A stretch of DNA of 64,000 nucleotides from Candidatus Zixiibacteriota bacterium. Lineage in GTDB: Bacteria; Zixibacteria; MSB-5A5; GN15; FEB-12. A program made the position numbers and the translations under genes. The notes under the pieces are model-generated. The model saw only the letters and a program-made list of their open reading frames with translations, was not told the origin of the DNA and did not search any database. The stretch is taken from positions 434,001 to 498,000 of the forward strand of contig JAGNLV010000002.1 in assembly GCA_017999435.1 (NCBI GenBank). Reading direction: 5' to 3'. Below are positions 1 through 64,000 of the stretch, in pieces (positions within the stretch are counted from its first letter, which is position 1; every line of letters starts with the position of its first letter).

Positions 1-177
1 ACGAGACTGTCGGCGTTTGTGCCGGATGACCGGCCGGGACATCCGCGCGGGTACCACATCGAGAACCTGCGGTGCCGGGCGATCGTGGGGACGGCGGACT
101 GGCTGGCGGTGCAGCGGGCGAAACACGGGTTGCCCGCGGAGGGAGTCGCGGAGGCGGACGAGGGGGGCGGGGAGTAG
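1..177 (+). CDS. C-terminal fragment of an unrecognised protein
   Basis: An open frame enters from the left edge and stops at TAG 175-177, giving 58 residues with no start in view. The fragment holds a YHIENLRCRAIV stretch and a TADWLAVQRAKHG stretch and ends in a Glu/Gly-rich tail. I do not recognise the family. Codon use is ordinary for the window and the next gene on the same strand begins 71 bases downstream with its own Shine-Dalgarno sequence. An overlapping frame starting at 72 is an N-terminal over-extension of the following gene. Confidence 0.5.
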   Translation, partial: TRLSAFVPDDRPGHPRGYHIENLRCRAIVGTADWLAVQRAKHGLPAEGVAEADEGGGE

Positions 178-248
178 GGGGGGCTTCTGTTCCATCAAGA
201 GGGCGGAGCACGCTTAAAGATGCAATCTGCCCGGGGAGGAGGACGGGT

Positions 249-1025
249 GTGCCGACATCAAAGCGGGAACGCTGGTCCAGAGATCAGCTGTTGATTGCGT
301 TTAATCTTTACTGCCGCCTGCCGTTCGGGCGGCTTCACAGCAGACACCCGGATGTGATACGCGCCGCCGAATTGATCGGTCGGTCCCCCGACGCGCTTGC
401 GATGAAACTGGTCAACTTCGCAAGTCTTGATCCGCAGCATGTAGCACGCGGGGTCCGGGGACTGAACAACGTCAGCCGGGCCGATCGGGATATGTGGCGG
501 GAGTTTTCGGGAAACTGGGAGGCGCTTGCGTATGAGAGCGAGACAGCCTGGCGAGCGCTGCTGACCGGGCAGGATCACGGGCGGGAAGGTGAAGAGTGGG
601 AAGCGCCGGAGGGAGTGACCGAGAAGGTCATGTCCACCCGGGTACGGGTGGTGCAGGGGTTTTTCCGACGAACGGTTCTTGCGGCTTATGAGTACCGATG
701 CGCCTGTTGTAGATTGTCCATTCAGCAGATGCTGAATGCAAGCCACATCATTCCGTGGCGGGTTGACAAACAACGGCGGGCCGACCCGACCAACGGCATT
801 GCCATGTGCGCGTTTCACGATCGGGCGTTCGACAGAGGGTTGATCACCCTCGACGGCGATAGGCGCATCGTGGTATCGAGAGAAGTGCCGACGAAGTCGC
901 GGGTCGCTATGCACAGAGTTGGCTTGATCGAACTAGCCGGCGCTCGGGCCGCAGCGCCGTCGAGATTCGCGCCGGATGAAGCGGCGCTGGAGTACCACCG
1001 AGAGAACATTTTCACCGGCGGATAG
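249..1025 (+). CDS. HNH endonuclease family protein
   Basis: 258 residues from GTG 249, chosen because GGAGGA lies about 7 bases upstream; the longer frame from 72 would add a low-complexity Gly/Arg stretch and overlap the previous gene. The C-terminal half has a zinc-type HNH nuclease core: a CxxC pair (CACC), the SHI histidine followed by PW, then NGIxMCxxHxxxFD. This matches the HNH_2 group of stand-alone nucleases. The N-terminal half (RERWSRDQLLIAFNLYC, then GRSPDALAMKL) is a conserved region often found in front of such HNH domains and may bind DNA. The expected activity is metal-dependent DNA nicking or cleavage; a defence role is possible but nothing beside it proves that. A small unknown gene follows after 10 bases. 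Confidence 0.8.
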   Translation: MPTSKRERWSRDQLLIAFNLYCRLPFGRLHSRHPDVIRAAELIGRSPDALAMKLVNFASLDPQHVARGVRGLNNVSRADRDMWREFSGNWEALAYESETAWRALLTGQDHGREGEEWEAPEGVTEKVMSTRVRVVQGFFRRTVLAAYEYRCACCRLSIQQMLNASHIIPWRVDKQRRADPTNGIAMCAFHDRAFDRGLITLDGDRRIVVSREVPTKSRVAMHRVGLIELAGARAAAPSRFAPDEAALEYHRENIFTGG

Positions 1026-1035
1026 GAGGGAAAAG

Positions 1036-1293
1036 ATGTACCGGACGTTCAGGTTAACGCTTCTGGAGGCTGATGCACGGCGGGTGCTGGACGCTCTTCG
1101 GATGCAGGAGGAGTTGTGGGAGCGAACCGCTCGATATCTGCGAGAAGACTACCTCGATTCGGACGAAGGCTGCGTGGCTGATTGCGGGGATGAGTGGGAG
1201 GCTGCAGAAATCCATCGGCACTACGCCGGAATCATCACGGCTCTGGAAGGGCAGATCGACGAACAGCGGGCGCCTAGTTCCCCTCGCCGATGA
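1036..1293 (+). CDS. Small hypothetical protein (85 aa)
   Basis: Starts at ATG 1036, ten bases after the HNH gene, with GGAGGG at 1025-1030. A longer frame from 976 has no ribosome site and lies inside the HNH gene. The protein is acidic in its middle, predicted mostly helical (LTLLEADARRVLDALRMQEELWER), with two Cys (residues about 38 and 42) and no signal peptide or membrane segment. No family is recognised. Its spacing suggests co-transcription with the nuclease. Its last 20 bases overlap the 3' end of the convergent coaX gene. Confidence 0.6.
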   Translation: MYRTFRLTLLEADARRVLDALRMQEELWERTARYLREDYLDSDEGCVADCGDEWEAAEIHRHYAGIITALEGQIDEQRAPSSPRR

Positions 1294-2038
1294 TTCGCAA
1301 GCCCTCGAGCGTGAGCGAGGGGACCACCTCGGTGATGTGGCGGGAGTGGCCCTCGATCTCGAAGGCCAGGCCGCCGGTCGCGGCCACCTTGCAGCGGTCG
1401 AAGCCGCACTCCTCGATGATGCGGTCGATGATAAAATCGACCTGGCCGATCAGGCCGTAGAAGGCGCCGGATTTGAGCGCGCCGGCGGTCGATTTCCCCA
1501 CGACCGTGTCGGGCTTCTCGATGCGGACCTCGAAGAGGCGGGCGGCGCGGCGCGCCAGCTCCGCCATCGCCGCCTCCGGACCGGCGATGATGACGCCGCC
1601 GATGTAGGCCTGGGCGGCGTCGAGGACGTCGAAGGTGGTCGCGGTTCCCAGGTCGACGACGATGGCGGGGCCGCCCCAGCGGGCGAGGGCGGCGACAGCG
1701 TTGGCGATGCGGTCGGCGCCGACCTGGTCGGGGGACTCGATGCGGATCGCGATGGGCAGTTTCAGGCGGCAGGAGACGGTGAGCGGCTCGCGGCTGAGGT
1801 AGCGGCGGCTGGTGCGCTCGAACACGGGGGTCAGGTGCGGGACGACCGAGGCGATCACGACTTTCTCCACCCTGGCGGGCTCGATGCGGTGGCGCATGAG
1901 GAAATGGGTGATCGACAGGCCGGCCTCATCGGGCGTGCTGCGGGGCGGGGTGGCGATGCGGTAGTCGCCGACCAGGTCGGCGCCGCGGAAGAGGCCGAAA
2001 ACCACGTTGGTGTTGCCGATGTCGATGGCGAGCAGCAT
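1274..2038 (-). CDS. coaX: Type III pantothenate kinase
   Basis: 254 residues. Phosphorylates pantothenate in the first step of coenzyme A synthesis; the type III enzyme belongs to the acetate/sugar-kinase fold and uses ATP with a monovalent cation. Seen: N-terminal DIGNTN phosphate-binding loop (residues 5-10), the GADRIANA motif in the middle, DLGTATTFD, and a C-terminal ATGGLA segment. Length is typical. The start is ATG 2038, directly at MLLAIDIGNT; upstream codons up to 2098 would add an unconserved stretch. A TTGCCC-N17-TATATT promoter ends six bases before this ATG, so the message is probably leaderless. Divergent from alr. Confidence 0.95.
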   Translation of the reverse strand: MLLAIDIGNTNVVFGLFRGADLVGDYRIATPPRSTPDEAGLSITHFLMRHRIEPARVEKVVIASVVPHLTPVFERTSRRYLSREPLTVSCRLKLPIAIRIESPDQVGADRIANAVAALARWGGPAIVVDLGTATTFDVLDAAQAYIGGVIIAGPEAAMAELARRAARLFEVRIEKPDTVVGKSTAGALKSGAFYGLIGQVDFIIDRIIEECGFDRCKVAATGGLAFEIEGHSRHITEVVPSLTLEGLRIIGEGN

Positions 2039-2044
2039 GGGGCG

Positions 2045-2073
2045 AATATAACGGAAAGGCCGGCGGGGGGCAA
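2045..2073 (-). promoter_or_regulatory. Promoter of coaX
   Basis: Read on the minus strand: -35 TTGCCC (2073-2068), 17-base spacer, -10 TATATT (2050-2045). The coaX ATG begins six bases after the -10 box, so transcription is expected to start at or within a base or two of the start codon. Confidence 0.75.
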
Positions 2074-2158
2074 CGGCGAAGGAGAACGGGGGGATCATCG
2101 CGGGCGGAAAACGGGGCCGCGGGAGTCGGTCGGCGGGCGGGGGAGGGGAAACTTTTTG

Positions 2159-2188
2159 TTGTCGCGCCCGGCGCGGCGTCTGTATAAA
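2159..2188 (+). promoter_or_regulatory. Promoter of alr
   Basis: TTGTCG (2159-2164), 18-base spacer, TATAAA (2183-2188). The alr ATG follows after eight bases with no Shine-Dalgarno sequence, which suggests a leaderless or nearly leaderless transcript. Confidence 0.55.
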
Positions 2189-2196
2189 CTATCCCT

Positions 2197-3351
2197 ATGA
2201 CCGCCCCGAAACTGCTGAGTTGGATCGAGCTGTCGCAGAGCGCGCTGAGACGGAACATCGAGTCGCTGCGGCGGCTGGCGGGGGCGCGCATGGTGGCGCC
2301 GTCGGTCAAGAGCAACGCCTACGGGCACGGGCTGACCGAAATCATCACCATGCTTCGCCGCAGCGGCGGGTGCGAATATGTGACCGTGCACTCACTGGAG
2401 GAGGCGCTCACCTGCCGCCGGGCGGGGTGGACGGAGGGGATCATGGTGCTCGGCCCGCTCCCGCCGGGGGAGTACGGCCAGGTGATCGAGCAGGATCTGG
2501 AGCCGGCGGTTTTCGATCTGGTGACGCTGCGGGAACTCGGCAAGCTGGGGGACCGGAAGGGGGCGGCGATCCGGACGCACCTCAAGCTCGAGACGGGGAC
2601 GAACCGCCAGGGGTTTGCAGCCCAGGATCTCCCCGCCGTGGCCGGGCTGTACAAACGTTTTCGCTCGCTCGGGCGCCCCCACGGGGCGTCGATGCACTTC
2701 GCCAACATCGAAGACACCACGGTGCACGAGTACGCGGAGCAGCAGTTGCGCGCCTACCGCGATCTGCTGGCGCGGTTGCGGCGGCTCGGGATCAGCCCGC
2801 GCCTCCGGCACACGGCCTCGTCGGCGGCAACCATCCTCTTTGAGAAAACCCGCTACGACCTGGTACGACCGGGGATATCGGTCTACGGCCACTGGCCATC
2901 GAAGGAAACCTACCTCTCCTACCGCCTCCAGGGGGGCGGGAACCGTCTCTTCGAGCCGGTCCTCACCTGGAAGACGCGGATCACGCAGTTGAAGAAGGTG
3001 GCGGCGGACAGCTTTGTCGGATACGGCTGCACCTATCGGACGACGGCGCCGACGCGGCTGGCGGTGCTGCCGATTGGGTACTACGACGGATATGATCGGA
3101 GCCTGTCGAACCGGGCGTACGTGCTGGTGCACGGGCGGCGGGCGCCGGTGCGGGGGCGCATCTGCATGAACCTGATGATGGTGGATGTCACGGATATAAG
3201 CGGGGTGCGGCTGCACGACGAGGTCGTGCTGATCGGTCGGGCGGGCGAGGAGCGGGTGTCGGCCGAACAGATCGGAGACTGGGCGGGGACGATCAATTAC
3301 GAGGTTCTGGCGCGCCTGTCACTGTCTACTCCACGTCTCATAGTGGATTAG
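2197..3351 (+). CDS. alr: Alanine racemase
   Basis: 384 residues. PLP enzyme that interconverts L- and D-alanine to supply D-Ala for peptidoglycan. Seen: the PLP-lysine motif VKSNAYGHG near residue 37 (usual form VKANAYGHG), a TIM-barrel N-terminal domain, and in the C-terminal beta domain the catalytic-tyrosine region FVGYGCTY, then LPIGYYDGYDR (usual PxGYADGY) and RICMNLMMVDVT. The last motif normally reads GRxCMDxxxxD; Asn replaces Asp here, a small departure. ATG 2197 is used because it abuts a plausible -10 box and the first residues (LSWIELSQSALRRNIESLR) match the family N-terminus. Start of a plus-strand gene divergent from coaX. Confidence 0.93.
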   Translation: MTAPKLLSWIELSQSALRRNIESLRRLAGARMVAPSVKSNAYGHGLTEIITMLRRSGGCEYVTVHSLEEALTCRRAGWTEGIMVLGPLPPGEYGQVIEQDLEPAVFDLVTLRELGKLGDRKGAAIRTHLKLETGTNRQGFAAQDLPAVAGLYKRFRSLGRPHGASMHFANIEDTTVHEYAEQQLRAYRDLLARLRRLGISPRLRHTASSAATILFEKTRYDLVRPGISVYGHWPSKETYLSYRLQGGGNRLFEPVLTWKTRITQLKKVAADSFVGYGCTYRTTAPTRLAVLPIGYYDGYDRSLSNRAYVLVHGRRAPVRGRICMNLMMVDVTDISGVRLHDEVVLIGRAGEERVSAEQIGDWAGTINYEVLARLSLSTPRLIVD

Positions 3352-3366
3352 GCGGGTGAGCCGCCT
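3350..3366 (+). terminator. Weak hairpin after alr
   Basis: AGGCGG (3350-3355), loop GTGAG, CCGCCT (3361-3366). It overlaps the last base of the alr stop codon and has only a short T pair after it, so it may be just a 3' hairpin. Confidence 0.3.
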
Positions 3367-3466
3367 TCAGGACCGGGGGCATTGCTGGGGGTCTTTGTGA
3401 TAACGAAACCTATTACCAAGTTGTAAGATACACGGTTAAATCTGCGGTGCGGGCCAGAGAAAAGTG

Positions 3467-3495
3467 TTGACAGCCGATTGGGCCGATGCTATAAT
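3467..3495 (+). promoter_or_regulatory. Consensus promoter of rex
   Basis: Perfect TTGACA (3467-3472), 17-base spacer, perfect TATAAT (3490-3495): the strongest promoter match in the window. A Rex operator begins three bases after the -10 box. Confidence 0.9.
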
Positions 3496-3498
3496 CTC

Positions 3499-3516
3499 TT
3501 GTGATTCATTTCACAT
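3499..3516. promoter_or_regulatory. Rex operator (autoregulatory)
   Basis: TTGTGATTCATTTCACAT, an inverted repeat matching the Rex consensus TTGTGAANNNNTTCACAA at all but two of the fixed positions. It covers the expected transcription start of rex. A further half-site, ATTGTGAACG, lies just downstream at 3519-3528. Rex binding here would block its own promoter when NADH/NAD+ is low. Confidence 0.85.
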
Positions 3517-3556
3517 AGATTGTGAACGACTGTAACTTACAGCGGCGAGTGCACAG

Positions 3557-4231
3557 ATGAATGTCTCCAGCAAGACCGGTCTCAAGAAGAAGATTTCGGA
3601 ATCAACAATCCATCGGCTGTCGCTCTACTGCCGGGCGCTGAGCCTCCTGGAGAAGGAGAACTACGAGACCGTTTCGTCCAAGGAGCTGGCGAAGCGGGAG
3701 AAGCTGACGCCGGCGCAAGTGCGCAAGGACCTGTCGTTCTTCGGGTCGTTCGGGACGCGGGGGCTCGGGTATCCGGTGAATGAGCTGAAGCAGCGGATTG
3801 CATCGATTCTGGGGATTGACCGGGTCTGGCGGGTGGCCCTGGTCGGGGTGGGGAATATCGGGTCGGCGCTGGTCAGTTACAAGGAGTTCATGAGGCAGGG
3901 ATTCCACATAGTCAAACTGTTCGACAACGACCAGCGGAAGATCGGTTCGAACCACAAGGGAATCATCGTTTCGGATATCGCCAATCTCGAGAAAGAGCTG
4001 AAAGAGGCGGGCATCGAGATCGTGGTGCTGGCGGTGCCGGCGACGGTGGCGCAGTACATTGTGGACGACGTGGTGCGGGCGGGGGTGCGGGCGGTCTTGA
4101 ATTTCGCCCCGGTCAATCTGCGGGTGCCGCCGGATGTCTACCTGCGCAACGAGAACATGTCGATGGAACTGGAGTACCTCTCGTTTGCGCTGGTGAACAA
4201 CCCGCCGAAGAAGGCGAGCAAGCAGGGCTGA
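3557..4231 (+). CDS. rex: Redox-sensing transcriptional repressor Rex
   Basis: 224 residues. Rex binds operator DNA when NAD+ dominates and lets go when NADH rises, so genes for NADH disposal are induced. Seen: N-terminal winged helix (SESTIHRLSLYCRALSLL, then VSSKELAKREKLTPAQVRKDLSFFG with the RKDLS family signature), then a Rossmann domain with GVGNIGSAL and a domain-swapped C-terminal helix ending EYLSFAL. Length is normal. ATG 3557 follows about 60 bases of leader; no strong Shine-Dalgarno is visible. The promoter carries a clear Rex site, and a second Rex site lies in the promoter at 27149-27177. The gene stands just upstream of a cytochrome operon with which it shares no visible operator. 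Confidence 0.96.
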   Translation: MNVSSKTGLKKKISESTIHRLSLYCRALSLLEKENYETVSSKELAKREKLTPAQVRKDLSFFGSFGTRGLGYPVNELKQRIASILGIDRVWRVALVGVGNIGSALVSYKEFMRQGFHIVKLFDNDQRKIGSNHKGIIVSDIANLEKELKEAGIEIVVLAVPATVAQYIVDDVVRAGVRAVLNFAPVNLRVPPDVYLRNENMSMELEYLSFALVNNPPKKASKQG

Positions 4232-4419
4232 TTCCGGGGGGCAGCGGGGATGTTCGCCGGCCACGCAGCGGTTGTCACTTTCCCCCGCTCTCTGCGCCGC
4301 ACGCGGTTCGCGCGGATTCACTGATCACAGGGATCGGCCGGCCCGGAACTGAAAAATCAGGCGGGACCACCAACAATACCGATACTCATCACCCGAAGCG
4401 GGGAGGAAAAGGAGGCTAC

Positions 4420-5814
4420 ATGAGGCGATCGTTACGTCGGCTGCTACGGACGGCCCTGCCGCCGGGAATCGTGCTCGGCGCCCTGGTGTCGGCGACGGGC
4501 GGGTGGAGCCAGGAGTCGGCGGTGTGGGGGGACCACGCGCTGGGGACGCGGAGCTACGATGACTACGCGACACCGGACTACTGCGGCACTTCCTGCCACG
4601 TCGACTTCTATCGCCAGTGGGAGCAGGCGATGATGGCGCAGGCGTATGTGCACCACTGGGACGAAATCGAGTATTTCAAGCTGGCGGTGCCGCACGCGGA
4701 GAAGGATGCGAAGGTGGCGGGGGTGAAGGCGGGGTGCAACGGCTGCCATGCGCCGCTGGCGTTTCTGGCGGGCGACGTGCCGCCGCCCCGGCCGGAGGCA
4801 GGCAGCCGGGCGAACGAGGCGGTCTCCTGTGAGGTGTGCCATTCGATTCGCGGTTATGCCGGGGACACGCCCTACAACTTCAACTGGATCACCGACCCGG
4901 GCGACCGCAAATACGGTCCGCGGCCGGCCGACCAGGTGGCGGAGTCGCCGGCGCACAAGATGGCGCCGTCGGAATTCATCCGCACCGCGGAGTTCTGCGG
5001 AACCTGCCACAACGAGATGAGCCCGTATGGGGTGTGGGTGAAGTCGACCCACCTGGAGTGGGCGGCGGGCCCGTACGCCGCGCAGGGAGTGCGCTGCCAG
5101 GACTGCCACATGACCTACGCGCCGGGGCAGGCCGCCGCAATGGGCAACGAGCACTCGAATGTTGCGCAGCACCTGTTTGCCGGCGCGCACGTGCCGGCCA
5201 AGGTGAAGGGGACGATCGAGCTCACCGTCTTCCCGAGCGTGCGCGAGGCGGTGATGGGCGACCCGGTGGAGTTCAAAGTGGCGCTGTTCAACCAGAAGAC
5301 GGGACACAAATTCCCGAGCGGCTCGGTCGAGGACCGGATTGTCTGGCTGCACGTGGAGGCGGTCGATGCGGCGGGCACGGCGTACCATCTTCCGGTCGAC
5401 GAGAAAGGGTTCGCCGGGGAGGAGTACACGATCGGGGCGGACGTGCGCGCCTATCAGGACATGGGCATTGCGCTCGGGCAGCCGGATTTTCCGGGCGTGG
5501 CGCGGGACGGGGTCCCGGCGGGCGACCGGATTTTCCGCATGCCCTATTTCGATCCGCAGGGGCGGATGACGATTCAGCAGTGGAACACCGCCTCGCTGGG
5601 CGTGGACTACCGGATCGGCCCGCGCGAGACGAAGATCGAGACCTTCACGTTCACTGTGCCGTACGAGGCGGCGGAGGGAGAGCTGACGGTCACGGCAACT
5701 CTGTACTACCAGCGGCTGGTGAAGCCGGTGGCAGATTTTCTGGAGGTTCCGGCGGAGGAGGCCGAGCCGATCGTGGTCAGCGAATACTCAACCCACATCA
5801 CGGTGATACCGTAA
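4420..5814 (+). CDS. Secreted pentahaem c-type cytochrome
   Basis: 464 residues with an N-terminal signal peptide (Arg-rich n-region, hydrophobic to about residue 26). Five haem-attachment motifs cluster in the N-terminal half: CGTSCH (55-60, a CX3CH form), CNGCH (106-110), CEVCH (137-141), CGTCH (193-197) and CQDCH (226-230), with extra His residues for axial ligands. From about residue 250 a beta-rich domain without haem follows (GDPVEFKVALFNQKTGHKFPSG). The layout resembles cytochrome c554-like multihaem proteins. ATG 4420 has GGAGG about 8 bases upstream. The next gene, a porin-cytochrome fusion, begins 10 bases after the stop, so the two are one operon and this protein probably passes electrons in the periplasm to or from it. 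Which way electrons flow cannot be read from sequence. Confidence 0.85.
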   Translation: MRRSLRRLLRTALPPGIVLGALVSATGGWSQESAVWGDHALGTRSYDDYATPDYCGTSCHVDFYRQWEQAMMAQAYVHHWDEIEYFKLAVPHAEKDAKVAGVKAGCNGCHAPLAFLAGDVPPPRPEAGSRANEAVSCEVCHSIRGYAGDTPYNFNWITDPGDRKYGPRPADQVAESPAHKMAPSEFIRTAEFCGTCHNEMSPYGVWVKSTHLEWAAGPYAAQGVRCQDCHMTYAPGQAAAMGNEHSNVAQHLFAGAHVPAKVKGTIELTVFPSVREAVMGDPVEFKVALFNQKTGHKFPSGSVEDRIVWLHVEAVDAAGTAYHLPVDEKGFAGEEYTIGADVRAYQDMGIALGQPDFPGVARDGVPAGDRIFRMPYFDPQGRMTIQQWNTASLGVDYRIGPRETKIETFTFTVPYEAAEGELTVTATLYYQRLVKPVADFLEVPAEEAEPIVVSEYSTHITVIP

Positions 5815-5824
5815 GGAGAGCGCC

Positions 5825-7027
5825 ATGCGACGGCTGCTTCCCGTCCTGTTAATCGGCGCTGCCGGGGCGCTGGCGCTGGCGGCGCTGTTTCCCGCCGGCG
5901 AGGCGGCGGCGATCCCGGCGTTCGCCCGGAAGTACCGGATGTCCTGCACGACCTGCCACCAGCCGTTCGCGCGGCTGAAGGCGTACGGCGACGACTTCGC
6001 CGGCAACGGGTTCCGGCTGGCCGACAAAGAGGCGCCGGGGTATTTCGTCGAGACCGGGGATCCGAACCTGTCACTCATCCGGGATTTTCCGCTCTCGGCC
6101 CGCATTGAGGGGTGGGCGCGGCATGAGACCGGCACGCGGCGCGAAACCGACTTCTCGACGCCGTACAACGTGAAGCTGATGTCCGGGGGGGCGCTCGGGG
6201 ACCACCTCGCCTACTATTTCTACTTCCTGCTCAGCGAACGGGGCGAGGTCGCGGGGGTGGAAGACGCCTACCTGATGTTCAACGACCTGTTCGGGCAGGA
6301 TCTCGATCTCTATGTCGGGCAGTTCCAGATCTCGGATCCGCTCTTCAAGCGCGAGCTGCGGTTGACGTTCGACGATTACGCGGTGTACGTCGCCAGCCCC
6401 GGCGCTTCGGGCATCAACCTGAAATACGACCGGGGGCTAATGGTCACCTACGGGGCGCCGACCGGCACCGACGTCGCGGTCGAGCTGGTCAACGGGAGCG
6501 GGCTGGCGGAAGGCGAGGGGAACCGGCACGTGTACGACCGCGACAAGTACAAGAACCTGCTCGCGCGGGTGTCGCAGAATCTCAACGAGTACCTGCGCGC
6601 CGGCATATTCGGATTCTACGGCAAGGAGGCGGACGAGTACGACCGCCGCAACGAGGTCTGGATGGCGGGCGGGGACGCGACGGTCGGGTGGGGTCCGGCC
6701 GAGCTCAACCTTCAGTATGTGGAGCGGCGGGACGACAATCCCGGGTTCTCGCTGCCGGCGGATGCCAACGAGGTCGAGACGCGCGGCGGATTCGCCGAAC
6801 TGATCGTCTGGCCGAAGGGCGACCGGTCGAGGTGGTACGGGGCGGCGATGTTCAACTATGTGGAATCGGGGCTGAGCATGGAGCCGTTCGCGCAGAAAAT
6901 GTACCGGGTCGTCACCGGGCACGTCGGCTACCTCCTGCAGACGAATCTGCGCCTGACACTGGAGAACAGCTACGATCTGGAGGCCGAGGAGAACTCGCTT
7001 TTGGCGGGATTCGTGAGCGCGTTCTAG
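5825..7027 (+). CDS. Cyc2-like outer-membrane cytochrome-porin fusion
   Basis: 400 residues: signal peptide (cleavage near AEA-A, residues 26-29), a single haem motif CTTCH at 41-45 inside IPAFARKYRMSCTTCHQPF, then about 340 residues alternating polar and hydrophobic strands, rich in Tyr and Gly and ending in Phe (SAF), as expected of an outer-membrane beta barrel. The arrangement (one haem at the extreme N-terminus followed by a barrel, with an ALxxxFxxxGFxL-type stretch after the haem) is that of Cyc2-type fused cytochrome-porins, best known for Fe(II) oxidation in iron-oxidising bacteria. Assignment to iron oxidation is inference; export of electrons is equally possible. GGAGAG precedes ATG 5825. 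Operon partner of the pentahaem cytochrome upstream; a strong hairpin follows. Confidence 0.75.
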   Translation: MRRLLPVLLIGAAGALALAALFPAGEAAAIPAFARKYRMSCTTCHQPFARLKAYGDDFAGNGFRLADKEAPGYFVETGDPNLSLIRDFPLSARIEGWARHETGTRRETDFSTPYNVKLMSGGALGDHLAYYFYFLLSERGEVAGVEDAYLMFNDLFGQDLDLYVGQFQISDPLFKRELRLTFDDYAVYVASPGASGINLKYDRGLMVTYGAPTGTDVAVELVNGSGLAEGEGNRHVYDRDKYKNLLARVSQNLNEYLRAGIFGFYGKEADEYDRRNEVWMAGGDATVGWGPAELNLQYVERRDDNPGFSLPADANEVETRGGFAELIVWPKGDRSRWYGAAMFNYVESGLSMEPFAQKMYRVVTGHVGYLLQTNLRLTLENSYDLEAEENSLLAGFVSAF

Positions 7028-7054
7028 CGGGCGGGGGTAAGGGAGAGAAATGAG

Positions 7055-7081
7055 AAGCCGGGCGGGTGGTCCGCCCGGCTT
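7055..7081 (+). terminator. Hairpin terminator after the cytochrome operon
   Basis: An 11-bp perfect stem, AAGCCGGGCGG (7055-7065) with CCGCCCGGCTT (7071-7081), loop GTGGT. There is no real T run after it, so efficiency is uncertain. It separates the operon from the convergent pilus-type gene. Confidence 0.65.
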
Positions 7082-7149
7082 CGCCGCGTTGAAGGGTCGT
7101 TGCTGAACCGCTTACAGGAAGTTCCCTTTTAGAGGAAGAAGGGCATATT

Positions 7150-8328
7150 TTACTCCAGCTCCCGCCAGGCGACCTGAATCATGCGGCCGGTGGTGCCGTT
7201 GATAATCAGGCCGAGGCTGCGGTCGTAGTGGAAGCGGGGGTTGTTGCTGAGGTCGATCCGGTTCGACATGAGCGAGCCGTAGAAGTCGGTGTACTGGGCG
7301 AGGTTGAAGTTGACGTTGGGGGCGATGACGGCGCCCGTGAATTCCGAGCTCTGGCCCATCGTGAAACGGGTGCCCCTGGAGTAGACGCGGAAGTTGCCCG
7401 GCTTGCCGCCCGAGTTGACGGTGGCTTTGTTGCGCAGGTCGATGTTGCCGGTCACGTAGAGCTCAACCTGCGCGCCCGGGGCGAGCACCAGCTTGGCCGA
7501 CTGCTCCAGCAGAATGTCATCAAGGACGTAGGTGCCGCTCTCGAGGACCATGGTCTGGCCGGCGCCGATGCGGAGGTCGCGGCTGCCGTTGTTGTAGGTG
7601 AAGCTGCCCGACATGCCGAGGGGGGCGCGGTTGACGGCTTCGGCGTCGGCGAACTGGGTCGGGCTGATGAGCTTGCTGAAATCAAGTTCCGGCGCCTGGG
7701 AGGAGGTGTCGCCGAGCACGCGGCCGGTGCCGGTGATGGTGATGGCGCCGGCCTGGGCCGTGTAGACATCGCCGCTGATGGTCGGGTTATTCTCGATCAC
7801 AATGGGGCCGTTGGATCCGACCGATCCGTAGGCGTTGACCGCCGAACCGGCGTAGCTGGCCGAATCGGAGTTCCAGGAGTCGGTGCTGACGCTGTTGCCG
7901 ATCGCCACGCCGCTGTCGGCAAAGAGGCCATAGCGGAACGGGTAGAACGGCTCGGGGGCGAGGGTGGCTTCGATGGTGGAGCGGGCGCCGTTGACCTCCC
8001 CCTGGGAGAGCAGGACGACGCTGTCGGCCAGGGCGGGTTCGCTCAGGCTGTCGCGGACCGACACCGAGTACGCGCCGCCGGCGAAGGCGACGCCGGCCAG
8101 CCCGGCATTCCAGCCGGGGGTGGCGTTGATCACGGTGTGGGCGTGCTGCACGCCTGCTTCCGCAATATAGAAGGAGCGGTCGGAATTGATCTTGTTGAAG
8201 GACAGGTCGATCTCGGTCTGCGAGTTGTCGATCGCCATCAGGGCGATCAGCGAGAGCATCCCGGTGAGCACCAGCGCGATTAAGAGTGCGCTGCCTCTCT
8301 GACTGTTGCTTTGCGTGCGGTTCATCAT
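7150..8328 (-). CDS. PilX-type pilus assembly protein / pseudopilin-like
   Basis: 392 residues. The N-terminus (QRGSALLIALVLTGMLSLIALMAI) is a prepilin-like leader: basic segment, Gly then a hydrophobic helix. Glu5 of classical pilins is missing, as is usual in PilX-type minor proteins. Next come NSQTEIDLSFNKINSDRSFYIAEAG, a segment typical of PilX/GspK-like N-terminal regions, and a long beta-rich C-terminal domain (VYTAQAGAITITGTGRVLG, LVLAPGAQVELYVTGNIDLRN) resembling polymer-surface or adhesin-like domains often fused to PilX. A role in type IV pilus or pseudopilus function is likely, but no other pilus gene is in the window. GGGAGTTTGAGA precedes ATG 8328; a second ATG directly follows. 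Confidence 0.7.
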   Translation of the reverse strand: MMNRTQSNSQRGSALLIALVLTGMLSLIALMAIDNSQTEIDLSFNKINSDRSFYIAEAGVQHAHTVINATPGWNAGLAGVAFAGGAYSVSVRDSLSEPALADSVVLLSQGEVNGARSTIEATLAPEPFYPFRYGLFADSGVAIGNSVSTDSWNSDSASYAGSAVNAYGSVGSNGPIVIENNPTISGDVYTAQAGAITITGTGRVLGDTSSQAPELDFSKLISPTQFADAEAVNRAPLGMSGSFTYNNGSRDLRIGAGQTMVLESGTYVLDDILLEQSAKLVLAPGAQVELYVTGNIDLRNKATVNSGGKPGNFRVYSRGTRFTMGQSSEFTGAVIAPNVNFNLAQYTDFYGSLMSNRIDLSNNPRFHYDRSLGLIINGTTGRMIQVAWRELE

Positions 8329-8637
8329 TTCTCAAACTCCCTTTCACTGCGGTTGAGCTATGGCCTACGTGGGGGCCATGAGGGCAAACGCGGTGCCAAG
8401 TCGGAAAGGGAGGGGCCAGGGGGGCCAAGTGGTTGACCGCAGGTTGGTTGGAGGCGAGATCAGAGATTGCACAGAGAACCGGACTTCACCCCGGGCGTCC
8501 GATCTCCTGCATCGCGGTGCGCAGTCATGCGCACACCCGGCGCCGGTGCGGCAGAAAGCGGCCGGGATTTGCACAGCGCGGCCGAGGGTGCTCGCGGCGG
8601 GCGGGGCGGGAGCGGGGGCGGCCCGCGGCCGCGACCC
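8329..8637. other. Intergenic region with no gene seen
   Basis: Between the PilX-like gene and the DinB gene, both on the minus strand. Short frames here lack start signals. The stretch 8588-8640 is very G+C rich with several GCGGGCGGGG-type runs that may fold, but no U-tract terminator is seen. Confidence 0.5.
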
Positions 8638-9126
8638 TCATCCGAAAGACCGCTCGCGCCCGAGGACGCGGCGGATCATGGCGATCTGGCCGCAGTGGTA
8701 GAACGTGTGCATGCACATGAAGGAGGCGGCGTTCAGGCGAACAGCGTTGAAACCGGCGTCTTTCGGCAGCGGCTCGTCGAGGTCGTCATCGGACACGCCG
8801 GGGAGAACGTCGATCAGGCGGTCGTGCAGATCGAGCAGTTCGCTGCGCAAGGCGGCCAGCGACGGATAGGCTTTGGGATCATTGGTGATGGCGCTGCCCC
8901 GGTCAAAGAGCTGCTTGTAGGAGGACGGGAGCATCACCGGCAGCGAGCCGATCATGGCCAGGACGTGGTTGACGTTGTAGACGAGGTGGCCGGTGAGCCA
9001 GCGGATGTGCAGGAGGCTGTCGCGTCCGCGGACCATGGATTCCTCCTCGGTGATATCGTCGAGCAGAGCTTTGAGAGCGCGCTGGTTTATGCGCATCATG
9101 TAGAGCAGATTCTCGCTGTTGGTCAT
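8638..9126 (-). CDS. DinB-family four-helix metalloprotein
   Basis: 162 residues, the usual size of DinB/YfiT-like putative thiol-dependent hydrolases. The four-helix bundle is visible, with His residues that would form the metal triad: HLVYNVNHV (about residues 47-54) and [10 protein letters not shown] (about 139-148). Proteins of this fold include mycothiol- or bacillithiol-dependent transferases, but many members have no known role and the substrate cannot be told here. The start ATG 9126 is 51 bases from a well-formed promoter. Divergent from msrB. Confidence 0.8.
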
Positions 9127-9176
9127 GGCGTCCTCGTTTCAGTCGTTGCGGCGCAGAGAGTGCTGTCCGTGCGGGT

Positions 9177-9205
9177 ATGATACGCCGGGGGCCGCGCGGG
9201 GGCAA
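9177..9205 (-). promoter_or_regulatory. Promoter of the DinB gene
   Basis: On the minus strand: TTGCCC (9205-9200), 17-base spacer, TATCAT (9182-9177). Confidence 0.7.
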
Positions 9206-9301
9206 GGGGGAAGATGGGGCGCGTTTTCGGAAACCGCCGGCAGCGGGGAGTGTTACAGCAGTGCGGCGGCCGCAGCAGCCGCCGGCGGCAAGGAAAAACC
9301 G

Positions 9302-9886
9302 ATGGCAAGAACCGGACTGGCAATGATCGCATGCGCGGCGGCGCTCGGCCTCTTCTCGGCGATTGCCGGCACACAGGCTGGCGCGCCGGCGAAGGAGACA
9401 GCGGCCAAGGCCGGACAGGCGAAAGCCAAGGGGAACGCGATGGGCGAGAAGATACAGAAGACCGACGAAGAGTGGCGGGCACAATTGACGCCTGAGCAGT
9501 ACCGGATCACCCGGGAGTGCGGCACGGAACCGCCCTTCAGCGGCAAGTACTACTACCACCGCGAGGACGGCACCTACCGCTGCATCGGCTGCGGCAATGC
9601 GCTGTTCACCTCGGGGACCAAGTACGAATCCGGGTCGGGCTGGCCGAGTTTCTGGCAGCCGGCGTCGCCGCAAGCGATTGAGCAGAAGACCGACCGGAGC
9701 CACGGCATGGCGCGGACAGAGGTTGTGTGCGGAAAGTGCGGGGCCCACCTCGGGCATGTTTTCCCCGACGGGCCGCGGCCGACCGGGCTGCGCTACTGCA
9801 TCAACTCGGTGGCGCTCGATTTCACGAAAGACACGGCCGCTGCGGACAGCGCCGACGCCGCAGCGGACTCCTCGAAAGGGGACTGA
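9302..9886 (+). CDS. msrB: Peptide-methionine (R)-S-oxide reductase, exported
   Basis: 194 residues. Reduces the R-epimer of methionine sulfoxide in proteins. An N-terminal signal peptide (residues 1-26, ending IAGTQAGA) is followed by an Ala/Lys-rich linker and the MsrB domain from about residue 55: two zinc CxxC pairs (CIGC, CGKC), the GSGWPSFW substrate motif, and the catalytic Cys in [12 protein letters not shown] 9302 is chosen over the frame from 9119, because an AAGGAAA ribosome site lies before it and the signal peptide starts there. Export fits repair of oxidised periplasmic proteins. The C-terminal tail is Ala/Asp-rich. Followed by a perfect hairpin. Confidence 0.92.
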
Positions 9887-10005
9887 GGCGGGTTGCCGGC
9901 CGCGCTCCGGGCGGTTGCCCGACCGCGCGGCGTGCTCCGGCTGACAGGCGATGGCGCGCCGGGGGACTGTATGAGCCGCCGGTCGCATTGCGCCAACCGG
10001 TCGCC

Positions 10006-10029
10006 GTCAGGCGCCAGGAGGCGCCTGAC
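10006..10029. terminator. Convergent hairpin between msrB and the oligopeptidase
   Basis: Perfect 10-bp inverted repeat GTCAGGCGCC (10006-10015) / GGCGCCTGAC (10020-10029) with an AGGA loop. It lies between convergent genes and could end both transcripts; no T run on either side. Confidence 0.6.
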
Positions 10030-10052
10030 CCCGGTGACCCGCGGGGGAAATT

Positions 10053-12185
10053 CTATTTCATGCGCACGTTGAGGGCTCTGAAGACGAACGACCACTGGTC
10101 GGTCTGTTCTTCAATCTGCTTGCTGATCGGTTTGCCCTGGCCGTGGCCCGCCTTCGGCTCGATGCGCAGGAGAACGGGGGTTTCGGGGGTGGCGTCGGCG
10201 GCCTGGAGCCGGGCCGTCATTTTGCGGGCGTGCATCGGATCGACCCGGCTGTCGGACAGCCCGGCGGTCAACAGCACGGCGGGGTAGTCCGCGCTCTCTG
10301 TCACATGGTGGTAAGGGGAGTAGGCAAGCAGGTAGGCGAACTGCTCGGGATCCTCGCTCGAGCCGTACTCGGGCACCCAGATGCGGGCGGCGAGGAACCG
10401 GTGGTAGCGGATCATGTCGAGGAGCGGTACGGCGACGATGGCGGCGCGGAAGAGGTCGGGCCGCTGGACCAGCACGGCGCCGGTCAACAGGCCGCCGTTG
10501 GAGCCGCCGGAGATGCACAGCCGGGCGGGACTCGTGTAGCCCTCGGCGATGAGGTACTCGGCGGCGGCAATGAAGTCGTCGAAGCTGTTCTGCTTGTTCC
10601 CGAGCTTGCCGGCGTCGTGCCACGCTTCCCCGTATTCGCCGCCTCCCCGGATGTTGGGAAGGGCGTAGATGCCTCCCTGGTCGTACCAGACCGCCAGGGT
10701 GCGCGAGAAATACGGGGTCATGGTGACGTTGAAGCCGCCGTAGCCATAGAGGAAAGCCGGGTTGGAGCCGTCGAGAGGGATCCCCTCGCGGTGCACGAGG
10801 AACATAGAGACCGGAGTGCCGTCGTGCGACTTGTACCAGACCTGCTTGACGACCAGGTTGGAGAGGTCGACCCCGGCGTCGAGCTGCGCCCACAGGGCGA
10901 CGGTGTCGGCGGCAAAGTCGTAGCGGTAGATGGCCGAGGGCGTGTCAAACGAGCTGAAGTAGTAGAACAGCTCGCGGCCGTCCAGTTCGCCGGAGACGCT
11001 GTAGACGGTTCCCGGCGACGGGGTGGGCAGAGTGCGCAAGAGGCGGCCCTCCATCGTGAACACTTCCACCACCGAGTAGGCGTTCTGGAGCGAGCGGGTG
11101 ACCAGGCGGCCGCCGACCGGGGCCGCGCTCTCGAGGATGGCCTCGCGCTCGGGGATGATCTCCACCCAGTTCTCGATGCCGGGCTTCTCATACTGCCCCC
11201 GCATCAGGCGAAACCGCGGGGCGTTGAGATTGGTGAAGGCGAGGAAGCAGTCGTCGAGGGGCGTGACGTTCACGGTCGCCTCCACATCGTCATAGAGCCG
11301 GGTGAAGGAGGAGGCGGGATCGGTGCGGTCGCGGACGTAGGTGTCGATGTCGGACCATCCCCGGTAGACGGCGACGAGGAGCCGGCGGCCGTCCGGCGAC
11401 AGCCCCACGCCCGGCCAGGCCGCCTTGTCGAGTTCGGAGCCGAAGATGAGGGAGTCCGCACGCCAGTCGTCGCCGAGGCGGTGCAGGTAGACCCAGCGGT
11501 GGTAGCGTTCGTCCCCCGGCGGCACCGTCCCCGGCTCGGGGAAGCGGGTGTAGTAGAAGCCACTATTGTCGGGCAACCAGGCGAGGCTCACCGAGGTGGT
11601 ATAGGGAATCGTGTCGGGGAGGCGGGTGCGGTCGGCGGTGCGCATGATGTAGAGGACGGATTGCTCGGAGCCGGAGGCGGAGACGCCGTAGGCCAGAAGC
11701 GAACCGTCATCGGTCAGGTGCGACCAGTCCAGGGCGGCGGTGCCGTCGGCCGACAGGGTGTTGGGGTCGAGCAGAACCGCGGGCTGACCGGCGAGGCCGC
11801 GCTGGACGTAGAGCACGGGCTGGTTCTGGCTGCCGTCGCGCCGTTTGAAGAAGTACAGGCTGTCGCGCACTTCGGGAGTCGAGATACTGCCCATCGACAT
11901 GAGTGCGGCGATGCGGTCGTGGAGTTTGGCGCGGTCCGGGTAGGTGTCCACGTACTCGCGCAGGTAGGTCCACTGGGCCTCGGTCCAGCCGGCGATGGCG
12001 GCCGAGTCGCCGCCTTCGAGCCAGCGGTACGGATCCGCCAGCGCGACGCCGTGGAGGGTGTCGATGACGGTGTGCACCGGGGTGGGCGGGGGCGCGGCGG
12101 GAACGGACGGGGCGGCGGCGATCGCCAGGGCGGCGGCGATCAGAACGGCGAGGCGCAGCATGGAGGCGGTGAGCGGGGCAGGCAT
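10053..12185 (-). CDS. Prolyl oligopeptidase (S9A), exported
   Basis: 710 residues. Serine peptidase that cuts short peptides after proline. A hydrophobic N-terminal segment (MLRLAVLIAAALAIAAAPSVPA) suggests export. Then PYRWLEGGDSAAIAGW, typical of the family start, a seven-bladed propeller to about residue 430, and the alpha/beta-hydrolase domain: catalytic Ser in GGSNGG, Asp in DSRVDP, His in AGHGQG, plus NIRGGGEYG forming the oxyanion region. Length matches the family. GAGAGGAGACCCC sits before ATG 12185; ATG 12161 is an alternative. The gene is monocistronic with its own promoter. Confidence 0.93.
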   Translation of the reverse strand: MPAPLTASMLRLAVLIAAALAIAAAPSVPAAPPPTPVHTVIDTLHGVALADPYRWLEGGDSAAIAGWTEAQWTYLREYVDTYPDRAKLHDRIAALMSMGSISTPEVRDSLYFFKRRDGSQNQPVLYVQRGLAGQPAVLLDPNTLSADGTAALDWSHLTDDGSLLAYGVSASGSEQSVLYIMRTADRTRLPDTIPYTTSVSLAWLPDNSGFYYTRFPEPGTVPPGDERYHRWVYLHRLGDDWRADSLIFGSELDKAAWPGVGLSPDGRRLLVAVYRGWSDIDTYVRDRTDPASSFTRLYDDVEATVNVTPLDDCFLAFTNLNAPRFRLMRGQYEKPGIENWVEIIPEREAILESAAPVGGRLVTRSLQNAYSVVEVFTMEGRLLRTLPTPSPGTVYSVSGELDGRELFYYFSSFDTPSAIYRYDFAADTVALWAQLDAGVDLSNLVVKQVWYKSHDGTPVSMFLVHREGIPLDGSNPAFLYGYGGFNVTMTPYFSRTLAVWYDQGGIYALPNIRGGGEYGEAWHDAGKLGNKQNSFDDFIAAAEYLIAEGYTSPARLCISGGSNGGLLTGAVLVQRPDLFRAAIVAVPLLDMIRYHRFLAARIWVPEYGSSEDPEQFAYLLAYSPYHHVTESADYPAVLLTAGLSDSRVDPMHARKMTARLQAADATPETPVLLRIEPKAGHGQGKPISKQIEEQTDQWSFVFRALNVRMK

Positions 12186-12230
12186 ACGGGGTCTCCTCTC
12201 GATAGTCGCGAGCGTTCGACGATTGGGAAG

Positions 12231-12259
12231 AATATATCGCCGGCGGGCGGGGGCGGCAA
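12231..12259 (-). promoter_or_regulatory. Promoter of the prolyl oligopeptidase gene
   Basis: On the minus strand: TTGCCG (12259-12254), 17-base spacer, TATATT (12236-12231). Confidence 0.7.
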
Positions 12260-12283
12260 TGGTTTTGGCGGAGCGGCGCGGGC

Positions 12284-12314
12284 AAAGAAAACGGGCCGGC
12301 GCGAGACCGGCCCG
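12284..12314 (-). terminator. Intrinsic terminator of the H1/SWIB gene
   Basis: On the minus strand: CGGGCCGG, loop of 7, CCGGCCCG, then TTTTCTTT. A proper stem with a U-rich tail, 27 bases after the stop codon. Confidence 0.85.
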
Positions 12315-12340
12315 GGAACATGCTACGGAATCGGCGACGA

Positions 12341-12955
12341 CTACTTGAGGTGCTTGGAGACGTGCTTGGTCATGTCAAACATCGAGACCTGACCTCTGCC
12401 GCCAAAGACCTTTCTCAGCTTGTCGTCGGCGTTGATCATGCGCTTGTTCTTGGCATCCTGCAAGTTGTTCTTCTTGATGTACGCCCAGAGCTTCTTGGTG
12501 ACCTCGGTCCGGGGCATCGGCTTGCTGCCGACGACATCGGCGAGTTCCGGCGAAGGGGTGAGCGGTTTCATGAATGCCGGGTTCGGCGCTCGCTTAGACG
12601 CTTTCTTCTTTGCCGCCTTCTTGGTGGCCCTTTTGGCGGTCTTCTTGGCCGTCTTCTTCTTCGGCGTCGCCTTCTTGGCCGTCTTGCGGACGGCCTTCTT
12701 GGTCGCCTTCTTCGCCGTCTTCCTCTTGGGCGCCGCTTTCTTCTTCGGCGCGGCCTTCTTGGCCGGCTTCTTGGCCGCTTTTTTCTTCTTGGGGGCGGCT
12801 TTCTTCTTGAGCGGCTTCTTGGCGGCGGGCGCCTTCTTCACGGACTTCTTCGCCACCTTCTTCTTCGGGGCGGCCTTCTTGGTCTTCTTGGCAGCCTTCT
12901 TCGTGGTCTTCTTGGCCGCCTTCTTCGCAGTGGCTTTCTTCTTTGCTACTGCCAT
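12341..12955 (-). CDS. Histone H1-like Lys/Ala-rich protein with C-terminal SWIB domain
   Basis: 204 residues. Residues 1 to about 125 are almost only Lys, Ala, Thr and Pro in AAKK / PKKK repeats, like the C-terminal tail of eukaryotic H1 and the bacterial Hc1/AlgP-type proteins. From about 127 a folded domain follows (NPAFMKPLTPSPELADVVG, then MPRTEVTKKLWAYIKKNNLQD, INADDKLRKVFGG, MFDMTKHVSKHL), which is a SWIB/MDM2-like domain. ATG 12955 is preferred over 12973 because AAAGGAG lies 7 bases upstream. The basic tail should bind DNA non-specifically; the SWIB domain probably binds a partner protein. In Chlamydia SWIB occurs in chromatin-related proteins and a topoisomerase; here it is fused to an H1-like tail. 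Own promoter and terminator. Confidence 0.88.
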   Translation of the reverse strand: MAVAKKKATAKKAAKKTTKKAAKKTKKAAPKKKVAKKSVKKAPAAKKPLKKKAAPKKKKAAKKPAKKAAPKKKAAPKRKTAKKATKKAVRKTAKKATPKKKTAKKTAKRATKKAAKKKASKRAPNPAFMKPLTPSPELADVVGSKPMPRTEVTKKLWAYIKKNNLQDAKNKRMINADDKLRKVFGGRGQVSMFDMTKHVSKHLK

Positions 12956-13088
12956 CTGTTGCTCCTTTAGCATGGAGGGTTTGAGTGGTTCTCTAATGGT
13001 CTATTGCGCGTTGCGAGTTGCTTTCTTTCTAAAGGACTCCTGGTCATCGACGGCGTTGCTTCCTCTGGGCCACTGTTGCATTCGGGTT

Positions 13089-13118
13089 AACATACGTTTG
13101 TTTGAAATTTTTTTGCAA
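13089..13118 (-). promoter_or_regulatory. Promoter of the H1/SWIB gene
   Basis: On the minus strand: TTGCAA (13118-13113), 18-base A-rich spacer, TATGTT (13094-13089), giving a leader of about 125 bases. The region 13082-13160 is strikingly AT-rich for the window. Confidence 0.55.
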
Positions 13119-13210
13119 GGAAAAAGTGCACATTTCCGGTTGCGCGCGGGTTTTTTTTTGCGCCGGTTTTCATAGGAGAATCGGCGCATCGGCAGCCGCG
13201 CGCGCCGCGT

Positions 13211-14404
13211 TCATCCCCGCCGCAGCACGAGCACGGGAGCTTCCTGCGGACAGCCGAGGCGGAATGGGAACCAGTGTCCGACGCCCGCGGTGGTGTAGAG
13301 ACGACTCTCACTGAGAGCGTATTCGCCCCAGAGGTAGCGATCGGGCCAGAGGGGTTCGAAGGCGGAGCGGCCCATGAGTCCGATCTGCCCGCCGTGCGTG
13401 TGGCCGGCGAGCGTGAGCGAGACTCCCGTCTGCGCCGCGTAGTCGAAGGCATCGGGGCGATGGCTCATGAGGACGACGGTATCGTCGGAAGCGGCGTCCT
13501 GGAGCGCGGCGTCGATCGTGCGCCGGTAGAACTCATGCTCCTTGGCGCCCATGCGGCGCGGATCGTCGATGCCGGCGACGTACAGGCGGCGGCCGCCGAC
13601 CGCGAGCGGTACGCCCCGGTCGACCAGCAGGGGGACCGGCGAGCGGTCGAAGATCGCGCGGACCTCCTCGATGCCCCGGAAATACTCGTGGTTGCCGAGG
13701 GAGGCGAAGGCGCCGAGCGGGGCCCGGAAGCCGTCGATCATCCGCAGGGCATCGAACAGCAGCGCGAGATCGTCGGCCACATCGCCGGTCACGAGGACCA
13801 GGTCGGGACGGAGCGGTTCCGCTTTCCGCAGCACCTCCTCGAGATCGTCGAGCGTGACATAGTGGCGGAGATGCAGGTCGGAGAGGTGGAAGATGCGCAG
13901 GCCGTCGAGCGGCGCGGGAAGGCCGGGGAGGGGGAATTCGCGGGGCGCCACGGCGACGCCGGTGAAGGCGCGGGCCACGCCGCCGAGGCCGGCCCCCAGG
14001 GTCGCCGCGGGGATGGCGGCGGCGACCGCTTTGAAAACCAGGCGGCGGTTGTGATCGGGGAGGTCGGGGGCGGTTGCCCGGCGCGAGCGCAGCTTGTCGA
14101 ACGTCCAGCGGAGGAAGTGGACGATCCCGGAGACGGGGAGCGAGAGCATGAGGGCGACCAGCAGGACGAAAGCGAGGGCGGTGGCGGCGGCGCCCGGCGC
14201 GGCCAGCCAGGAGGCGGCGTAGTACTCGCCCAGCCCCCACAGCCCGGCGCAGAGTGTGCCGACAAGCGGCAGCAGAAGCCCGGTCCGCCGGATCCACCGC
14301 ACGCGCCACCAGGAAGGGTTGAAGAGGCGCAGGAGGAGGATCTCGACGGAGCCGAAGACGAGGATCACGGCGGTGGCGAAGATGAGCGGAAAGAACGAAC
14401 GCAT
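13211..14404 (-). CDS. Membrane-anchored metallophosphoesterase
   Basis: 397 residues. The first ~100 hold three hydrophobic segments (FFPLIFATAVILVFGSVEIL; LLLPLVGTLCAGLWGLG; ATALAFVLLVALMLSLPVSG). A further Ala/Gly-rich segment precedes the catalytic domain. The calcineurin-like metal motifs are all present from about residue 175: SDLHL, GDVADD, GNHEY, MSHRPD and GHTHGGQ. This is the YkuE/YaeI type, some members of which hydrolyse UDP-2,3-diacylglucosamine or act at the cell envelope; the substrate is unknown here. The gene lies 108 bases after trkH on the same strand. Confidence 0.85.
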   Translation of the reverse strand: MRSFFPLIFATAVILVFGSVEILLLRLFNPSWWRVRWIRRTGLLLPLVGTLCAGLWGLGEYYAASWLAAPGAAATALAFVLLVALMLSLPVSGIVHFLRWTFDKLRSRRATAPDLPDHNRRLVFKAVAAAIPAATLGAGLGGVARAFTGVAVAPREFPLPGLPAPLDGLRIFHLSDLHLRHYVTLDDLEEVLRKAEPLRPDLVLVTGDVADDLALLFDALRMIDGFRAPLGAFASLGNHEYFRGIEEVRAIFDRSPVPLLVDRGVPLAVGGRRLYVAGIDDPRRMGAKEHEFYRRTIDAALQDAASDDTVVLMSHRPDAFDYAAQTGVSLTLAGHTHGGQIGLMGRSAFEPLWPDRYLWGEYALSESRLYTTAGVGHWFPFRLGCPQEAPVLVLRRG

Positions 14405-14512
14405 AGTATCCTTTGAGTTGCCCGGTTCCCGGCGGCGGGCGCCGCGCCGGGATCACCGACAGCACAGCTTGCCTCGATCATAACGATGCGCGCGGCCGGA
14501 GGTTCCCTCCGC

Positions 14513-16114
14513 TCATTTGCGCCAGATAGCCGGGCGCAGGACGATGAGGACGGTGAAGATTTCGAGCCGTCCCAGCAGCATCGAGAGCACCAGGAGCCAC
14601 TTGGCCGGGGCGGGAATCCAGCCGTAGTTTTCGACCGCGCCGACGCCGGCCAGGCCGGGGCCGACGTTGCCGAGGGTGGCGATCGAGGCGGAGGCCGCGG
14701 TGATCATGTCGGGGATGAAGAGCATCAGGAGCATGCTGGTCAGGACGAAGAGCCCGGTGAAGAAGACGAACAGGGCGGCGATGCTGATGATCTTGTCGTT
14801 GTCCAGCGGCTGGCCGCCCACTTTGACGGGGGCGACCAGGCGCGGCTGGGTGAGTTTGCGCACGACGTTGGCGGCCGCCTTGGCGACGACCATGACGCGG
14901 ATCATCTTGATGCCGCCGCCGGTGGAACCGGCCATGCTCCCGAAAAACATGAGCACCATGAGGAGGAAGCGCACGAAATCCGGCCACATGTCGAAATCGG
15001 CGGTCGAGAACCCGGTGGTGGTGGTGACCGAGACGACCTGGAACAGGGCGGCGCGGAAGCAGTCGGCGAGGCCCTCGAGTCTGGACTGCTCCGTGAGATA
15101 GCGCTCGAGGAAAGCGGTCTCGGTCGGCGGATGGGCGCGGAAGCTGCGCGCCGCCTCCGCCATCGGCTCCAGTCCCTGAAGGTAGAGCACAATGGTGGCC
15201 GCCAGGGCTGCGAGGGCGATGACGGCGGAATAGAAGATGAACTCGCTGTTGTGCGTCAGCGACCGGAGGTCGCCCCGGAGGGCCTTGAAGTGCAGGAGAA
15301 AGTTGACGCCGGCGAGGTACATGAACACGATGATGACCCATTCGATGTATGGGGAATTGTAGGCGGCGACCGAGGCGTTGCGGGTGGAGAAGCCGCCCGT
15401 GGCCATGGTGGCGAAGGAGTGGTTGACGGCGTCGAACCAGGTCATCCCCCCGAAGATCAGCAGCACCGTCTGCAGGGCGGTGAGCAGCACGTAGACTCCC
15501 CAGAGCACCTGGGCGGTCTGGGCGAGACGGGGGCGGAGCTTGTCGTGCGAGGGGCCGGGGACCTCCCCGCGGTACATGCTGTACGCGCTGACCCCCATGG
15601 CGGGGAAGATGACGATCGCCAGGGTGATGATCCCCATGCCGCCCAGCCAGTGCGTGAGCGAGCGGAGGAAGAGGAGGGAGCGGGGGACGGCCTCGATGTT
15701 GCTGAGGATGGTGGCGCCGGTGGTGGAGAAGCCGGACATGATCTCGAAATAGGCGTCGGTGAACGCCCGCAGCCCGCTCACCGAGCCGTCGGGCATGCCC
15801 ACGCGCCAGAAATAGAGGAAGAGGGGGAGGGCGGCGACAAAGGTGAGGGTGAGCCAGCCGATGGTGACGATGGCGTATCCCTCGCGGAGGCCCTGGCGCC
15901 CGCGGCCCCTCCGGAAGAGCGCGGCCAGGAGGGTGCCGACGGCGAGGCCGAAGACGGCCGCGACCAGGAGGCCGGAGGCATCGGCGGCCGCGAACAGCCG
16001 GGGCAGCCCCTGTACGCGGCCGTCCCACAGCGCGATGGCCAGAGGGGCCAGCAGGAAGCCGCCCATCACCTGCATCAGCTTGCCCAGTGCGTAGAGGACG
16101 GCGGCGACATTCAT
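14513..16114 (-). CDS. trkH: Trk potassium uptake membrane subunit TrkH
   Basis: 533 residues. Channel-forming part of the Trk K+ uptake system. Hydrophobic throughout, with the four pore repeats marked by selectivity-filter-like segments: SGFSTTGATI, MATGGFSTRN, TTTTGFSTAD and the glycine-rich GSMAGSTGGGIK. The last repeat ends in TLGNVGPGL. Start ATG 16114 has GGAG eight bases before it. It follows trkA by 22 bases, so both are made together and gated by nucleotide binding to TrkA. Confidence 0.94.
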   Translation of the reverse strand: MNVAAVLYALGKLMQVMGGFLLAPLAIALWDGRVQGLPRLFAAADASGLLVAAVFGLAVGTLLAALFRRGRGRQGLREGYAIVTIGWLTLTFVAALPLFLYFWRVGMPDGSVSGLRAFTDAYFEIMSGFSTTGATILSNIEAVPRSLLFLRSLTHWLGGMGIITLAIVIFPAMGVSAYSMYRGEVPGPSHDKLRPRLAQTAQVLWGVYVLLTALQTVLLIFGGMTWFDAVNHSFATMATGGFSTRNASVAAYNSPYIEWVIIVFMYLAGVNFLLHFKALRGDLRSLTHNSEFIFYSAVIALAALAATIVLYLQGLEPMAEAARSFRAHPPTETAFLERYLTEQSRLEGLADCFRAALFQVVSVTTTTGFSTADFDMWPDFVRFLLMVLMFFGSMAGSTGGGIKMIRVMVVAKAAANVVRKLTQPRLVAPVKVGGQPLDNDKIISIAALFVFFTGLFVLTSMLLMLFIPDMITAASASIATLGNVGPGLAGVGAVENYGWIPAPAKWLLVLSMLLGRLEIFTVLIVLRPAIWRK

Positions 16115-16136
16115 GGCGACGGCTCCGGCATGAGGG

Positions 16137-17492
16137 TCACCGGCCCGAGAAGAGCCGGTCGAGCATTTTCAGGTTTTTGTGGCTGGAGATCATGATGACA
16201 TGGTCGCCCGCCTCGATGACGGTGTCGCCGCCGGGAAGGATCATGGAACTGCCCCGGATGATGACGCCGATGATGGAGCCTTTCTTGAGGCGGCGGGCGA
16301 TACGCTTGACCTGCTGGCCGGCAATTTCGCTGGGCTCTTCAACGGTAAAGCGGACGGCCTCGATGTCGACGTCGGAGAGTTTCACGACGGCGCCGATGTG
16401 GCCGCGGGATATGATCTCGAGGATCTCGCGGGCGGTGATGAGGCGGGGGTTGACCACGTGGTCGATCCCGATGGAATTGAAGAGCCGGTCGTGGCGCGAC
16501 TCGGTGGACACGGCGATGACCTCGCGGGCCCCCTCGGCCTTGGCCAGCAGCGACGAGAAGACGTTATAGTCGGCTTCGTCGGATGCGGCGATGAAGAAGG
16601 AGGCGGCGGCGACGTTCAGTTCGCGCAGGAGGTCGGTTTCGGTGCAGTCGCCATGGATCACCTCGGTGCGGTTGAACATCGCGGCGGCCTTCTCAGCATG
16701 CTCGCGCGACGGGTCGACGAGGGTCACCTTGTGCGGTGTCCGCTCGAGCGCCTCGGCCAGCTCGAGGGTGAAGAAAGCGTCGCCGGTGACGATCACTTTG
16801 CGGCTCTCCTTGCGCTCGATCGCCACGAGGTCGAGGAAGACGCCGAGCGATTCGCGGGGGAAGAGAGCGTAGACGATGTCCCCGGGTTCGATGCGGGTGT
16901 TGCCATCGGGGATCATCCCCTTCCCGGCCCGGACGATAGCGGCGAAGAGGACGACCGCGGGGTCGATGTGGGCGCGGATTTCGCGGAGGGTTTTTCCGGC
17001 CAGGGGCATGGTGTCTTTAACGGCGTAGCCGCGGAGGAGGATCCGGCCGCCCTCGAAATTGGCCGATTCGACGGCGTGGGGGGTCTCCATGAACTGCAGG
17101 ATATGGTCGGCCACCGCCTGCTCGGGCTGGATGAGGGCGGTGATCCCCATCCGTGTGAGATCGACCAGGCCGCCGCGGGCCGAGAATTCCTGGCCGCGGA
17201 GGCGGGCGATCCGGCTGGGAACCTCGTGCAGAGCGGCGATGGAGCAGGCGACGATGTTGACCTCGTTGCTCGGGGTCACGGCGAGCATCATGTCGGCACC
17301 CTCAATCCCCGCCTCCCGGAGCGTCACGGGGGAGGCGCCCGATCCGCTGACCACCTGGAGGTCGAGTTTCTCCTCGATCATCCGGCACAGGTGCGGGTCG
17401 AGTTCGACCAACGACAGAGTGTGGCCGTCGCGGAGCAGGTGTTCGGCCAGGCTGAATCCGACGACCCCGCCGCCGATGATTACAATTCGCAT
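16137..17492 (-). CDS. trkA: Trk system regulatory NAD-binding protein TrkA
   Basis: 451 residues. Cytoplasmic ring subunit that binds NAD(H)/nucleotides and gates TrkH. Two RCK_N-RCK_C halves: first Rossmann motif VIIGGGVVGFSLAEHL at residues 3-18, with the acidic LVELD strand end, then RCK_C about 140-220; second Rossmann about 232-350 (VIVTGDAFFTLELAEAL, VDPSREHA), where the glycine motif is degraded as often seen; final RCK_C to the end (VIEAGDHVIMISSHKN). ATG 17492 begins right at MRIVIIGGG; the frame extends to 17555 without conservation. First gene of the trkA-trkH operon. Confidence 0.94.
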   Translation of the reverse strand: MRIVIIGGGVVGFSLAEHLLRDGHTLSLVELDPHLCRMIEEKLDLQVVSGSGASPVTLREAGIEGADMMLAVTPSNEVNIVACSIAALHEVPSRIARLRGQEFSARGGLVDLTRMGITALIQPEQAVADHILQFMETPHAVESANFEGGRILLRGYAVKDTMPLAGKTLREIRAHIDPAVVLFAAIVRAGKGMIPDGNTRIEPGDIVYALFPRESLGVFLDLVAIERKESRKVIVTGDAFFTLELAEALERTPHKVTLVDPSREHAEKAAAMFNRTEVIHGDCTETDLLRELNVAAASFFIAASDEADYNVFSSLLAKAEGAREVIAVSTESRHDRLFNSIGIDHVVNPRLITAREILEIISRGHIGAVVKLSDVDIEAVRFTVEEPSEIAGQQVKRIARRLKKGSIIGVIIRGSSMILPGGDTVIEAGDHVIMISSHKNLKMLDRLFSGR

Positions 17493-17639
17493 GACGATTC
17501 CATTGTTTGTGTTCGGGGGGTCCGCCGACCCCGCCGGGCCACCCGCAACATGCATGCGAAGGGGCGGGGAATCAAATAGTTTATGCGCAGGCGGCCGAGG
17601 CCGCGGAACCCGGCCGGGAGCGGTCTGTTATACGCTCGT

Positions 17640-17855
17640 ATGAGTGACGACGGACGAGCGGTGGAATCGGCGGGCCCGGCGAAGCCCGCGGTCGGCAAAG
17701 CGCGCTGGAACCTGCTGCGGTTTCCCCGGTCGTGGAAGGAGGTCCGTGCGCTGGGCTGGCGGATGATCGTCGCCTTCATCTTCTTCTACCTGATCCGGGA
17801 CACGCTCCTGTACATCGTTTTTCCCTACCTGGCGTACAAAGGGATATTCGACTGA
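17640..17855 (+). CDS. Small single-pass membrane protein (71 aa)
   Basis: Starts at ATG 17640 (MSDDGRAVES). The N-terminal 40 residues are soluble and slightly basic, followed by one hydrophobic helix (MIVAFIFFYLIRDTLLYIVF). No family is recognised. A TATACG element at 17629-17634 lies only five bases before the ATG and no ribosome site is visible, which suggests a leaderless mRNA. A clear terminator follows, which supports the gene being real. Divergent from trkA. Confidence 0.6.
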   Translation: MSDDGRAVESAGPAKPAVGKARWNLLRFPRSWKEVRALGWRMIVAFIFFYLIRDTLLYIVFPYLAYKGIFD

Positions 17856-17876
17856 ATCGAGGCGAGCGGGCAAAAG

Positions 17877-17907
17877 AAAGCCGGCGACACGGAGGTTGCC
17901 GGCTTTT
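17877..17907. terminator. Bidirectional terminator
   Basis: AAAGCCGGC (17877-17885) / GCCGGCTTT (17898-17906), loop of 12, with TTTT on the plus strand and TCTTTT-like sequence on the minus strand. It serves the 71-aa gene and the convergent carboxypeptidase gene. Confidence 0.85.
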
Positions 17908-17928
17908 CGTTCGGTCTCTTTGGCTGGG

Positions 17929-19440
17929 TTAGAAACCGTAAATTTCCGAATACTTTTCTGTCATATACACCACGAGCGGCTTGTAGTCAAGGGATTTCCC
18001 CGTGATCTTCCGGCACAGCTCGTTGGCCCGGTAGCGGCGGCCGTGGCGGTGGATTTTCTCCCGCAGCCACTCCCGGAGCGGGAGCAATTCGCCGCGTTCG
18101 AACTGGAGGTCGAGGTCGGGCATCTCCTTGCGGGCCTGGGCGAAGAACATGGCCGAGTAGAGGTTCCCGAGCGTGTAGGTCGGGAAGTAGCCGACCAGGC
18201 CGGCCGACCAGTGGACATCCTGGAGGACGCCGTGAGCGTCTTTATCGACCTTCAGACCGAAGTACTTCTCGAAGCGGGCGTTCCACTCAGAGGCGGCATC
18301 GGCCGGTTTCATGTCGCCGGTGAGCAGGGCCCGTTCGATTTCGAAGCGCAGCAGGATGTGAAGGTTGTAGGTCGCCTCGTCGGCCTCGACCCGGATGTAC
18401 GACGGGGTCACATAGTTGATCGCCCCGTAAAACCGGTCGAGGGTGACGTCGCCGAGGGATTTCCGGAACAGCCGCTGAGCCTGCGGGAAGAAGTACTTCC
18501 AGAAAGATTTGGAGCGGCCGACCTGGTTTTCCCACATGCGCGACTGGGATTCGTGGATGCCGAGCGACACCGACTCGGCCATCGGCGTGCCGTAGTACTC
18601 GCTCTTGAGGAGTCCCGCCTCGTACAGGCCGTGGCCGGCCTCGTGCATGATCCCGAAAAGGGCATCGTTGAGCCGGTTGGGATTGTAGCGGGTGAGGATG
18701 CGGGTGTCGCCGTAGCCGATACCGGTGCAGAAGGGATGCGTGGTGATATCGAGGCGCCCGGCGCGGAAGTTGAAGCCCATGGCCGTGGCCACCGACTCCC
18801 CGAACACTTTCTGCCGCTCGACCTCGTACTCGCGTTCCACGATGGTGTGGTCCGGCTTCCGCGGGGCATTGCGGATCTTCTCGTTCAGGACCACGAGTTC
18901 TTTGCGGAGGCTTTCGAACACCTCGCCGACCTCACGGACGTTCGCCCCCGGCTCGTAATCATCAATGAGGGCGTTGTAGGGCTCGTCCTTCCAGCCGTAG
19001 GCGTCCGCTTTCCGGCGGGTGAGCGCGAGCACCTTTTCGAGGTGGGGGAGGAACATGGCGAAATCGGATTTGCGCCGGGCCTCGGCCCAGACCTGCTGGG
19101 CCATGGCGGTGGTGCGGGTGAGTTCCTCGACCAGGCTGTTGGGGAGCTTGGTCATTTTGTCGTAGTCATGGCGCAGTTCGCGAATGTTGGCGGCTTCGGG
19201 CGTATCCCCCTTGGCGAGATCGGAGTTCTCGACCGTCCCGATCATGTCGCCGATTTTCGGGTCGGTGAACATGCGGTGGACGAGCCCGGAGATCGTACCG
19301 AGCTGGTCGGCGCGGAACTGCGCGGCCTCGGGCGGCATGTAGGTCTGCTGGTCCCAGTGCAGGACACTTCCGGCAGAACTCAAGAGCGCCATTTCCCTGA
19401 GTTTTCTGGTGAGTTCGTCGTAAACGGCCTGGGCGGACAT
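17929..19440 (-). CDS. M32 carboxypeptidase (Taq family), copy 1
   Basis: 503 residues. Zinc metallo-carboxypeptidase that removes C-terminal residues from peptides in the cytoplasm. Seen: HWDQQTYMPPEA near residue 28 (family N-terminal motif), the zinc site HEAGH with the third ligand in IHESQSR about 30 residues on, GYGDTRILTRY, and YIRVEADEATYNLHILLRFE. ATG 19440 has AAGGAGG upstream; the frame runs on to 20118 but that is dprA antisense-frame sequence. A second, clearly related copy lies at 23955-25478. Confidence 0.95.
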   Translation of the reverse strand: MSAQAVYDELTRKLREMALLSSAGSVLHWDQQTYMPPEAAQFRADQLGTISGLVHRMFTDPKIGDMIGTVENSDLAKGDTPEAANIRELRHDYDKMTKLPNSLVEELTRTTAMAQQVWAEARRKSDFAMFLPHLEKVLALTRRKADAYGWKDEPYNALIDDYEPGANVREVGEVFESLRKELVVLNEKIRNAPRKPDHTIVEREYEVERQKVFGESVATAMGFNFRAGRLDITTHPFCTGIGYGDTRILTRYNPNRLNDALFGIMHEAGHGLYEAGLLKSEYYGTPMAESVSLGIHESQSRMWENQVGRSKSFWKYFFPQAQRLFRKSLGDVTLDRFYGAINYVTPSYIRVEADEATYNLHILLRFEIERALLTGDMKPADAASEWNARFEKYFGLKVDKDAHGVLQDVHWSAGLVGYFPTYTLGNLYSAMFFAQARKEMPDLDLQFERGELLPLREWLREKIHRHGRRYRANELCRKITGKSLDYKPLVVYMTEKYSEIYGF

Positions 19441-19506
19441 AAGATCCTCCTTCATGGGCAGCCGGCGCAGCCGGCGCGGCATGGTTCCATCGCAATTTGA
19501 AGGCCC

Positions 19507-19535
19507 AAGATACGGAGAATCGGCCGGCAAGGCAA
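19507..19535 (-). promoter_or_regulatory. Promoter of M32 carboxypeptidase copy 1
   Basis: On the minus strand: TTGCCT (19535-19530), 17-base spacer, TATCTT (19512-19507). Confidence 0.65.
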
Positions 19536-19568
19536 CCGGGGCGGCGAGAAAAGCGCGCCCACGGACGG

Positions 19569-20495
19569 CTAGCCGAACAACTCGGGAGTGACCGGGCCGG
19601 GACCTTCCGAGTGAAGGCGGCGGGTCAGCTCTCTCAGGGCGCCCGATAAGTCGGCGACCGGCACTCCTCCGCGCCGGATGAGGAGGCGGTTGCCTTCGGC
19701 GCTCGGCGGCGGATCTTGCCAGTCGACGACGCAGAGGGGGCAGCCGACTTCGAGCGCGGCCCGGCCGGCGGCGAAAGTCCCCCCTGAAACTCCCGATTCC
19801 ACAATCACCATAGCATGGGCCATCGCGCAAATTGTCCTGTTGCGCTGCATTGCGCTGTGGCTCCGCCACGGCATGGTCGGGAAAAACTCCGACACGACCA
19901 GGGTGTTGGTCTCGTCGCCGAGGGACGCCAGGCCGGGCCGCGGGGTGAAATGGAGAATTCCCGAGGCCAGGACGGCGGTGGTGACGCCACCGGCGGCGAG
20001 GGCGCCGCCGTGAGCGGCGGTGTCGATGCCCGGGGCGTAGCCGCTGACGATATTGGCGCCGTGGCGGACGAGCGCGGCGGCAAGCGCGCGGGCAAAGGCC
20101 AGGCCGGGCGCGGAGCACTCGCGGGCGCCCGCACAGGCGACCATCGGCACCCGCAGCAGGCCGAGGTCGCCCCGGGTGAAAAGCACGGGCGGCGCGGTGC
20201 GGCCGAGGCGGCGGGCCAAAAGCTCCGGGTAGCCGTCGTCCACGATCGTCACCATCCGGATCCGGTGGGCCGGGAGATGCTCGGCCAGTTCCCGCGCCTC
20301 CTCCCCGGCGCTCGCGAGGGCGTCGGCCGACGCCGGCGCAAGCGCATACTCCCGCACGAGGTGGTCGGCGGGGAGGGCGACGAAATCCTCAAGCGGGAGC
20401 TGTTCCGCCGCGAGCCGGAGCAGGAGGCGAGCGACCGAGCGCGCCCCGAGGCCGGGGGCGGCGAGCAAGCGCAGGAGGGCGGTTTCGCGGTTCAT
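19569..20495 (-). CDS. dprA: DNA-processing protein DprA/Smf family
   Basis: 308 residues. In transformation DprA protects incoming single-stranded DNA and loads RecA. An N-terminal helical region (LRLLAAPGLGARSVARLLL, a helix-hairpin-helix-like start) is followed by the Rossmann-like domain with GDLGLL, VACAGARECSAPG (usual VGSRxxSxYG), SGYAPGIDTAAHGGAL, RNRTICAMAHAMVIVESG and SGGTFAAGRAALEVG. The C-terminal winged helix of long DprA proteins is missing. Its ATG overlaps the stop of the upstream comF-like gene (ATGA), so translation is coupled. Confidence 0.85.
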   Translation of the reverse strand: MNRETALLRLLAAPGLGARSVARLLLRLAAEQLPLEDFVALPADHLVREYALAPASADALASAGEEARELAEHLPAHRIRMVTIVDDGYPELLARRLGRTAPPVLFTRGDLGLLRVPMVACAGARECSAPGLAFARALAAALVRHGANIVSGYAPGIDTAAHGGALAAGGVTTAVLASGILHFTPRPGLASLGDETNTLVVSEFFPTMPWRSHSAMQRNRTICAMAHAMVIVESGVSGGTFAAGRAALEVGCPLCVVDWQDPPPSAEGNRLLIRRGGVPVADLSGALRELTRRLHSEGPGPVTPELFG

Positions 20496-21367
20496 CGGTT
20501 ATCCCGGTCGCCTCGCGATTTCTCGCAGACCAGCCCGAAGACGGCGGCAGCCCCGGCCGCCTTGAGGTACCGGGCATATGACCATAGGGTCGCGCCCGAC
20601 TGGTAGAGGTCATCGATCACATAGACGGCGGCGCCGGCGACATTGCCCGAGAGGCGCACTCCGCGGGCAAGGAGCCGGGTCCAGGCGCGGATTTTCTCGT
20701 CGATGGTCAGACGTTTGAAATCGGGCTTGGCCAGGCTCAGCTCGGGGTGGACGAGCGGCTCGAATTCACGCAGAGGCATGGTGCACCAGCCGTAATCGAC
20801 CAACAGCCGGGCGAGAATCCGGGGGAGATCGAACCGCTTGTGCGGTCCCGGCGGCACGTACGAGAGGCAGGGGCGGGAGACGCACCTCATGGTCGGTACG
20901 CGGCCGGCCGCCTCGGCCAGCCGCCGCCCGAGTTCCTCGGCCGCGGCCACCGACCGGCGGTACTTGGCGTGGTAGACGAGTTCGCCGATCTCGGTATAGC
21001 TGCGGCTGCGGCTTTCGGCGAAATTGTAGTCAAGGGCCAGGCAGCCGTCGAGCTCATCGGAGAACTGCCCCTTGAGGTTCGGGTTGTCGCCAAGGAGGAC
21101 GAACCGGCGGTAGGCGCCGGCGAAGTCGTTGATGCGGGCGAGGTCGCGCGGGGTGAGCCCGCGAAACACCGCCCAGGCGACCGCGCCCGTCCGGGCGATA
21201 TGGAATCCGGCGGGGGATTTGGCGGCCAGGTCCGGCTCGCGGTCGGCGAACACGGCGCCGTAGTACGGGGGGCGGAGCTTGAGGACCCACTCGTTGGTCT
21301 GTATCTGCTCGAGTTCGTGCCAGGCCAGCCTCGTGCGGCCTTCAGGCGGGCGCCGAAGTGCGATCAT
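20492..21367 (-). CDS. ComFC-like phosphoribosyltransferase-fold protein
   Basis: 291 residues. The last third carries a PRPP-type loop, AVYVIDDLYQSGATLW, the signature of type I phosphoribosyltransferase-fold proteins such as ComFC, and earlier a segment typical of ComF (GELVYHAKYRRSVAAAEELGRRLAEA). The N-terminal 110 residues (WHELEQIQTNEWVLKLRPPYYGAVFADR and on) do not contain the CxxC zinc finger usual in ComFC; I do not recognise them. GGGGAGGAA precedes ATG 21367. ATGA overlap with dprA supports a joint role in DNA uptake. The competence role is inferred from the neighbour and fold. Confidence 0.7.
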   Translation of the reverse strand: MIALRRPPEGRTRLAWHELEQIQTNEWVLKLRPPYYGAVFADREPDLAAKSPAGFHIARTGAVAWAVFRGLTPRDLARINDFAGAYRRFVLLGDNPNLKGQFSDELDGCLALDYNFAESRSRSYTEIGELVYHAKYRRSVAAAEELGRRLAEAAGRVPTMRCVSRPCLSYVPPGPHKRFDLPRILARLLVDYGWCTMPLREFEPLVHPELSLAKPDFKRLTIDEKIRAWTRLLARGVRLSGNVAGAAVYVIDDLYQSGATLWSYARYLKAAGAAAVFGLVCEKSRGDRDNR

Positions 21368-21419
21368 GTTCCTCCCCGGGACAAGTTCGTGGTCGGGCCT
21401 TGGTCGTGCGTCCGGGCTG

Positions 21420-21448
21420 ACGATAGCGGGCGGGGAGGCGGGGGGCAA
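21420..21448 (-). promoter_or_regulatory. Promoter of the comF-like/dprA operon
   Basis: On the minus strand: TTGCCC (21448-21443), 17-base spacer, TATCGT (21425-21420). Back to back with the thyX promoter. Confidence 0.6.
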
Positions 21449-21479
21449 TCACATTTTGCCGGGCCCTCGTGCAAACCGT

Positions 21480-21508
21480 TTGCCCCGCCCCGGCGGCCGC
21501 GCTATATT
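21480..21508 (+). promoter_or_regulatory. Promoter of thyX
   Basis: TTGCCC (21480-21485), 17-base spacer, TATATT (21503-21508); GGAG and the thyX ATG follow 25 bases later. Confidence 0.75.
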
Positions 21509-21532
21509 CGGGGGCAAACTCCGGAGAATCAC

Positions 21533-22393
21533 ATGGCGCATACCGAGAACAAAGCCGCCGATGACCTGCTCGACAGGGAATTCCGGGTGCTCGACCACGG
21601 CTTCGTGCGGCTGATCGATTACATGGGCGGGGATGAATCTATCGTGCAGGCGGCGCGGGTGTCCTACGGCAAGGGGACCAAGAAAGTCTCGGAGGACCGG
21701 GGGCTGATCCGCTATCTCCTGCGGCACCGCCACACGACGCCGTTCGAGATGGTCGAGTTCAAATTCCATGTGAAACTGCCGATTTTCGTGGCCCGGCAGT
21801 GGATCCGCCACCGCACCGCCAATGTCAACGAGTACTCGGGGCGGTACTCGGTCATGAAAGAGGAGTTCTACATTCCGCCCGAAGAGGAGATCCGGTTTCA
21901 GTCGGCGGTGAACAAGCAGGGGCGGGCGGAGGAGGAAGTGCCGCCGGAGCTGAAACGGCGCTTTGTCGAGTTTCTCCGGAAGATCCAGGCGGATTCGTAC
22001 GCCGAGTATGCGGCGTTGGTCGAGGCGGGGCTGGCCCGGGAGCTGGCCCGGGTCGGATTGCCGCTGTCGCTGTATACCGAGTGGTACTGGAAGATCGACC
22101 TGCACAACCTGTTTCATTTCCTCGGGCTGCGGCTCGACCGGCATGCCCAGCAGGAAATCCGGGCGTATGCGGCGGTGATGGCGGAGATGGTCCAGGCGGT
22201 CTGCCCGCTGGCGTACGAGGCGTTCCTGGATTACCAGCTCCAGGCGGTGCATTTCACGGGGCCGGAGCTGGCGATCCTGCGCCCGCGTCTGACTGATTTC
22301 TGCCCGTCCGAAGATGAGTTGGCATCCGGGGGATTGTCGAAACGGGAGGCGCGGGAGTTCCTGGAGAAACTGGAGAAGGTGCGGGGGGAGTGA
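21533..22393 (+). CDS. thyX: Flavin-dependent thymidylate synthase ThyX
   Basis: 286 residues. Makes dTMP from dUMP with methylene-tetrahydrofolate and reduced FAD, in place of ThyA. The ThyX motif is present as RHRTANVNEYSGRYS (consensus RHRxxSxNxxSxRY, with Val where Ser is often found). Also RHRHTTPFEMVEF (FAD/dUMP contacts) and LFHFLGLRLDRHAQQEIR near the C-terminus. The enzyme is somewhat longer than the usual 220-250 residues, with an insert around 95-125 (EEIRFQSAVNKQGRAEEEVPPE). CGGAGAATCAC precedes ATG 21533; upstream frame back to 20747 is antisense to comF. Confidence 0.96.
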   Translation: MAHTENKAADDLLDREFRVLDHGFVRLIDYMGGDESIVQAARVSYGKGTKKVSEDRGLIRYLLRHRHTTPFEMVEFKFHVKLPIFVARQWIRHRTANVNEYSGRYSVMKEEFYIPPEEEIRFQSAVNKQGRAEEEVPPELKRRFVEFLRKIQADSYAEYAALVEAGLARELARVGLPLSLYTEWYWKIDLHNLFHFLGLRLDRHAQQEIRAYAAVMAEMVQAVCPLAYEAFLDYQLQAVHFTGPELAILRPRLTDFCPSEDELASGGLSKREAREFLEKLEKVRGE

Positions 22394-22565
22394 CCGCACC
22401 TTCGCACACTCCGCGGACCCTCGGATCATGCGCCTGCAGTCGGGCCGCCGGGAGCGTCCCGGGCCGAGCACTTTCGGAACCTCCTTCAGTCCGTCGGCGG
22501 AGAATCGACCGGCAGGACCGCTCCCGGCGACCCATCCCGCACCGCAACTTTTCTGGAAATTTCGC

Positions 22566-22593
22566 TTGACACGCGCGGCCGCGCGTATAAAAT
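22566..22593 (+). promoter_or_regulatory. Strong promoter of the structured leader RNA
   Basis: Perfect TTGACA (22566-22571), 16-base spacer, TAAAAT (22588-22593); TATAAA at 22586 is an overlapping alternative. Transcription should begin near 22600, more than 400 bases before the next start codon. Confidence 0.8.
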
Positions 22594-22599
22594 AGGAAA

Positions 22600-23011
22600 C
22601 TCCGCCACCAGAGAAGCGTACTATGCTCACCACGTAGCATTACTTTTCTGTGCGGGGAAAGCCTGCCCTCGGCCGTGTGCCGGGGGAATGACCGTAAACT
22701 CTTACTCACCGGGCCCATGGTCCGGGACCAGAGGTTGCCACATGAGTCTCCACGCAACTGATAGACCAGCCTGGCGAATTCCGCTAGGTAAGGTGGCCTG
22801 ACGGTCGGGCTGAGGTTTTTTTCCGCTCGAATCCGCTTCGCGCCTGCACGGGGATGCCCGTGAAGGCCTGCAGTTCTCAGCCCCGCCCCGACAGGTTACC
22901 GTCGGCACAATGACATGGCTCGCTAGTGGCCGAGGTCGACCCGTGTGTTCGGGTTGTTCTCGCCCGCAGAGGGTCGCGTGTGCCCAAGTCACGGTATGAT
23001 GTTCGTGGACC
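22600..23011 (+). ncRNA. Long structured leader / non-coding RNA of unknown class
   Basis: No open frame with a ribosome site is seen, but consecutive hairpins are: 22612-22649 (ATGCT/AGCAT stem with GTA/TAC and AGAA/TTCT extensions), 22666-22686 (8 bp), 22709-22725 (7 bp, CAT loop), 22734-22758 (GTTGC/GCAAC), 22770-22788 (7 bp, AATTC loop), 22796-22810 (6 bp, then seven T), 22842-22867 (CACGGG/CCCGTG plus GCC/GGC), 22888-22905 (5 bp), 22939-22954 (5 bp). The segments 22807-22814 and 22876-22883 are perfectly complementary and compete with the hairpin before the T run. The RNA could be an attenuated leader of the NADAR gene or a separate small RNA ending near 22822. It does not show the conserved cores of tmRNA, RNase P, SRP or 6S RNA that I can recognise. 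Confidence 0.6.
22796..22822 (+). terminator. Candidate attenuator in the leader RNA
   Basis: GCCTGA / TCGGGC stem with a CGG loop (22796-22810), five bases, then T7 (22816-22822). The right arm overlaps GGGCTGAG (22807-22814), which can instead pair with CTCAGCCC (22876-22883). That pairing would prevent the terminator. Confidence 0.5.
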
Positions 23012-23029
23012 ATGGAGGTTGAGAACCAG

Positions 23030-23881
23030 ATGGATCGCAAGCGCGAAGACACGATCGTGTTCACCGAGGACCACCGCCGCTACGGCGCGTTTTGCCTTGG
23101 TGCCCCCTACGTCATCCGCATCGATGATGTATCGTGGCCGACCGACCGCCACTACCTGCTCGGTATGAAGTACCCCGGCGTGAACCCTCTCCGTCTGCGG
23201 CAGACGGCGTCATACGCTGAGGCTGTGAAACTGGTGCAGACGGAGGGCGCTGTCGAGCGGGTGAAATGGGATGTGGTGCGCGACGATTACCTCGAACGGG
23301 TTCTCCGGGCGAAGTTCTCGCAGCACCTCGACCTCGAGGCGCTTCTTCGCAGCACGGGCGACCATCCCCTGGTCTACGGAAATGCGGATGATTCGTACTA
23401 CGGGGTTGGCGCCAGCGGAGCCGGGCACAACATGTTCGGCCGGATCCTTATGCGCGTCCGCGGGCGCGTCGATCGGAGCGTTCCGGAGCCCCACAATGCG
23501 GTCATCGAGGGCTGTGAGGAATGGGTGCGTCGAAACCCGGACGATATGAGCGGTTTCCTCAGGCTCACGATCGTTTATCTTGCGAACCGGATGCCCGAGC
23601 GCGCGTCGGCGACCGCCTACCGGGCGATTCATCTTGACCCGCAGGATCCTCGGGCGCGGATCGCTCTCGCCTACGCCCTGGTGGACCAGCACCGCTTCGG
23701 CGAAGCGCTTGAACACCTGCGGTTCGTCAATCGCCGCGGCGAGGCGGATGAGGATGACCTGCGCCTCCTCGCAACCGTCTACCGCGCCCTGGGGCGTGAC
23801 GTTGCCGCCGACGTTCTCGAGTCGCGCGCTCGCCGCCTGGAAGCCGAAGAGGAGGACGACTGCGACGGAGACGACTTCTGA
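23030..23881 (+). CDS. NADAR-domain protein with C-terminal TPR repeats
   Basis: 283 residues from ATG 23030; GGAGG at 23014-23018 favours this over ATG 23012, which overlaps it. Residues about 20-145 look like a NADAR domain (YbiA/RibX type): LGMKYPGVNP, a VERVKWD segment (usual WxxVK), LRAKFSQHLDLEALLRSTGDHPLVYGN, then YYGVGASGAGHNMFGRILMRVR (usual DxxWGxGxxxxGxNxLGxxLMxxR). Such proteins are N-glycosidases acting on ADP-ribose or riboflavin-pathway intermediates, and some reverse ADP-ribosylation of DNA in toxin-antitoxin pairs. From about 160, two or three TPR-like units follow (PDDMSGFLRLTIVYLANRMPERA, ARIALAYALVDQHRFGEALEHL), then an acidic tail. No DarT-like toxin is adjacent. The family call is by eye and the usual Trp of DxxWG is Tyr. 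Confidence 0.65.
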   Translation: MDRKREDTIVFTEDHRRYGAFCLGAPYVIRIDDVSWPTDRHYLLGMKYPGVNPLRLRQTASYAEAVKLVQTEGAVERVKWDVVRDDYLERVLRAKFSQHLDLEALLRSTGDHPLVYGNADDSYYGVGASGAGHNMFGRILMRVRGRVDRSVPEPHNAVIEGCEEWVRRNPDDMSGFLRLTIVYLANRMPERASATAYRAIHLDPQDPRARIALAYALVDQHRFGEALEHLRFVNRRGEADEDDLRLLATVYRALGRDVAADVLESRARRLEAEEEDDCDGDDF

Positions 23882-23954
23882 GCGGAGGAAAGGTCGGGGC
23901 CGCCGGCGGCCCTGATCTCTCCCGGCGCCGGCACTTGGATTGCGCCCGGGGCGC

Positions 23955-25478
<1,524 letters not shown>

Positions 25479-25514
25479 GGGAGACTCCTTCTGCAACGGT
25501 AACGCGTGTGTTCA

Positions 25515-25543
25515 ATGATAGGCGCGGCGTGGGCCGGGGGCAA
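25515..25543 (-). promoter_or_regulatory. Promoter of M32 carboxypeptidase copy 2
   Basis: On the minus strand: TTGCCC (25543-25538), 17-base spacer, TATCAT (25520-25515). Confidence 0.7.
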
Positions 25544-25641
25544 TGGAAATGACGGTCCGGTGGAGCGCACGGGACCGGAGGGCGGGAGCCGGGAGGCTCC
25601 CGCGTTGCGGAGCGATCACAGGGGGGCCGAGAGCTCTCGGC

Positions 25642-27108
25642 TTACTTCTTTTTAGCGCCCGGGTCGGGGACTTCCTCGGCGATGCCGGCGAGGCGGCGGG
25701 CGATTTCGACTTTCTTTTCGAGGTCGGCCGAGGCGCGGATGACGAGCTTGGCCCCGTCGGGGGAACCGCCGCCGTGCATGCAGCCGGGGACGCCGCCGCC
25801 GATGGTGCACCATTCGACCAGGCGCGCCGCCCGGGCCCGGGCCTCGGCCGAGTGTTTCGCTTTCATGTACTTCTTGATCAGGTGCCCGTACTTCTTCGAC
25901 TGGAAGTCTTTCCAGCTCGGCATGCAGCCGGTTTCCGCGATGCCGCCGGCGATATCCTGGGCGAGCACGGAGGTTTCATAGGGCAGGGTCGCCACGTGGA
26001 CCTTGTTGACGTTGGACAGAAGCGGGTCGCACAGCCAGGCGCCGGAGGGGTGTTTCTTTCCCAGGGCGGCGGCGGCGATGCCGAGACCGTAGGTGGTCTC
26101 GTTGTTGATGTGCATCTGGACGAGTTTGTCGCTGAACACCTTGGCCGAGAGGCCGTTGGTGCGGGCGGTGAGGATCGCCGATCCGATTTTGATGTCCCCC
26201 TGTCCGGCGACGCAACCGCCGATCGCCGAGCGGTAAGGCATGATGAAGTTGGCGACCGTCTTCCCCGTGTACGGGTGTTCGCCGAGCATAAAGACGCGCT
26301 CACTGGGAACGAAAACATCCTCGAACAGCAGGAACGCCTGGGTGATGCCGCCCTCGGTGATCGGGTTGTCCCAGCCCTCTTCGAGATCGCGGCCGTCGGA
26401 GGGATGGCGGGTCTCCACGATGGTGAGGCCCGCGATGTCGCGCGGGATGACGAACGAGAGGCAGTAGTCGGCATCTTCTTCCTTGTAAGCGGAGCCGGGG
26501 AGGATGAAGATTTCGTTGGCGGCGGCGACGCCGCAGATCATGACTTTGGCGCCGCGGACGACGATGCCGTCGGGGCGTTTCTCGACGACGCGCAGGAACA
26601 CGTCGGGGTCATCCTGCTCGTGCGGTTTGAGGGTGCGGTCCCCCTTCGCATCGGTCAGGGCGCCGGAAATGGTGATGTCGCGGGCCTGGGCGTCTTTGAG
26701 CCAGGCGAGGAGGCGCGCGTGGTAATTCGTGCCGAGGTCGCGGTCCATCTCCCAGGTGGTGATGAACATAGTGTTGAGCGCGCACCAGCCGGCGCACCGG
26801 CCGCCCGTGCAGGTGCCGGTGAGCTGGAACATGAGGCGCTTCATGGCCGAATTTGCCCACATGTCCTCGGGTGTCTGGATGATCGAGAGATAGCGGCTGA
26901 TGGGCTCGCCGGTCAGATGCGAGGTCGCGGTGACCAACGGGGCGAGTTCCGGGTCGGCCGCGGCTTTGAAAGTCCAGCCGTGGCCCTCGACTGTCCGCTT
27001 GGTGGCCGGGTGGGCCGTGACGTCGCTGATCAGTTCGTCAAACTTGTATATGTTCGGGCGCATCCGGCGGAGGGATGCGAGGTACTGCTCGTAGGTCTTC
27101 AGGGCCAT
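25642..27108 (-). CDS. 4-hydroxybutyryl-CoA dehydratase-like flavoprotein (AbfD family)
   Basis: 488 residues. AbfD converts 4-hydroxybutyryl-CoA to crotonyl-CoA using FAD and a [4Fe-4S] cluster; the fold is shared with 4-hydroxyphenylacetate 3-hydroxylase. Strong family features: GALTDAKGDRTLKPHEQDDPDVFLRVVEKRPDGIVVRGAK (split here as GALTDAKGDR and DGIVVRGAK), FEDVFVPSERVF, NETTYGLGIAA and MHGGGSP near the C-terminus. From recall of the Clostridium enzyme, cluster ligands are C99-x3-C103, H292 and C299. Here the Cys pair reads CTGGRC (x4) and the His position reads Tyr (PYRSAIGGC), so the cluster may be altered or lost. GGAGGAG precedes ATG 27108; the frame to 27324 is over-extension. The promoter carries a Rex-type site. 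Confidence 0.8.
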   Translation of the reverse strand: MALKTYEQYLASLRRMRPNIYKFDELISDVTAHPATKRTVEGHGWTFKAAADPELAPLVTATSHLTGEPISRYLSIIQTPEDMWANSAMKRLMFQLTGTCTGGRCAGWCALNTMFITTWEMDRDLGTNYHARLLAWLKDAQARDITISGALTDAKGDRTLKPHEQDDPDVFLRVVEKRPDGIVVRGAKVMICGVAAANEIFILPGSAYKEEDADYCLSFVIPRDIAGLTIVETRHPSDGRDLEEGWDNPITEGGITQAFLLFEDVFVPSERVFMLGEHPYTGKTVANFIMPYRSAIGGCVAGQGDIKIGSAILTARTNGLSAKVFSDKLVQMHINNETTYGLGIAAAALGKKHPSGAWLCDPLLSNVNKVHVATLPYETSVLAQDIAGGIAETGCMPSWKDFQSKKYGHLIKKYMKAKHSAEARARAARLVEWCTIGGGVPGCMHGGGSPDGAKLVIRASADLEKKVEIARRLAGIAEEVPDPGAKKK

Positions 27109-27148
27109 GGCTCCTCCAGAATAGGCTAAAGTTATCAATGCTGATCCG

Positions 27149-27177
27149 AATATAGGAGATTGTGAAAAAGAGCACAA
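27149..27177 (-). promoter_or_regulatory. Promoter of the AbfD-like gene
   Basis: On the minus strand: TTGTGC (27177-27172), 17-base spacer, TATATT (27154-27149). A Rex-like palindrome covers the -35 box and most of the spacer. Confidence 0.75.
27160..27177. promoter_or_regulatory. Predicted Rex operator upstream of the AbfD-like gene
   Basis: Minus strand TTGTGCTCTTTTTCACAA against TTGTGAANNNNTTCACAA: twelve of fourteen fixed positions match, and the TTGTG/CACAA ends are exact. Its position over the -35 element suits repression by the Rex protein encoded at 3557-4231. Confidence 0.7.
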
Positions 27178-27201
27178 GAAGAAAGCGCGCGGAGCAACAG
27201 G

Positions 27202-27233
27202 AAGGCCGGTTTCCGAAAGCGAAAACCGGCCTT
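27202..27233 (-). terminator. Terminator-like hairpin after the lipoprotein gene
   Basis: 11-bp perfect stem AAGGCCGGTTT (27202-27212) / AAACCGGCCTT (27223-27233), loop of 10. It isolates the lipoprotein gene from the AbfD-like promoter. No T run follows on the minus strand. Confidence 0.65.
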
Positions 27234-27256
27234 GTCCAAAACTCCGAATGGCCGCG

Positions 27257-28273
27257 CTAATGGGGGAGGACCAACCAGAAGCGCTGGCTGAAGGAGCGGT
27301 GGCTCCCGCCGAGGGCGAGGTCATTCTGGTTGTCGTAGAAGCCGAGCATGACCTGAACGGAATCGAGGGTGGACAGATCGAGGTCGTCCTCGAAAGTCGT
27401 ATTCAGTTTGCGTCCCAGCACCACCGAGTACATGTCGCCATCCGGGTCATAGGCGCCGCCGGCGAAAATGTCCCAGCGGCTTCCCCGCTGCTCATCGGTG
27501 CGGAAATCGGCGGCGATCGAAGAGTCAATCACCCAGCCGGGGAGCGTGTCGCCGATTGTCCAGTTGGTGGTAAGCCGCAAGTCGGGGTCATTTGACGCGT
27601 CGGCAAGATACAGCACGGGGCCCTCAAACTCGCAGGTGTCCTTGCTCAGCCACTCCGGCGCAGTGAATTGGGTTTGGCGGTTCAGCATGGCCGGCTCAAC
27701 ACTCGGTGCGCTGCCGACCACGTCCTCGGTCCAGACCGTGCCGGCGAGCGAGTAGCCTTCGCCCATGTGAGCCGCGCCGGTCGTGAGCACCTTCCAGTTC
27801 CACACGTCATACTGCCCGGCGGTGGGCGACTGGAACAGCACGACCGCCTGATCTTCCTCGTCGAGGGCGGGCCCGCTGAAGATGACGCCGGGGCCGGTGG
27901 TGGTGACGGTCCAGTAGGCGGGGTAGGAACTAAACGAGTTGTCGACCCACTGCAGGCGCAGGAACAGGTGGGTGGATGTCCGCACCGCCTGGACTTTGGC
28001 GGTTGTCGGCAGCGAGGCGCCCGCGCCCGGAGTGAGCTTGGGGGCGTTGGTGGGCGCGACCGTGGCGATGACGCTGTCGACGCCGGTCCAGGAATCGGTG
28101 CCGAGCGAATCGATCAGCCGGCGGACCGGCGAATCGCTGACCAGGGTGAATGCCTCGATGCGCGGGAGCGGGGCCGGCCCGTTCGCCCCCCCGTCGTCAT
28201 CATCGCTGCCGCACCCGGCGCACAGCAGCAGTCCGAGCGCGAGCAGTCCCACGACCGGAGTGTACTTTTTCAC
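27257..28273 (-). CDS. Lipoprotein resembling ethylbenzene-dehydrogenase-type haem-binding domain
   Basis: 338 residues. Signal peptide with lipobox LLCAGC (Cys about residue 21), then an Asp/Gly linker. The body is beta-rich: VQAVRTSTHLFLRLQWVDNS is typical of the DOMON-like EB_dh domain (gamma subunit of ethylbenzene dehydrogenase and related haem b proteins), followed by DEEDQAVVLFQSP, DVWNWKVLTTGAAHMGEGY and a C-terminal FWLVLPH. In related periplasmic proteins this domain binds haem b through Met and Lys; Met176-like in AAHMGEG is a candidate. Function is uncertain: electron transfer or ligand binding at the envelope. GGAGGAGATCG precedes ATG 28273. Confidence 0.6.
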   Translation of the reverse strand: MKKYTPVVGLLALGLLLCAGCGSDDDDGGANGPAPLPRIEAFTLVSDSPVRRLIDSLGTDSWTGVDSVIATVAPTNAPKLTPGAGASLPTTAKVQAVRTSTHLFLRLQWVDNSFSSYPAYWTVTTTGPGVIFSGPALDEEDQAVVLFQSPTAGQYDVWNWKVLTTGAAHMGEGYSLAGTVWTEDVVGSAPSVEPAMLNRQTQFTAPEWLSKDTCEFEGPVLYLADASNDPDLRLTTNWTIGDTLPGWVIDSSIAADFRTDEQRGSRWDIFAGGAYDPDGDMYSVVLGRKLNTTFEDDLDLSTLDSVQVMLGFYDNQNDLALGGSHRSFSQRFWLVLPH

Positions 28274-28360
28274 GATCTCCTCCTTCAGGAAGCAGTTATC
28301 GTCGTCGGATAGTCAATGTCCCAAGATACCCCATGCGGGGACGCCCGAAAAGCGAAAAGT

Positions 28361-30112
28361 TTACTCCCGCCGCCGAAGGACGATCATGGTGAAATCATCG
28401 GGCAGCTTTTTCGGTCCCGCCCACCGGGAGACGGCCTCATGGATGATGTCCACAAGTTCCTGCGACGTCTTCTCGCGGTGGTCGCGGACGAGGTTGACCA
28501 GGCGCTGGAGCCCGTACTCCTCGCCGGTCTCGGTGAAAACCTCGGTCACGCCGTCGGTATAGAGCAGGATGATGTCGCCGGGTCCGATCCAGATCGGGCG
28601 CTCCTCATACTGCGCGTTAGGCGACACCCCGAGGATCTGCCCCCCCTCGCGGAGGTACTCGACGGCTCCTCCGGCGCGCACCAGGAAGGGGAGGTTGTGG
28701 CCGCAGTTGGTGAACGTGAAAATGTGGTTGCGGGAGTCGAGCACGCCGTAGACGCCGGTTACGAAACTGCCGGCTTTCACCGACTCGTAGACAAGGTTGT
28801 TGACCTTGGCGGCGATCGTGCGGATAGAGTAGTTGTTGCGGATCTCGGCGATGAGCGAGGCGCGGAACGAGGCCATGATGAGGGCGGCCGGGATCCCCTT
28901 GCCGGACACGTCGGCGATGGCGATTCCGGTCTGGTAGTCGACGATGTGGATGAAGTCGTAGTAGTCGCCGCCGACCTGGCCGGAAGGGACGTTGCGGCCG
29001 GAAACGTCGTAGCCGGGGATGGTGGGGTCGTCCTCGGGCAGGAAGGTCTGCTGGATTTCGCGGGCGATTTTGAGCTGCTCCTCGAGCCGCTTGGCGGCGA
29101 GGATTTCTTCGTGCAGGCGGGCGCGGTCGAGGGAGACGGCGGCCTGGGCGGCAAACGCCTGGAGAAGCGAGAGGTTGTCGACCCGGTAGGCGCCGGGGGT
29201 GTCGCTCTCGAGGTTGAGGACGCCGACGACGCGGTTGTTCAGGAGCATGGGGACGACAATCTCGCTCCGGGTGGTCTCGCGGGCGCTCATGTAGCGCGGG
29301 TCGACCGACACATCGGGGACAATCACCGGCTCGCCGGTAGCGGTCACATGGCCGATCAGCCCCTCGCCGGTCTTGACGAGGACGCGCTCCTCCGAACCGG
29401 GATCATCGTAACCCTCGGTGTACACCTCGCCGATGATGTCTTTGGCCGGCTCGATGACAAACACGCCGCCGGCGTCGAAATCGATCGCCCGCTTGACCGA
29501 GTGGAGAATCTCCCGCATGACCTCTTTCTGGCTGATCGAGCTGGAGAGTTTTTTCCCGATCTCGAAGAGGAGTTCCTTCTCGAGCGCTTCGCGGCGGGCG
29601 ACGCGGTAGAGGTGGGCGTTGTCGATGGCCACGGCGATCTGGTTGGCCAGGCCGACGAGGATATCGAGGTCGGCGGGCGTGAAGACGCCGTCAACCTTGT
29701 TGAGCGCCTCGACGACGCCGATCATGTGGCCGCGGCCGATCAGGGGGACGACCACGACGGAGCGGATCGGGGAGCCGAAGCGGCTTTCGATTTCCGGATC
29801 GACGCGCGGGTCGGCGGTGGCATCGTAGACGAGTTCCGGTTCGCGGTGGCGGGCGACCCAGCCGATGATGCCGGTGCCGAAGTCGCGGTGAAACAGGAAC
29901 ATCTCGTTGTCGCGGGCGCGCACGAGCCGGATTTTGATGTCGGTCCGGTCGTGGTCGACCCGGAACAGGAGCGCCCCCTCCGAATTGAGCGCCGTGTTGA
30001 CCAGGCGGAGCACCTCGGCAATCAGGCTCTCGTATTCGAGCGTGCTGTTGAAGATCCGGGCCGCCTCAAGGAGGAGTTTTTCGGTCCGGGTATGGTCGGC
30101 AGGACTGGTCAT
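28361..30112 (-). CDS. GAF-GAF-PP2C (SpoIIE-type) serine phosphatase
   Basis: 583 residues. Two GAF sensor domains (about 15-160 and 185-335; FGTGIIGWVARHREP, then VKTGEGLIGHVTATGEP) lead by a coiled-coil-like linker (ARLHEEILAAKRLEEQLKIAREIQQTFLP) into a PP2C/SpoIIE phosphatase with the metal-binding acids in GGDYYDF, IADVSGKG, YTDGVTEVF and PDDFTMIVL. Such proteins dephosphorylate anti-anti-sigma factors in partner-switching; no STAS or RsbW partner is in the window. ATG 30112 has no ribosome site, but TTGACC-N17-TACCTT (30149-30121) ends eight bases before it, suggesting a leaderless mRNA. GTG 30130 with GGAG nine bases upstream is the alternative start. Confidence 0.9.
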   Translation of the reverse strand: MTSPADHTRTEKLLLEAARIFNSTLEYESLIAEVLRLVNTALNSEGALLFRVDHDRTDIKIRLVRARDNEMFLFHRDFGTGIIGWVARHREPELVYDATADPRVDPEIESRFGSPIRSVVVVPLIGRGHMIGVVEALNKVDGVFTPADLDILVGLANQIAVAIDNAHLYRVARREALEKELLFEIGKKLSSSISQKEVMREILHSVKRAIDFDAGGVFVIEPAKDIIGEVYTEGYDDPGSEERVLVKTGEGLIGHVTATGEPVIVPDVSVDPRYMSARETTRSEIVVPMLLNNRVVGVLNLESDTPGAYRVDNLSLLQAFAAQAAVSLDRARLHEEILAAKRLEEQLKIAREIQQTFLPEDDPTIPGYDVSGRNVPSGQVGGDYYDFIHIVDYQTGIAIADVSGKGIPAALIMASFRASLIAEIRNNYSIRTIAAKVNNLVYESVKAGSFVTGVYGVLDSRNHIFTFTNCGHNLPFLVRAGGAVEYLREGGQILGVSPNAQYEERPIWIGPGDIILLYTDGVTEVFTETGEEYGLQRLVNLVRDHREKTSQELVDIIHEAVSRWAGPKKLPDDFTMIVLRRRE

Positions 30113-30120
30113 AGGGGCGA

Positions 30121-30149
30121 AAGGTAGCACCGCAACCGGCTCCGGTCAA
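30121..30149 (-). promoter_or_regulatory. Possible promoter of the GAF/PP2C gene
   Basis: On the minus strand: TTGACC (30149-30144), 17-base spacer, TACCTT (30126-30121), eight bases before ATG 30112. Confidence 0.5.
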
Positions 30150-30168
30150 CCGGATTCGGGGGCCGCGG

Positions 30169-32196
30169 CTACCGCCGGAAGGCCTTCGCGGCGTCCGGAA
30201 AACGCTGCAGCAGGTACTGGACGTACGCGGAATCGGCTCCCTTGTCGATCGCGAAGCGGAGCTGCGCGACCGCCGCCGGGAGAGGACCATAGGTGGCATA
30301 CCATTCGAACAGTTTCAGGTGTTCGCCGGCCAGCATGTCCGGCATCGCCGCCATGCGGGCGATCACTCTGCCGGCGTCCTCGTAGCGGCGGCAGCGCAGG
30401 TAGGCGACGGCGAGGTTGTACATGACGGCGGGGACGTTGGGGTCGATCGACAGGGACCGCTCGAAATCCCGGGCCGCCTGTTGGGCATGGCCGAGCTGCA
30501 GATGAGCCAGGCCGCGGTTACTACAGGCGGCGGCGTGGTAGGGATTGAGACCGAGCGACATGTCGAGACAGGCAATGGCGCTGTCCCAATCGCGGTAGCG
30601 CACCATCATCCACCCCAGCCCGGCCCAGGCATCGGCATACGTCGGATCCTCGCGGACAATCTGCTCGAACAGGGCGGTCGCTTCCGGCAGCTTCTCCTCA
30701 CGGTGGAGGCGCTGCGCCTCGTCCAGTTTGTCGCGGAGGGGGAAAGCGGCGCGCCACTCGGCGCGCACCCGGTCGGCGGCGGCGCTGTCGCCGCGGTCTT
30801 TGTAGTAGGTCAACAGGAGATAGCGGGCGTTGCGATCGCGTTCCGGGTCGACCGTCAGGTAGTCGTTGAAACGGGCGATCTGGATGGGAGGATCGTTGGC
30901 GGCGACCAGCCGGCCGCCCAGCGCAAAGAGCGAAAGGACGACAGCCATCGCGGCGACACGCAGGCCGCCCGGCAGGGGGGATTGGGGATCCAGAGTCAGG
31001 ACATAGAGCAGCACGGCGGGGGCGATTCCGGCGAAAGCGAAGAGGTCCCAGTCACGGGGCATGCCGAGTTTCGGGTCAAAAATGAAGGCTGCGCCGAGCG
31101 CCGAGAGGGAGAGCACGATGAGGAAGACGGCGTCGCGCGCGGCCAGGCGGCGGGAGCGGGCGGCGCTCACGATGACGAGGACGAGCAGACCCACCGGAGG
31201 CAGCAGAAGCACCAGCAGGTTCAGCAGGTCGGCCAGGTGGGCGGGTGAAAAGAGAGTATACCCGCCGATTGTGAAGGCATCCTCGAACGGCGGGACGAGC
31301 GAGTAGCGGAAAAACAGGTGCGACTGCCGCACGCCGACGACAGCCCAGCCAGCGACCAGGAGAAGCAGACCGCCCACCGTCAGGCGTTGCGATACCCGCC
31401 ACGTGCGGAGACGCTTGCCCGCGCGGGTGGGGGCGAGCAGCAGGTAGACGGCGCTGGGCAGGAGGGTGACGCCGAGCACATGGCAGGCCGCCGAGGCGGC
31501 GAGCGGGATCAGCAGCCACCATCGGGCAACCTGCCCGCGCACCACCAGCAGACCGACGAGGGCATAGATGCCGGTCGAGGCGACAAAGAGGGAGTAGTTC
31601 TCGACGTAGCCGAAAAAGAGGAGGGCGTAGCCGCCGGTCATGACGCCGGCCACAAAGAGCGCCCGCCGCGCGGCGCTGTCGAAGAGGCGGGCGGCGCTCC
31701 AGGCGGCGGCGCCGAAGAGGAGCGCGCCGGCGGCGATCGAGATGAACCGGAAACTGAACAACGCCCCCGCCTCGCCCTCCGCACCGGACAGGCGCTTGAC
31801 CCAGGCGTGCGCCAGCGATTCGCCGATTTCCCGCGTCTTGATCAGCGGGCTGTCGTCGGCAAGGAGGCTCAGGGCGGTGTAGCCGTCGCCGAGGAAGTGC
31901 GCCTTGGTGCGCAGGAGATAGAACAGGGCGACGGTTGCCAGTCCCGCGGCGGCGGCGGCGAGAACGTAGCGCCGGCCCGCCGGGGCGCGCCCGGCGGCGG
32001 GCAGACGAAACGACGCGGCGAGGAGCACGAGGGCGGACAGAACGGCCGCGGCCCACAGGGCCGGAGCGACGCGCGCCCAGGCCGCCGCCCCCCAGAGGCG
32101 CATTTCGGGAAGCGACGCGGCGACAAGGTGCGCCGCAAGAGTCAGCACGAAAATGATCAGGGACCAGGTCAGAATGCGGTGCTCGTCGTGTGCCAT
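30169..32196 (-). CDS. Multi-pass membrane protein with C-terminal TPR repeats, copy B
   Basis: 675 residues. About a dozen hydrophobic segments fill residues 1-430, followed by four to five TPR units to the end (EATALFEQIVREDPTYADAWAGLGW, DWDSAIACLDMSLGLNPYHAAACSNRGLAHLQLG and on). Landmark motifs shared with the upstream copy: FLGDGYT, FFGYVENYS and FDPKLGMPRDWDLF. The layout resembles TMTC-like and glycosyltransferase-like membrane proteins with TPR tails, but I see no convincing catalytic motif. The ATG at 32196 lies inside the end of the upstream gene (28-base overlap), so translation is probably coupled. Confidence 0.75.
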   Translation of the reverse strand: MAHDEHRILTWSLIIFVLTLAAHLVAASLPEMRLWGAAAWARVAPALWAAAVLSALVLLAASFRLPAAGRAPAGRRYVLAAAAAGLATVALFYLLRTKAHFLGDGYTALSLLADDSPLIKTREIGESLAHAWVKRLSGAEGEAGALFSFRFISIAAGALLFGAAAWSAARLFDSAARRALFVAGVMTGGYALLFFGYVENYSLFVASTGIYALVGLLVVRGQVARWWLLIPLAASAACHVLGVTLLPSAVYLLLAPTRAGKRLRTWRVSQRLTVGGLLLLVAGWAVVGVRQSHLFFRYSLVPPFEDAFTIGGYTLFSPAHLADLLNLLVLLLPPVGLLVLVIVSAARSRRLAARDAVFLIVLSLSALGAAFIFDPKLGMPRDWDLFAFAGIAPAVLLYVLTLDPQSPLPGGLRVAAMAVVLSLFALGGRLVAANDPPIQIARFNDYLTVDPERDRNARYLLLTYYKDRGDSAAADRVRAEWRAAFPLRDKLDEAQRLHREEKLPEATALFEQIVREDPTYADAWAGLGWMMVRYRDWDSAIACLDMSLGLNPYHAAACSNRGLAHLQLGHAQQAARDFERSLSIDPNVPAVMYNLAVAYLRCRRYEDAGRVIARMAAMPDMLAGEHLKLFEWYATYGPLPAAVAQLRFAIDKGADSAYVQYLLQRFPDAAKAFRR

Positions 32197-34241
32197 GCCG
32201 GAAACTCCTCCCGCAGAACCGGGTATTTGGCCATCATCTCGGACACGTAGGCGCTGTCGAGGCCGGCGGCCAGCGCCCGTTCATAGAGTCGGCCGGCGTC
32301 GGCGAAGCGATTACTCTGCACGTACCAGTCGGCGAGGGCGGCGAGGTTGTCGGCCGGCGCCCCGTCGAGGCGGGCGATGCGCTCGAGTACGGCGAGGTAG
32401 TTGTCCCGGTCGCGGCTCGTGCGGTAGTGGTTGACCAGGAAACGGAGCGGGGGGAGGAATTCGGGATCGAGGCTCGCGCTGCGTTGCCACAGTTCGACGC
32501 CCTTCTCGGCCTGTCCGTTCAAGTACCAGGCCTGGCCGAGGTTGCTCAGGATGATCGGGCTGCTCGGGTTGAGGCCGTCGGCAATGCGGTACATCTCCAG
32601 AGCGCTGTCGCGCCTTCCCATGCGGAGGTAGGCGTCGCCGAGGTTCGCCCAGGCGACCCAGTAGACCGGGTTTTCTCGGAGCGCGGCGCGGTAGAGGTCG
32701 AGCGCCCGGCGAAAGGCCCCCGACTGAAGCGCGGCGTTTCCCTGCATCAGGAGGGGTTCGTCGGTCTGCGCCTTGTGCCAGGCGGTCCGCAATTCTTCCG
32801 CCCGGGCGGTGTCGCCGCGCCGTTCGTAGTAGTCGACGAGGAAGATGGCGCCGTTGCGGTTCTGGACCGGGTCGAGGTCGCGATAAGCCTCGAACTGGGC
32901 AATGGCCAGCGGCGGCGTGTGCTGCACGATCACCCGGGGGACAAGCGCCAGCAGGGCGAGCGCAACGGCGAGGGCGGCGAGTCCCTGGGGTTTCGGCAGC
33001 GGTTTCGGCCCCTCCAGCAGGAGGAGCATCCCGGCCATGGTGAGGGGGACGCCGCCGTACGAAAAGAGATCCCAGTCGCGGGGCATCCCGAGTTTGGGAT
33101 CAAAGATGAACGCCGCTCCCAGGGCGCCGAGGGCGGCGAGCCCGAGGAACCGGAACGACGGCTCGGCGATGATGCGCCGCACGCCGGTGCGGAATTTGGC
33201 CACCGCAAAAAGGCCCAGCGCCGGCGCCAGGATGAGCAGGAGGTTGGCGACGTCGACGAGGTGGGAGAGCGAGAACATGGTGTAACCGCGGATGGTGAAC
33301 CGGTTCGGCAGGATCGGGACGAAGGTGAACCGGAAGAAGTAGCTGTGGGTGTAGAACCAGACGAAGGCGGCCAGCCCGGCCGCGGCCAGTCCGGCGATCA
33401 TCAGGCCGCGCGTGCCGAGAGGCAGACGGGCAACCCGGCGGCCGAGGGGAGTGGTCCGTAGCACCGCGTAAGCGGCGGCCGGGAGGAGGGTCACGCCGAA
33501 GACGTGGAAGAACACCGCGCCCGCCTGCGGGAGGAGGATCCACCAGGGACTTATCCGGCCCCGCACCGCCAGCAGCCCGGCCCAGCAGAACAGGAGGACC
33601 ATGAGGACAAAGAGGGCGTAGTTCTCGACGTACCCGAAAAAGAGCAGCGCATACCCGCCGGAGAGGACGCCGCACGCGAACAGAAGCCGCCGCGGGAGTT
33701 CGGAGAAGAGGGCCGCCGACGCGGTGAGCGCGGCGGCGACGGCGACGGCGCCGGAGGTCCAGGCGACGATGCGGAAGGCCTCGAGGGCGCCGCCCGGAAG
33801 TACGCGGTCGGCCAGCAGGAGAGTGAACTGGGCGCCGAAGTTCCTCATCTTGTTGATGGCGCCCCCCTCCTCGAGCCACTTCAGCAGCGTGTAGCCGTCG
33901 CCGAGAAAGTGGGTTTGCTGGCGGAGAATCAGGAACGCGGCGAAGAGGACGATCCCGGCGAGGCCGGCGGCGAGCGCGTATGCACCCCGCCTGCCCGGCG
34001 CGGGCGCAGACGGTTCGGAAAGGCGGAGCGCTCCCAGAGGCGCGGCAGCGGCCGCGATCAGCAGCAGCAACCGTCCCCACAGCGGCAGCCAGGCCCACGA
34101 ATTCAATCCCCACACGCGCCCGTGGGGCACGAACGAGAGGAGGAAGAAGGCCATCACGGTGAACGCGTAGGCGAGGAGAAAGGGCCGGAGGGAGGCGGCG
34201 GGGGGACGGCGGTGTGGTTTGCGAGGGGAAGCCGCGGGCAC
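32169..34241 (-). CDS. Multi-pass membrane protein with C-terminal TPR repeats, copy A
   Basis: 690 residues. Same build as copy B: hydrophobic segments over residues 20-440, then TPRs (LDLYRAALRENPVYWVAWANLGDAYLRMG, RDSALEMYRIADGLNPSSPIILSNLGQAWYLNG). Shared landmarks THFLGDGYT, FFGYVENYA and FDPKLGMPRDWDLFSY show a tandem duplication. The DWD of the last motif might be a membrane-edge active or binding site; this is a guess. It starts four bases after the stop of the TPR lipid-side gene upstream. Role unknown, plausibly envelope polysaccharide or protein modification given the sugar genes on the other side. Confidence 0.75.
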   Translation of the reverse strand: MPAASPRKPHRRPPAASLRPFLLAYAFTVMAFFLLSFVPHGRVWGLNSWAWLPLWGRLLLLIAAAAAPLGALRLSEPSAPAPGRRGAYALAAGLAGIVLFAAFLILRQQTHFLGDGYTLLKWLEEGGAINKMRNFGAQFTLLLADRVLPGGALEAFRIVAWTSGAVAVAAALTASAALFSELPRRLLFACGVLSGGYALLFFGYVENYALFVLMVLLFCWAGLLAVRGRISPWWILLPQAGAVFFHVFGVTLLPAAAYAVLRTTPLGRRVARLPLGTRGLMIAGLAAAGLAAFVWFYTHSYFFRFTFVPILPNRFTIRGYTMFSLSHLVDVANLLLILAPALGLFAVAKFRTGVRRIIAEPSFRFLGLAALGALGAAFIFDPKLGMPRDWDLFSYGGVPLTMAGMLLLLEGPKPLPKPQGLAALAVALALLALVPRVIVQHTPPLAIAQFEAYRDLDPVQNRNGAIFLVDYYERRGDTARAEELRTAWHKAQTDEPLLMQGNAALQSGAFRRALDLYRAALRENPVYWVAWANLGDAYLRMGRRDSALEMYRIADGLNPSSPIILSNLGQAWYLNGQAEKGVELWQRSASLDPEFLPPLRFLVNHYRTSRDRDNYLAVLERIARLDGAPADNLAALADWYVQSNRFADAGRLYERALAAGLDSAYVSEMMAKYPVLREEFPAWHTTSTAF

Positions 34242-34244
34242 GAA

Positions 34245-35228
34245 TTACTCCCCCAGCTCCTTGAGGCGCCTGGTGATGTTGTCCCAGATTTCCGGCCGGG
34301 TGCGGTCGTACCCGGCGGCGCGGTAGGCGTCGCGGGCGCGGCGCAAAAGCGCGGTTCCTTCGGCGCGCTTGCCCTCGGCGAGCAGGGCCTCGCCGAGGTC
34401 CTCGCACGCCTGTCCGATGGCTTCGCGGTTGTCAAGGCGTTCGGCCCAGGCGAGCACCGGGCGCAGCCACTGCTGCGCCTCCCGGTAGTCTCCCAGGTGG
34501 CGGTAGGTCATGCCGACGTGGTAGTCGGCGAAGAGTTTGGCGGTCTCATCGGAGAAGCGCCAGTGGTAGTCGCGGGCTTTGAGATAGCAGGCCAGGGCGC
34601 TGTCGAACTGCCCGTTGTCCCAGTAGGTGCCGCCGAGGTTGTTCCACAGGGGGCCGAGCCAGCGCTCTTCATCGGCCGCCTCGGCGGCGGCGATCCCCCG
34701 CCGGTTCCAGGCGATCTGGTCCTCGGGCGACGCGGCGACGATCGCGACCATGTGGGCGGCGTCCACGGCCCGGCCGAACAGGGCGTTGACCGAGCAGTAG
34801 TCAAACATGAGTTCGAATGTTTCGCGGGCGGCCGCGAGCTCGGAATCCTGCCACTGGTACCGCCCCCGGACGCCGAGGTAACGCGACCAGCCCATGGGGT
34901 CGGAATCCACGGCGATGGCGGCAGCCTGTTCGAGGTAGGGCCGCCCCTCCTCTTTCCGGTCCTGCACGAGGCACATGCGGGCCGTCTGGGCGAGAGCCTC
35001 GGTCTCGACGGAGCGGTTGAACTCCCGGCGGGCCTGGTCGACGGCCGACAGGTAGGTGCGCAGGGCGGCCGCATAGTCGCGGGCCTGAAACTCGGCGTCC
35101 CCCTGGCGGAGCAGGGAGTCGGCAGTGATGTCATCGCCAGAGGTCACGGGTACTCCTTGTGGTTTGATCTCGACAGCGGCGGCGGAGGCCGCCAGGAACA
35201 GCACGGTCAGTGCGGCGAGGTGTTTCAT
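34245..35228 (-). CDS. Exported TPR protein
   Basis: 327 residues from ATG 35228, preceded by GAGGAGACGGC. Signal peptide MKHLAALTVLFLAASAAA, then TPR-like helices along the whole length (DSLLRQGDAEFQARDYAAALRTYLSAVDQ; LWNNLGGTYWDNGQFDSALACYLKARDY; YHVGMTYRHLGDYREAQQWL). Probably a periplasmic scaffold. First gene of a tight three-gene row with the two membrane-TPR proteins (3 bases, then 28-base overlap). A TATATT box lies at 35267-35262 on the minus strand, but I see no good -35 with it. The long frame to 35405 is over-extension. Confidence 0.75.
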   Translation of the reverse strand: MKHLAALTVLFLAASAAAVEIKPQGVPVTSGDDITADSLLRQGDAEFQARDYAAALRTYLSAVDQARREFNRSVETEALAQTARMCLVQDRKEEGRPYLEQAAAIAVDSDPMGWSRYLGVRGRYQWQDSELAAARETFELMFDYCSVNALFGRAVDAAHMVAIVAASPEDQIAWNRRGIAAAEAADEERWLGPLWNNLGGTYWDNGQFDSALACYLKARDYHWRFSDETAKLFADYHVGMTYRHLGDYREAQQWLRPVLAWAERLDNREAIGQACEDLGEALLAEGKRAEGTALLRRARDAYRAAGYDRTRPEIWDNITRRLKELGE

Positions 35229-35319
35229 GCCGTCTCCTCGGTTTGCATCCGGTGGCGGACGGAATATAATCGACCGGAGCGGGCGCCGCCACCGCAAATC
35301 GGGCGCCGGGCATTTCCAT

Positions 35320-35348
35320 TTGACGCGGCCGGACCGCCCCCCTATATT
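35320..35348 (+). promoter_or_regulatory. Promoter of the gmd operon
   Basis: TTGACG (35320-35325), 17-base spacer, TATATT (35343-35348), 47 bases before the gmd start codon. Confidence 0.85.
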
Positions 35349-35395
35349 CACGCGCACTACCGAGACGCGCCGGCCATCGAGAAGGGACAGACTGA

Positions 35396-36361
<966 letters not shown>

Positions 36362-36364
36362 ACG

Positions 36365-37333
36365 ATGAACAAGCCGACCGCGTTCATAACCGGAATCGCC
36401 GGGTTTGCGGGCTCCTGGCTGGCGGAGGAACTGCTGGCCCACGGGTACCGGGTGACCGGGGGAGTGTATGCCGACGAACCGCTGGACAATCTGGCGGGCT
36501 GCCGCGGGCAGCTGGGGCTGGTGCCGTTCGACGTCGCGGATGCGGACCAGGCGGCCCGGACAATCGGCCGGATCCGCCCGGAGTACATCTTTCACCTGGC
36601 GGCGCTCGCCAGCGTGAGCCAGTCGCTGCAGCAGGAGCGCCTCACGCTGCGGGTGAACGTAGAGGGGACGCTCAACATGCTGGAGGCGGCGCGACGGGTC
36701 CGCCGGCTGCGGAAGTTCGTGTGGGCGGGTTCCTGCGACGCCTACGGAGTGGTTCGGGACAAGACGCTCACCGAGAAGGATCCGCTCGCGCCCACTTCGC
36801 CGTACGGCATTTCGAAGGCGGCCGGGGAGCATCTCTGCCGCTCGCATTTCCGCCGCTACGGCCTTCCGGTCACGGTGGCGCGGTCGTTCAACCACAGCGG
36901 TCCGCGGCAGGCGCCGATTTTCGTGATCGCCGATTTCGCCCGTCAGGCGGCGGCCATTGACCTGGGGCTGCAGCCCCCGCGGGTGCGCGTGGGGAATCTC
37001 GCGGCCCGGCGGGATTTCAGCGATGTCCGCGACATCGTCCGCGGTTACCGCCTGTTGGCCGAACGCGGCGCCCCGGGCGAAGTCTACCAGTTGTGCTCCG
37101 GACGGGCGACCTCGATCGAGACCGTCCTCCGCCTCCTGCTCGGGTTCACGGCGAAACCCGTCGCCATCGCGGTGGACCGGGGAAAGTGGCGCGCCGCCGA
37201 CATCCCCGTCCTGCGCGGATCCAACCGCCGGGCCGTTGAAGAACTCGGATTTGCCAACCGATACAGTCTGAAGCAAACGCTGCGGGAGACGTTCGCGTAC
37301 TGGAAAGAACGTCTGTCCGCCGAGAATGAATAA
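36365..37333 (+). CDS. rmd: GDP-4-dehydro-6-deoxy-D-mannose reductase (RMD-type)
   Basis: 322 residues. Reduces the GMD product, probably to GDP-D-rhamnose. Extended SDR: TGIAGFAGSWLAEELL at residues 9-24, HLAALASV, the YxxxK pair in SPYGISKAAGE, and RSFNHSGPRQ, typical of RMD. Three bases separate it from gmd, which supports the pathway call. Sequence cannot prove the stereochemistry of the product; a related epimerase-type reductase is the alternative. Confidence 0.85.
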   Translation: MNKPTAFITGIAGFAGSWLAEELLAHGYRVTGGVYADEPLDNLAGCRGQLGLVPFDVADADQAARTIGRIRPEYIFHLAALASVSQSLQQERLTLRVNVEGTLNMLEAARRVRRLRKFVWAGSCDAYGVVRDKTLTEKDPLAPTSPYGISKAAGEHLCRSHFRRYGLPVTVARSFNHSGPRQAPIFVIADFARQAAAIDLGLQPPRVRVGNLAARRDFSDVRDIVRGYRLLAERGAPGEVYQLCSGRATSIETVLRLLLGFTAKPVAIAVDRGKWRAADIPVLRGSNRRAVEELGFANRYSLKQTLRETFAYWKERLSAENE

Positions 37334-37352
37334 GGTGATGGAGTAATCCTGT

Positions 37353-38702
37353 ATGGCCAAGAAATCAGCTCCCAAGCAGTCCGGCGTGTCCGGTCACCGG
37401 CAGCTTATGGAGAAGATCACGAGCAAGAAAGCCAAGGCCGGTGTGATCGGTCTGGGCTACGTCGGACTGCCCCTGGCGGTGGAGCTGGTGCACGCCGGGT
37501 TTGAGGTCACCGGTTTTGACATTGCCGAGCCGAAAGTCAGGCTGCTCAACAGCGGACGGTCGGACATCGACGACGTGCCCGATGCCGTGGTGGCCGACAT
37601 GGTGGCGGCCAAAAAGTTCCGCGCCACCACCGACTTCCGCGCTCTCGGCGAGATGGACACCATTTCGATCTGCGTGCCGACCCCGCTGTCGAAGACGAAA
37701 GATCCCGACGTGTCGTTTATCCTGGCCGCGGTCGGCTCGGTCAAGCAGTTCATGCGCAAAGGGACGCTCGTCGTGCTCGAATCGACCACTTATCCGGGCA
37801 CGACGGAGGACCTAATCCTGCCGCTGCTTCAGGAGAAGGGGATGAAAGCGGGGGAGGATTTCTTCCTCGCCTTCTCGCCCGAGCGGGTGGATCCGGGGAA
37901 CCAGCGGTTCACGACGAAAAACACGCCGCGGGTGGTCGGGGGGATCACGCCCAAGTGCACCCAGGTGGCCAAGACATTCTACGAGCAGTCGATCCCGGAC
38001 ATCTACGCCGTGTCGTCGACCCAGGCGGCGGAGATGGTCAAGCTGCTGGAGAACACTTTCCGCTCGGTGAATATCGGCCTGGTGAACGAGGTGGCGCTGA
38101 TGTGCGACCGGCTCGGGCTGAACGTGTGGGAGATCATCGACGCGGCGGCGACCAAGCCCTTCGGGTTCATGCCGTTCTATCCCGGTCCGGGGCTCGGCGG
38201 GCACTGCATCCCGATCGATCCCCACTACCTGGCGTGGAAGCTGAAGTCGCTGAACTACTATGCCCGGTTCATCGAGCTGGCGGGGGACATCAACTCCTCG
38301 ATGCCCCACTACGTGGTCGACCGGGTGATGAGGATGCTCAACGAGCGGTTCGCCAAGGCGCTCAACAAGTCCTCGGTGCTCGTGCTGGGGATCGCCTACA
38401 AGGCGAACATCAAGGATGTGCGGGAGTCGCCGGCGCTGGACGTCATCAAGCTGCTGGAGGACCGCGGCGCGCGGGTGGTGTTCAATGACCCGCACGTCCC
38501 GTCGATTCAGTGGGAGGGGACGGCCCGGCGGTCCACCCGGCTGACGGCCGCGCTGCTGCGCAAGACCGACCTGGTGGTGATCGTGACCAACCACGCCCAG
38601 TACGACTACCAGTGGATAGTGGACAACGCCAAGGCGGTATTCGACACCCGCAACGCGACCCGGAAAGTGCGGAACGGGCGGAAGAAGATCGAAGTGCTGT
38701 AA
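37353..38702 (+). CDS. UDP-sugar 6-dehydrogenase (UDP-GlcNAc/UDP-Glc type)
   Basis: 449 residues. Oxidises the C6 hydroxyl of a UDP-hexose to the uronic acid with two NAD+. Seen: N-terminal Rossmann AGVIGLGYVGLPLAVEL (about 29-45), CVPTPL, SPERVDPGN, the catalytic cysteine in GPGLGGHCIPIDPHYL, and a C-terminal domain with GIAYKANIKDVRESPA. The GGHCIPIDP form and ESTTYPGTTED favour the WbpA/UDP-N-acetylglucosamine branch over plain UDP-glucose dehydrogenase, but I cannot settle it. Follows rmd by 19 bases; a strong terminator closes the operon. Confidence 0.85.
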   Translation: MAKKSAPKQSGVSGHRQLMEKITSKKAKAGVIGLGYVGLPLAVELVHAGFEVTGFDIAEPKVRLLNSGRSDIDDVPDAVVADMVAAKKFRATTDFRALGEMDTISICVPTPLSKTKDPDVSFILAAVGSVKQFMRKGTLVVLESTTYPGTTEDLILPLLQEKGMKAGEDFFLAFSPERVDPGNQRFTTKNTPRVVGGITPKCTQVAKTFYEQSIPDIYAVSSTQAAEMVKLLENTFRSVNIGLVNEVALMCDRLGLNVWEIIDAAATKPFGFMPFYPGPGLGGHCIPIDPHYLAWKLKSLNYYARFIELAGDINSSMPHYVVDRVMRMLNERFAKALNKSSVLVLGIAYKANIKDVRESPALDVIKLLEDRGARVVFNDPHVPSIQWEGTARRSTRLTAALLRKTDLVVIVTNHAQYDYQWIVDNAKAVFDTRNATRKVRNGRKKIEVL

Positions 38703-38731
38703 GCGCTTGACCGACCGGAGGCTTTGACGGA

Positions 38732-38755
38732 AAACCCGGCGCCGCCGGGTTTTTC
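38732..38755 (+). terminator. Intrinsic terminator of the gmd-rmd-ugd operon
   Basis: AAAACCCGGC (38732-38741), loop GCC, GCCGGGTTTT (38745-38754), in all five T. A classic terminator 30 bases after the stop codon. Confidence 0.9.
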
Positions 38756-38828
38756 GTTGACCGGCCCGGCGGCCGGTCAATCGGGCGGGGCATTCTGCCG
38801 ATACTGTGATCAGAAAACCAACGGCAGG

Positions 38829-40676
38829 ATGATGGAAACACCGAATACCGACCGCCCTCCGGATCAGGAAATCGCCGTTCTCCTGCGGGATCTCCTGCGG
38901 ACGATCAAAGCTGTCTGCATGTACCCGGAGACGAATTCGCTCCCGCAGTCGCTCCGGCAGTCATTCGCCAGCCGGCTGCTCGACCTGCTCGAGGAGCAGG
39001 GGGAGATCCGGCTGGGGGTCGACAACGGGGTCATTCTGCGCAACGGGGAAATCGTGCACCGCGACAAGTCGCGGGAGGACAATCTCGCCGCCATCTTTTT
39101 CAGCGCCGGCATCACGGAACTCAGTTTCAAGCGGGGGCTGACGGCGGCGAGCATCGACCGTCTGCTCGGAGCGATCCGGACTTATCTCACGGCGCCCGCG
39201 GGCCACGGCGATCTCCCGTCGCTTCTGTGGGAAGCGGCGCCCGAGGGTTTCTCGTTCCAGTCGGCGGAGGATGTGGCCCTGGCCGAGTATGACGCCGGTT
39301 TCCGCGTCCAGGAGTACTTCCACCGGGAGGACGAGCGGCGCCGGGCAGGGGGCGATACGCCCGACGGGTATGAAGCGATATTCCTGAGCGAAGACGCGCT
39401 CGAGGGGAGAGCGGCGCCGGAGACGGTGGACGGGCACCTGACACCCGGCGGCGTGTTCGAGGTTGAGCCGGAGGAGGCCGCCCGCCTCCGGGCGCAGGCG
39501 GCGGCGGAAGCCATGGGGCTGTCCAATCTGCCCCCGGTGCCGGTGCCCAGCGTGCGCGACATCCTCTCCCGCGAGAACAGCCTCAGCGCCGACGAGCAGG
39601 CCCGGATGGAGCAACTGCTGGCGCAGGATGCCGCCTTCAACCTGTACGAGTCAACGTCGCACCTCCTCATCGAGCTGCTCATGCAGGAGACCACGCTCAA
39701 GGGATTCGACGAGACGGCGATCATCTGCGAGAAAATGTTGAACGAGTTCGTGGCCCAGGGCCAGGTGGCGCATGCGGCCTTCCTGCTGCGGTCCCTGAGG
39801 AATCTCGGAGAGCGCATCCGGGGAGCCAAGCCGCGCTGGGCCGACCGGCTGGAAGGGATCTACATGACCGCCGGGAGCCGGGAGCGCCTGCGCCTCCTGG
39901 CCAAAGCGCTGAACGAGCACACCGAGATCACCGAGAGCGACCTCCGGCGGTACCTCGACCTGTTCGACTGGCAGGCCCTGAGCGCGCTGACCGATCTACT
40001 CGGCGAACTGGAGCACCGCCCCCACCGCGAGACGCTCTGCCGGTACCTGGTGGATCACGGCCGCGGCAAGGAGGAAATCCTCGCCAAGGGTGTGTACGAC
40101 AAACGGTGGTACGTGGTGCGGAATTCGGTGATGATCCTCGGCCACATCGGCGACGACCGGGCGCTCCAGCACCTGAAACAGGCGGTCGCCCACGAGGACC
40201 GGCGGGTGCGGATCGAGCTGGTGGAGGCGGTGCGGGGGAAAGAGCACGCCGGAGCCCTCGAGATTCTCGGCCGGCTGGTATTCGACCCGGACGAAGAAGT
40301 TCACCGGGAGGCGATGGCCGCGCTGATGGGGAGTTCCGGGGCGGGCGCGTTCGAGGCGCTCGCCGGAGCGGTCACGGCCGAATCGTTCGGCCAACTCGAT
40401 CCCCAGGACCAGATCGCGCTGCTGGTGGCGTACTCGCGCCGGGGGAAAGAGCGGGCGGTGCCGCACCTGGCCCGGCTGATCGCCCGCTTCAACCCGACGC
40501 GGAATCCGATCCGGACGTTTTTCCGAGCGGCCGCATTCGATGCCCTCGAGCAGAACCCGAGCGAGAAAGCGGGCGCGCTCCTGCAACGCCTGACCGGCTC
40601 GTGGCGCCCGGATATCCGCCGGCGCGCGACCCGCTGTCTGAGCCGCCGCAAAGCGCCGACCGGAGGTGAGGCATGA
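38829..40676 (+). CDS. HEAT-repeat protein paired with HD-GYP protein
   Basis: 615 residues. The first ~115 residues form a module (LLRTIKAVCMYPETNSLPQS; ILRNGEIV; IFFSAGITELSFKRGLTAASIDRLLGAI) that I do not know by name but which recurs at the N-terminus of the next protein. A variable acidic middle follows, then HEAT-like helical repeats from about 430 (YVVRNSVMILGHIGDDRALQHLKQAV, REAMAALMGSSGAGAFEALAGAV). No enzyme motif. ATG 38829 is taken, with an AGG just before; ATG 38832 is equally possible. Its stop overlaps the ATG of the HD-GYP gene (ATGA), so the two are translated together and likely act together. Confidence 0.7.
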   Translation: MMETPNTDRPPDQEIAVLLRDLLRTIKAVCMYPETNSLPQSLRQSFASRLLDLLEEQGEIRLGVDNGVILRNGEIVHRDKSREDNLAAIFFSAGITELSFKRGLTAASIDRLLGAIRTYLTAPAGHGDLPSLLWEAAPEGFSFQSAEDVALAEYDAGFRVQEYFHREDERRRAGGDTPDGYEAIFLSEDALEGRAAPETVDGHLTPGGVFEVEPEEAARLRAQAAAEAMGLSNLPPVPVPSVRDILSRENSLSADEQARMEQLLAQDAAFNLYESTSHLLIELLMQETTLKGFDETAIICEKMLNEFVAQGQVAHAAFLLRSLRNLGERIRGAKPRWADRLEGIYMTAGSRERLRLLAKALNEHTEITESDLRRYLDLFDWQALSALTDLLGELEHRPHRETLCRYLVDHGRGKEEILAKGVYDKRWYVVRNSVMILGHIGDDRALQHLKQAVAHEDRRVRIELVEAVRGKEHAGALEILGRLVFDPDEEVHREAMAALMGSSGAGAFEALAGAVTAESFGQLDPQDQIALLVAYSRRGKERAVPHLARLIARFNPTRNPIRTFFRAAAFDALEQNPSEKAGALLQRLTGSWRPDIRRRATRCLSRRKAPTGGEA

Positions 40677-42115
40677 CGACCGCAGTCGATACCGGCAAAA
40701 CCCGGGTGGCGGAAACGGAACGGGACGAAAAGCTCGTCAACGCCTTCTTCGTGCTGTACCGGAACGCCCGAATCATGGAGCCGGCCAACAAGGCGTTCGT
40801 GAAGCAGTGCGCCCATTTTCTCGAGCTGCTCCAGCCGGGGCTGAAGGCCGATGCCGAGGTGGCGATCAAGGCGGTGCGGGGCCGCTATTTCACCAACGAG
40901 CGCTTCGTCCGCTTCTCCGACCCCAGCGGCGCGGCCGCCGCCGTCACCGCCGACTGGGAGGCCCTCGGAATCGGCGGGGTCCGTTTCCTGCCGGAGGTCA
41001 CCGAGGATCATCTGCGCGGGTTTTTCAGTTTCATGGCCGCGCTGACGCCCCGCGGGCGGAGTCTCGCGGAACTGCAGGAGGAACTCGACCGCCACATCCC
41101 CGCCACCGTCTTCCTCCTCGCGCTGCCGGACGAAAACGAAGACGACGAAGACGAAGCGGAGCGGCGCCGCCAGCTCCGGCTCCAGGCGCGGACGACGTTT
41201 TTCCGCGCCGTCTCCGCAGTCTCGGAACTGCTCGCCCGCACGGCCGTGGAGCGCGATGTCAATCTGGCCAAGACCCGGAGGGTCGTGCACGCGCTCATCG
41301 ACCACCTGTCGAAGGACAAGGATTCGCTGGTGGAGCTGTCGGCCATCAAGGATTTCGACGACTACACCTACGCCCACTCGGTCAACGTGTCGGTGTACTC
41401 GCTGACTCTGGGGATCCGCCTGGGCCTCGACCGTCCGCGCCTGTCACAGCTCGGCTTTGCCGCGCTCTTCCACGACGCGGGGAAGGTGCGGCTGGACCGC
41501 GACCTGATCAACAAGCCGGACTCGTTCGATGAGAACGACTGGATCCAGATGCAGATGCACCCGGCGCTGGGGGCCAAGACGATCCTGCGCAGCATGAAGC
41601 TCGACCAGCACACGGCGCGGGCGGCGCGCGGGGCGTTCGAACACCACATCAACGCCGATTACACCGGCTACCCCCTGCTCCACGACATCCGGCCGCTGAA
41701 CCTGTACTCGCAGATTATCACGATCGCCGACACGTTCGATGCCCTCACCTCCGACCGGGTGTATTTCCGGAAAGCGATGGCGCCGGATCAAGTGATCCGG
41801 AAGATGCGGTTCCAGATGACGGCCAAATTCAATCCGATCCTGATCGCCCTGTTCAACGAGGTGATGGGCATCTACCCGGCCGGGAGCATGGCGCTGTTGA
41901 GCACGGATGAGATCGCGGTGATCATGGCCGCTAATGCGGAGCTGTACGACCGGCCCTATGTCCAGATCGTGGGCAACCGGGAGGGCCTCCTGCCGGAACC
42001 GGAGTGGGTCGATCTGGCCCGCGCCGATCAGATCAACCGCCGCATCGTCCGGCTGATCGACCCGGAGCGCTACGGCCTGAAGGTTCGCGACTTCATCCTG
42101 TCGGGCCCGGAGTAA
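40673..42115 (+). CDS. HD-GYP domain protein (probable cyclic-di-nucleotide phosphodiesterase)
   Basis: 480 residues. Residues about 20-130 share the N-terminal module of the preceding HEAT protein (NARIMEPANKAFVKQC; YFTNERFVRF; ALGIGGVRFLPEVTEDHLRGFF). The HD-GYP domain runs from about 215: HSVNVSVYSLTLG, the metal-binding LFHDAGKV, MHPALGAKTIL, HHINADYTGYP and ITIADTFDALTSDR. The metal motifs look intact, although HHERxDGxGYP reads HHINADYTGYP, so substrate or activity may be shifted. HD-GYP enzymes break down c-di-GMP or related dinucleotides. The last 23 bases overlap the convergent ada gene. Confidence 0.85.
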   Translation: MTTAVDTGKTRVAETERDEKLVNAFFVLYRNARIMEPANKAFVKQCAHFLELLQPGLKADAEVAIKAVRGRYFTNERFVRFSDPSGAAAAVTADWEALGIGGVRFLPEVTEDHLRGFFSFMAALTPRGRSLAELQEELDRHIPATVFLLALPDENEDDEDEAERRRQLRLQARTTFFRAVSAVSELLARTAVERDVNLAKTRRVVHALIDHLSKDKDSLVELSAIKDFDDYTYAHSVNVSVYSLTLGIRLGLDRPRLSQLGFAALFHDAGKVRLDRDLINKPDSFDENDWIQMQMHPALGAKTILRSMKLDQHTARAARGAFEHHINADYTGYPLLHDIRPLNLYSQIITIADTFDALTSDRVYFRKAMAPDQVIRKMRFQMTAKFNPILIALFNEVMGIYPAGSMALLSTDEIAVIMAANAELYDRPYVQIVGNREGLLPEPEWVDLARADQINRRIVRLIDPERYGLKVRDFILSGPE

Positions 42116-43181
42116 CCGGACTCGTTTCCCGGCGCGACAGCACCCGCCGCTCATGGGCCAGCAGCCACTGCTTGCGCCATATCCCGCCGCCGTACCCGCA
42201 CAGGGTTCCGTCCGCACGAATCACCCGATGGCAGGGGATCACGAGGGCCAGGCGATTGCGGCTGTTGGCCCGCCCGACTGCGCGCACGGCGGCCGGACGG
42301 CCGAGCCGCGCGGCCATCTGCGCATATGACCAGGCGGCCCCCGGCGGGATAGTCTGCAGAAGCGACCAGACCGCCAGTTCGAAGGGAGTGCCGTCCGGAA
42401 CGAGCGGGACCGAGAAGTCCAGCGAACGCCCCTCGAAATAACTCTTCAGTTGCTCCGCCACCGCGGCGAGGTGCGGATGGGGACCGGGGACGACCGCGGT
42501 CGCCGACCGTTCCCGGAGCTTCCCGACGGTTTGCTGCCACCCGCCGCGGTCGACAAAATCGAGCAGATGCAGCCCGGAGTCGTCGGCCACCGCGACCATC
42601 GGACCGAGCGGCGTCTCGATCGCCTGCGCGAACAGGCAAGCCACCGTCTCGAGGCGGCTCGGCGGTGCGCCGAAGGCGTTCCGGAAGGCCTCGAAGAAGC
42701 CGCTGGCGGACTCGTACCCGTGGTCGATCTGGGCCCCGATGACCGATTCCCCCCGGCGGATTTCGTGGAGCGCCAGGCCCAGGCGCCGGGCGCGCTGGTA
42801 GGCGTGGAAGGTCATGCCGTAGTAGCGCTGGAACTGCCGCCGGGCGGTCGAAGGATCGATCCCGCGCGCGCGGAGTAGGGCGCCGGAAATCTTCCCGCCG
42901 GGGGACTCATCGACCAGGTTGCGCAGGGCGCGGACCAGCGCCGGGGCGGGCCGCTCGACCTCGAGCGGAGCGCACCGGGCGCAGGGGCGATACCCGGCCT
43001 GGAGCGCCTCCCGCGGGAAGGCGAAGAACTGGACGTTCTCCTCTTTGGGTTTGCGGGCCGGGCAGGTGGGCCGGCAGAAGATGCCGGTGGTGCGGACGCC
43101 GACGTAGAAGACGCCCTCGAAGGTGGCGTCACGGTCGCGAAGCGCCCGGTACATGATGGCGGGAGGCGGCAGGTGGCTCAT
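42093..43181 (-). CDS. ada: Ada: methylphosphotriester / O6-methylguanine repair and regulator
   Basis: 362 residues. Bifunctional repair protein and activator of the adaptive response. Three parts in order: Ada zinc domain with Cys ligands in FCRPTC and PCARC (the first being the methyl-phosphotriester acceptor), an AraC-type helix-turn-helix region (ARRQFQRYYGMTFHAYQRARRLGLALHEI; VIGAQIDHGYESASGFFEAFRNAFG), and the methyltransferase domain with the active cysteine in IPCHRVIRADGTLCGYGGG. ATG 43181 is taken as start; no good ribosome site is seen, and ATG 43154 is an alternative. Gene stands alone, convergent with the HD-GYP gene. Confidence 0.95.
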   Translation of the reverse strand: MSHLPPPAIMYRALRDRDATFEGVFYVGVRTTGIFCRPTCPARKPKEENVQFFAFPREALQAGYRPCARCAPLEVERPAPALVRALRNLVDESPGGKISGALLRARGIDPSTARRQFQRYYGMTFHAYQRARRLGLALHEIRRGESVIGAQIDHGYESASGFFEAFRNAFGAPPSRLETVACLFAQAIETPLGPMVAVADDSGLHLLDFVDRGGWQQTVGKLRERSATAVVPGPHPHLAAVAEQLKSYFEGRSLDFSVPLVPDGTPFELAVWSLLQTIPPGAAWSYAQMAARLGRPAAVRAVGRANSRNRLALVIPCHRVIRADGTLCGYGGGIWRKQWLLAHERRVLSRRETSPVTPGPTG

Positions 43182-43282
43182 GGTCGGTGGTTCGTATCTC
43201 CGGTTAAGCTTTTTGTCCCAAGGTAACGGGGGCGGGCCGTTCGCGCATCCGAAAACGGGGCACGGAATTCCGGAAAGAGACG

Positions 43283-44347
43283 TCAGCAAATGCGCGGCAA
43301 TTGCTCGCCCACGGGCATGTCGACGATCCGCTCCGTGCCGAGCACGGTCCGCAGGGTCACCTCTCCGGGCCGGTCGGCGTGGACCTCGCCGATGACCGCC
43401 GCCCTGGCGCCGAGCGGATGGGCGCGCATGAGGGCGAGGGCGCGATCGGCCGCCTCGGCGCTCACCACCGCCGTCAGCTTGCCCTCGTTGGCGACGTAGA
43501 GGGGGTCGAGGCCGAGCAGCTCGCAGGCGCCGGCGACGGGCGGGTCGATCGGCACCTGCGCCCCGACCAGGCGGATGCCGACCCGGGAGGCGCGGGCGAA
43601 TTCGTTGAGGGTGGCGGCCAGCCCGCCGCGGGTCGGATCGCGCATGGCGTGGAGCGCGCCGCCAACCCCGGCGACCAGCGCGGCCACGAGCCCGTTGAGG
43701 GGGGCCGTGTCGCTGACAATGGGGCTTTCGAAAGCGAGACCCTCGCGCCGGGAGAGGACCGCCAGGCCGTGGTTGCCGAGCGGCCCGCTGATCAACACGC
43801 GATCCCCCGGCCGGAGCCGGTCGACGCCGATGTCGTAGGGGTGGGAAATGACTCCGATCCCGGCCGTGTTGATGAACAGCTTGTCCCCTTTGCCCCGGTT
43901 GACGACCTTGGTGTCGCCGGTGACGATCTGCACGCCGGCGGCGGCCGCCGCCTTCCGCATGGACTGCACGACGCGGGCCAGGTCCGCGATCGGCAGCCCC
44001 TCCTCGATGATGAACCCGGCGCTCAAAAAGAGCGGGCGCGCGCCGTTCATGGAGAGGTCGTTGACGGTGCCGTTCACGGCCAGGTCGCCGATGTCGCCGC
44101 CGGGAAAGAAGAGCGGGTCAACGACGAAGGAATCGGTCGAGAAGGAGAGGCGCAGGCCGTCGATTTCCACCGTGGCCTGGTCATCCTGCCGCCGCAGCAT
44201 CGGATTGTCGAAAGCCTCGACAAAGAGCCGCGCGATCAGGTCGTTGGCGAGCCGGCCGCCGCTGCCGTGGGCCAACTGGATGGTCGCGGGGGCCGAGAGG
44301 GGCAGCGGGCAGGAGAAGGACGGCTCGGGGAGAGGTTCATCGGGCAT
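43283..44347 (-). CDS. hypE: Hydrogenase maturation factor HypE
   Basis: 354 residues. Dehydrates the carbamoyl group carried on its C-terminal cysteine to a thiocyanate, the source of CN- for NiFe-hydrogenase. Seen: HGSGGR near the N-terminus (IQLAHGSGGRLANDLI), the ATP-binding DSFVVDPLFFPGGDIG and TGDTKVV, DPTRGGLA, and the essential C-terminal PRIC ending exactly at the last codon. ATG 44347 fits the family N-terminus; a much longer frame to 45133 is antisense-free overlap with hypD in another frame. Last gene of the hyp operon, 13 bases after hypD. Confidence 0.96.
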   Translation of the reverse strand: MPDEPLPEPSFSCPLPLSAPATIQLAHGSGGRLANDLIARLFVEAFDNPMLRRQDDQATVEIDGLRLSFSTDSFVVDPLFFPGGDIGDLAVNGTVNDLSMNGARPLFLSAGFIIEEGLPIADLARVVQSMRKAAAAAGVQIVTGDTKVVNRGKGDKLFINTAGIGVISHPYDIGVDRLRPGDRVLISGPLGNHGLAVLSRREGLAFESPIVSDTAPLNGLVAALVAGVGGALHAMRDPTRGGLAATLNEFARASRVGIRLVGAQVPIDPPVAGACELLGLDPLYVANEGKLTAVVSAEAADRALALMRAHPLGARAAVIGEVHADRPGEVTLRTVLGTERIVDMPVGEQLPRIC

Positions 44348-44360
44348 AGCGGGTAACCCT

Positions 44361-45467
44361 TCAGCTTTCCGCCGCGCGGCGGTGGTAGCGGTAGTAGGCG
44401 GCGCAGGCGCCCTCGGAGGACACCATGGTGGCGCCGAGCGGCGTCTGCGGTGTGCAGCGCCGGGCGAACGCCGGGCAATCGACCGGCCGCCGCAGGCCCT
44501 GGAGAACGAGGCCGCTGATGCATTCGGGGGGCTCGAGCACCTCGAGATCGGCCAGCCGGAATATGCGCTCGGCGTCATGGGCGGCGAATTCGGGGCGGAG
44601 GCGGTAGCCGCTCTGCGGGATGGTTCCGATCCCGCGCCACTTCCGGTCGCACACTTCGTACACAGCCTCGACGGCGGCGCGCGCGTGCGGGTTGCCCTGC
44701 TCCCGGACAGCCCGCGCGTAGCGGTTCTCGACCCGGGCCTGCCCGGTCTCGAGCTGGCGCACGGCGGCCAGGATGCCGTCGAGAATGTCCGCCGGCTCGA
44801 AGCCGGTGACCACGACCGGCACGCGGTAGCCCTCCGCGATCGGGCAGTACTCCTCCCAGCCGGTGACGGCGCAGACGTGGCCGGCGGCCAGGTACGCCTG
44901 CACGCGGTTGCCGGGCGCCTCGAGGAGCGCCCGCATCGCCGGCGGCACGAGGACGTGGGCGACCAGCAACAGGAAGTTGTCCAGCCCCTCGCGGCGCGCC
45001 TGGCGGATGGCGGTGGCGGTCGCCGGGGCGGTGGTCTCGAAACCCACGGCGAAAAACACCACCCGTCGGTCGCGGTGCGCGCGGGCGAGACGGAGGGCGT
45101 CCAGCGGCGAATACACCATGCGAACATCGCCACCCTCGGATTTCACGGTCAGGAGGTCTTTCGACGATCCCGGCACGCGCAACATGTCACCGAAGGAGGC
45201 GAAGATCACATCGGGGCGGGCGGCGATGGCCAGAGCGCGGTCGATGAGCTCGAGCGAGGTCACGCACACCGGGCACCCCGGACCGTGGACGAGCCGGATC
45301 GTCGGCGGCAAAAGCTGGTCGAGGCCGTTGCGGATGATCGAGTGCGTCTGGCCGCCGCAGATCTCCATGATCACCCAGGGTCGGGTGACGGTGCGCCGGA
45401 TCTCGCCGAGCAGGGCCGCGGCCCGCCGGGGATCCCGAAATTCATCGAGATACTTCAGGCCGGTCAC
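44361..45467 (-). CDS. hypD: Hydrogenase maturation factor HypD
   Basis: 368 residues. [4Fe-4S] protein that, with HypC, assembles the Fe(CN)2CO unit. Seen: [11 protein letters not shown] (redox/iron Cys), [36 protein letters not shown], and the C-terminal cluster Cys residues in [15 protein letters not shown] and EGACAAYY. Its ATG overlaps the end of hypC by four bases. Length is normal. Confidence 0.97.
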
Positions 45468-45745
45468 GGCGCCTCCGGCGGCAGGGGCTCCCCGAACGGA
45501 TCGAGCCCCTCCTCGGCGTTCTGCCGGGCGATCTCATCGAAGAGATCGAGCGTCCGGCGCGCCTCGTCTTCGTCGAGCACGTTGAGGGCGAAGCCGGCAT
45601 GGACGAGCACGTACTGCCCCACCCGCACCTCGGGCACCGAATCGAGACAGGCGGTGCGCACCGTCCCGGCGTAGTCGATCCGGCCCATCGTCAGGCCGTC
45701 TTCATCGAAAATCTCAATCACTTTTCCGGGAATGGCGAGACACAT
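45464..45745 (-). CDS. hypC: Hydrogenase assembly chaperone HypC/HupF
   Basis: 93 residues. Small chaperone that carries the iron unit with HypD to the hydrogenase large subunit. Begins [12 protein letters not shown], the invariant N-terminus in which Cys2 is essential after Met removal. The middle ([42 protein letters not shown]) is split family consensus. It lies nine bases after hypF and overlaps hypD by four. Confidence 0.97.
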
Positions 45746-45754
45746 GGCGACTCC

Positions 45755-48055
45755 TCAGCTCGTGCGACGGTGGACGGCGTCGGCGATCACGGCCTGTCCG
45801 AGCGCCAGGCCGCCGTCGTTGGTGGGTACCTCGCGGTGGGCGAGCACGCGGAAGCCGGCGTTTTCCAGCCGGTGCGCGAGGCGGGTGAAAAAGAGCGCGT
45901 TCTGGCAGACACCGCCGCTGAGAGCGACGGTCGTCAGGCCGGTCGCGGCCCGGGCGGCGAGGGCGGCACCGGCGAACAGCTCCGCGAGCGCGGCGTGAAA
46001 CTGCGCCGCGATCTGCTCGACCGGATCGCCGGAGCGGACGCGGCGGACGACCTCGCGGATCAGGTGGGCGAAGGAGAGCGGACCCCCGCCGGCCGGCGGC
46101 GCGGCCGGTTCGACATCGGGCAGCGCCCCGCCCGCCCGGGTGGCGGCCATCTCCAGCGCGATCGCCGCCTGCGCCTCGTAGGTGTTCTCGAGCGCCAGGC
46201 CCGCCAGGGCGGCGACGCCGTCAAATAACCGCCCGCAACTCGAGGTCAGGGGGCTGTTCAGGCCCTTGTCGATCATCGCGAGGATGATGTCGATCTGCAG
46301 GCTGTCGAGGCGGTCGAACAGCGGGAGCGGGAAACGCCGGGCCTCGCCCCCGTAGGCATAGCTGAGATAGCTCAGCGCCATGCGCCAGGGCTGCTCGATG
46401 GCGACCGTGCCGCCCGGCAGCGGCACCGGTTCGAGCCAGGCAAAGCGCCGGAATGCGGCGGCGTCGCCGATGAGGACCTCGCCACCCCAGATGGTGCCGT
46501 CGGTCCCGTAACCGCTGCCGTCGAGGATCAGCCCGATTGCCGGCTCGGTGCAGCCGTTATCTGCCAGGACCGACACGAGGTGGGCGTGGTGGTGCTGGAC
46601 CCCGATCACCGGGAGCGCCTGCTGGGTGTGTGCCCACTTGGTCGACAGGTACTCCGGGTGGAGATCGCAGGCAATCAGTTCGGGTTCGCACTCGAGCAGT
46701 TTTTGCAGGTGGGAGAGGGCGTGCTCGAAAAACGCGAGCGCGGCCGGGTTATCGAGGTCGCCGATGTGCTGGCTGAGCACGACCTGGTCGGCGCGGCCCA
46801 GCGCCACCGTGCTCTTCAATTCTCCGCCGACCGCGAGGATCGGCCGCTCCAGCCGCACCGGGAGAGGGACCGACAGGGGGACGTACCCGCGGGCGCGGCG
46901 CACGATGCGGGTGCCGCCGGCCAGGCGCCGGACAATGGAATCGTCGCAGCGCTGGAGGATGTCGCGGTCGTGCAGCAGGAATCCGTCGGCGATATTCCCC
47001 AGCCGCGCGAGCGCCTCGGCGTTCTCGGTCACTATCGGTTCCTCGGCCCGGTTGCCGCTCGTCATGACGAGGGCATCGAAAGTATCGTGCAGGAGGAGGT
47101 GGTGGAGAGGTGTGTAGGGGAGCATGAACCCGTAGTACATGTTGTCGTCGACGACCGAGGGGGCGATGGCGGTTTCGCCGGGGCGCCGCCGCAGGAGCAC
47201 GATCGGGCGGCTCACGTCGGTCAGGAGCTGCTCTTCTTCCGGCGAGACCTCGCAGAATTTCCGCACGCGCGCGACATCGGGCGCCATCAGGGCGAACGGT
47301 TTCTGCTGCCGCTGCTTGCGGTCGCGGAGGCGCCGGACCGCCTCTTCGCTGGCCGCATCGACCGCCAGGTGGAACCCGCCGAGGCCGCGCAGGGCGAGGA
47401 TGCGGCCCGAGGCGAGCAGATCGACGGCCCAGGCGACCGGGTCGGCGACCGCCAGCTCGCGGGCGCCGTCGTGCGCGATCAGTCGCGGGCCGCAGGCCGG
47501 GCAGGCGACCGGCTGCGCGTGAAACCGCCGGTCGAGCGGATCGTGGTATTCCCGCTCGCAGGCAGGGCACATGGGGAAACGCTTCATCGACGTTTTCGGC
47601 CGGTCGTAGGGGATGCCTTCGACAATGGTGAAGCGCGGACCGCAGTTGGTGCAGTTGGTGAACGGGTAGCGGTAGCGCCGGTCGGAGGGATCATGCATCT
47701 CGCGCAGGCAGTCGGCGCACACCGCGATATCCGGAGGGATGAGCGCGGCTGCCGTCTCCCCGTGCCGACTCGGCTCGATCGAGAAGCCGTTCTGCCCGCG
47801 CGGGGGCAGCGGCTCGACGCGGAGGGAATCGATGCGGGCCAGCGCCGGGGCCTCGGCGCGCAGGAGCCGGCGGAACTGGTCGAGCTTCGCCGCGGGGCCC
47901 TCGACCTCGATGTGGACGCCGCGCGCATCGTTGCGGATCGAACCGGCGAGCGCCAGCCGGTGGGCCAGGCGGTAAATGAAGGGGCGGAATCCGACTCCCT
48001 GCACGACTCCGTTCACAGTCAGCCGTTGTCTCTGTATGTCTTGCGCCGACAGCAT
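45755..48055 (-). CDS. hypF: Carbamoyltransferase HypF
   Basis: 766 residues. Uses carbamoyl phosphate and ATP to carbamoylate HypE. Domains in order: acylphosphatase-like (GVVQGVGFRPFIYRLA, 15-30), two zinc fingers (CADC...CTNCG and CPAC...CPACG), YrdC-like (about 200-380, KQRQQKPFALMA, TSGNRAEEPI), and Kae1-like C-terminal domain with GVQHHHAHLVSVL and ALSGGVCQNALF. Full length. ATG 48055 is 28 bases after hypB. Confidence 0.97.
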   Translation of the reverse strand: MLSAQDIQRQRLTVNGVVQGVGFRPFIYRLAHRLALAGSIRNDARGVHIEVEGPAAKLDQFRRLLRAEAPALARIDSLRVEPLPPRGQNGFSIEPSRHGETAAALIPPDIAVCADCLREMHDPSDRRYRYPFTNCTNCGPRFTIVEGIPYDRPKTSMKRFPMCPACEREYHDPLDRRFHAQPVACPACGPRLIAHDGARELAVADPVAWAVDLLASGRILALRGLGGFHLAVDAASEEAVRRLRDRKQRQQKPFALMAPDVARVRKFCEVSPEEEQLLTDVSRPIVLLRRRPGETAIAPSVVDDNMYYGFMLPYTPLHHLLLHDTFDALVMTSGNRAEEPIVTENAEALARLGNIADGFLLHDRDILQRCDDSIVRRLAGGTRIVRRARGYVPLSVPLPVRLERPILAVGGELKSTVALGRADQVVLSQHIGDLDNPAALAFFEHALSHLQKLLECEPELIACDLHPEYLSTKWAHTQQALPVIGVQHHHAHLVSVLADNGCTEPAIGLILDGSGYGTDGTIWGGEVLIGDAAAFRRFAWLEPVPLPGGTVAIEQPWRMALSYLSYAYGGEARRFPLPLFDRLDSLQIDIILAMIDKGLNSPLTSSCGRLFDGVAALAGLALENTYEAQAAIALEMAATRAGGALPDVEPAAPPAGGGPLSFAHLIREVVRRVRSGDPVEQIAAQFHAALAELFAGAALAARAATGLTTVALSGGVCQNALFFTRLAHRLENAGFRVLAHREVPTNDGGLALGQAVIADAVHRRTS

Positions 48056-48083
48056 GAGTGGCCCGCGGACGAGTCCGCTTGGT

Positions 48084-48755
48084 TCAGGGAGACGCCTTGC
48101 TGGCCGCCACCTGATCCCGCAGCCACTGGTACCACTTGTCCAACCCCTCGCCGGTCCGGCAGGAGACCTCGAATATCTTCAGGTTGCCGTTGATCGAGAG
48201 GGCGTTCTCCTTGACTTTCGCCAGGGTGAAATCGGAGCTGCCGAGGAGATCGATCTTGTTCACGACCATCACCGATGACCGCCGGAACATGCCGGGGTAC
48301 TTCAGCGGCTTATCGTCCCCTTCGGTGGTGCTGATGACGACAACTTTCATGTCCTCGCCGAGGTCATAGCTCGAAGGGCAGACCAGGTTGCCGACGTTTT
48401 CGACGACAAGCAGGTCGAGGGCGGCGAGGTCGATTTCGGCGACCGCTTTCGTGACCATGCGGGCATCGAGATGGCACAGCCCGCCGGTGACGATAGGGCG
48501 GACGATACGCCCGCCGGCCGCTTTCAGGCGGTTGGCGTCGTTCTCGGTCTGCACATCGCCGGCGACCACCGCAATCCGGATGGTATCGTTGAACTCGGCC
48601 AGCGTACGTTCCAGGAGGCTGGTTTTGCCCGATCCCGGCGAACTCACGAGGTTCAGGGCGAACACCCGCCGGTCCCGCAGCTGCCGCCGCAGGTCGGCGG
48701 CCAGCCGGTCGTTTTCGGAGAGCACCTTCTCTTTGACCTCAACGCGTTCCGTCAT
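48084..48755 (-). CDS. hypB: Hydrogenase nickel incorporation GTPase HypB
   Basis: 223 residues. GTPase that helps deliver nickel with HypA. Seen: P-loop SSPGSGKTSLL, GDVQTENDA, the metal-binding GGLCHLDA, VVENVGNLVCP and NKIDLL. It lacks the N-terminal His-rich nickel store and the CxxGCxC motif found in some HypB proteins, so high-affinity storage is probably absent. Start ATG 48755 is chosen because AGGAG lies five bases before it; two bases separate it from hypA. Confidence 0.96.
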   Translation of the reverse strand: MTERVEVKEKVLSENDRLAADLRRQLRDRRVFALNLVSSPGSGKTSLLERTLAEFNDTIRIAVVAGDVQTENDANRLKAAGGRIVRPIVTGGLCHLDARMVTKAVAEIDLAALDLLVVENVGNLVCPSSYDLGEDMKVVVISTTEGDDKPLKYPGMFRRSSVMVVNKIDLLGSSDFTLAKVKENALSINGNLKIFEVSCRTGEGLDKWYQWLRDQVAASKASP

Positions 48756-48757
48756 CG

Positions 48758-49171
48758 TCACTCCTGCGGTGCGGGGCGGCCGCTTTCCCGCCCGCCTGGT
48801 TTCTTGTCGCCCGGGATCTCCGGGGACGGCTCCGGTATTTCAATATACGCGATTTCCAGTTCGTCTCCCTGCGTCATCCGTATGTCGCGGCTGCCGCAGT
48901 GCGGGCAGACGAACAGGAACTCTTCGACGGCGCAGGTCCGGCCGCAGGTCTCGCAGACTCCGGCGACCGGGACGGTTTCGATGGCCAGGCGGGTTCGGGC
49001 CAGCGGGGTGCCGACGACCGACGATTCGAATCCGAACGTGAGGGCATCGGGGACCACGTCGGTCAGGGCGCCGATCCGGAGTCCGATGGCGACGATCTCC
49101 GGGTAGCCCTCGGCCGTCATTTTCGCCAGCACCTTGTCGACAATTGACTGGGCAATGCCAAGCTCGTGCAC
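48758..49171 (-). CDS. hypA: Hydrogenase nickel-binding protein HypA
   Basis: 137 residues. Nickel chaperone. Begins MHELGIAQSIVDKVL with the conserved nickel-binding MHE; the zinc site is CETC and CPHC (about residues 73-95). The C-terminal ~30 residues after the family end are Pro/Gly/Lys-rich and extra. First gene of hypA-B-F-C-D-E; a well-formed promoter lies about 90 bases upstream. Confidence 0.95.
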   Translation of the reverse strand: MHELGIAQSIVDKVLAKMTAEGYPEIVAIGLRIGALTDVVPDALTFGFESSVVGTPLARTRLAIETVPVAGVCETCGRTCAVEEFLFVCPHCGSRDIRMTQGDELEIAYIEIPEPSPEIPGDKKPGGRESGRPAPQE

Positions 49172-49257
49172 GTCAGCGCTCCGCCTGAGGCGGGGGGACC
49201 GGTCGGCCTGACTACGAAGGGGGATTGCCCGGCCGGTTGAACCGCCATTTCAGAGGG

Positions 49258-49286
49258 AAGATAATCGACGGGGCGGCGCGGGGCAA
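49258..49286 (-). promoter_or_regulatory. Promoter of the hyp operon
   Basis: On the minus strand: TTGCCC (49286-49281), 17-base spacer, TATCTT (49263-49258). Confidence 0.7.
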
Positions 49287-49350
49287 GGAGATCGGGCGGG
49301 CGGATAGGCCGGGGGGGGCGGCGGCGCCGGGCCGATTGCGCCGTTTTTGC

Positions 49351-49380
49351 TTGCGGCGCGCGCCCGGCGCTCTCTATCAT
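49351..49380 (+). promoter_or_regulatory. Promoter of the membrane protein gene at 49461
   Basis: TTGCGG (49351-49356), 18-base spacer, TATCAT (49375-49380), divergent from the hyp promoter. Confidence 0.5.
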
Positions 49381-49460
49381 CACTCGCCCGTACGGCTGCA
49401 GGCATGTGGCGGTGCGGCGGCGAGTCGGGCCGAAATCACAGGGGAACGAGGTCTATCCGG

Positions 49461-50663
49461 GTGTCAGGTTCATCGGAAACGCGCGCGGTCTGGTTGATTG
49501 CCGGGCTGCTGACCGGACTGAGTCTGCTGAACCACCTGATCAGTCCCAGTTCGTTCCATCTCTCCGCCGAGGCCTGGGACGATTTGCTCGCCTACCACCG
49601 GGATTTTGACGTGTTCCGGGTGCGGCCGGTGACCACGGCGGTGGTCGGTTTCCTGGCGGAGCAGACGGGGCTGTCGGTGCGGAGCGCGTTTTTCCTTCTG
49701 CAGTTCGCGCTCTTCTTCGTCACCGGTCCGGCGTTCTACCATTTCCTTCGGTCGCTGCAGTTCAGCCCGGCACGGAGTCGGGCGGGTATGGTGATTCTGC
49801 TGCTGTCGCTTCCATTGTTCCTGGCCCACTTCGAGCCGGTGTGGACATGGGATGATTTCTGGTGCTACATCCTGCTCCCGTCGGCGATGGCCTTTGCCCT
49901 GGGTCGCCGGTACTGGCCGGCGGCGGCCTGCATTGCGGGAGCCATGATTGCCCGCGAGACAAGCGCGGCCTTTCTGCCGGTGCTGTTCCTCCTGTTCCGC
50001 ACCAACCCGAAAGTCGGGATTGCCCGCCCGCTTCTGGCGACGCTGGCGCCGGTCGCGGTGCTGGTCGTGTTCCGGGCGGCTGTGCTCGGCGCGGTCAGCG
50101 GCTCGCCCGTGTGGTCGCTGGCCTTCAATTTCGAAAGCTGGGCGCGGACGCGCGACTCCCTGTTCTCGCTGATCGTGTCGCTGGGTTTCCTGTGGCCGGT
50201 GGGGCTGACTCAGGCGTTCCGCCGGCCGGAGGAGAGCCCCGCTTGGTACGACGCGGTGCGATTCGGGGCGCTGTTGACGGCCGGCGCGTACCTGGTGTCG
50301 GGTCTTCTCTTTGGCCATATAAGGGAGAGTCGCCTGCTGCTGCCGCCGGCGTTGCTGTTCATTCCGCTCGTGCTCGTATATATTGAGGAAAACGGGCGCC
50401 GGTTGGGAGAACTGCGGGCAGTGGCGGCTCCAGGCCCCCTCCGCACGGCGATTGCGCTCGGACTGCTCCTGGCCGGCTCGCTGTTGGCGGCCCATGGGCT
50501 CTTTCCGAGCTTCGAATACCGGCGCTGGCAGGATGGCAACCGGCTGTATTTCGCCCTCCACCTGGCGTTGACGGCTGTGTTTCTCGGGGTGGAGTTCATG
50601 CGGCGAGGGCGCGGGAGAAGCCCGGTGGGCCGACGGCCGGGGGCCGACGCGCGGGCGGCGTAG
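49461..50663 (+). CDS. Polytopic membrane protein of unknown function
   Basis: 400 residues from GTG 49461, taken because the coding-like hydrophobic N-terminus (SSETRAVWLIAGLLTGLSLLNHL) starts there and a GAGG lies 10 bases upstream; ATG 49404 is an alternative. About eight to ten hydrophobic segments are visible, with soluble loops carrying DDLLAYHRDFDVFRVRPVTTAV and an intramembrane MIARETSAAFLPVLF. The arrangement (RPV/T near the first loop, GAMIARETS in a later helix) recalls uncharacterised integral membrane enzymes of the glycosyltransferase-C type, but no firm family can be given. Divergent from the hyp operon; the tRNA follows. Confidence 0.65.
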   Translation: MSGSSETRAVWLIAGLLTGLSLLNHLISPSSFHLSAEAWDDLLAYHRDFDVFRVRPVTTAVVGFLAEQTGLSVRSAFFLLQFALFFVTGPAFYHFLRSLQFSPARSRAGMVILLLSLPLFLAHFEPVWTWDDFWCYILLPSAMAFALGRRYWPAAACIAGAMIARETSAAFLPVLFLLFRTNPKVGIARPLLATLAPVAVLVVFRAAVLGAVSGSPVWSLAFNFESWARTRDSLFSLIVSLGFLWPVGLTQAFRRPEESPAWYDAVRFGALLTAGAYLVSGLLFGHIRESRLLLPPALLFIPLVLVYIEENGRRLGELRAVAAPGPLRTAIALGLLLAGSLLAAHGLFPSFEYRRWQDGNRLYFALHLALTAVFLGVEFMRRGRGRSPVGRRPGADARAA

Positions 50664-50746
50664 GCGGCGGTTCGAGGACACGGCGGCTTAACTGGCGAAC
50701 TCCCGGCGCGAGCTTCCGGCGGCGCGGGAATTGTCCAGAAAGCCGG

Positions 50747-50775
50747 TTGCGCTTCGGCCGGAGCCAACGTAAGTT
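50747..50775 (+). promoter_or_regulatory. Promoter of tRNA-Leu
   Basis: TTGCGC (50747-50752), 17-base spacer, TAAGTT (50770-50775), seven bases before the mature tRNA 5' end. Confidence 0.6.
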
Positions 50776-50782
50776 ATTGCAG

Positions 50783-50867
50783 GCGAAAGTGGCGGAATTG
50801 GTAGACGCACTGGACTTAGGATCCAGTTCCATCCGGAGTGGGGGTTCGAATCCCCCCTTTCGCACCA
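50783..50867 (+). tRNA. tRNA-Leu (anticodon TAG)
   Basis: 85 bases with encoded CCA end. Acceptor stem GCGAAAG (50783-50789) pairs with CTTTCGC before ACCA; anticodon loop ACTTAGGAT with TAG, reading CUA and related Leu codons; extra-long variable arm as expected for Leu; T loop GGTTCGAATCC. It lies 169 bases before tig. Confidence 0.97.
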
Positions 50868-51036
50868 GCCGCGGCGTCCCCTCAGCCGATTTGCCGGAAC
50901 GGGAGGAACGCCCCGGACATTACAGGAACGGACATCCTTAACCGGCACGGATGTTCTCGCCGGCGGACCGAAAGCGCAACCGCGACGGCCGCCGCCGGCC
51001 ACGACAGCCGGGCAACCGCGGAAAGGTCAGACGAAC

Positions 51037-52293
51037 GTGAAGGTCGAAATCAGGGAACTCGAAGAACTGGTGCGCGAGGTGTCGATCGAGATCGAGCCGG
51101 CCGAGGTGAACAAAAAGCTGGAGTCCAAGTTCAGCGAGGTCCAGCGGGACGTGACGCTCAAGGGTTTTCGGAAGGGGCACGCCCCGTTGAACATCATCAA
51201 ATCGCAGTTTGCCGACGAGGTCAAAGCCGACGTGGCGGATGAACTGATTAAGGCGACGATATCGGAGGCGCTCCGCGAGCGCGCTCTCCCGGTCGCTACG
51301 CCCCCCACGGTCACCGACCTGAACTACACCGACAACGGCGGGTTCAATTACACGGCGCGCGTGGAGGTCTTCCCGACTATTCCGCCGATCGCGTTCGACA
51401 ATCTGAAAGTCTCGTTCTACGATCTGACGGTGACCGATGAGGAGGTTGATCGGGCCGCGGAGCAGGTTCGGAAGGCGTACGCCGAACGCCGTACGGTCAC
51501 CCGCGCGGTCGGTGAGGGGGACATTGTGGTCGTTGACCTCGTGCAGACGTTCGATTCCCCCAAGGAGGAGCCGGAGAAGGCCTACCCCGATTCGGTCATA
51601 GAGCTCTCTAATCCGTTGACGGTCAAGGAATTTCGCGAGCAACTTCCAGGGCTCACGGCCGGCGACACCAGGGAAATTGAAGTGCACTACGCCGCGGATT
51701 ACCCGGATGAGGAGTTTGCGGGAGCGACCGTGCGCTACCGGACAACGGTGAAAGAGGTGCGCGAGGAGATTCAGCCGGCGTTCGACGACTACCTGGCCAA
51801 GAGGACGGGACACGCCCAGACGGCTCTGGAGTTGCGGATGAAGATCCGGGAGGATCTGAAGGCCCAGAAGGAGCGGGAGTTGCGCCGGTACCACCGGAAC
51901 GAAATCGTCCAGCAGGTGATTGAGCGGAACAAGGTCTCGGTCCCCGCCGGACTGGTGAAGGAGTACCTCGACGCGATGGTCAAGGACCTCCGGCGCCAGG
52001 ACAGCACGGCGGACGAAGCGGAACTGCGCGGCGCGTACCACGGGATGGCGACGGCGGCGCTGCAGTGGAACCTGCTCTCTGACCATATTGCCCGGCAGGA
52101 AAACATACAGGTTACGCGGGAAGATACCGACAAAGTAATAAAGCGGTTCGCGGAGAACTATGAGATCACCGAAGCGGAGGCGCGCGAGGGGCTCCGGCGG
52201 TCGGGCAAGTACGACAACATCACGGACACCTTGCGCGAGGAAAAAGTGCTTGATTTCCTCATTTCCAAGGCCGAGGTTGTGAAGAAGGAATAG
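51037..52293 (+). CDS. tig: Trigger factor
   Basis: 418 residues. Ribosome-bound chaperone for nascent chains. Seen: N-terminal ribosome-docking signature GFRKGHAP (about residues 43-50, usual GFRKGKxP with His for Lys), a central FKBP-like PPIase region (GEGDIVVVDLVQTFD and FREQLPGLTAGDTREIEV), which lacks clear active-site aromatics, and the long helical C-terminal domain. Length is near typical. Operon start for clpP and clpX, the usual gene order. Confidence 0.95.
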   Translation: MKVEIRELEELVREVSIEIEPAEVNKKLESKFSEVQRDVTLKGFRKGHAPLNIIKSQFADEVKADVADELIKATISEALRERALPVATPPTVTDLNYTDNGGFNYTARVEVFPTIPPIAFDNLKVSFYDLTVTDEEVDRAAEQVRKAYAERRTVTRAVGEGDIVVVDLVQTFDSPKEEPEKAYPDSVIELSNPLTVKEFREQLPGLTAGDTREIEVHYAADYPDEEFAGATVRYRTTVKEVREEIQPAFDDYLAKRTGHAQTALELRMKIREDLKAQKERELRRYHRNEIVQQVIERNKVSVPAGLVKEYLDAMVKDLRRQDSTADEAELRGAYHGMATAALQWNLLSDHIARQENIQVTREDTDKVIKRFAENYEITEAEAREGLRRSGKYDNITDTLREEKVLDFLISKAEVVKKE

Positions 52294-52329
52294 CCGCGAC
52301 GACGAAAACGGACTGAGGTCCAAGGAGTT

Positions 52330-52959
52330 ATGCAGGAGATTATGGACGAAAAGATACAGGCGCAATACCTGGTGCCGATGGTGGTCGAGCAGACCGGCCG
52401 CGGGGAGCGGGCGTACGATATCTTCTCGCGTTTGCTGAAGGACCGCATCATCTTCATCGGGACGCCGATCGACGACAACGTGGCCAACCTGGTCATCGCC
52501 CAGATGCTCTTCCTCGAGGCGGAGGATCCGGACAAGGACATCTTTGTCTATCTGAACTCGCCGGGCGGGTCGGTGACGGCGGGGCTGGCCATCTACGATA
52601 CGATGCAGTTCATCAAGCCCGACGTGGTGACGACGTGCATGGGGATTTGCGCCTCGATGGGGGCGTTCCTGCTGGCCGCCGGCACCCACGGCAAGCGGGC
52701 GGCGCTGCCCAACAGCCGGGTGATGATCCACCAGCCGCTCGCCGGCACCCAGGGGCAGATCTCGGACATCGTGATCATGACCAAAGAGTTCACCCGGACC
52801 AAAGAGCGCCTCAACGATCTTTTGGCCCAGCATACCGGGCAGCCGCTCGAACGGATCGAGAAAGATACCGACCGGAACTTCTTCATGTCGGCCTCGGAGG
52901 CCAAGGACTACGGCCTGATCGACAAGGTCTACGATTTCAAGCGGTCGGAGCGCAAGTAG
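52330..52959 (+). CDS. clpP: ATP-dependent Clp protease proteolytic subunit
   Basis: 209 residues. Serine peptidase that forms the double-ring chamber of ClpXP. Catalytic triad: Ser in [11 protein letters not shown], His in MIHQPLAG, Asp in [23 protein letters not shown] is intact. An AAGGAG lies right before ATG 52330 with tight spacing; ATG 52342 with its own AGGAG is an alternative start. 36 bases after tig, 48 before clpX. Confidence 0.97.
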
Positions 52960-53007
52960 GAGCTAGACCGGGCGAGGGAATCGCCGGTCGGGAAACGGAT
53001 ATAGGAT

Positions 53008-54285
53008 ATGTCAGCGGACTCCGAGAAACCCCGTCCGCCGCAGCGCTGCTCATTTTGCGGCAAGCCGGCCAGCCAGGCGAAACGGCTCTTTTCGGGCTAC
53101 GAGTCGTACATCTGCAACGAGTGCGTCGAGCTCTGCAACGACCTTCTCCAATCGGCCCCGGATGTTGCTCTTCCGGAAGAGATCCGCGACGTGCCCGCGC
53201 CCGCGGAGATCAAGAGCTATCTCGACGGCTACGTGATCGGCCAGGAGAAGGCCAAGCGGACGGTCGCGGTCGCGGTCTACAACCACTACAAGCGGATCAA
53301 CTGGGAGCTCTCCCACCGCCTGAACAGCAGCCTCGCGAAGGACAGCGACAATGTCGAGCTGGAGAAGTCCAACATTCTGCTGCTCGGCCCGACCGGGACC
53401 GGCAAGACGCTCATCGCGCGGACGCTGGCGAAGTTTCTCAAGGTTCCCTTCACGATCGCCGACGCCACCGTGCTCACCGAAGCGGGCTATGTCGGGGAGG
53501 ATGTGGAGAACATCCTCGTCCGGCTCTACCAGGCGGCCAATTTCAACCAGCAGAAGACGGAGCGGGGGATCGTGTATATCGACGAGATCGACAAGATTGC
53601 GCGCAAGGACGGCAATCCGTCGATCACCCGCGACGTGTCGGGGGAGGGTGTGCAGCAGGGGCTCTTGAAGATTCTGGAGGGGACGGTGGCCAACATTCCG
53701 CCGAAGGGGGGGCGCAAACACCCCGAGCAGGCGTTCGTGCAGATCAACACCACGAACATCCTGTTCATCTGCGGCGGGGCGTTCGACGGTCTGGAGCGGA
53801 TCATCGCCCGCCGGCTGGGCAAGAAGCAGGTGGGTTTTGATGCCGAGTCGACGCATATCCGGGAAGACGCCCCGGATCTGTTCGAGCACGTGATCCCGGC
53901 CGACCTCATGGAGTACGGGCTGATTCCGGAGATGGTCGGCCGTCTGCCGGTGACCGCCGCCTTGCATGCGCTCGATGAGGCGGCGCTCATGAATATCCTC
54001 ACCGAGCCGAAGAACGCGCTGACCAAGCAGTACGCCAAGCTCCTGGAAATGGAGGGCGTCAACGTCGTGTTCGAAACCGGGGCGCTCCGCGCCGCGGTCA
54101 GGATTGCCCAGCAGCGCAAGACCGGGGCCCGGGCGCTGCGCTCCATTTTCGAACGGGCCATGCTCGACACCATGTACTCGCTCCCGTCCCAGTCCGACGT
54201 TCTGGAAGTGATCATCTCGGAGGAGACGATCACCGAAGGAAAGCCGCCGCGGCTCCGCACCAAGGCGGAGAAGAAGGTCGGCTGA
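53008..54285 (+). CDS. clpX: ATP-dependent Clp protease ATP-binding subunit ClpX
   Basis: 425 residues. AAA+ unfoldase that feeds ClpP. N-terminal C4 zinc finger (CSFC ... CNEC, about 13-40), Walker A GPTGTGKT, Walker B YIDEIDKI, pore loop GYVGEDVEN, the IGF-type loop region for ClpP docking near [14 protein letters not shown] and arginine finger [10 protein letters not shown]. Full length and intact. Confidence 0.97.
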
Positions 54286-54336
54286 GCCCGGCCGGCCGCC
54301 CCTGCGGCCTGCTCGAGGGTTTCATCTCCCGCGTGT

Positions 54337-54366
54337 CCCGCCCCCGGTGGCGGGCTTCGATTTTGT
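54337..54366 (+). terminator. Probable terminator of the tig-clpP-clpX operon
   Basis: CCCGCC (54337-54342), loop CCCGGT, GGCGGG (54349-54354), then CTTCGATTTTG. Moderate stem with a short, broken T run. Confidence 0.5.
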
Positions 54367-54421
54367 TCAAGTTTCCCCATCCGCGGCGCCGATAGTTACG
54401 TACAGAGGGAGGATTTTGCCT

Positions 54422-54979
54422 ATGAAGAGCCTCCGGATATTCTCGGCATGGGTGATCCTCTTGTTGGGCAGCGCTTTGGCGTGCAGTGTCGCCGAAAACC
54501 GCACCGCGGCTCCCCACTCGGAGCTTCCGCCCGTGATCGACACGCTGCGCGGGCTGTTCGACGAGTTGCAGCAAGCCGTCCTTCAGGGCCAGCCGGAGCG
54601 GTTCTCCGCGCTCCTCGACCCGGCCCAGGCGGATACGCTGGAGAAGTTGATTCGCAAGCACGGCTACCTGTCGCTTCGGTCGTATATCGAGCGCCAGTTT
54701 GCCCGGTGGCCCAATCTCGACACCCTGCAGCTCTACGAAATCAAGGAGTCGGGCGACTATATCCGTCTGACTTATGCCGGCCCCGGCACATCGTTCGGAG
54801 CGCACCGGGAGCGGGTGCGCTACACGTTCCTGCTGTACAAACGGATCAAGGGCACCTGGCGGCTGGCGGCGGTCACCGACTTCGAATCCGACCGCTACGA
54901 TCCCTATGGCTACGGCTGCGAACTCTCCTACCACGAAACCGACCTTCCCCCGCGCCTGCGATTTCCCCGGCTGTTTTGA
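54422..54979 (+). CDS. Small lipoprotein of unknown function
   Basis: 185 residues from ATG 54422, preceded by GGGAGGATTTTGCCT. Signal peptide with a lipobox-like GSALAC (Cys near residue 21). The mature part is alpha/beta with an amphipathic start (VIDTLRGLFDELQQAVLQGQPERFSALLD) and a core resembling small NTF2-like folds (YIRLTYAG, RVRYTFLLYKRIKGTWRLAAVTDFE). The Trp-Arg-Leu and the final beta strands fit an NTF2-like lipoprotein, but I am not certain. Sits between clpX and a DapA-family gene with no shared operator seen. Confidence 0.7.
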   Translation: MKSLRIFSAWVILLLGSALACSVAENRTAAPHSELPPVIDTLRGLFDELQQAVLQGQPERFSALLDPAQADTLEKLIRKHGYLSLRSYIERQFARWPNLDTLQLYEIKESGDYIRLTYAGPGTSFGAHRERVRYTFLLYKRIKGTWRLAAVTDFESDRYDPYGYGCELSYHETDLPPRLRFPRLF

Positions 54980-55094
54980 TCCCCACGGCCGCCTCCGGCC
55001 TCCGGGCCGGCCAGCGGGCTTGTCCGAGGGCGGCGCGAAGGAGCAGTTGCCGCGCTGTCCCCGGGAGGTTATCATTTGGTCCGAAGAACAAGTG

Positions 55095-56003
55095 ATGCCG
55101 GAGGACGCGGACGTGCTTCAACTGAACGGAATCTTCCCCCCGATCCCGACTGCTTTCGATGCGGAGGAGAATCTTCTGCCGGGCAGGCTCCAGGAGAATC
55201 TCGCGCACCTGAGCCGGTTCGGTCTGGCCGGCTTTCTCGTGCTCGGGTCGAACGGCGAGAAGGTGATGCTGACCGACGACGAGAAGCGCCGGGTGTACGA
55301 GGCAGCCCGGGCCGCCATCCCGCGCGACAAACTCATGCTCGCCGGCGCGGGGGAGGAGACGACGCGGGCGACGGTGCGGATGACGCGGTGGGCGGCCGAG
55401 GCCGGCGCCGACGCCGTGCTGGTGCTCAATCCCGGCTACTACAAGGGGCTGATGAGGCGGGAGGCGCTGCTCGGCCATTACCGGACGGTGGCGGAGAGTT
55501 CGCCCGTCCCGGTCGTCATCTATAACATGCCGGCCTGCACCGGCGCGGATCTCGGCGCCGAGCTCGTCATCGAGCTGGCGGCCCACCCCAACATAATCGG
55601 GCTCAAGGACTCGGGGGGGAACATCACGAAAATGGCGGACATCGTGCGCGGCACGGGACCGGCGTTCCAGGTGCTGGCCGGGTCGGCCGGTTTCCTGCTG
55701 CCCGCCCTGTCGATCGGGGCGGCCGGCGGTATCCTGGCTCTGGCCAATATCGCCCCGCGCGAGTGCCTGGCGGTCTACGAGCACTATCGCAGCGGCGACC
55801 CGGAGAAGGCGCGCGCCGCCCAGTTCCGCCTCATCCCGCTCAACGCGGCCGTCACTAGCGGCGGCGGGGTGGCGGCGCTCAAAGCGGCCATGGATCACCT
55901 CGGCCTCTACGGCGGACCGGCCCGCCGTCCGATTCTCCCGCCGGGCCCGGACGAGCGAAAGCGCCTGCTCGCGCTGGTGGACGCAAGCAGCATCGCCCTC
56001 TAA
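55095..56003 (+). CDS. DapA-family (dihydrodipicolinate synthase / N-acetylneuraminate lyase) aldolase
   Basis: 302 residues. Class I aldolase TIM barrel that joins or splits pyruvate. Seen: FPPIPTAFDAEENLL, LVLGSNGEKVML (usual GTTGExxxL), the tyrosine in IYNMPACTGADL, the Schiff-base lysine in IIGLKDSGGNI and GSAGFLLPALSIGAAGGI. The GSNGE motif and YNMPACTG fit 4-hydroxy-2-oxoglutarate aldolase or related branches better than true DapA. ATG 55095 is taken; a GGGAGG at 55063-55068 sits far upstream, and an ATT start at 55074 cannot be ruled out. Alone in its orientation block, followed by a terminator. Confidence 0.85.
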   Translation: MPEDADVLQLNGIFPPIPTAFDAEENLLPGRLQENLAHLSRFGLAGFLVLGSNGEKVMLTDDEKRRVYEAARAAIPRDKLMLAGAGEETTRATVRMTRWAAEAGADAVLVLNPGYYKGLMRREALLGHYRTVAESSPVPVVIYNMPACTGADLGAELVIELAAHPNIIGLKDSGGNITKMADIVRGTGPAFQVLAGSAGFLLPALSIGAAGGILALANIAPRECLAVYEHYRSGDPEKARAAQFRLIPLNAAVTSGGGVAALKAAMDHLGLYGGPARRPILPPGPDERKRLLALVDASSIAL

Positions 56004-56091
56004 AACGGGCGCCGCGGCCGGCCGGGGGCCTTCTCCCTCAGCGCGACTTTCCTGACAGCGGCCCTCCCGACCCGACCTGATTCGAGCGGGG

Positions 56092-56111
56092 AGCCGGCGG
56101 GCCGGTTTTTT
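56092..56111 (+). terminator. Intrinsic terminator after the DapA-family gene
   Basis: Short stem CCGG (56094-56097) / CCGG (56102-56105) with a CGGG loop, extended by AG/TT pairs, then T6 (56106-56111). Confidence 0.6.
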
Positions 56112-56145
56112 CTGTCGGGACAGCCCCCAAAAAAGGAAAAAACCC

Positions 56146-56174
56146 TTGCACTTTTCTCGGCACAAATATATATA
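56146..56174 (+). promoter_or_regulatory. Promoter of the RND efflux operon
   Basis: TTGCAC (56146-56151), 17-base spacer, TATATA (56169-56174). The palindrome at 56168-56199 covers the -10 box and start site. Confidence 0.75.
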
Positions 56175-56199
56175 ACTATATGTTTATATCGTTATATAT
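56168..56199. promoter_or_regulatory. AT-rich palindromic operator
   Basis: ATATATAAC (56168-56176) and GTTATATAT (56191-56199) form a perfect 9-bp inverted repeat; the 14 bases between are also near-palindromic. AT-rich in a GC-rich genome and placed on the -10 box, it looks like the operator of the ArsR-family regulator encoded at the end of the operon. Confidence 0.75.
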
Positions 56200-56259
56200 G
56201 GCGGATCCGGGAGGCGCCGCCCCCGGGAGGCCCAGAATGGACAGAGTCCGAGGAGTCGT

Positions 56260-57564
56260 ATGAAGCTTGTGGTCACAGTTCTGACCGCCCTGGTGGTGGC
56301 GGTGCGGCCGGCGGCCGCCGGGGAGTTGACGCTGGAGCAGGCGGTCGGCCTGGCGCGGGAGCAGTCGCCGCAGGCCCGGATCGCCGCGCTTGGAGTGAGC
56401 GAGGCGGCCGCGCGGGCGGCCGAAGCGCGGGCGGCGTTTCTGCCGATGGTGCGGGTGGCCTCCGGCTACACGGCCAGCGACAATGCCGTCAACGCCTTCA
56501 TGTTCGCACTCAATCAAGGGCAGTTTGCGCTGGCCGGCGATCTGAACAACCCGCCGCGCTGGGACAATTTCCAGCTCTCGGCCCAGGTCGGCCTGAACCT
56601 CTTCAACGGGGGCCGCGATCTGGCCAACCTTCGGGCCGCCCGGGCGGCCCGGGCGGGCGCCGAGTTCGCCCGGAGCGCCGCCGATCAGGAGATGGTGCTG
56701 GGAGTCACCCGGATGTACCTCGCGGTGCTGACTGCGCAGGAGGCGGAGGAGGCTGCGCGCTTGGCGGTCGAGGCGTACGCCTCGGCGGAGCAGGTCATGG
56801 CGAGCCGGGTGGAGAACGGCACGGCGCTGCGGACGGATCTGCTCGGCATTCAGGTGGAGAAGGCGCGGGCCGAGGAGCGGCTCCTCCAGGCGCGCAACGG
56901 TCTCGCACTGGCCAAAGAGGGGCTCCGGCTCGCGATCGGGCTGGACACGCTGGGGTTCGATGAGTTTCAGTCGCTCGATGAGATTGCGCCGGCCGCGCCG
57001 GCCGCGGTCCAGGCCGGCGTGCGTCCGGAAGTGCAGGCGCAGACCTCGTTCGCCCGCGCCGCCTTCCACGAGTACCGGGCGGCCTGGGCGGGATATCTGC
57101 CCTCCATTTCCGCCTTTGCCGCCGTGGACTATTTCCGCGGGCTCACTTATGAGCATGACAACCAGAGCTGGACGGCGGGGGTGATGCTGAACTGGACGGT
57201 GTTCGACGGTCTGTTCACGGGCGCGGCGATCCGGGAGAAGCGGGCCCGCCTGCGGGCGGCCGACGAGGGGGCGCGTCTGGCCCGGCTGCAGACCTCGGTC
57301 GAATTGACCTCGGCTGCCCACGGCGTGGAGGAAGCGGCGGGCCGGGTTGAGGTGATGCAGCGGGCATTCGATCTGGCCGCGGAGGCGGTCCGGCTCACGG
57401 AGGCGCGGTTTGCGCAGGGGCTCGCCCTGACCTCGCAGGTGATCGATGCTCAGAACAATCTGGCGCAGACGGCGGTCGGTCTGGCCCAGGCGAAAGCAGA
57501 TAGAATCCTGGCGCTGGCGCAACTGCGCCGGGCGCTCAGCGTGCCCATACTGGGAGAAAGGTGA
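56260..57564 (+). CDS. TolC-family outer-membrane channel
   Basis: 434 residues. Outer-membrane exit duct of a tripartite pump. Signal peptide (VVTVLTALVVAVRPAAA), LTLEQAVGLAREQSPQARIAAL near the start, then long helices in the two TolC-type internal repeats (ARAAFLPMVRVASGYTASDN; VEEAAGRVEVMQRAFDLAAEAVRLTEARFAQGLALTSQVIDAQNNLAQT). GGAGTCGT precedes the ATG. First gene of an operon with the adaptor, pump and ArsR regulator; three bases before the adaptor. Confidence 0.93.
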   Translation: MKLVVTVLTALVVAVRPAAAGELTLEQAVGLAREQSPQARIAALGVSEAAARAAEARAAFLPMVRVASGYTASDNAVNAFMFALNQGQFALAGDLNNPPRWDNFQLSAQVGLNLFNGGRDLANLRAARAARAGAEFARSAADQEMVLGVTRMYLAVLTAQEAEEAARLAVEAYASAEQVMASRVENGTALRTDLLGIQVEKARAEERLLQARNGLALAKEGLRLAIGLDTLGFDEFQSLDEIAPAAPAAVQAGVRPEVQAQTSFARAAFHEYRAAWAGYLPSISAFAAVDYFRGLTYEHDNQSWTAGVMLNWTVFDGLFTGAAIREKRARLRAADEGARLARLQTSVELTSAAHGVEEAAGRVEVMQRAFDLAAEAVRLTEARFAQGLALTSQVIDAQNNLAQTAVGLAQAKADRILALAQLRRALSVPILGER

Positions 57565-57566
57565 CC

Positions 57567-58598
57567 ATGAAGACGATCCATTACTTTTCCGCGCTCGTGG
57601 CTCTGGCGGCCCTGGCCGGCTGCAGCACCCCGGGCGACAGGACGCCGGCGCGCGCGGCGGCGAGCCCCAAGCCCGTCTCCGTGGCCAAAGTGGAGCGGCT
57701 CGCCGACCAGGCGGCCGATGAGATCATGGGGACAGTGGTGGCCCGCAACACCGCCGACATCGGCTCCAAAGTCCAGGCGCGCGTGGAGCGGGTGCTGGTC
57801 GATATCGGCAGCCGCGTCAACAAGGGGGCAGTGCTGGCGGAGCTCGACGCCCGCGAATTCGAGGCCAAGGTGCGGCAGGCGCAGGCGATGCACGAGCAGG
57901 CGGCGCAGGATCTCGAGCGGTTCGAGAAGCTGCTCGCCCAGAACGCGGCGACGCGGCAGGAGTACGACGGCATCAAGGCGCGCGCGGCGGTGGCCCGGGC
58001 GGCGCTCGACGAAGCGGAGACCTTTCTCAGCTACACGCGCATCACCGCGCCCTTCGCAGGAGCCGTCACCCGCAAGATGATCGACGTCGGCGACCTGACC
58101 GCGCCTGGCATGCCGACATTCACGCTCGAGGAGTCCGGTCCGCCGCGGTTCGAGGCGACTATTCCGGAATCGTACCGCCGCCGCATCGCCGCCGGCCAGT
58201 CGGTGCGGGTCTCGATCCCGGTGATCGACACCGCCGTCACCGGCCGCGTGGTGGATATCTCCCCCTCGGCCGATCCCATGAGCCGGACGTTTACCGCGAA
58301 AATTGAATTGCCCGCGCTGGCCGACCTGCGGCCGGGGCAGTTCGGCCGCCTGCAGCTGCAGGCGGAGGGGGACGATGCCACGCTGGCGGTGCCCCGGTCC
58401 GCCTGCGTCCACCGCGGCCAGCTGGATCTCGTGTACGTGGTCACGCCGGACAAGCGGGCGATGCTCCGCCTCATCCGCATCGGCCGGCAGTTCCCCGACC
58501 GGGTGGAGATCCTCTCCGGCCTGGAGGTGGGGGAGACGGTGGTGGTCAGCGACCAGCGCGACCTGCTCGACGGCGACGTCGTTGAGGAGGTCTCATGA
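57567..58598 (+). CDS. RND periplasmic adaptor (membrane fusion) lipoprotein
   Basis: 343 residues. Bridges the RND pump and the TolC channel. Lipobox LAALAGCS places it on the membrane (Cys about residue 19). Then two lipoyl half-motifs ([33 protein letters not shown] and [30 protein letters not shown]), a helical hairpin between them, and the beta-barrel domain with [21 protein letters not shown] precedes ATG 57567. Its stop overlaps the next ATG (ATGA). Confidence 0.93.
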
Positions 58599-61500
58599 CG
58601 CGTCACGATACCGCCGGCCGCGGCGGCGAGGGACTGGCGGGCCGCCTGGCCCGGATGTTTGTCGACTCGAAGCTCACGCCGCTGTTTATCATAGCCTCCA
58701 TTCTGCTGGGCCTCTTCGCCGTCTCGCTCCTGCCGCGCGAGGAGGAACCGCAGATCAAGGTGCCGATGATCGACGTCATGGTCGGCGTGCCCGGTTTCAG
58801 CGCGGAGGAAGTCGAGAAGCGGGTGGCGGCTCCGATGGAGAAGCTGATCTGGGAGATTCCCGGCGTCGAATACCTCTACTCCATCTCCAACCCGGAGCAG
58901 GCGCTGGTGATAGTGCGGTTCAGGGTCGGGGAGGATGTCGAGAAATCGCTGGTCAAGCTGAACCAGAAGCTGCAGTCGAATTTCGACCGCATCCCGCCGG
59001 GCGTGTCGTTCCCGCTGCTCAAGCCGCGGTCGATTGACGACGTGGCGATCCTGGCCCTCACCTTCCACAGCCCCACCGAGGACCACTACTTCCTCCGCCG
59101 CGTGGTGGCGGAGATCGAAGAGCAGATCAAGCAGGTGCCGAACGTGTCGGAGACGCACATGATCGGCGGCCTGCGGCGGCAGTACCGGGTGCAGCTTGAC
59201 CCGGACGCCCTGGCGGCCCGCAACCTCGATCCGCTCAGCGTCATCCCGGCGCTCCAGGCGGCCAACCGGCAGATGCGGGCGGGCGGCATCGTCCGCAACA
59301 ACCGCGAGGTCATCGTCGAGACCGGCGGGTTCCTGCGCGACGTCGAGGACATCAACCGGGTCGTCATCGGCGTCTTCAACGGCGCGCCCGTGTACGTGCG
59401 CGACGTGGCGACGGTGGTCGACGGTCCGGAGGAACTCACCCAGGTTGTGGTGTACGGATCCGCGGAGGCGTCGGGGCGGCGGCACGACGATGAGGCCGCC
59501 GTCACCCTCTCGGTGGCCAAGCGGGCCGGCACGAACGCGATCGAGGTGGCCAACGCGGTGCTCGAGAAGGTGGAGCACATCCGCCCGCGGCTTGTGCCCT
59601 CGGATGTGCAGATGACGATCACGCGCCACTACGGCGAGACGGCCGAGGAGAAGTCCAACGAACTCTTGCTGCACATGCTGATTGCGATCGTGTCGGTGTC
59701 GATTCTGATCCTCATCAGCCTGGGCTGGCGCGAGTCGATCATTGTCGCCCTGGCGATTCCGTCCACCCTCGCGCTCACCCTCCTGGTGTTCTTCCTCACC
59801 GGCTTCACACTCAACCGCATCACCCTGTTCGCTCTCATCTTCTCGATCGGCATTCTGGTCGACGATGCGATCGTGGTGGTCGAGAACATCACCCGGCACC
59901 TGCACCTTCCCAGGAACCAGCGGCGGCCGTGGAAGACCATCGCCATCGAGGCGGTCTCGGAGGTGGGCAATCCCACGGTCCTGGCCACCTGGGCGGTGAT
60001 TGCGGCGGTTCTGCCGATGGCCACGGTGGGCGGGCTGATGGGGCCGTACATGCGGCCGATCCCGGTGGGGGCGACGGCGGCGATGCTGTTTTCGCTCTTT
60101 GTCGCGTTCATCGTCACGCCCTGGGCGGCGGTGCGCGTGCTCGCCTGGAAGCGGGGGGCCGGCCACACCGCCGGCCATCACCCCGAGGGGAAGGAGGACC
60201 GCGCGACGCGGCTCTACCGTCGGTGGATGGGGCGCCTGGTGGCCTCGCCCGCGCGCAGCACCGTCTTCTTCGCCGTCGTGGGACTGCTGCTGGTCGGTTC
60301 GATCGGCCTGGTCGGCCTCGGATGGGTCAAGGTCAAGATGCTGCCGTTTGACAACAAGAATGAATTCCAGGTCATCATCAACATGCCCGAGGGATCGTCG
60401 CTGGAGCGCACCGTGGAGGCGGCGCGCGAGATTGCCCAGGCGGTGAGCCGGGAGCCGGAGGTCACCAATTACCAGATTTACGCCGGGACGTCGTCCCCCT
60501 TCAACTTCAACGGCCTAGTGCGGCACTATTTCCTGCGGCGGGGGGAGCACGTCGCCGACATCCAGGTGAATCTGCTGCCCAAGGGGGAGCGCTCGGCGCA
60601 GAGCCACGACATCGCCACCCGCGTGCGTCCCCGGGTGCAGGAAATCGCCCGGCGCTTCGCGGCCCGGGTGGCGGTGGCCGAGGTGCCGCCCGGCCCGCCC
60701 GTGCTGCAGACGCTGGTCGCGGAGATCTACGGGCCGACCGACTCCAGCCGCACCATGCTCGCCCACGCAGTCAAGGCCATCTTTGATTCGACGCCGGGCG
60801 TGGTGGACGTGGACACGTACATCGAGGACGATCAGCGGAAGCTGACGTTTGAGATCGACCACGAGAAGGCGGCGCTCCACGGCATCAGCGCCGACCAGAT
60901 CGCCCGGACGCTCCGGGTGGCGGTGTCGGGGATGCAGGTGGATATCGCGCATCGCCGGCACGAGCGCGAGGACATCGCCCTGGTGCTCGAGCTGCCGCGG
61001 GCGCGGAAAACCAGCGCCGCCGACGTTCTTAATCTCCGCGTGCAGTCGCCCCGGACCGGGGTGCTGGTGCCGCTCGCCGAGCTCGTGACGGTGCGGGAGG
61101 CGATCGTCGACAAGACGATCTACCGCAAGAACCTGATGCCGGTGACCTACGTCATCGGCGACGTCGCCGGCGCGATCGAGTCCCCCGTCTACGCGATCGG
61201 GGAGATGAACCGGAAGATCGCCGCCCTCAACGCCCGCGATTTCGGGGGGACGCTCCCGGCGCTGAAGGTGTACAACGCGTCGATGCCGTTCACCGACCTC
61301 GAGCCCTCGCTGAAGTGGGACGGCGAGTGGCACATCACGCTCGAGGTGTTCCGCGACCTGGGCATCGCGTTCGCCGCGGTCCTCGTGCTCATCTATGTCC
61401 TGCTGGTGGGATGGTTCCGGTCGATGGTCACGCCGATCATTCTGATGGTGGTGATCCCGCTCTCGCTCATCGGCATTCTGCCGGCCCACGGGGCGATGGA

Positions 61501-61888
61501 TGCATTTTTCACGGCGACCTCGATGATCGGTTTCATGGCGGGGGCCGGGATTGTGATCCGCAATTCAATTATCCTGATCGACTTCGCCGAGCTTCGCCTG
61601 CGTGAGGGCAGCACCCTGGCCGAGGCGGTGATCGACGCCGGCGCGGTGCGATTCCGCCCCATTCTGCTCACGGCGGGCGCGGTGGTCGTGGGCGCCGGCA
61701 TCATCCTCTTCGACCCGATCTTCCAGGGCCTGGCCATCGCGCTCATCGCCGGCGAGGTCGCCTCGCTCGTCATCAGCCCGGTCGCCGTGCCGCTCCTGTA
61801 CTACCTGGTCAACCGCACGAAGGCGGCGGCGGGCGGAGGATCGGAATCCCAGACGGCGCCGACCGAGGGGGCGCCGGAGACGCTGTGA
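58595..61888 (+). CDS. RND efflux permease
   Basis: 1097 residues, the normal size of an AcrB/MexB-type proton-driven pump. Membrane helix 1 ([21 protein letters not shown]) leads to a large periplasmic domain and a second half with the same order. The proton-relay acids are present in [16 protein letters not shown] of helix 4. The sequence after [30 protein letters not shown] and the [18 protein letters not shown] segment mark a branch related to but distinct from classical HAE1; no metal-pump Met or Cys pairs are evident. Translation is coupled to the adaptor. Substrate unknown. Confidence 0.93.
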
Positions 61889-62016
61889 CGCGACCGGCCG
61901 GCGCAGAGCCGGAAGCCAAACCCACCCGCCCGGCCCGGGCGGGCGGCAGGCGGAGGCAGGATCGCGCCCGGCATTGTGCAGTGACGGAATCAAGACGAGA
62001 CGGGAGTACCCGGAAC

Positions 62017-62367
62017 ATGGCAGCCAAGCGAACCAAGTACTTTTTCCAGGCGAGCAACCAGCAGGTGGATCTGGTCGCCCGCGCCTTCCGGGCGCTGGGC
62101 GACCCGACGCGGCTGAAAATGCTCAAGGCGCTCGAATCGGGCGAGCAGTCGGTGCAGGATCTGGTGGCCCAGTTTACTTGCTCCCAGCCCAACATTTCGC
62201 GGCACCTCTCAATCCTCACCGCGGCCGGGCTGGTGGCCAAAAACAAGCAGGGTCCGTACGTCCTGTACCGGGTGGCGGATCCGCGCATTTTCGAACTGTG
62301 CGACCTGGTGTGCGGGCACGTCTACAGCCTGCTGGCGCGGTACAGCGGCAAGGCGTCCTCGGCGTAG
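62017..62367 (+). CDS. ArsR-family transcriptional regulator
   Basis: 116 residues from ATG 62017, where the family-like sequence begins (MAAKRTKYFF); the frame from 61885 adds a basic tail. Winged helix: FRALGDPTRLKMLKALESGEQSVQDLVAQF, SQPNISRHLSILTAAGLVAKNKQGPYVLYRV. Near the C-terminus two Cys (LCDLVC, x3 apart) may sense a metal or a thiol oxidant; the ELCxCDL site of classical arsenic sensors is absent. Last gene of the efflux operon, and the most likely ligand for the palindrome at 56168-56199. Confidence 0.9.
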   Translation: MAAKRTKYFFQASNQQVDLVARAFRALGDPTRLKMLKALESGEQSVQDLVAQFTCSQPNISRHLSILTAAGLVAKNKQGPYVLYRVADPRIFELCDLVCGHVYSLLARYSGKASSA

Positions 62368-62439
62368 CTGGTCCGCCACCGCAGTGGCGGCCTCCGGCGA
62401 GGCTCGGCCAAGATCCTCCGGGGACGGGCGCAATGGGTC

Positions 62440-62468
62440 TTTCCATTCGGGACCCGCTTGCGTATATT
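62440..62468 (+). promoter_or_regulatory. Promoter of the final gene
   Basis: TTTCCA (62440-62445), 17-base spacer, TATATT (62463-62468). Confidence 0.5.
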
Positions 62469-62573
62469 GCAGTATTGTATCTTCCCGGCGGGTGCTGCGG
62501 ATCCTTCCCTTCTCCGGCAGCGGCATCCGGGTGAGAGCAGAAAAGTGTCTCCTGTCCGGCGGAGGTTTCTGGC

Positions 62574-64000
62574 GTGAGTTCCTTCCTGTGCGTGCTTTTC
62601 CTGCTCGTGAATCCTCCCCCCGCGATGGGCGCGGCATCGGTCTCCCATTTCGCCGTTCCGGTGACGCGCGATGTGCGCCTGCTGCCCTATCGGGTCGACC
62701 TGATTTTCTCCGGCGGGGTTAGCCCGGGCGCCCCGCTGGTGTGCCACCCCTGGAGAGTCTTCAGCGCCGCGGAGTCGGCGAGCGACTCCGTGGTGATCCT
62801 CGCGACATCCAACCAGCCGGAATCGAGCGACTTGCCGTCGATGGTGGAACTGCTGCGCTACCCGGAACGGCTCCCCCTGGAGGAACATCCCATCTGGCTG
62901 ACCGTCACCGATGCCGGGGTCTGGGAGCGCAATGGAGAGCCGCCGAAGGGGCTCTGGTTTGCAGGCTACGCGCAGGACAGCGCCTGGGTGTGCCTGGTGA
63001 ACGGAGCGGCCGAGCCCGGCGGCCGGTTGTTCCTGGCCGCGGGTACCGACTCGACGGGGGATGCGGTGTGGCGATGCGCCCTCCAGGAGGTAGGGGCGTT
63101 TGACTATGACTTTGACGGCGCGGTCGAGCACTTCTTCTACCTGGATCCCGAACGCGGCCTCCGACCCCGGTACTTATACTGCGTGGAGCCGGCCGCCCGC
63201 CGGATCGAGTGGGGCGCGCGAGTATCCAGCCCGCTGCCGCTCGGGTGTATCGTCCCGTGCGGGGACAGCGCCGATGCGGGAATCCTCGCGATCACCTACG
63301 CGCCGGGCCAGGGGGCCTCGGATTCGCTTTTCAGCGACTCTTTCGGGTATCTCGTCCGCCTCGACCGGGCGGGAGCAGTCCGGTATCGGAAAATCGTCTC
63401 GCGCTATTCGGAAGCGACGGGATTAGTCCCGGCCGCCGATGCCTCGGGCTGGTATATCCTGCACACGCTCCCCCTGGTCGACAGCGTGGCGTCGGGCGAT
63501 CTCCGGCCGGGGCCCAGTGTGATCTCGCGGATTGACCGCGACTTTCGGGTGGTCAAGAGCATCGCCATGCCCGACCGCGTCCAGTACATCTTTCCGGCCG
63601 ACTACGACCGCGACGGGGCGGCGGACCTCTATGCGGTGTCGCACGAGGGAGTGATACGGATCTTCGGCGCGGATCTGACATTGAAAGCCGAGTCCGACTC
63701 CAGCTATCTCCAGTATCGCGGTCAGATGACCGGGTGGCCCGGCGCCGACACAGTGCTCTTCTTTCAGGAGCGGGACACCGGCGGTGTTTACACGCCGCAG
63801 TTTGAGAAACTGGCGGCGGTCCCGACGAGCGACTACCGCGATGTTTTCGCCTATGATGATCGGCGTCGGGTGGCCGCCATTCTGGGCGCCGATCGGGACC
63901 GCCACTTCATCGGCTACGTGAGGAAGAGCACCTTCATGGAGGCGGCGACGGCGTTCTACGTGGACTACCAGGCGTGGGTACTCGCGGCGCTCTCGTCGCT
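62574..64000 (+). CDS. Secreted or membrane protein with propeller-like repeats, partial
   Basis: At least 475 residues from GTG 62574; GGAGG lies eight bases before it and the frame is open to the window edge. A short hydrophobic start (SSFLCVLFLLV) suggests a signal peptide. The extracellular part has Ca-binding-like FG-GAP motifs (DYDFDGAVEHFFYLD and DYDRDGAADLYAV) and repeated beta segments, so a propeller-like fold is likely. The last visible residues (TAFYVDYQAWVLAALSSL) look like the start of a membrane helix. The protein may be a sensor with a propeller input domain or a surface protein; the missing C-terminus is needed to tell. Confidence 0.7.
   Translation, partial: MSSFLCVLFLLVNPPPAMGAASVSHFAVPVTRDVRLLPYRVDLIFSGGVSPGAPLVCHPWRVFSAAESASDSVVILATSNQPESSDLPSMVELLRYPERLPLEEHPIWLTVTDAGVWERNGEPPKGLWFAGYAQDSAWVCLVNGAAEPGGRLFLAAGTDSTGDAVWRCALQEVGAFDYDFDGAVEHFFYLDPERGLRPRYLYCVEPAARRIEWGARVSSPLPLGCIVPCGDSADAGILAITYAPGQGASDSLFSDSFGYLVRLDRAGAVRYRKIVSRYSEATGLVPAADASGWYILHTLPLVDSVASGDLRPGPSVISRIDRDFRVVKSIAMPDRVQYIFPADYDRDGAADLYAVSHEGVIRIFGADLTLKAESDSSYLQYRGQMTGWPGADTVLFFQERDTGGVYTPQFEKLAAVPTSDYRDVFAYDDRRRVAAILGADRDRHFIGYVRKSTFMEAATAFYVDYQAWVLAALSS

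Follow-up and report, generated by a model that had tools for sequence, protein, structure and literature searches.

A structured leader RNA upstream of a NADAR-TPR gene in Zixiibacteriota, with a short reading frame that may serve attenuation

In actinobacteria, whiB7-type leaders act as antibiotic-sensing attenuators, and their induction by antibiotics has been demonstrated. Type III toxin-antitoxin loci, such as ToxIN, consist of a promoter, a structured RNA and a terminator-like stem, followed by a protein gene. The toiL upstream open reading frame (uORF) of E. coli topAI-yjhQ senses ribosome stalling and controls both access to the ribosome-binding site (RBS) and Rho termination (PMC12121999). 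NADAR enzymes undo guanine ADP-ribosylation on DNA and RNA (PMC11543638, PMC11833690); YbiA and the DarT-linked NADARs carry the motif EHYxxxxK, whose catalytic Glu and Lys correspond to E88 and K95 in the E. coli C7 NADAR (PMC11543638). A limited literature search returned nothing on the control of NADAR genes, and no leader of the kind reported here was found described before NADAR genes in the searches made.

The locus lies in a 64,000-nucleotide stretch of DNA from a Candidatus Zixiibacteriota bacterium (hereafter the window), where the neighbouring genes encode ThyX and an M32 peptidase. Two paralogous M32 carboxypeptidase genes (17932-19425 and 23958-25496, both on the - strand) bracket the segment of ThyX, leader and NADAR. 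The leader is about 430 nt long and runs to about 23029 (Table 1); its end is placed there because GGAGG at 23014-23018 sits before ATG 23030, the likely start of the NADAR-TPR gene, ATG 23012 being the less likely one. Taken together, the window segment is regarded as a real structured leader RNA tied to the NADAR-TPR gene.

Table 1. Features of the leader and the NADAR-TPR gene (positions in the window)
Feature	Position	Strand	Basis or remark
-35 hexamer TTGACA	22566..22571	+	single exact TTGACA within 600 nt 5' of the NADAR start
Perfect 16-bp palindrome ACGCGCGGCCGCGCGT	22571..22586	+	fills promoter spacer; read from sequence
-10 hexamer TAAAAT	22588..22593	+	promoter scan
Structured 5' leader RNA	22600..23029	+	5' end placed from the promoter; folding strand-specific, z between -3.5 and -2.8
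Hairpin, 8 bp, loop 5	22666..22686	+	hairpin search
Hairpin, 7 bp, loop 3; alternative partner 23000-23015	22709..22725	+	hairpin and pairing search
GAGG, Shine-Dalgarno of uORF	22731..22734	+	sequence scan
uORF, 19 codons, MSLHATDRPAWRIPLGKVA, then stop	22742..22801	+	scan for ORFs preceded by a Shine-Dalgarno
Hairpin, 8 bp, loop 5, within uORF	22769..22789	+	hairpin search
Terminator-like stem (22794-22812) over uORF stop, then AGG and T7 (22816-22822)	22794..22822	+	weak stem
Hairpin, 6 bp, loop 4	22847..22862	+	hairpin search
GTTCTCAGCC, complement of NADAR ribosome-binding region 23017-23026	22873..22882	+	p 0.03 alone
Hairpin, 7 bp, loop 6	22937..22956	+	hairpin search
GGAGG, Shine-Dalgarno of NADAR-TPR gene	23014..23018	+	read from sequence
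NADAR + TPR protein, 283 aa	23030..23881	+	Pfam; AlphaFold model pLDDT 91.7; best PDB match YbiA 2b3w

The near-perfect sigma-70 promoter noted in a preliminary description of this DNA held up on scanning: TTGACA-N16-TAAAAT (22566-22593, +) scores 11/12 against the consensus, is the sole site of such score in 22300-24000 (0.1 expected), and is one of two sites of at least 11/12 on either strand of the 64-kb window, the other being a 12/12 site on the + strand at 3467. The palindrome that fills its spacer may be an operator. The promoter spacer of one related locus (L007, see below) is near-palindromic too and has ATTTCGCTTGACA in common with that of the window, which suggests a common operator. 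As a separate observation, the perfect 12/12 promoter at 3467 (3467-3557) lies 5' of the gene for a redox repressor of the Rex type (3557-4231; PF06971 and PF02629), and TTGTGATTCATTTCACA directly 3' of its -10 resembles a Rex operator, making autoregulation of that gene probable.

The transcript predicted from the leader promoter is strongly structured. Positions 22600-23011 fold with a minimum free energy of -181.3 kcal/mol (z -3.46, with 0 of 100 dinucleotide shuffles as low), and the segment of about 22601-23029 gives z -2.83 (200 shuffles). The folding is strand-specific (z -3.30 for the + strand against -0.46 for the - strand). Of 60 further segments of 429 nt taken from the window (mean z -0.04, sd 1.15), not one folds as low. 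At least nine consecutive hairpins had been claimed; the structure is indeed beyond chance, but eight perfect non-overlapping local hairpins were counted, with stems of 5-8 bp. Similarly, the statement that more than 400 bases lack a credible frame agrees with the absence of any + strand ORF of at least 40 aa inside the leader, yet it had missed the ORF of 19 codons preceded by a Shine-Dalgarno sequence.

Rfam (release 15) was searched at gathering and lax thresholds, and no family scored above or near its threshold; the window stretch had no match at E<=1 and the loci of four relatives none at E<=2, which supports the earlier designation of the RNA as unassigned. An RNA antitoxin of the type III toxin-antitoxin kind was rejected, as the leader holds no tandem repeats; its single repeat is a 13-nt pair whose copies lie 120 nt from each other. 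The order of promoter, structured RNA, terminator-like stem and protein gene resembles that of ToxIN-type loci; the locus differs from them in lacking such repeats and in encoding NADAR-TPR rather than a ToxN-type nuclease. A known defence system was likewise rejected, the PADLOC matches being weak (a candidate defence-protein model, TPR-type regions).

The same layout, one TTGACA followed by a non-coding leader and NADAR-TPR, recurs in four other Zixiibacteriota genera (loci L003, L004, L005, and L007). These were found by an alignment-based scan, in which four relatives had a leader and many further NADARs were plain ones; a scan of genome contigs for relatives with a single protein returned nothing. 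Exactly one TTGACA lies within 600 nt 5' of the start codon in each of the five loci, at -464 in the window, -381 in L003, -385 in L004, -488 in L005, and -384 in L007, the one in L003 being without a credible -10. All five leaders fold better than their shuffles (z -2.8 for the window, and -3.5, -2.0, -1.4, and -4.4 for the others). Since the neighbouring genes differ between loci, promoter, leader and gene appear to travel as a unit. In the window, the promoter scan found no second promoter before the NADAR gene, and no terminator was seen between the leader end and the gene.

Comparison of the leaders themselves yielded one clear relationship. The L004 and L007 leaders are homologous (z 11 over the whole leader), with a conserved core at -265..-110 (z 8.25) between dissimilar 5' and 3' flanks. 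No other pair could be aligned by sequence, so that the intergenic alignment proposed in the preliminary description succeeded for L004/L007 but placed the window leader with no relative. When the window leader was compared by blastn with 98 relative genomes, with phages and with plasmids, and the leaders of L003 and L007 with 132 phylum genomes, self matches alone stood out, the rest being at chance level. A Sankoff-type structural comparison covering 6 of the 10 pairs reached at best z 2.1 (window-L005). Several hairpins occur in the same order in L004 and L007 with different stem sequences; this order is suggestive of a common structure only, because the sequence- and structure-based registers disagree. 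No covariation is claimed, as a covariance model with L007 as its sole sequence gave no significant match to L004 and the home-made Sankoff alignments are noisy. The saturation of sequence between most leader pairs would suit a long, poorly constrained 5' untranslated region of a horizontally moving accessory gene, devoid of regulation, as would the sporadic occurrence of the gene (a NADAR match at E<=1e-20 in 8 of 132 phylum genomes, five of the eight with a leader). We consider this explanation rather improbable, given that the folding, the spacing of the promoter, the core shared by L004 and L007, and the uORFs are all beyond chance.

A closed uORF preceded by a Shine-Dalgarno sequence is present in 5/5 leaders (19 codons in the window, 54 in L003, 14 in L004, 37 in L005, and 15 in L007), and in all five its stop lies 5' of a segment that is rich in pyrimidines or holds a T-run. 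Such a uORF of at least 14 codons occurs in 10-17% of shuffled leaders and in 0/5 of the antisense strands; with a 10-codon minimum, the frequency is 12.5% in 410-nt stretches drawn at random from the window. The joint chance for all five leaders is about 4e-5 to 9e-5 by shuffling, a significance weaker than computed because the criterion was formed after inspection. Between L004 and L007, the Shine-Dalgarno sequence and ATG of the uORF align. The pyrimidine-rich tract 3' of the uORF is clear in L004, L005, and L007; it is not clear in the window, and a Rho site of this kind common to all leaders was therefore rejected. The terminator-like stem in the window is weak, with the T-run 3 nt beyond it, and runs like the T7 at 22816 are very rare in the 64 kb.

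The peptides encoded by these frames look unalike, and tblastx between leaders gave nothing convincing (best cross-leader E 0.04), a negative result on which a hidden protein gene in the leader was rejected. It follows that the act of translation, not the peptide, would matter. Recurrence of closed, Shine-Dalgarno-preceded ORFs in every leader could also mean that their products are small proteins with a function, or an antidote encoded in the leader, the RNA folding being incidental; for peptides of 14-54 aa with no obvious mutual similarity and unconvincing tblastx matches, this is very improbable.

The anatomy of the locus leads us to propose, tentatively and at somewhat less than an even chance, that the structured leader acts in cis and that its uORF is translated, giving ribosome-dependent attenuation of NADAR-TPR. 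The sigma-70 promoter would produce a long structured 5' leader of the NADAR-TPR mRNA, and a ribosome would translate the short leader ORF. Its progress over the uORF would decide whether RNA polymerase, or later a ribosome at the RBS, passes on to the NADAR gene. The element acting after the uORF stop might be the weak stem and T7 in the window and the pyrimidine-rich tract, possibly for Rho, in relatives, while translation stress could be the natural signal. We infer four parts of this scheme: that leader and gene are co-transcribed, that the uORF is translated, that attenuation takes place, and what the signal is.

The closest working analogue is toiL-topAI, and the leader anatomy fits such control. 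Both systems comprise a short ORF preceded by a Shine-Dalgarno sequence, a structured leader, and a downstream gene with conflict or stress relatives; its pyrimidine-rich tract, and perhaps its occlusion of the RBS, also have counterparts in the present leaders (PMC12121999). The genes and sequences are different, however, and the roles of Rho, ribosome stalling and RBS release are experimental in toiL-topAI (PMC12121999), whereas we infer them for the NADAR leaders. With the whiB7-type attenuators, the likeness is one of anatomy: a leader of several hundred nucleotides, a uORF, and a terminator-like element.

Control of the RBS by pairing was considered in its own right. The complementarity of the GTTCTCAGCC type to the RBS has p 0.03 for the window and a combined p of 0.11 over five leaders; helices not exceeding chance, an RBS-sequestering switch common to all leaders was rejected. 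In a simple folding model, placing a ribosome on the uORF gave no consistent release of the RBS. Another possibility is a leader of the riboswitch type, in which a ligand would switch the pairing of the RBS and the uORF would have no role. It would draw on two sets of pairings in the window that exclude each other: 22873-22882 with 22808-22815 or 23017-23026, and 22715-22730 with 22709-22725 or 23000-23015. Such a leader is distinctly improbable, as the RBS-complementary helices stay within chance over the five leaders, which moreover have no sequence-conserved, aptamer-like core in common.

The protein encoded downstream contains, according to Pfam, a NADAR domain (PF08719) plus TPR repeats, and its AlphaFold model also matches a Phytophthora NADAR, ranked below YbiA. 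Mapping of catalytic residues by motif alignment indicates that the catalytic Glu positions are lost in 4/5 leader-linked NADARs, L005 being intact. The Glu of EHY is replaced by Arg in the window, Asp in L003, Ser in L004, and Thr in L007, and the second superfamily Glu (LVEHT) by Tyr, Tyr, Tyr, and His, respectively; the Lys of EHYxxxxK is kept in the window and not in L003, L004, or L007. In L006, L008, and L009, relatives that have no leader, the EHY Glu is retained. The NADAR domain is common to these loci and the DarT-NADAR operons (PMC11543638), but 4/5 leader-linked proteins have neither the superfamily Glu nor a Glu at the position of E88. Identity with a DarT1-associated NADAR antitoxin was rejected for the proteins of the window, L003, L004, and L007, whose EHYxxxxK catalytic residues are not intact. 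Judging from the residues, the leader-linked NADARs without catalytic Glu are possibly pseudoenzymes or enzymes of altered specificity. In L007 (1483-2319), a TAA in frame lies between the NADAR half and the TPR half, so that there are either two genes or one broken gene.

This altered active site makes a binding role conceivable and, together with the separation of the L004/L007 core from the gene, makes a trans-acting non-coding RNA beside its protein partner the chief alternative, albeit an unlikely one. NADAR-TPR would bind RNA (compare Ro/Y-RNA-type pairs), and some transcripts would end at the internal T-run, yielding a free RNA of about 225 nt. The strong, strand-specific structure agrees with this, as does the core at -265..-110, which is parted from the gene by a dissimilar 3' stretch. 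Against it speak the lack of a recurrent terminator at the core end, the lack of a second promoter before the gene in the promoter scan, and the presence of Shine-Dalgarno-preceded uORFs, which are unexpected in a non-coding RNA.

The preliminary description had left a choice between a new class of regulatory RNA and a leader controlling the NADAR gene. By position, control of the NADAR gene is well supported (the layout recurs in four other genera behind unrelated upstream genes, and no intervening terminator or second promoter was found), whereas a new class is possible but not established, because there is a single alignable leader pair and the recurrent uORFs point to an attenuator-type leader. 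More specifically, a new structured-RNA class forming a ribonucleoprotein with the catalytically altered Zixiibacteriota NADAR-TPR, or sensing the state that it handles, seems quite unlikely.

If the proposed attenuation is true, the uORF leader would couple translation stress to a protein with a NADAR domain, a connection that a reporter could test in a simple way. That long leaders occur together with Glu-less NADARs suggests a changed role, in binding or sensing, for that branch of the protein family.
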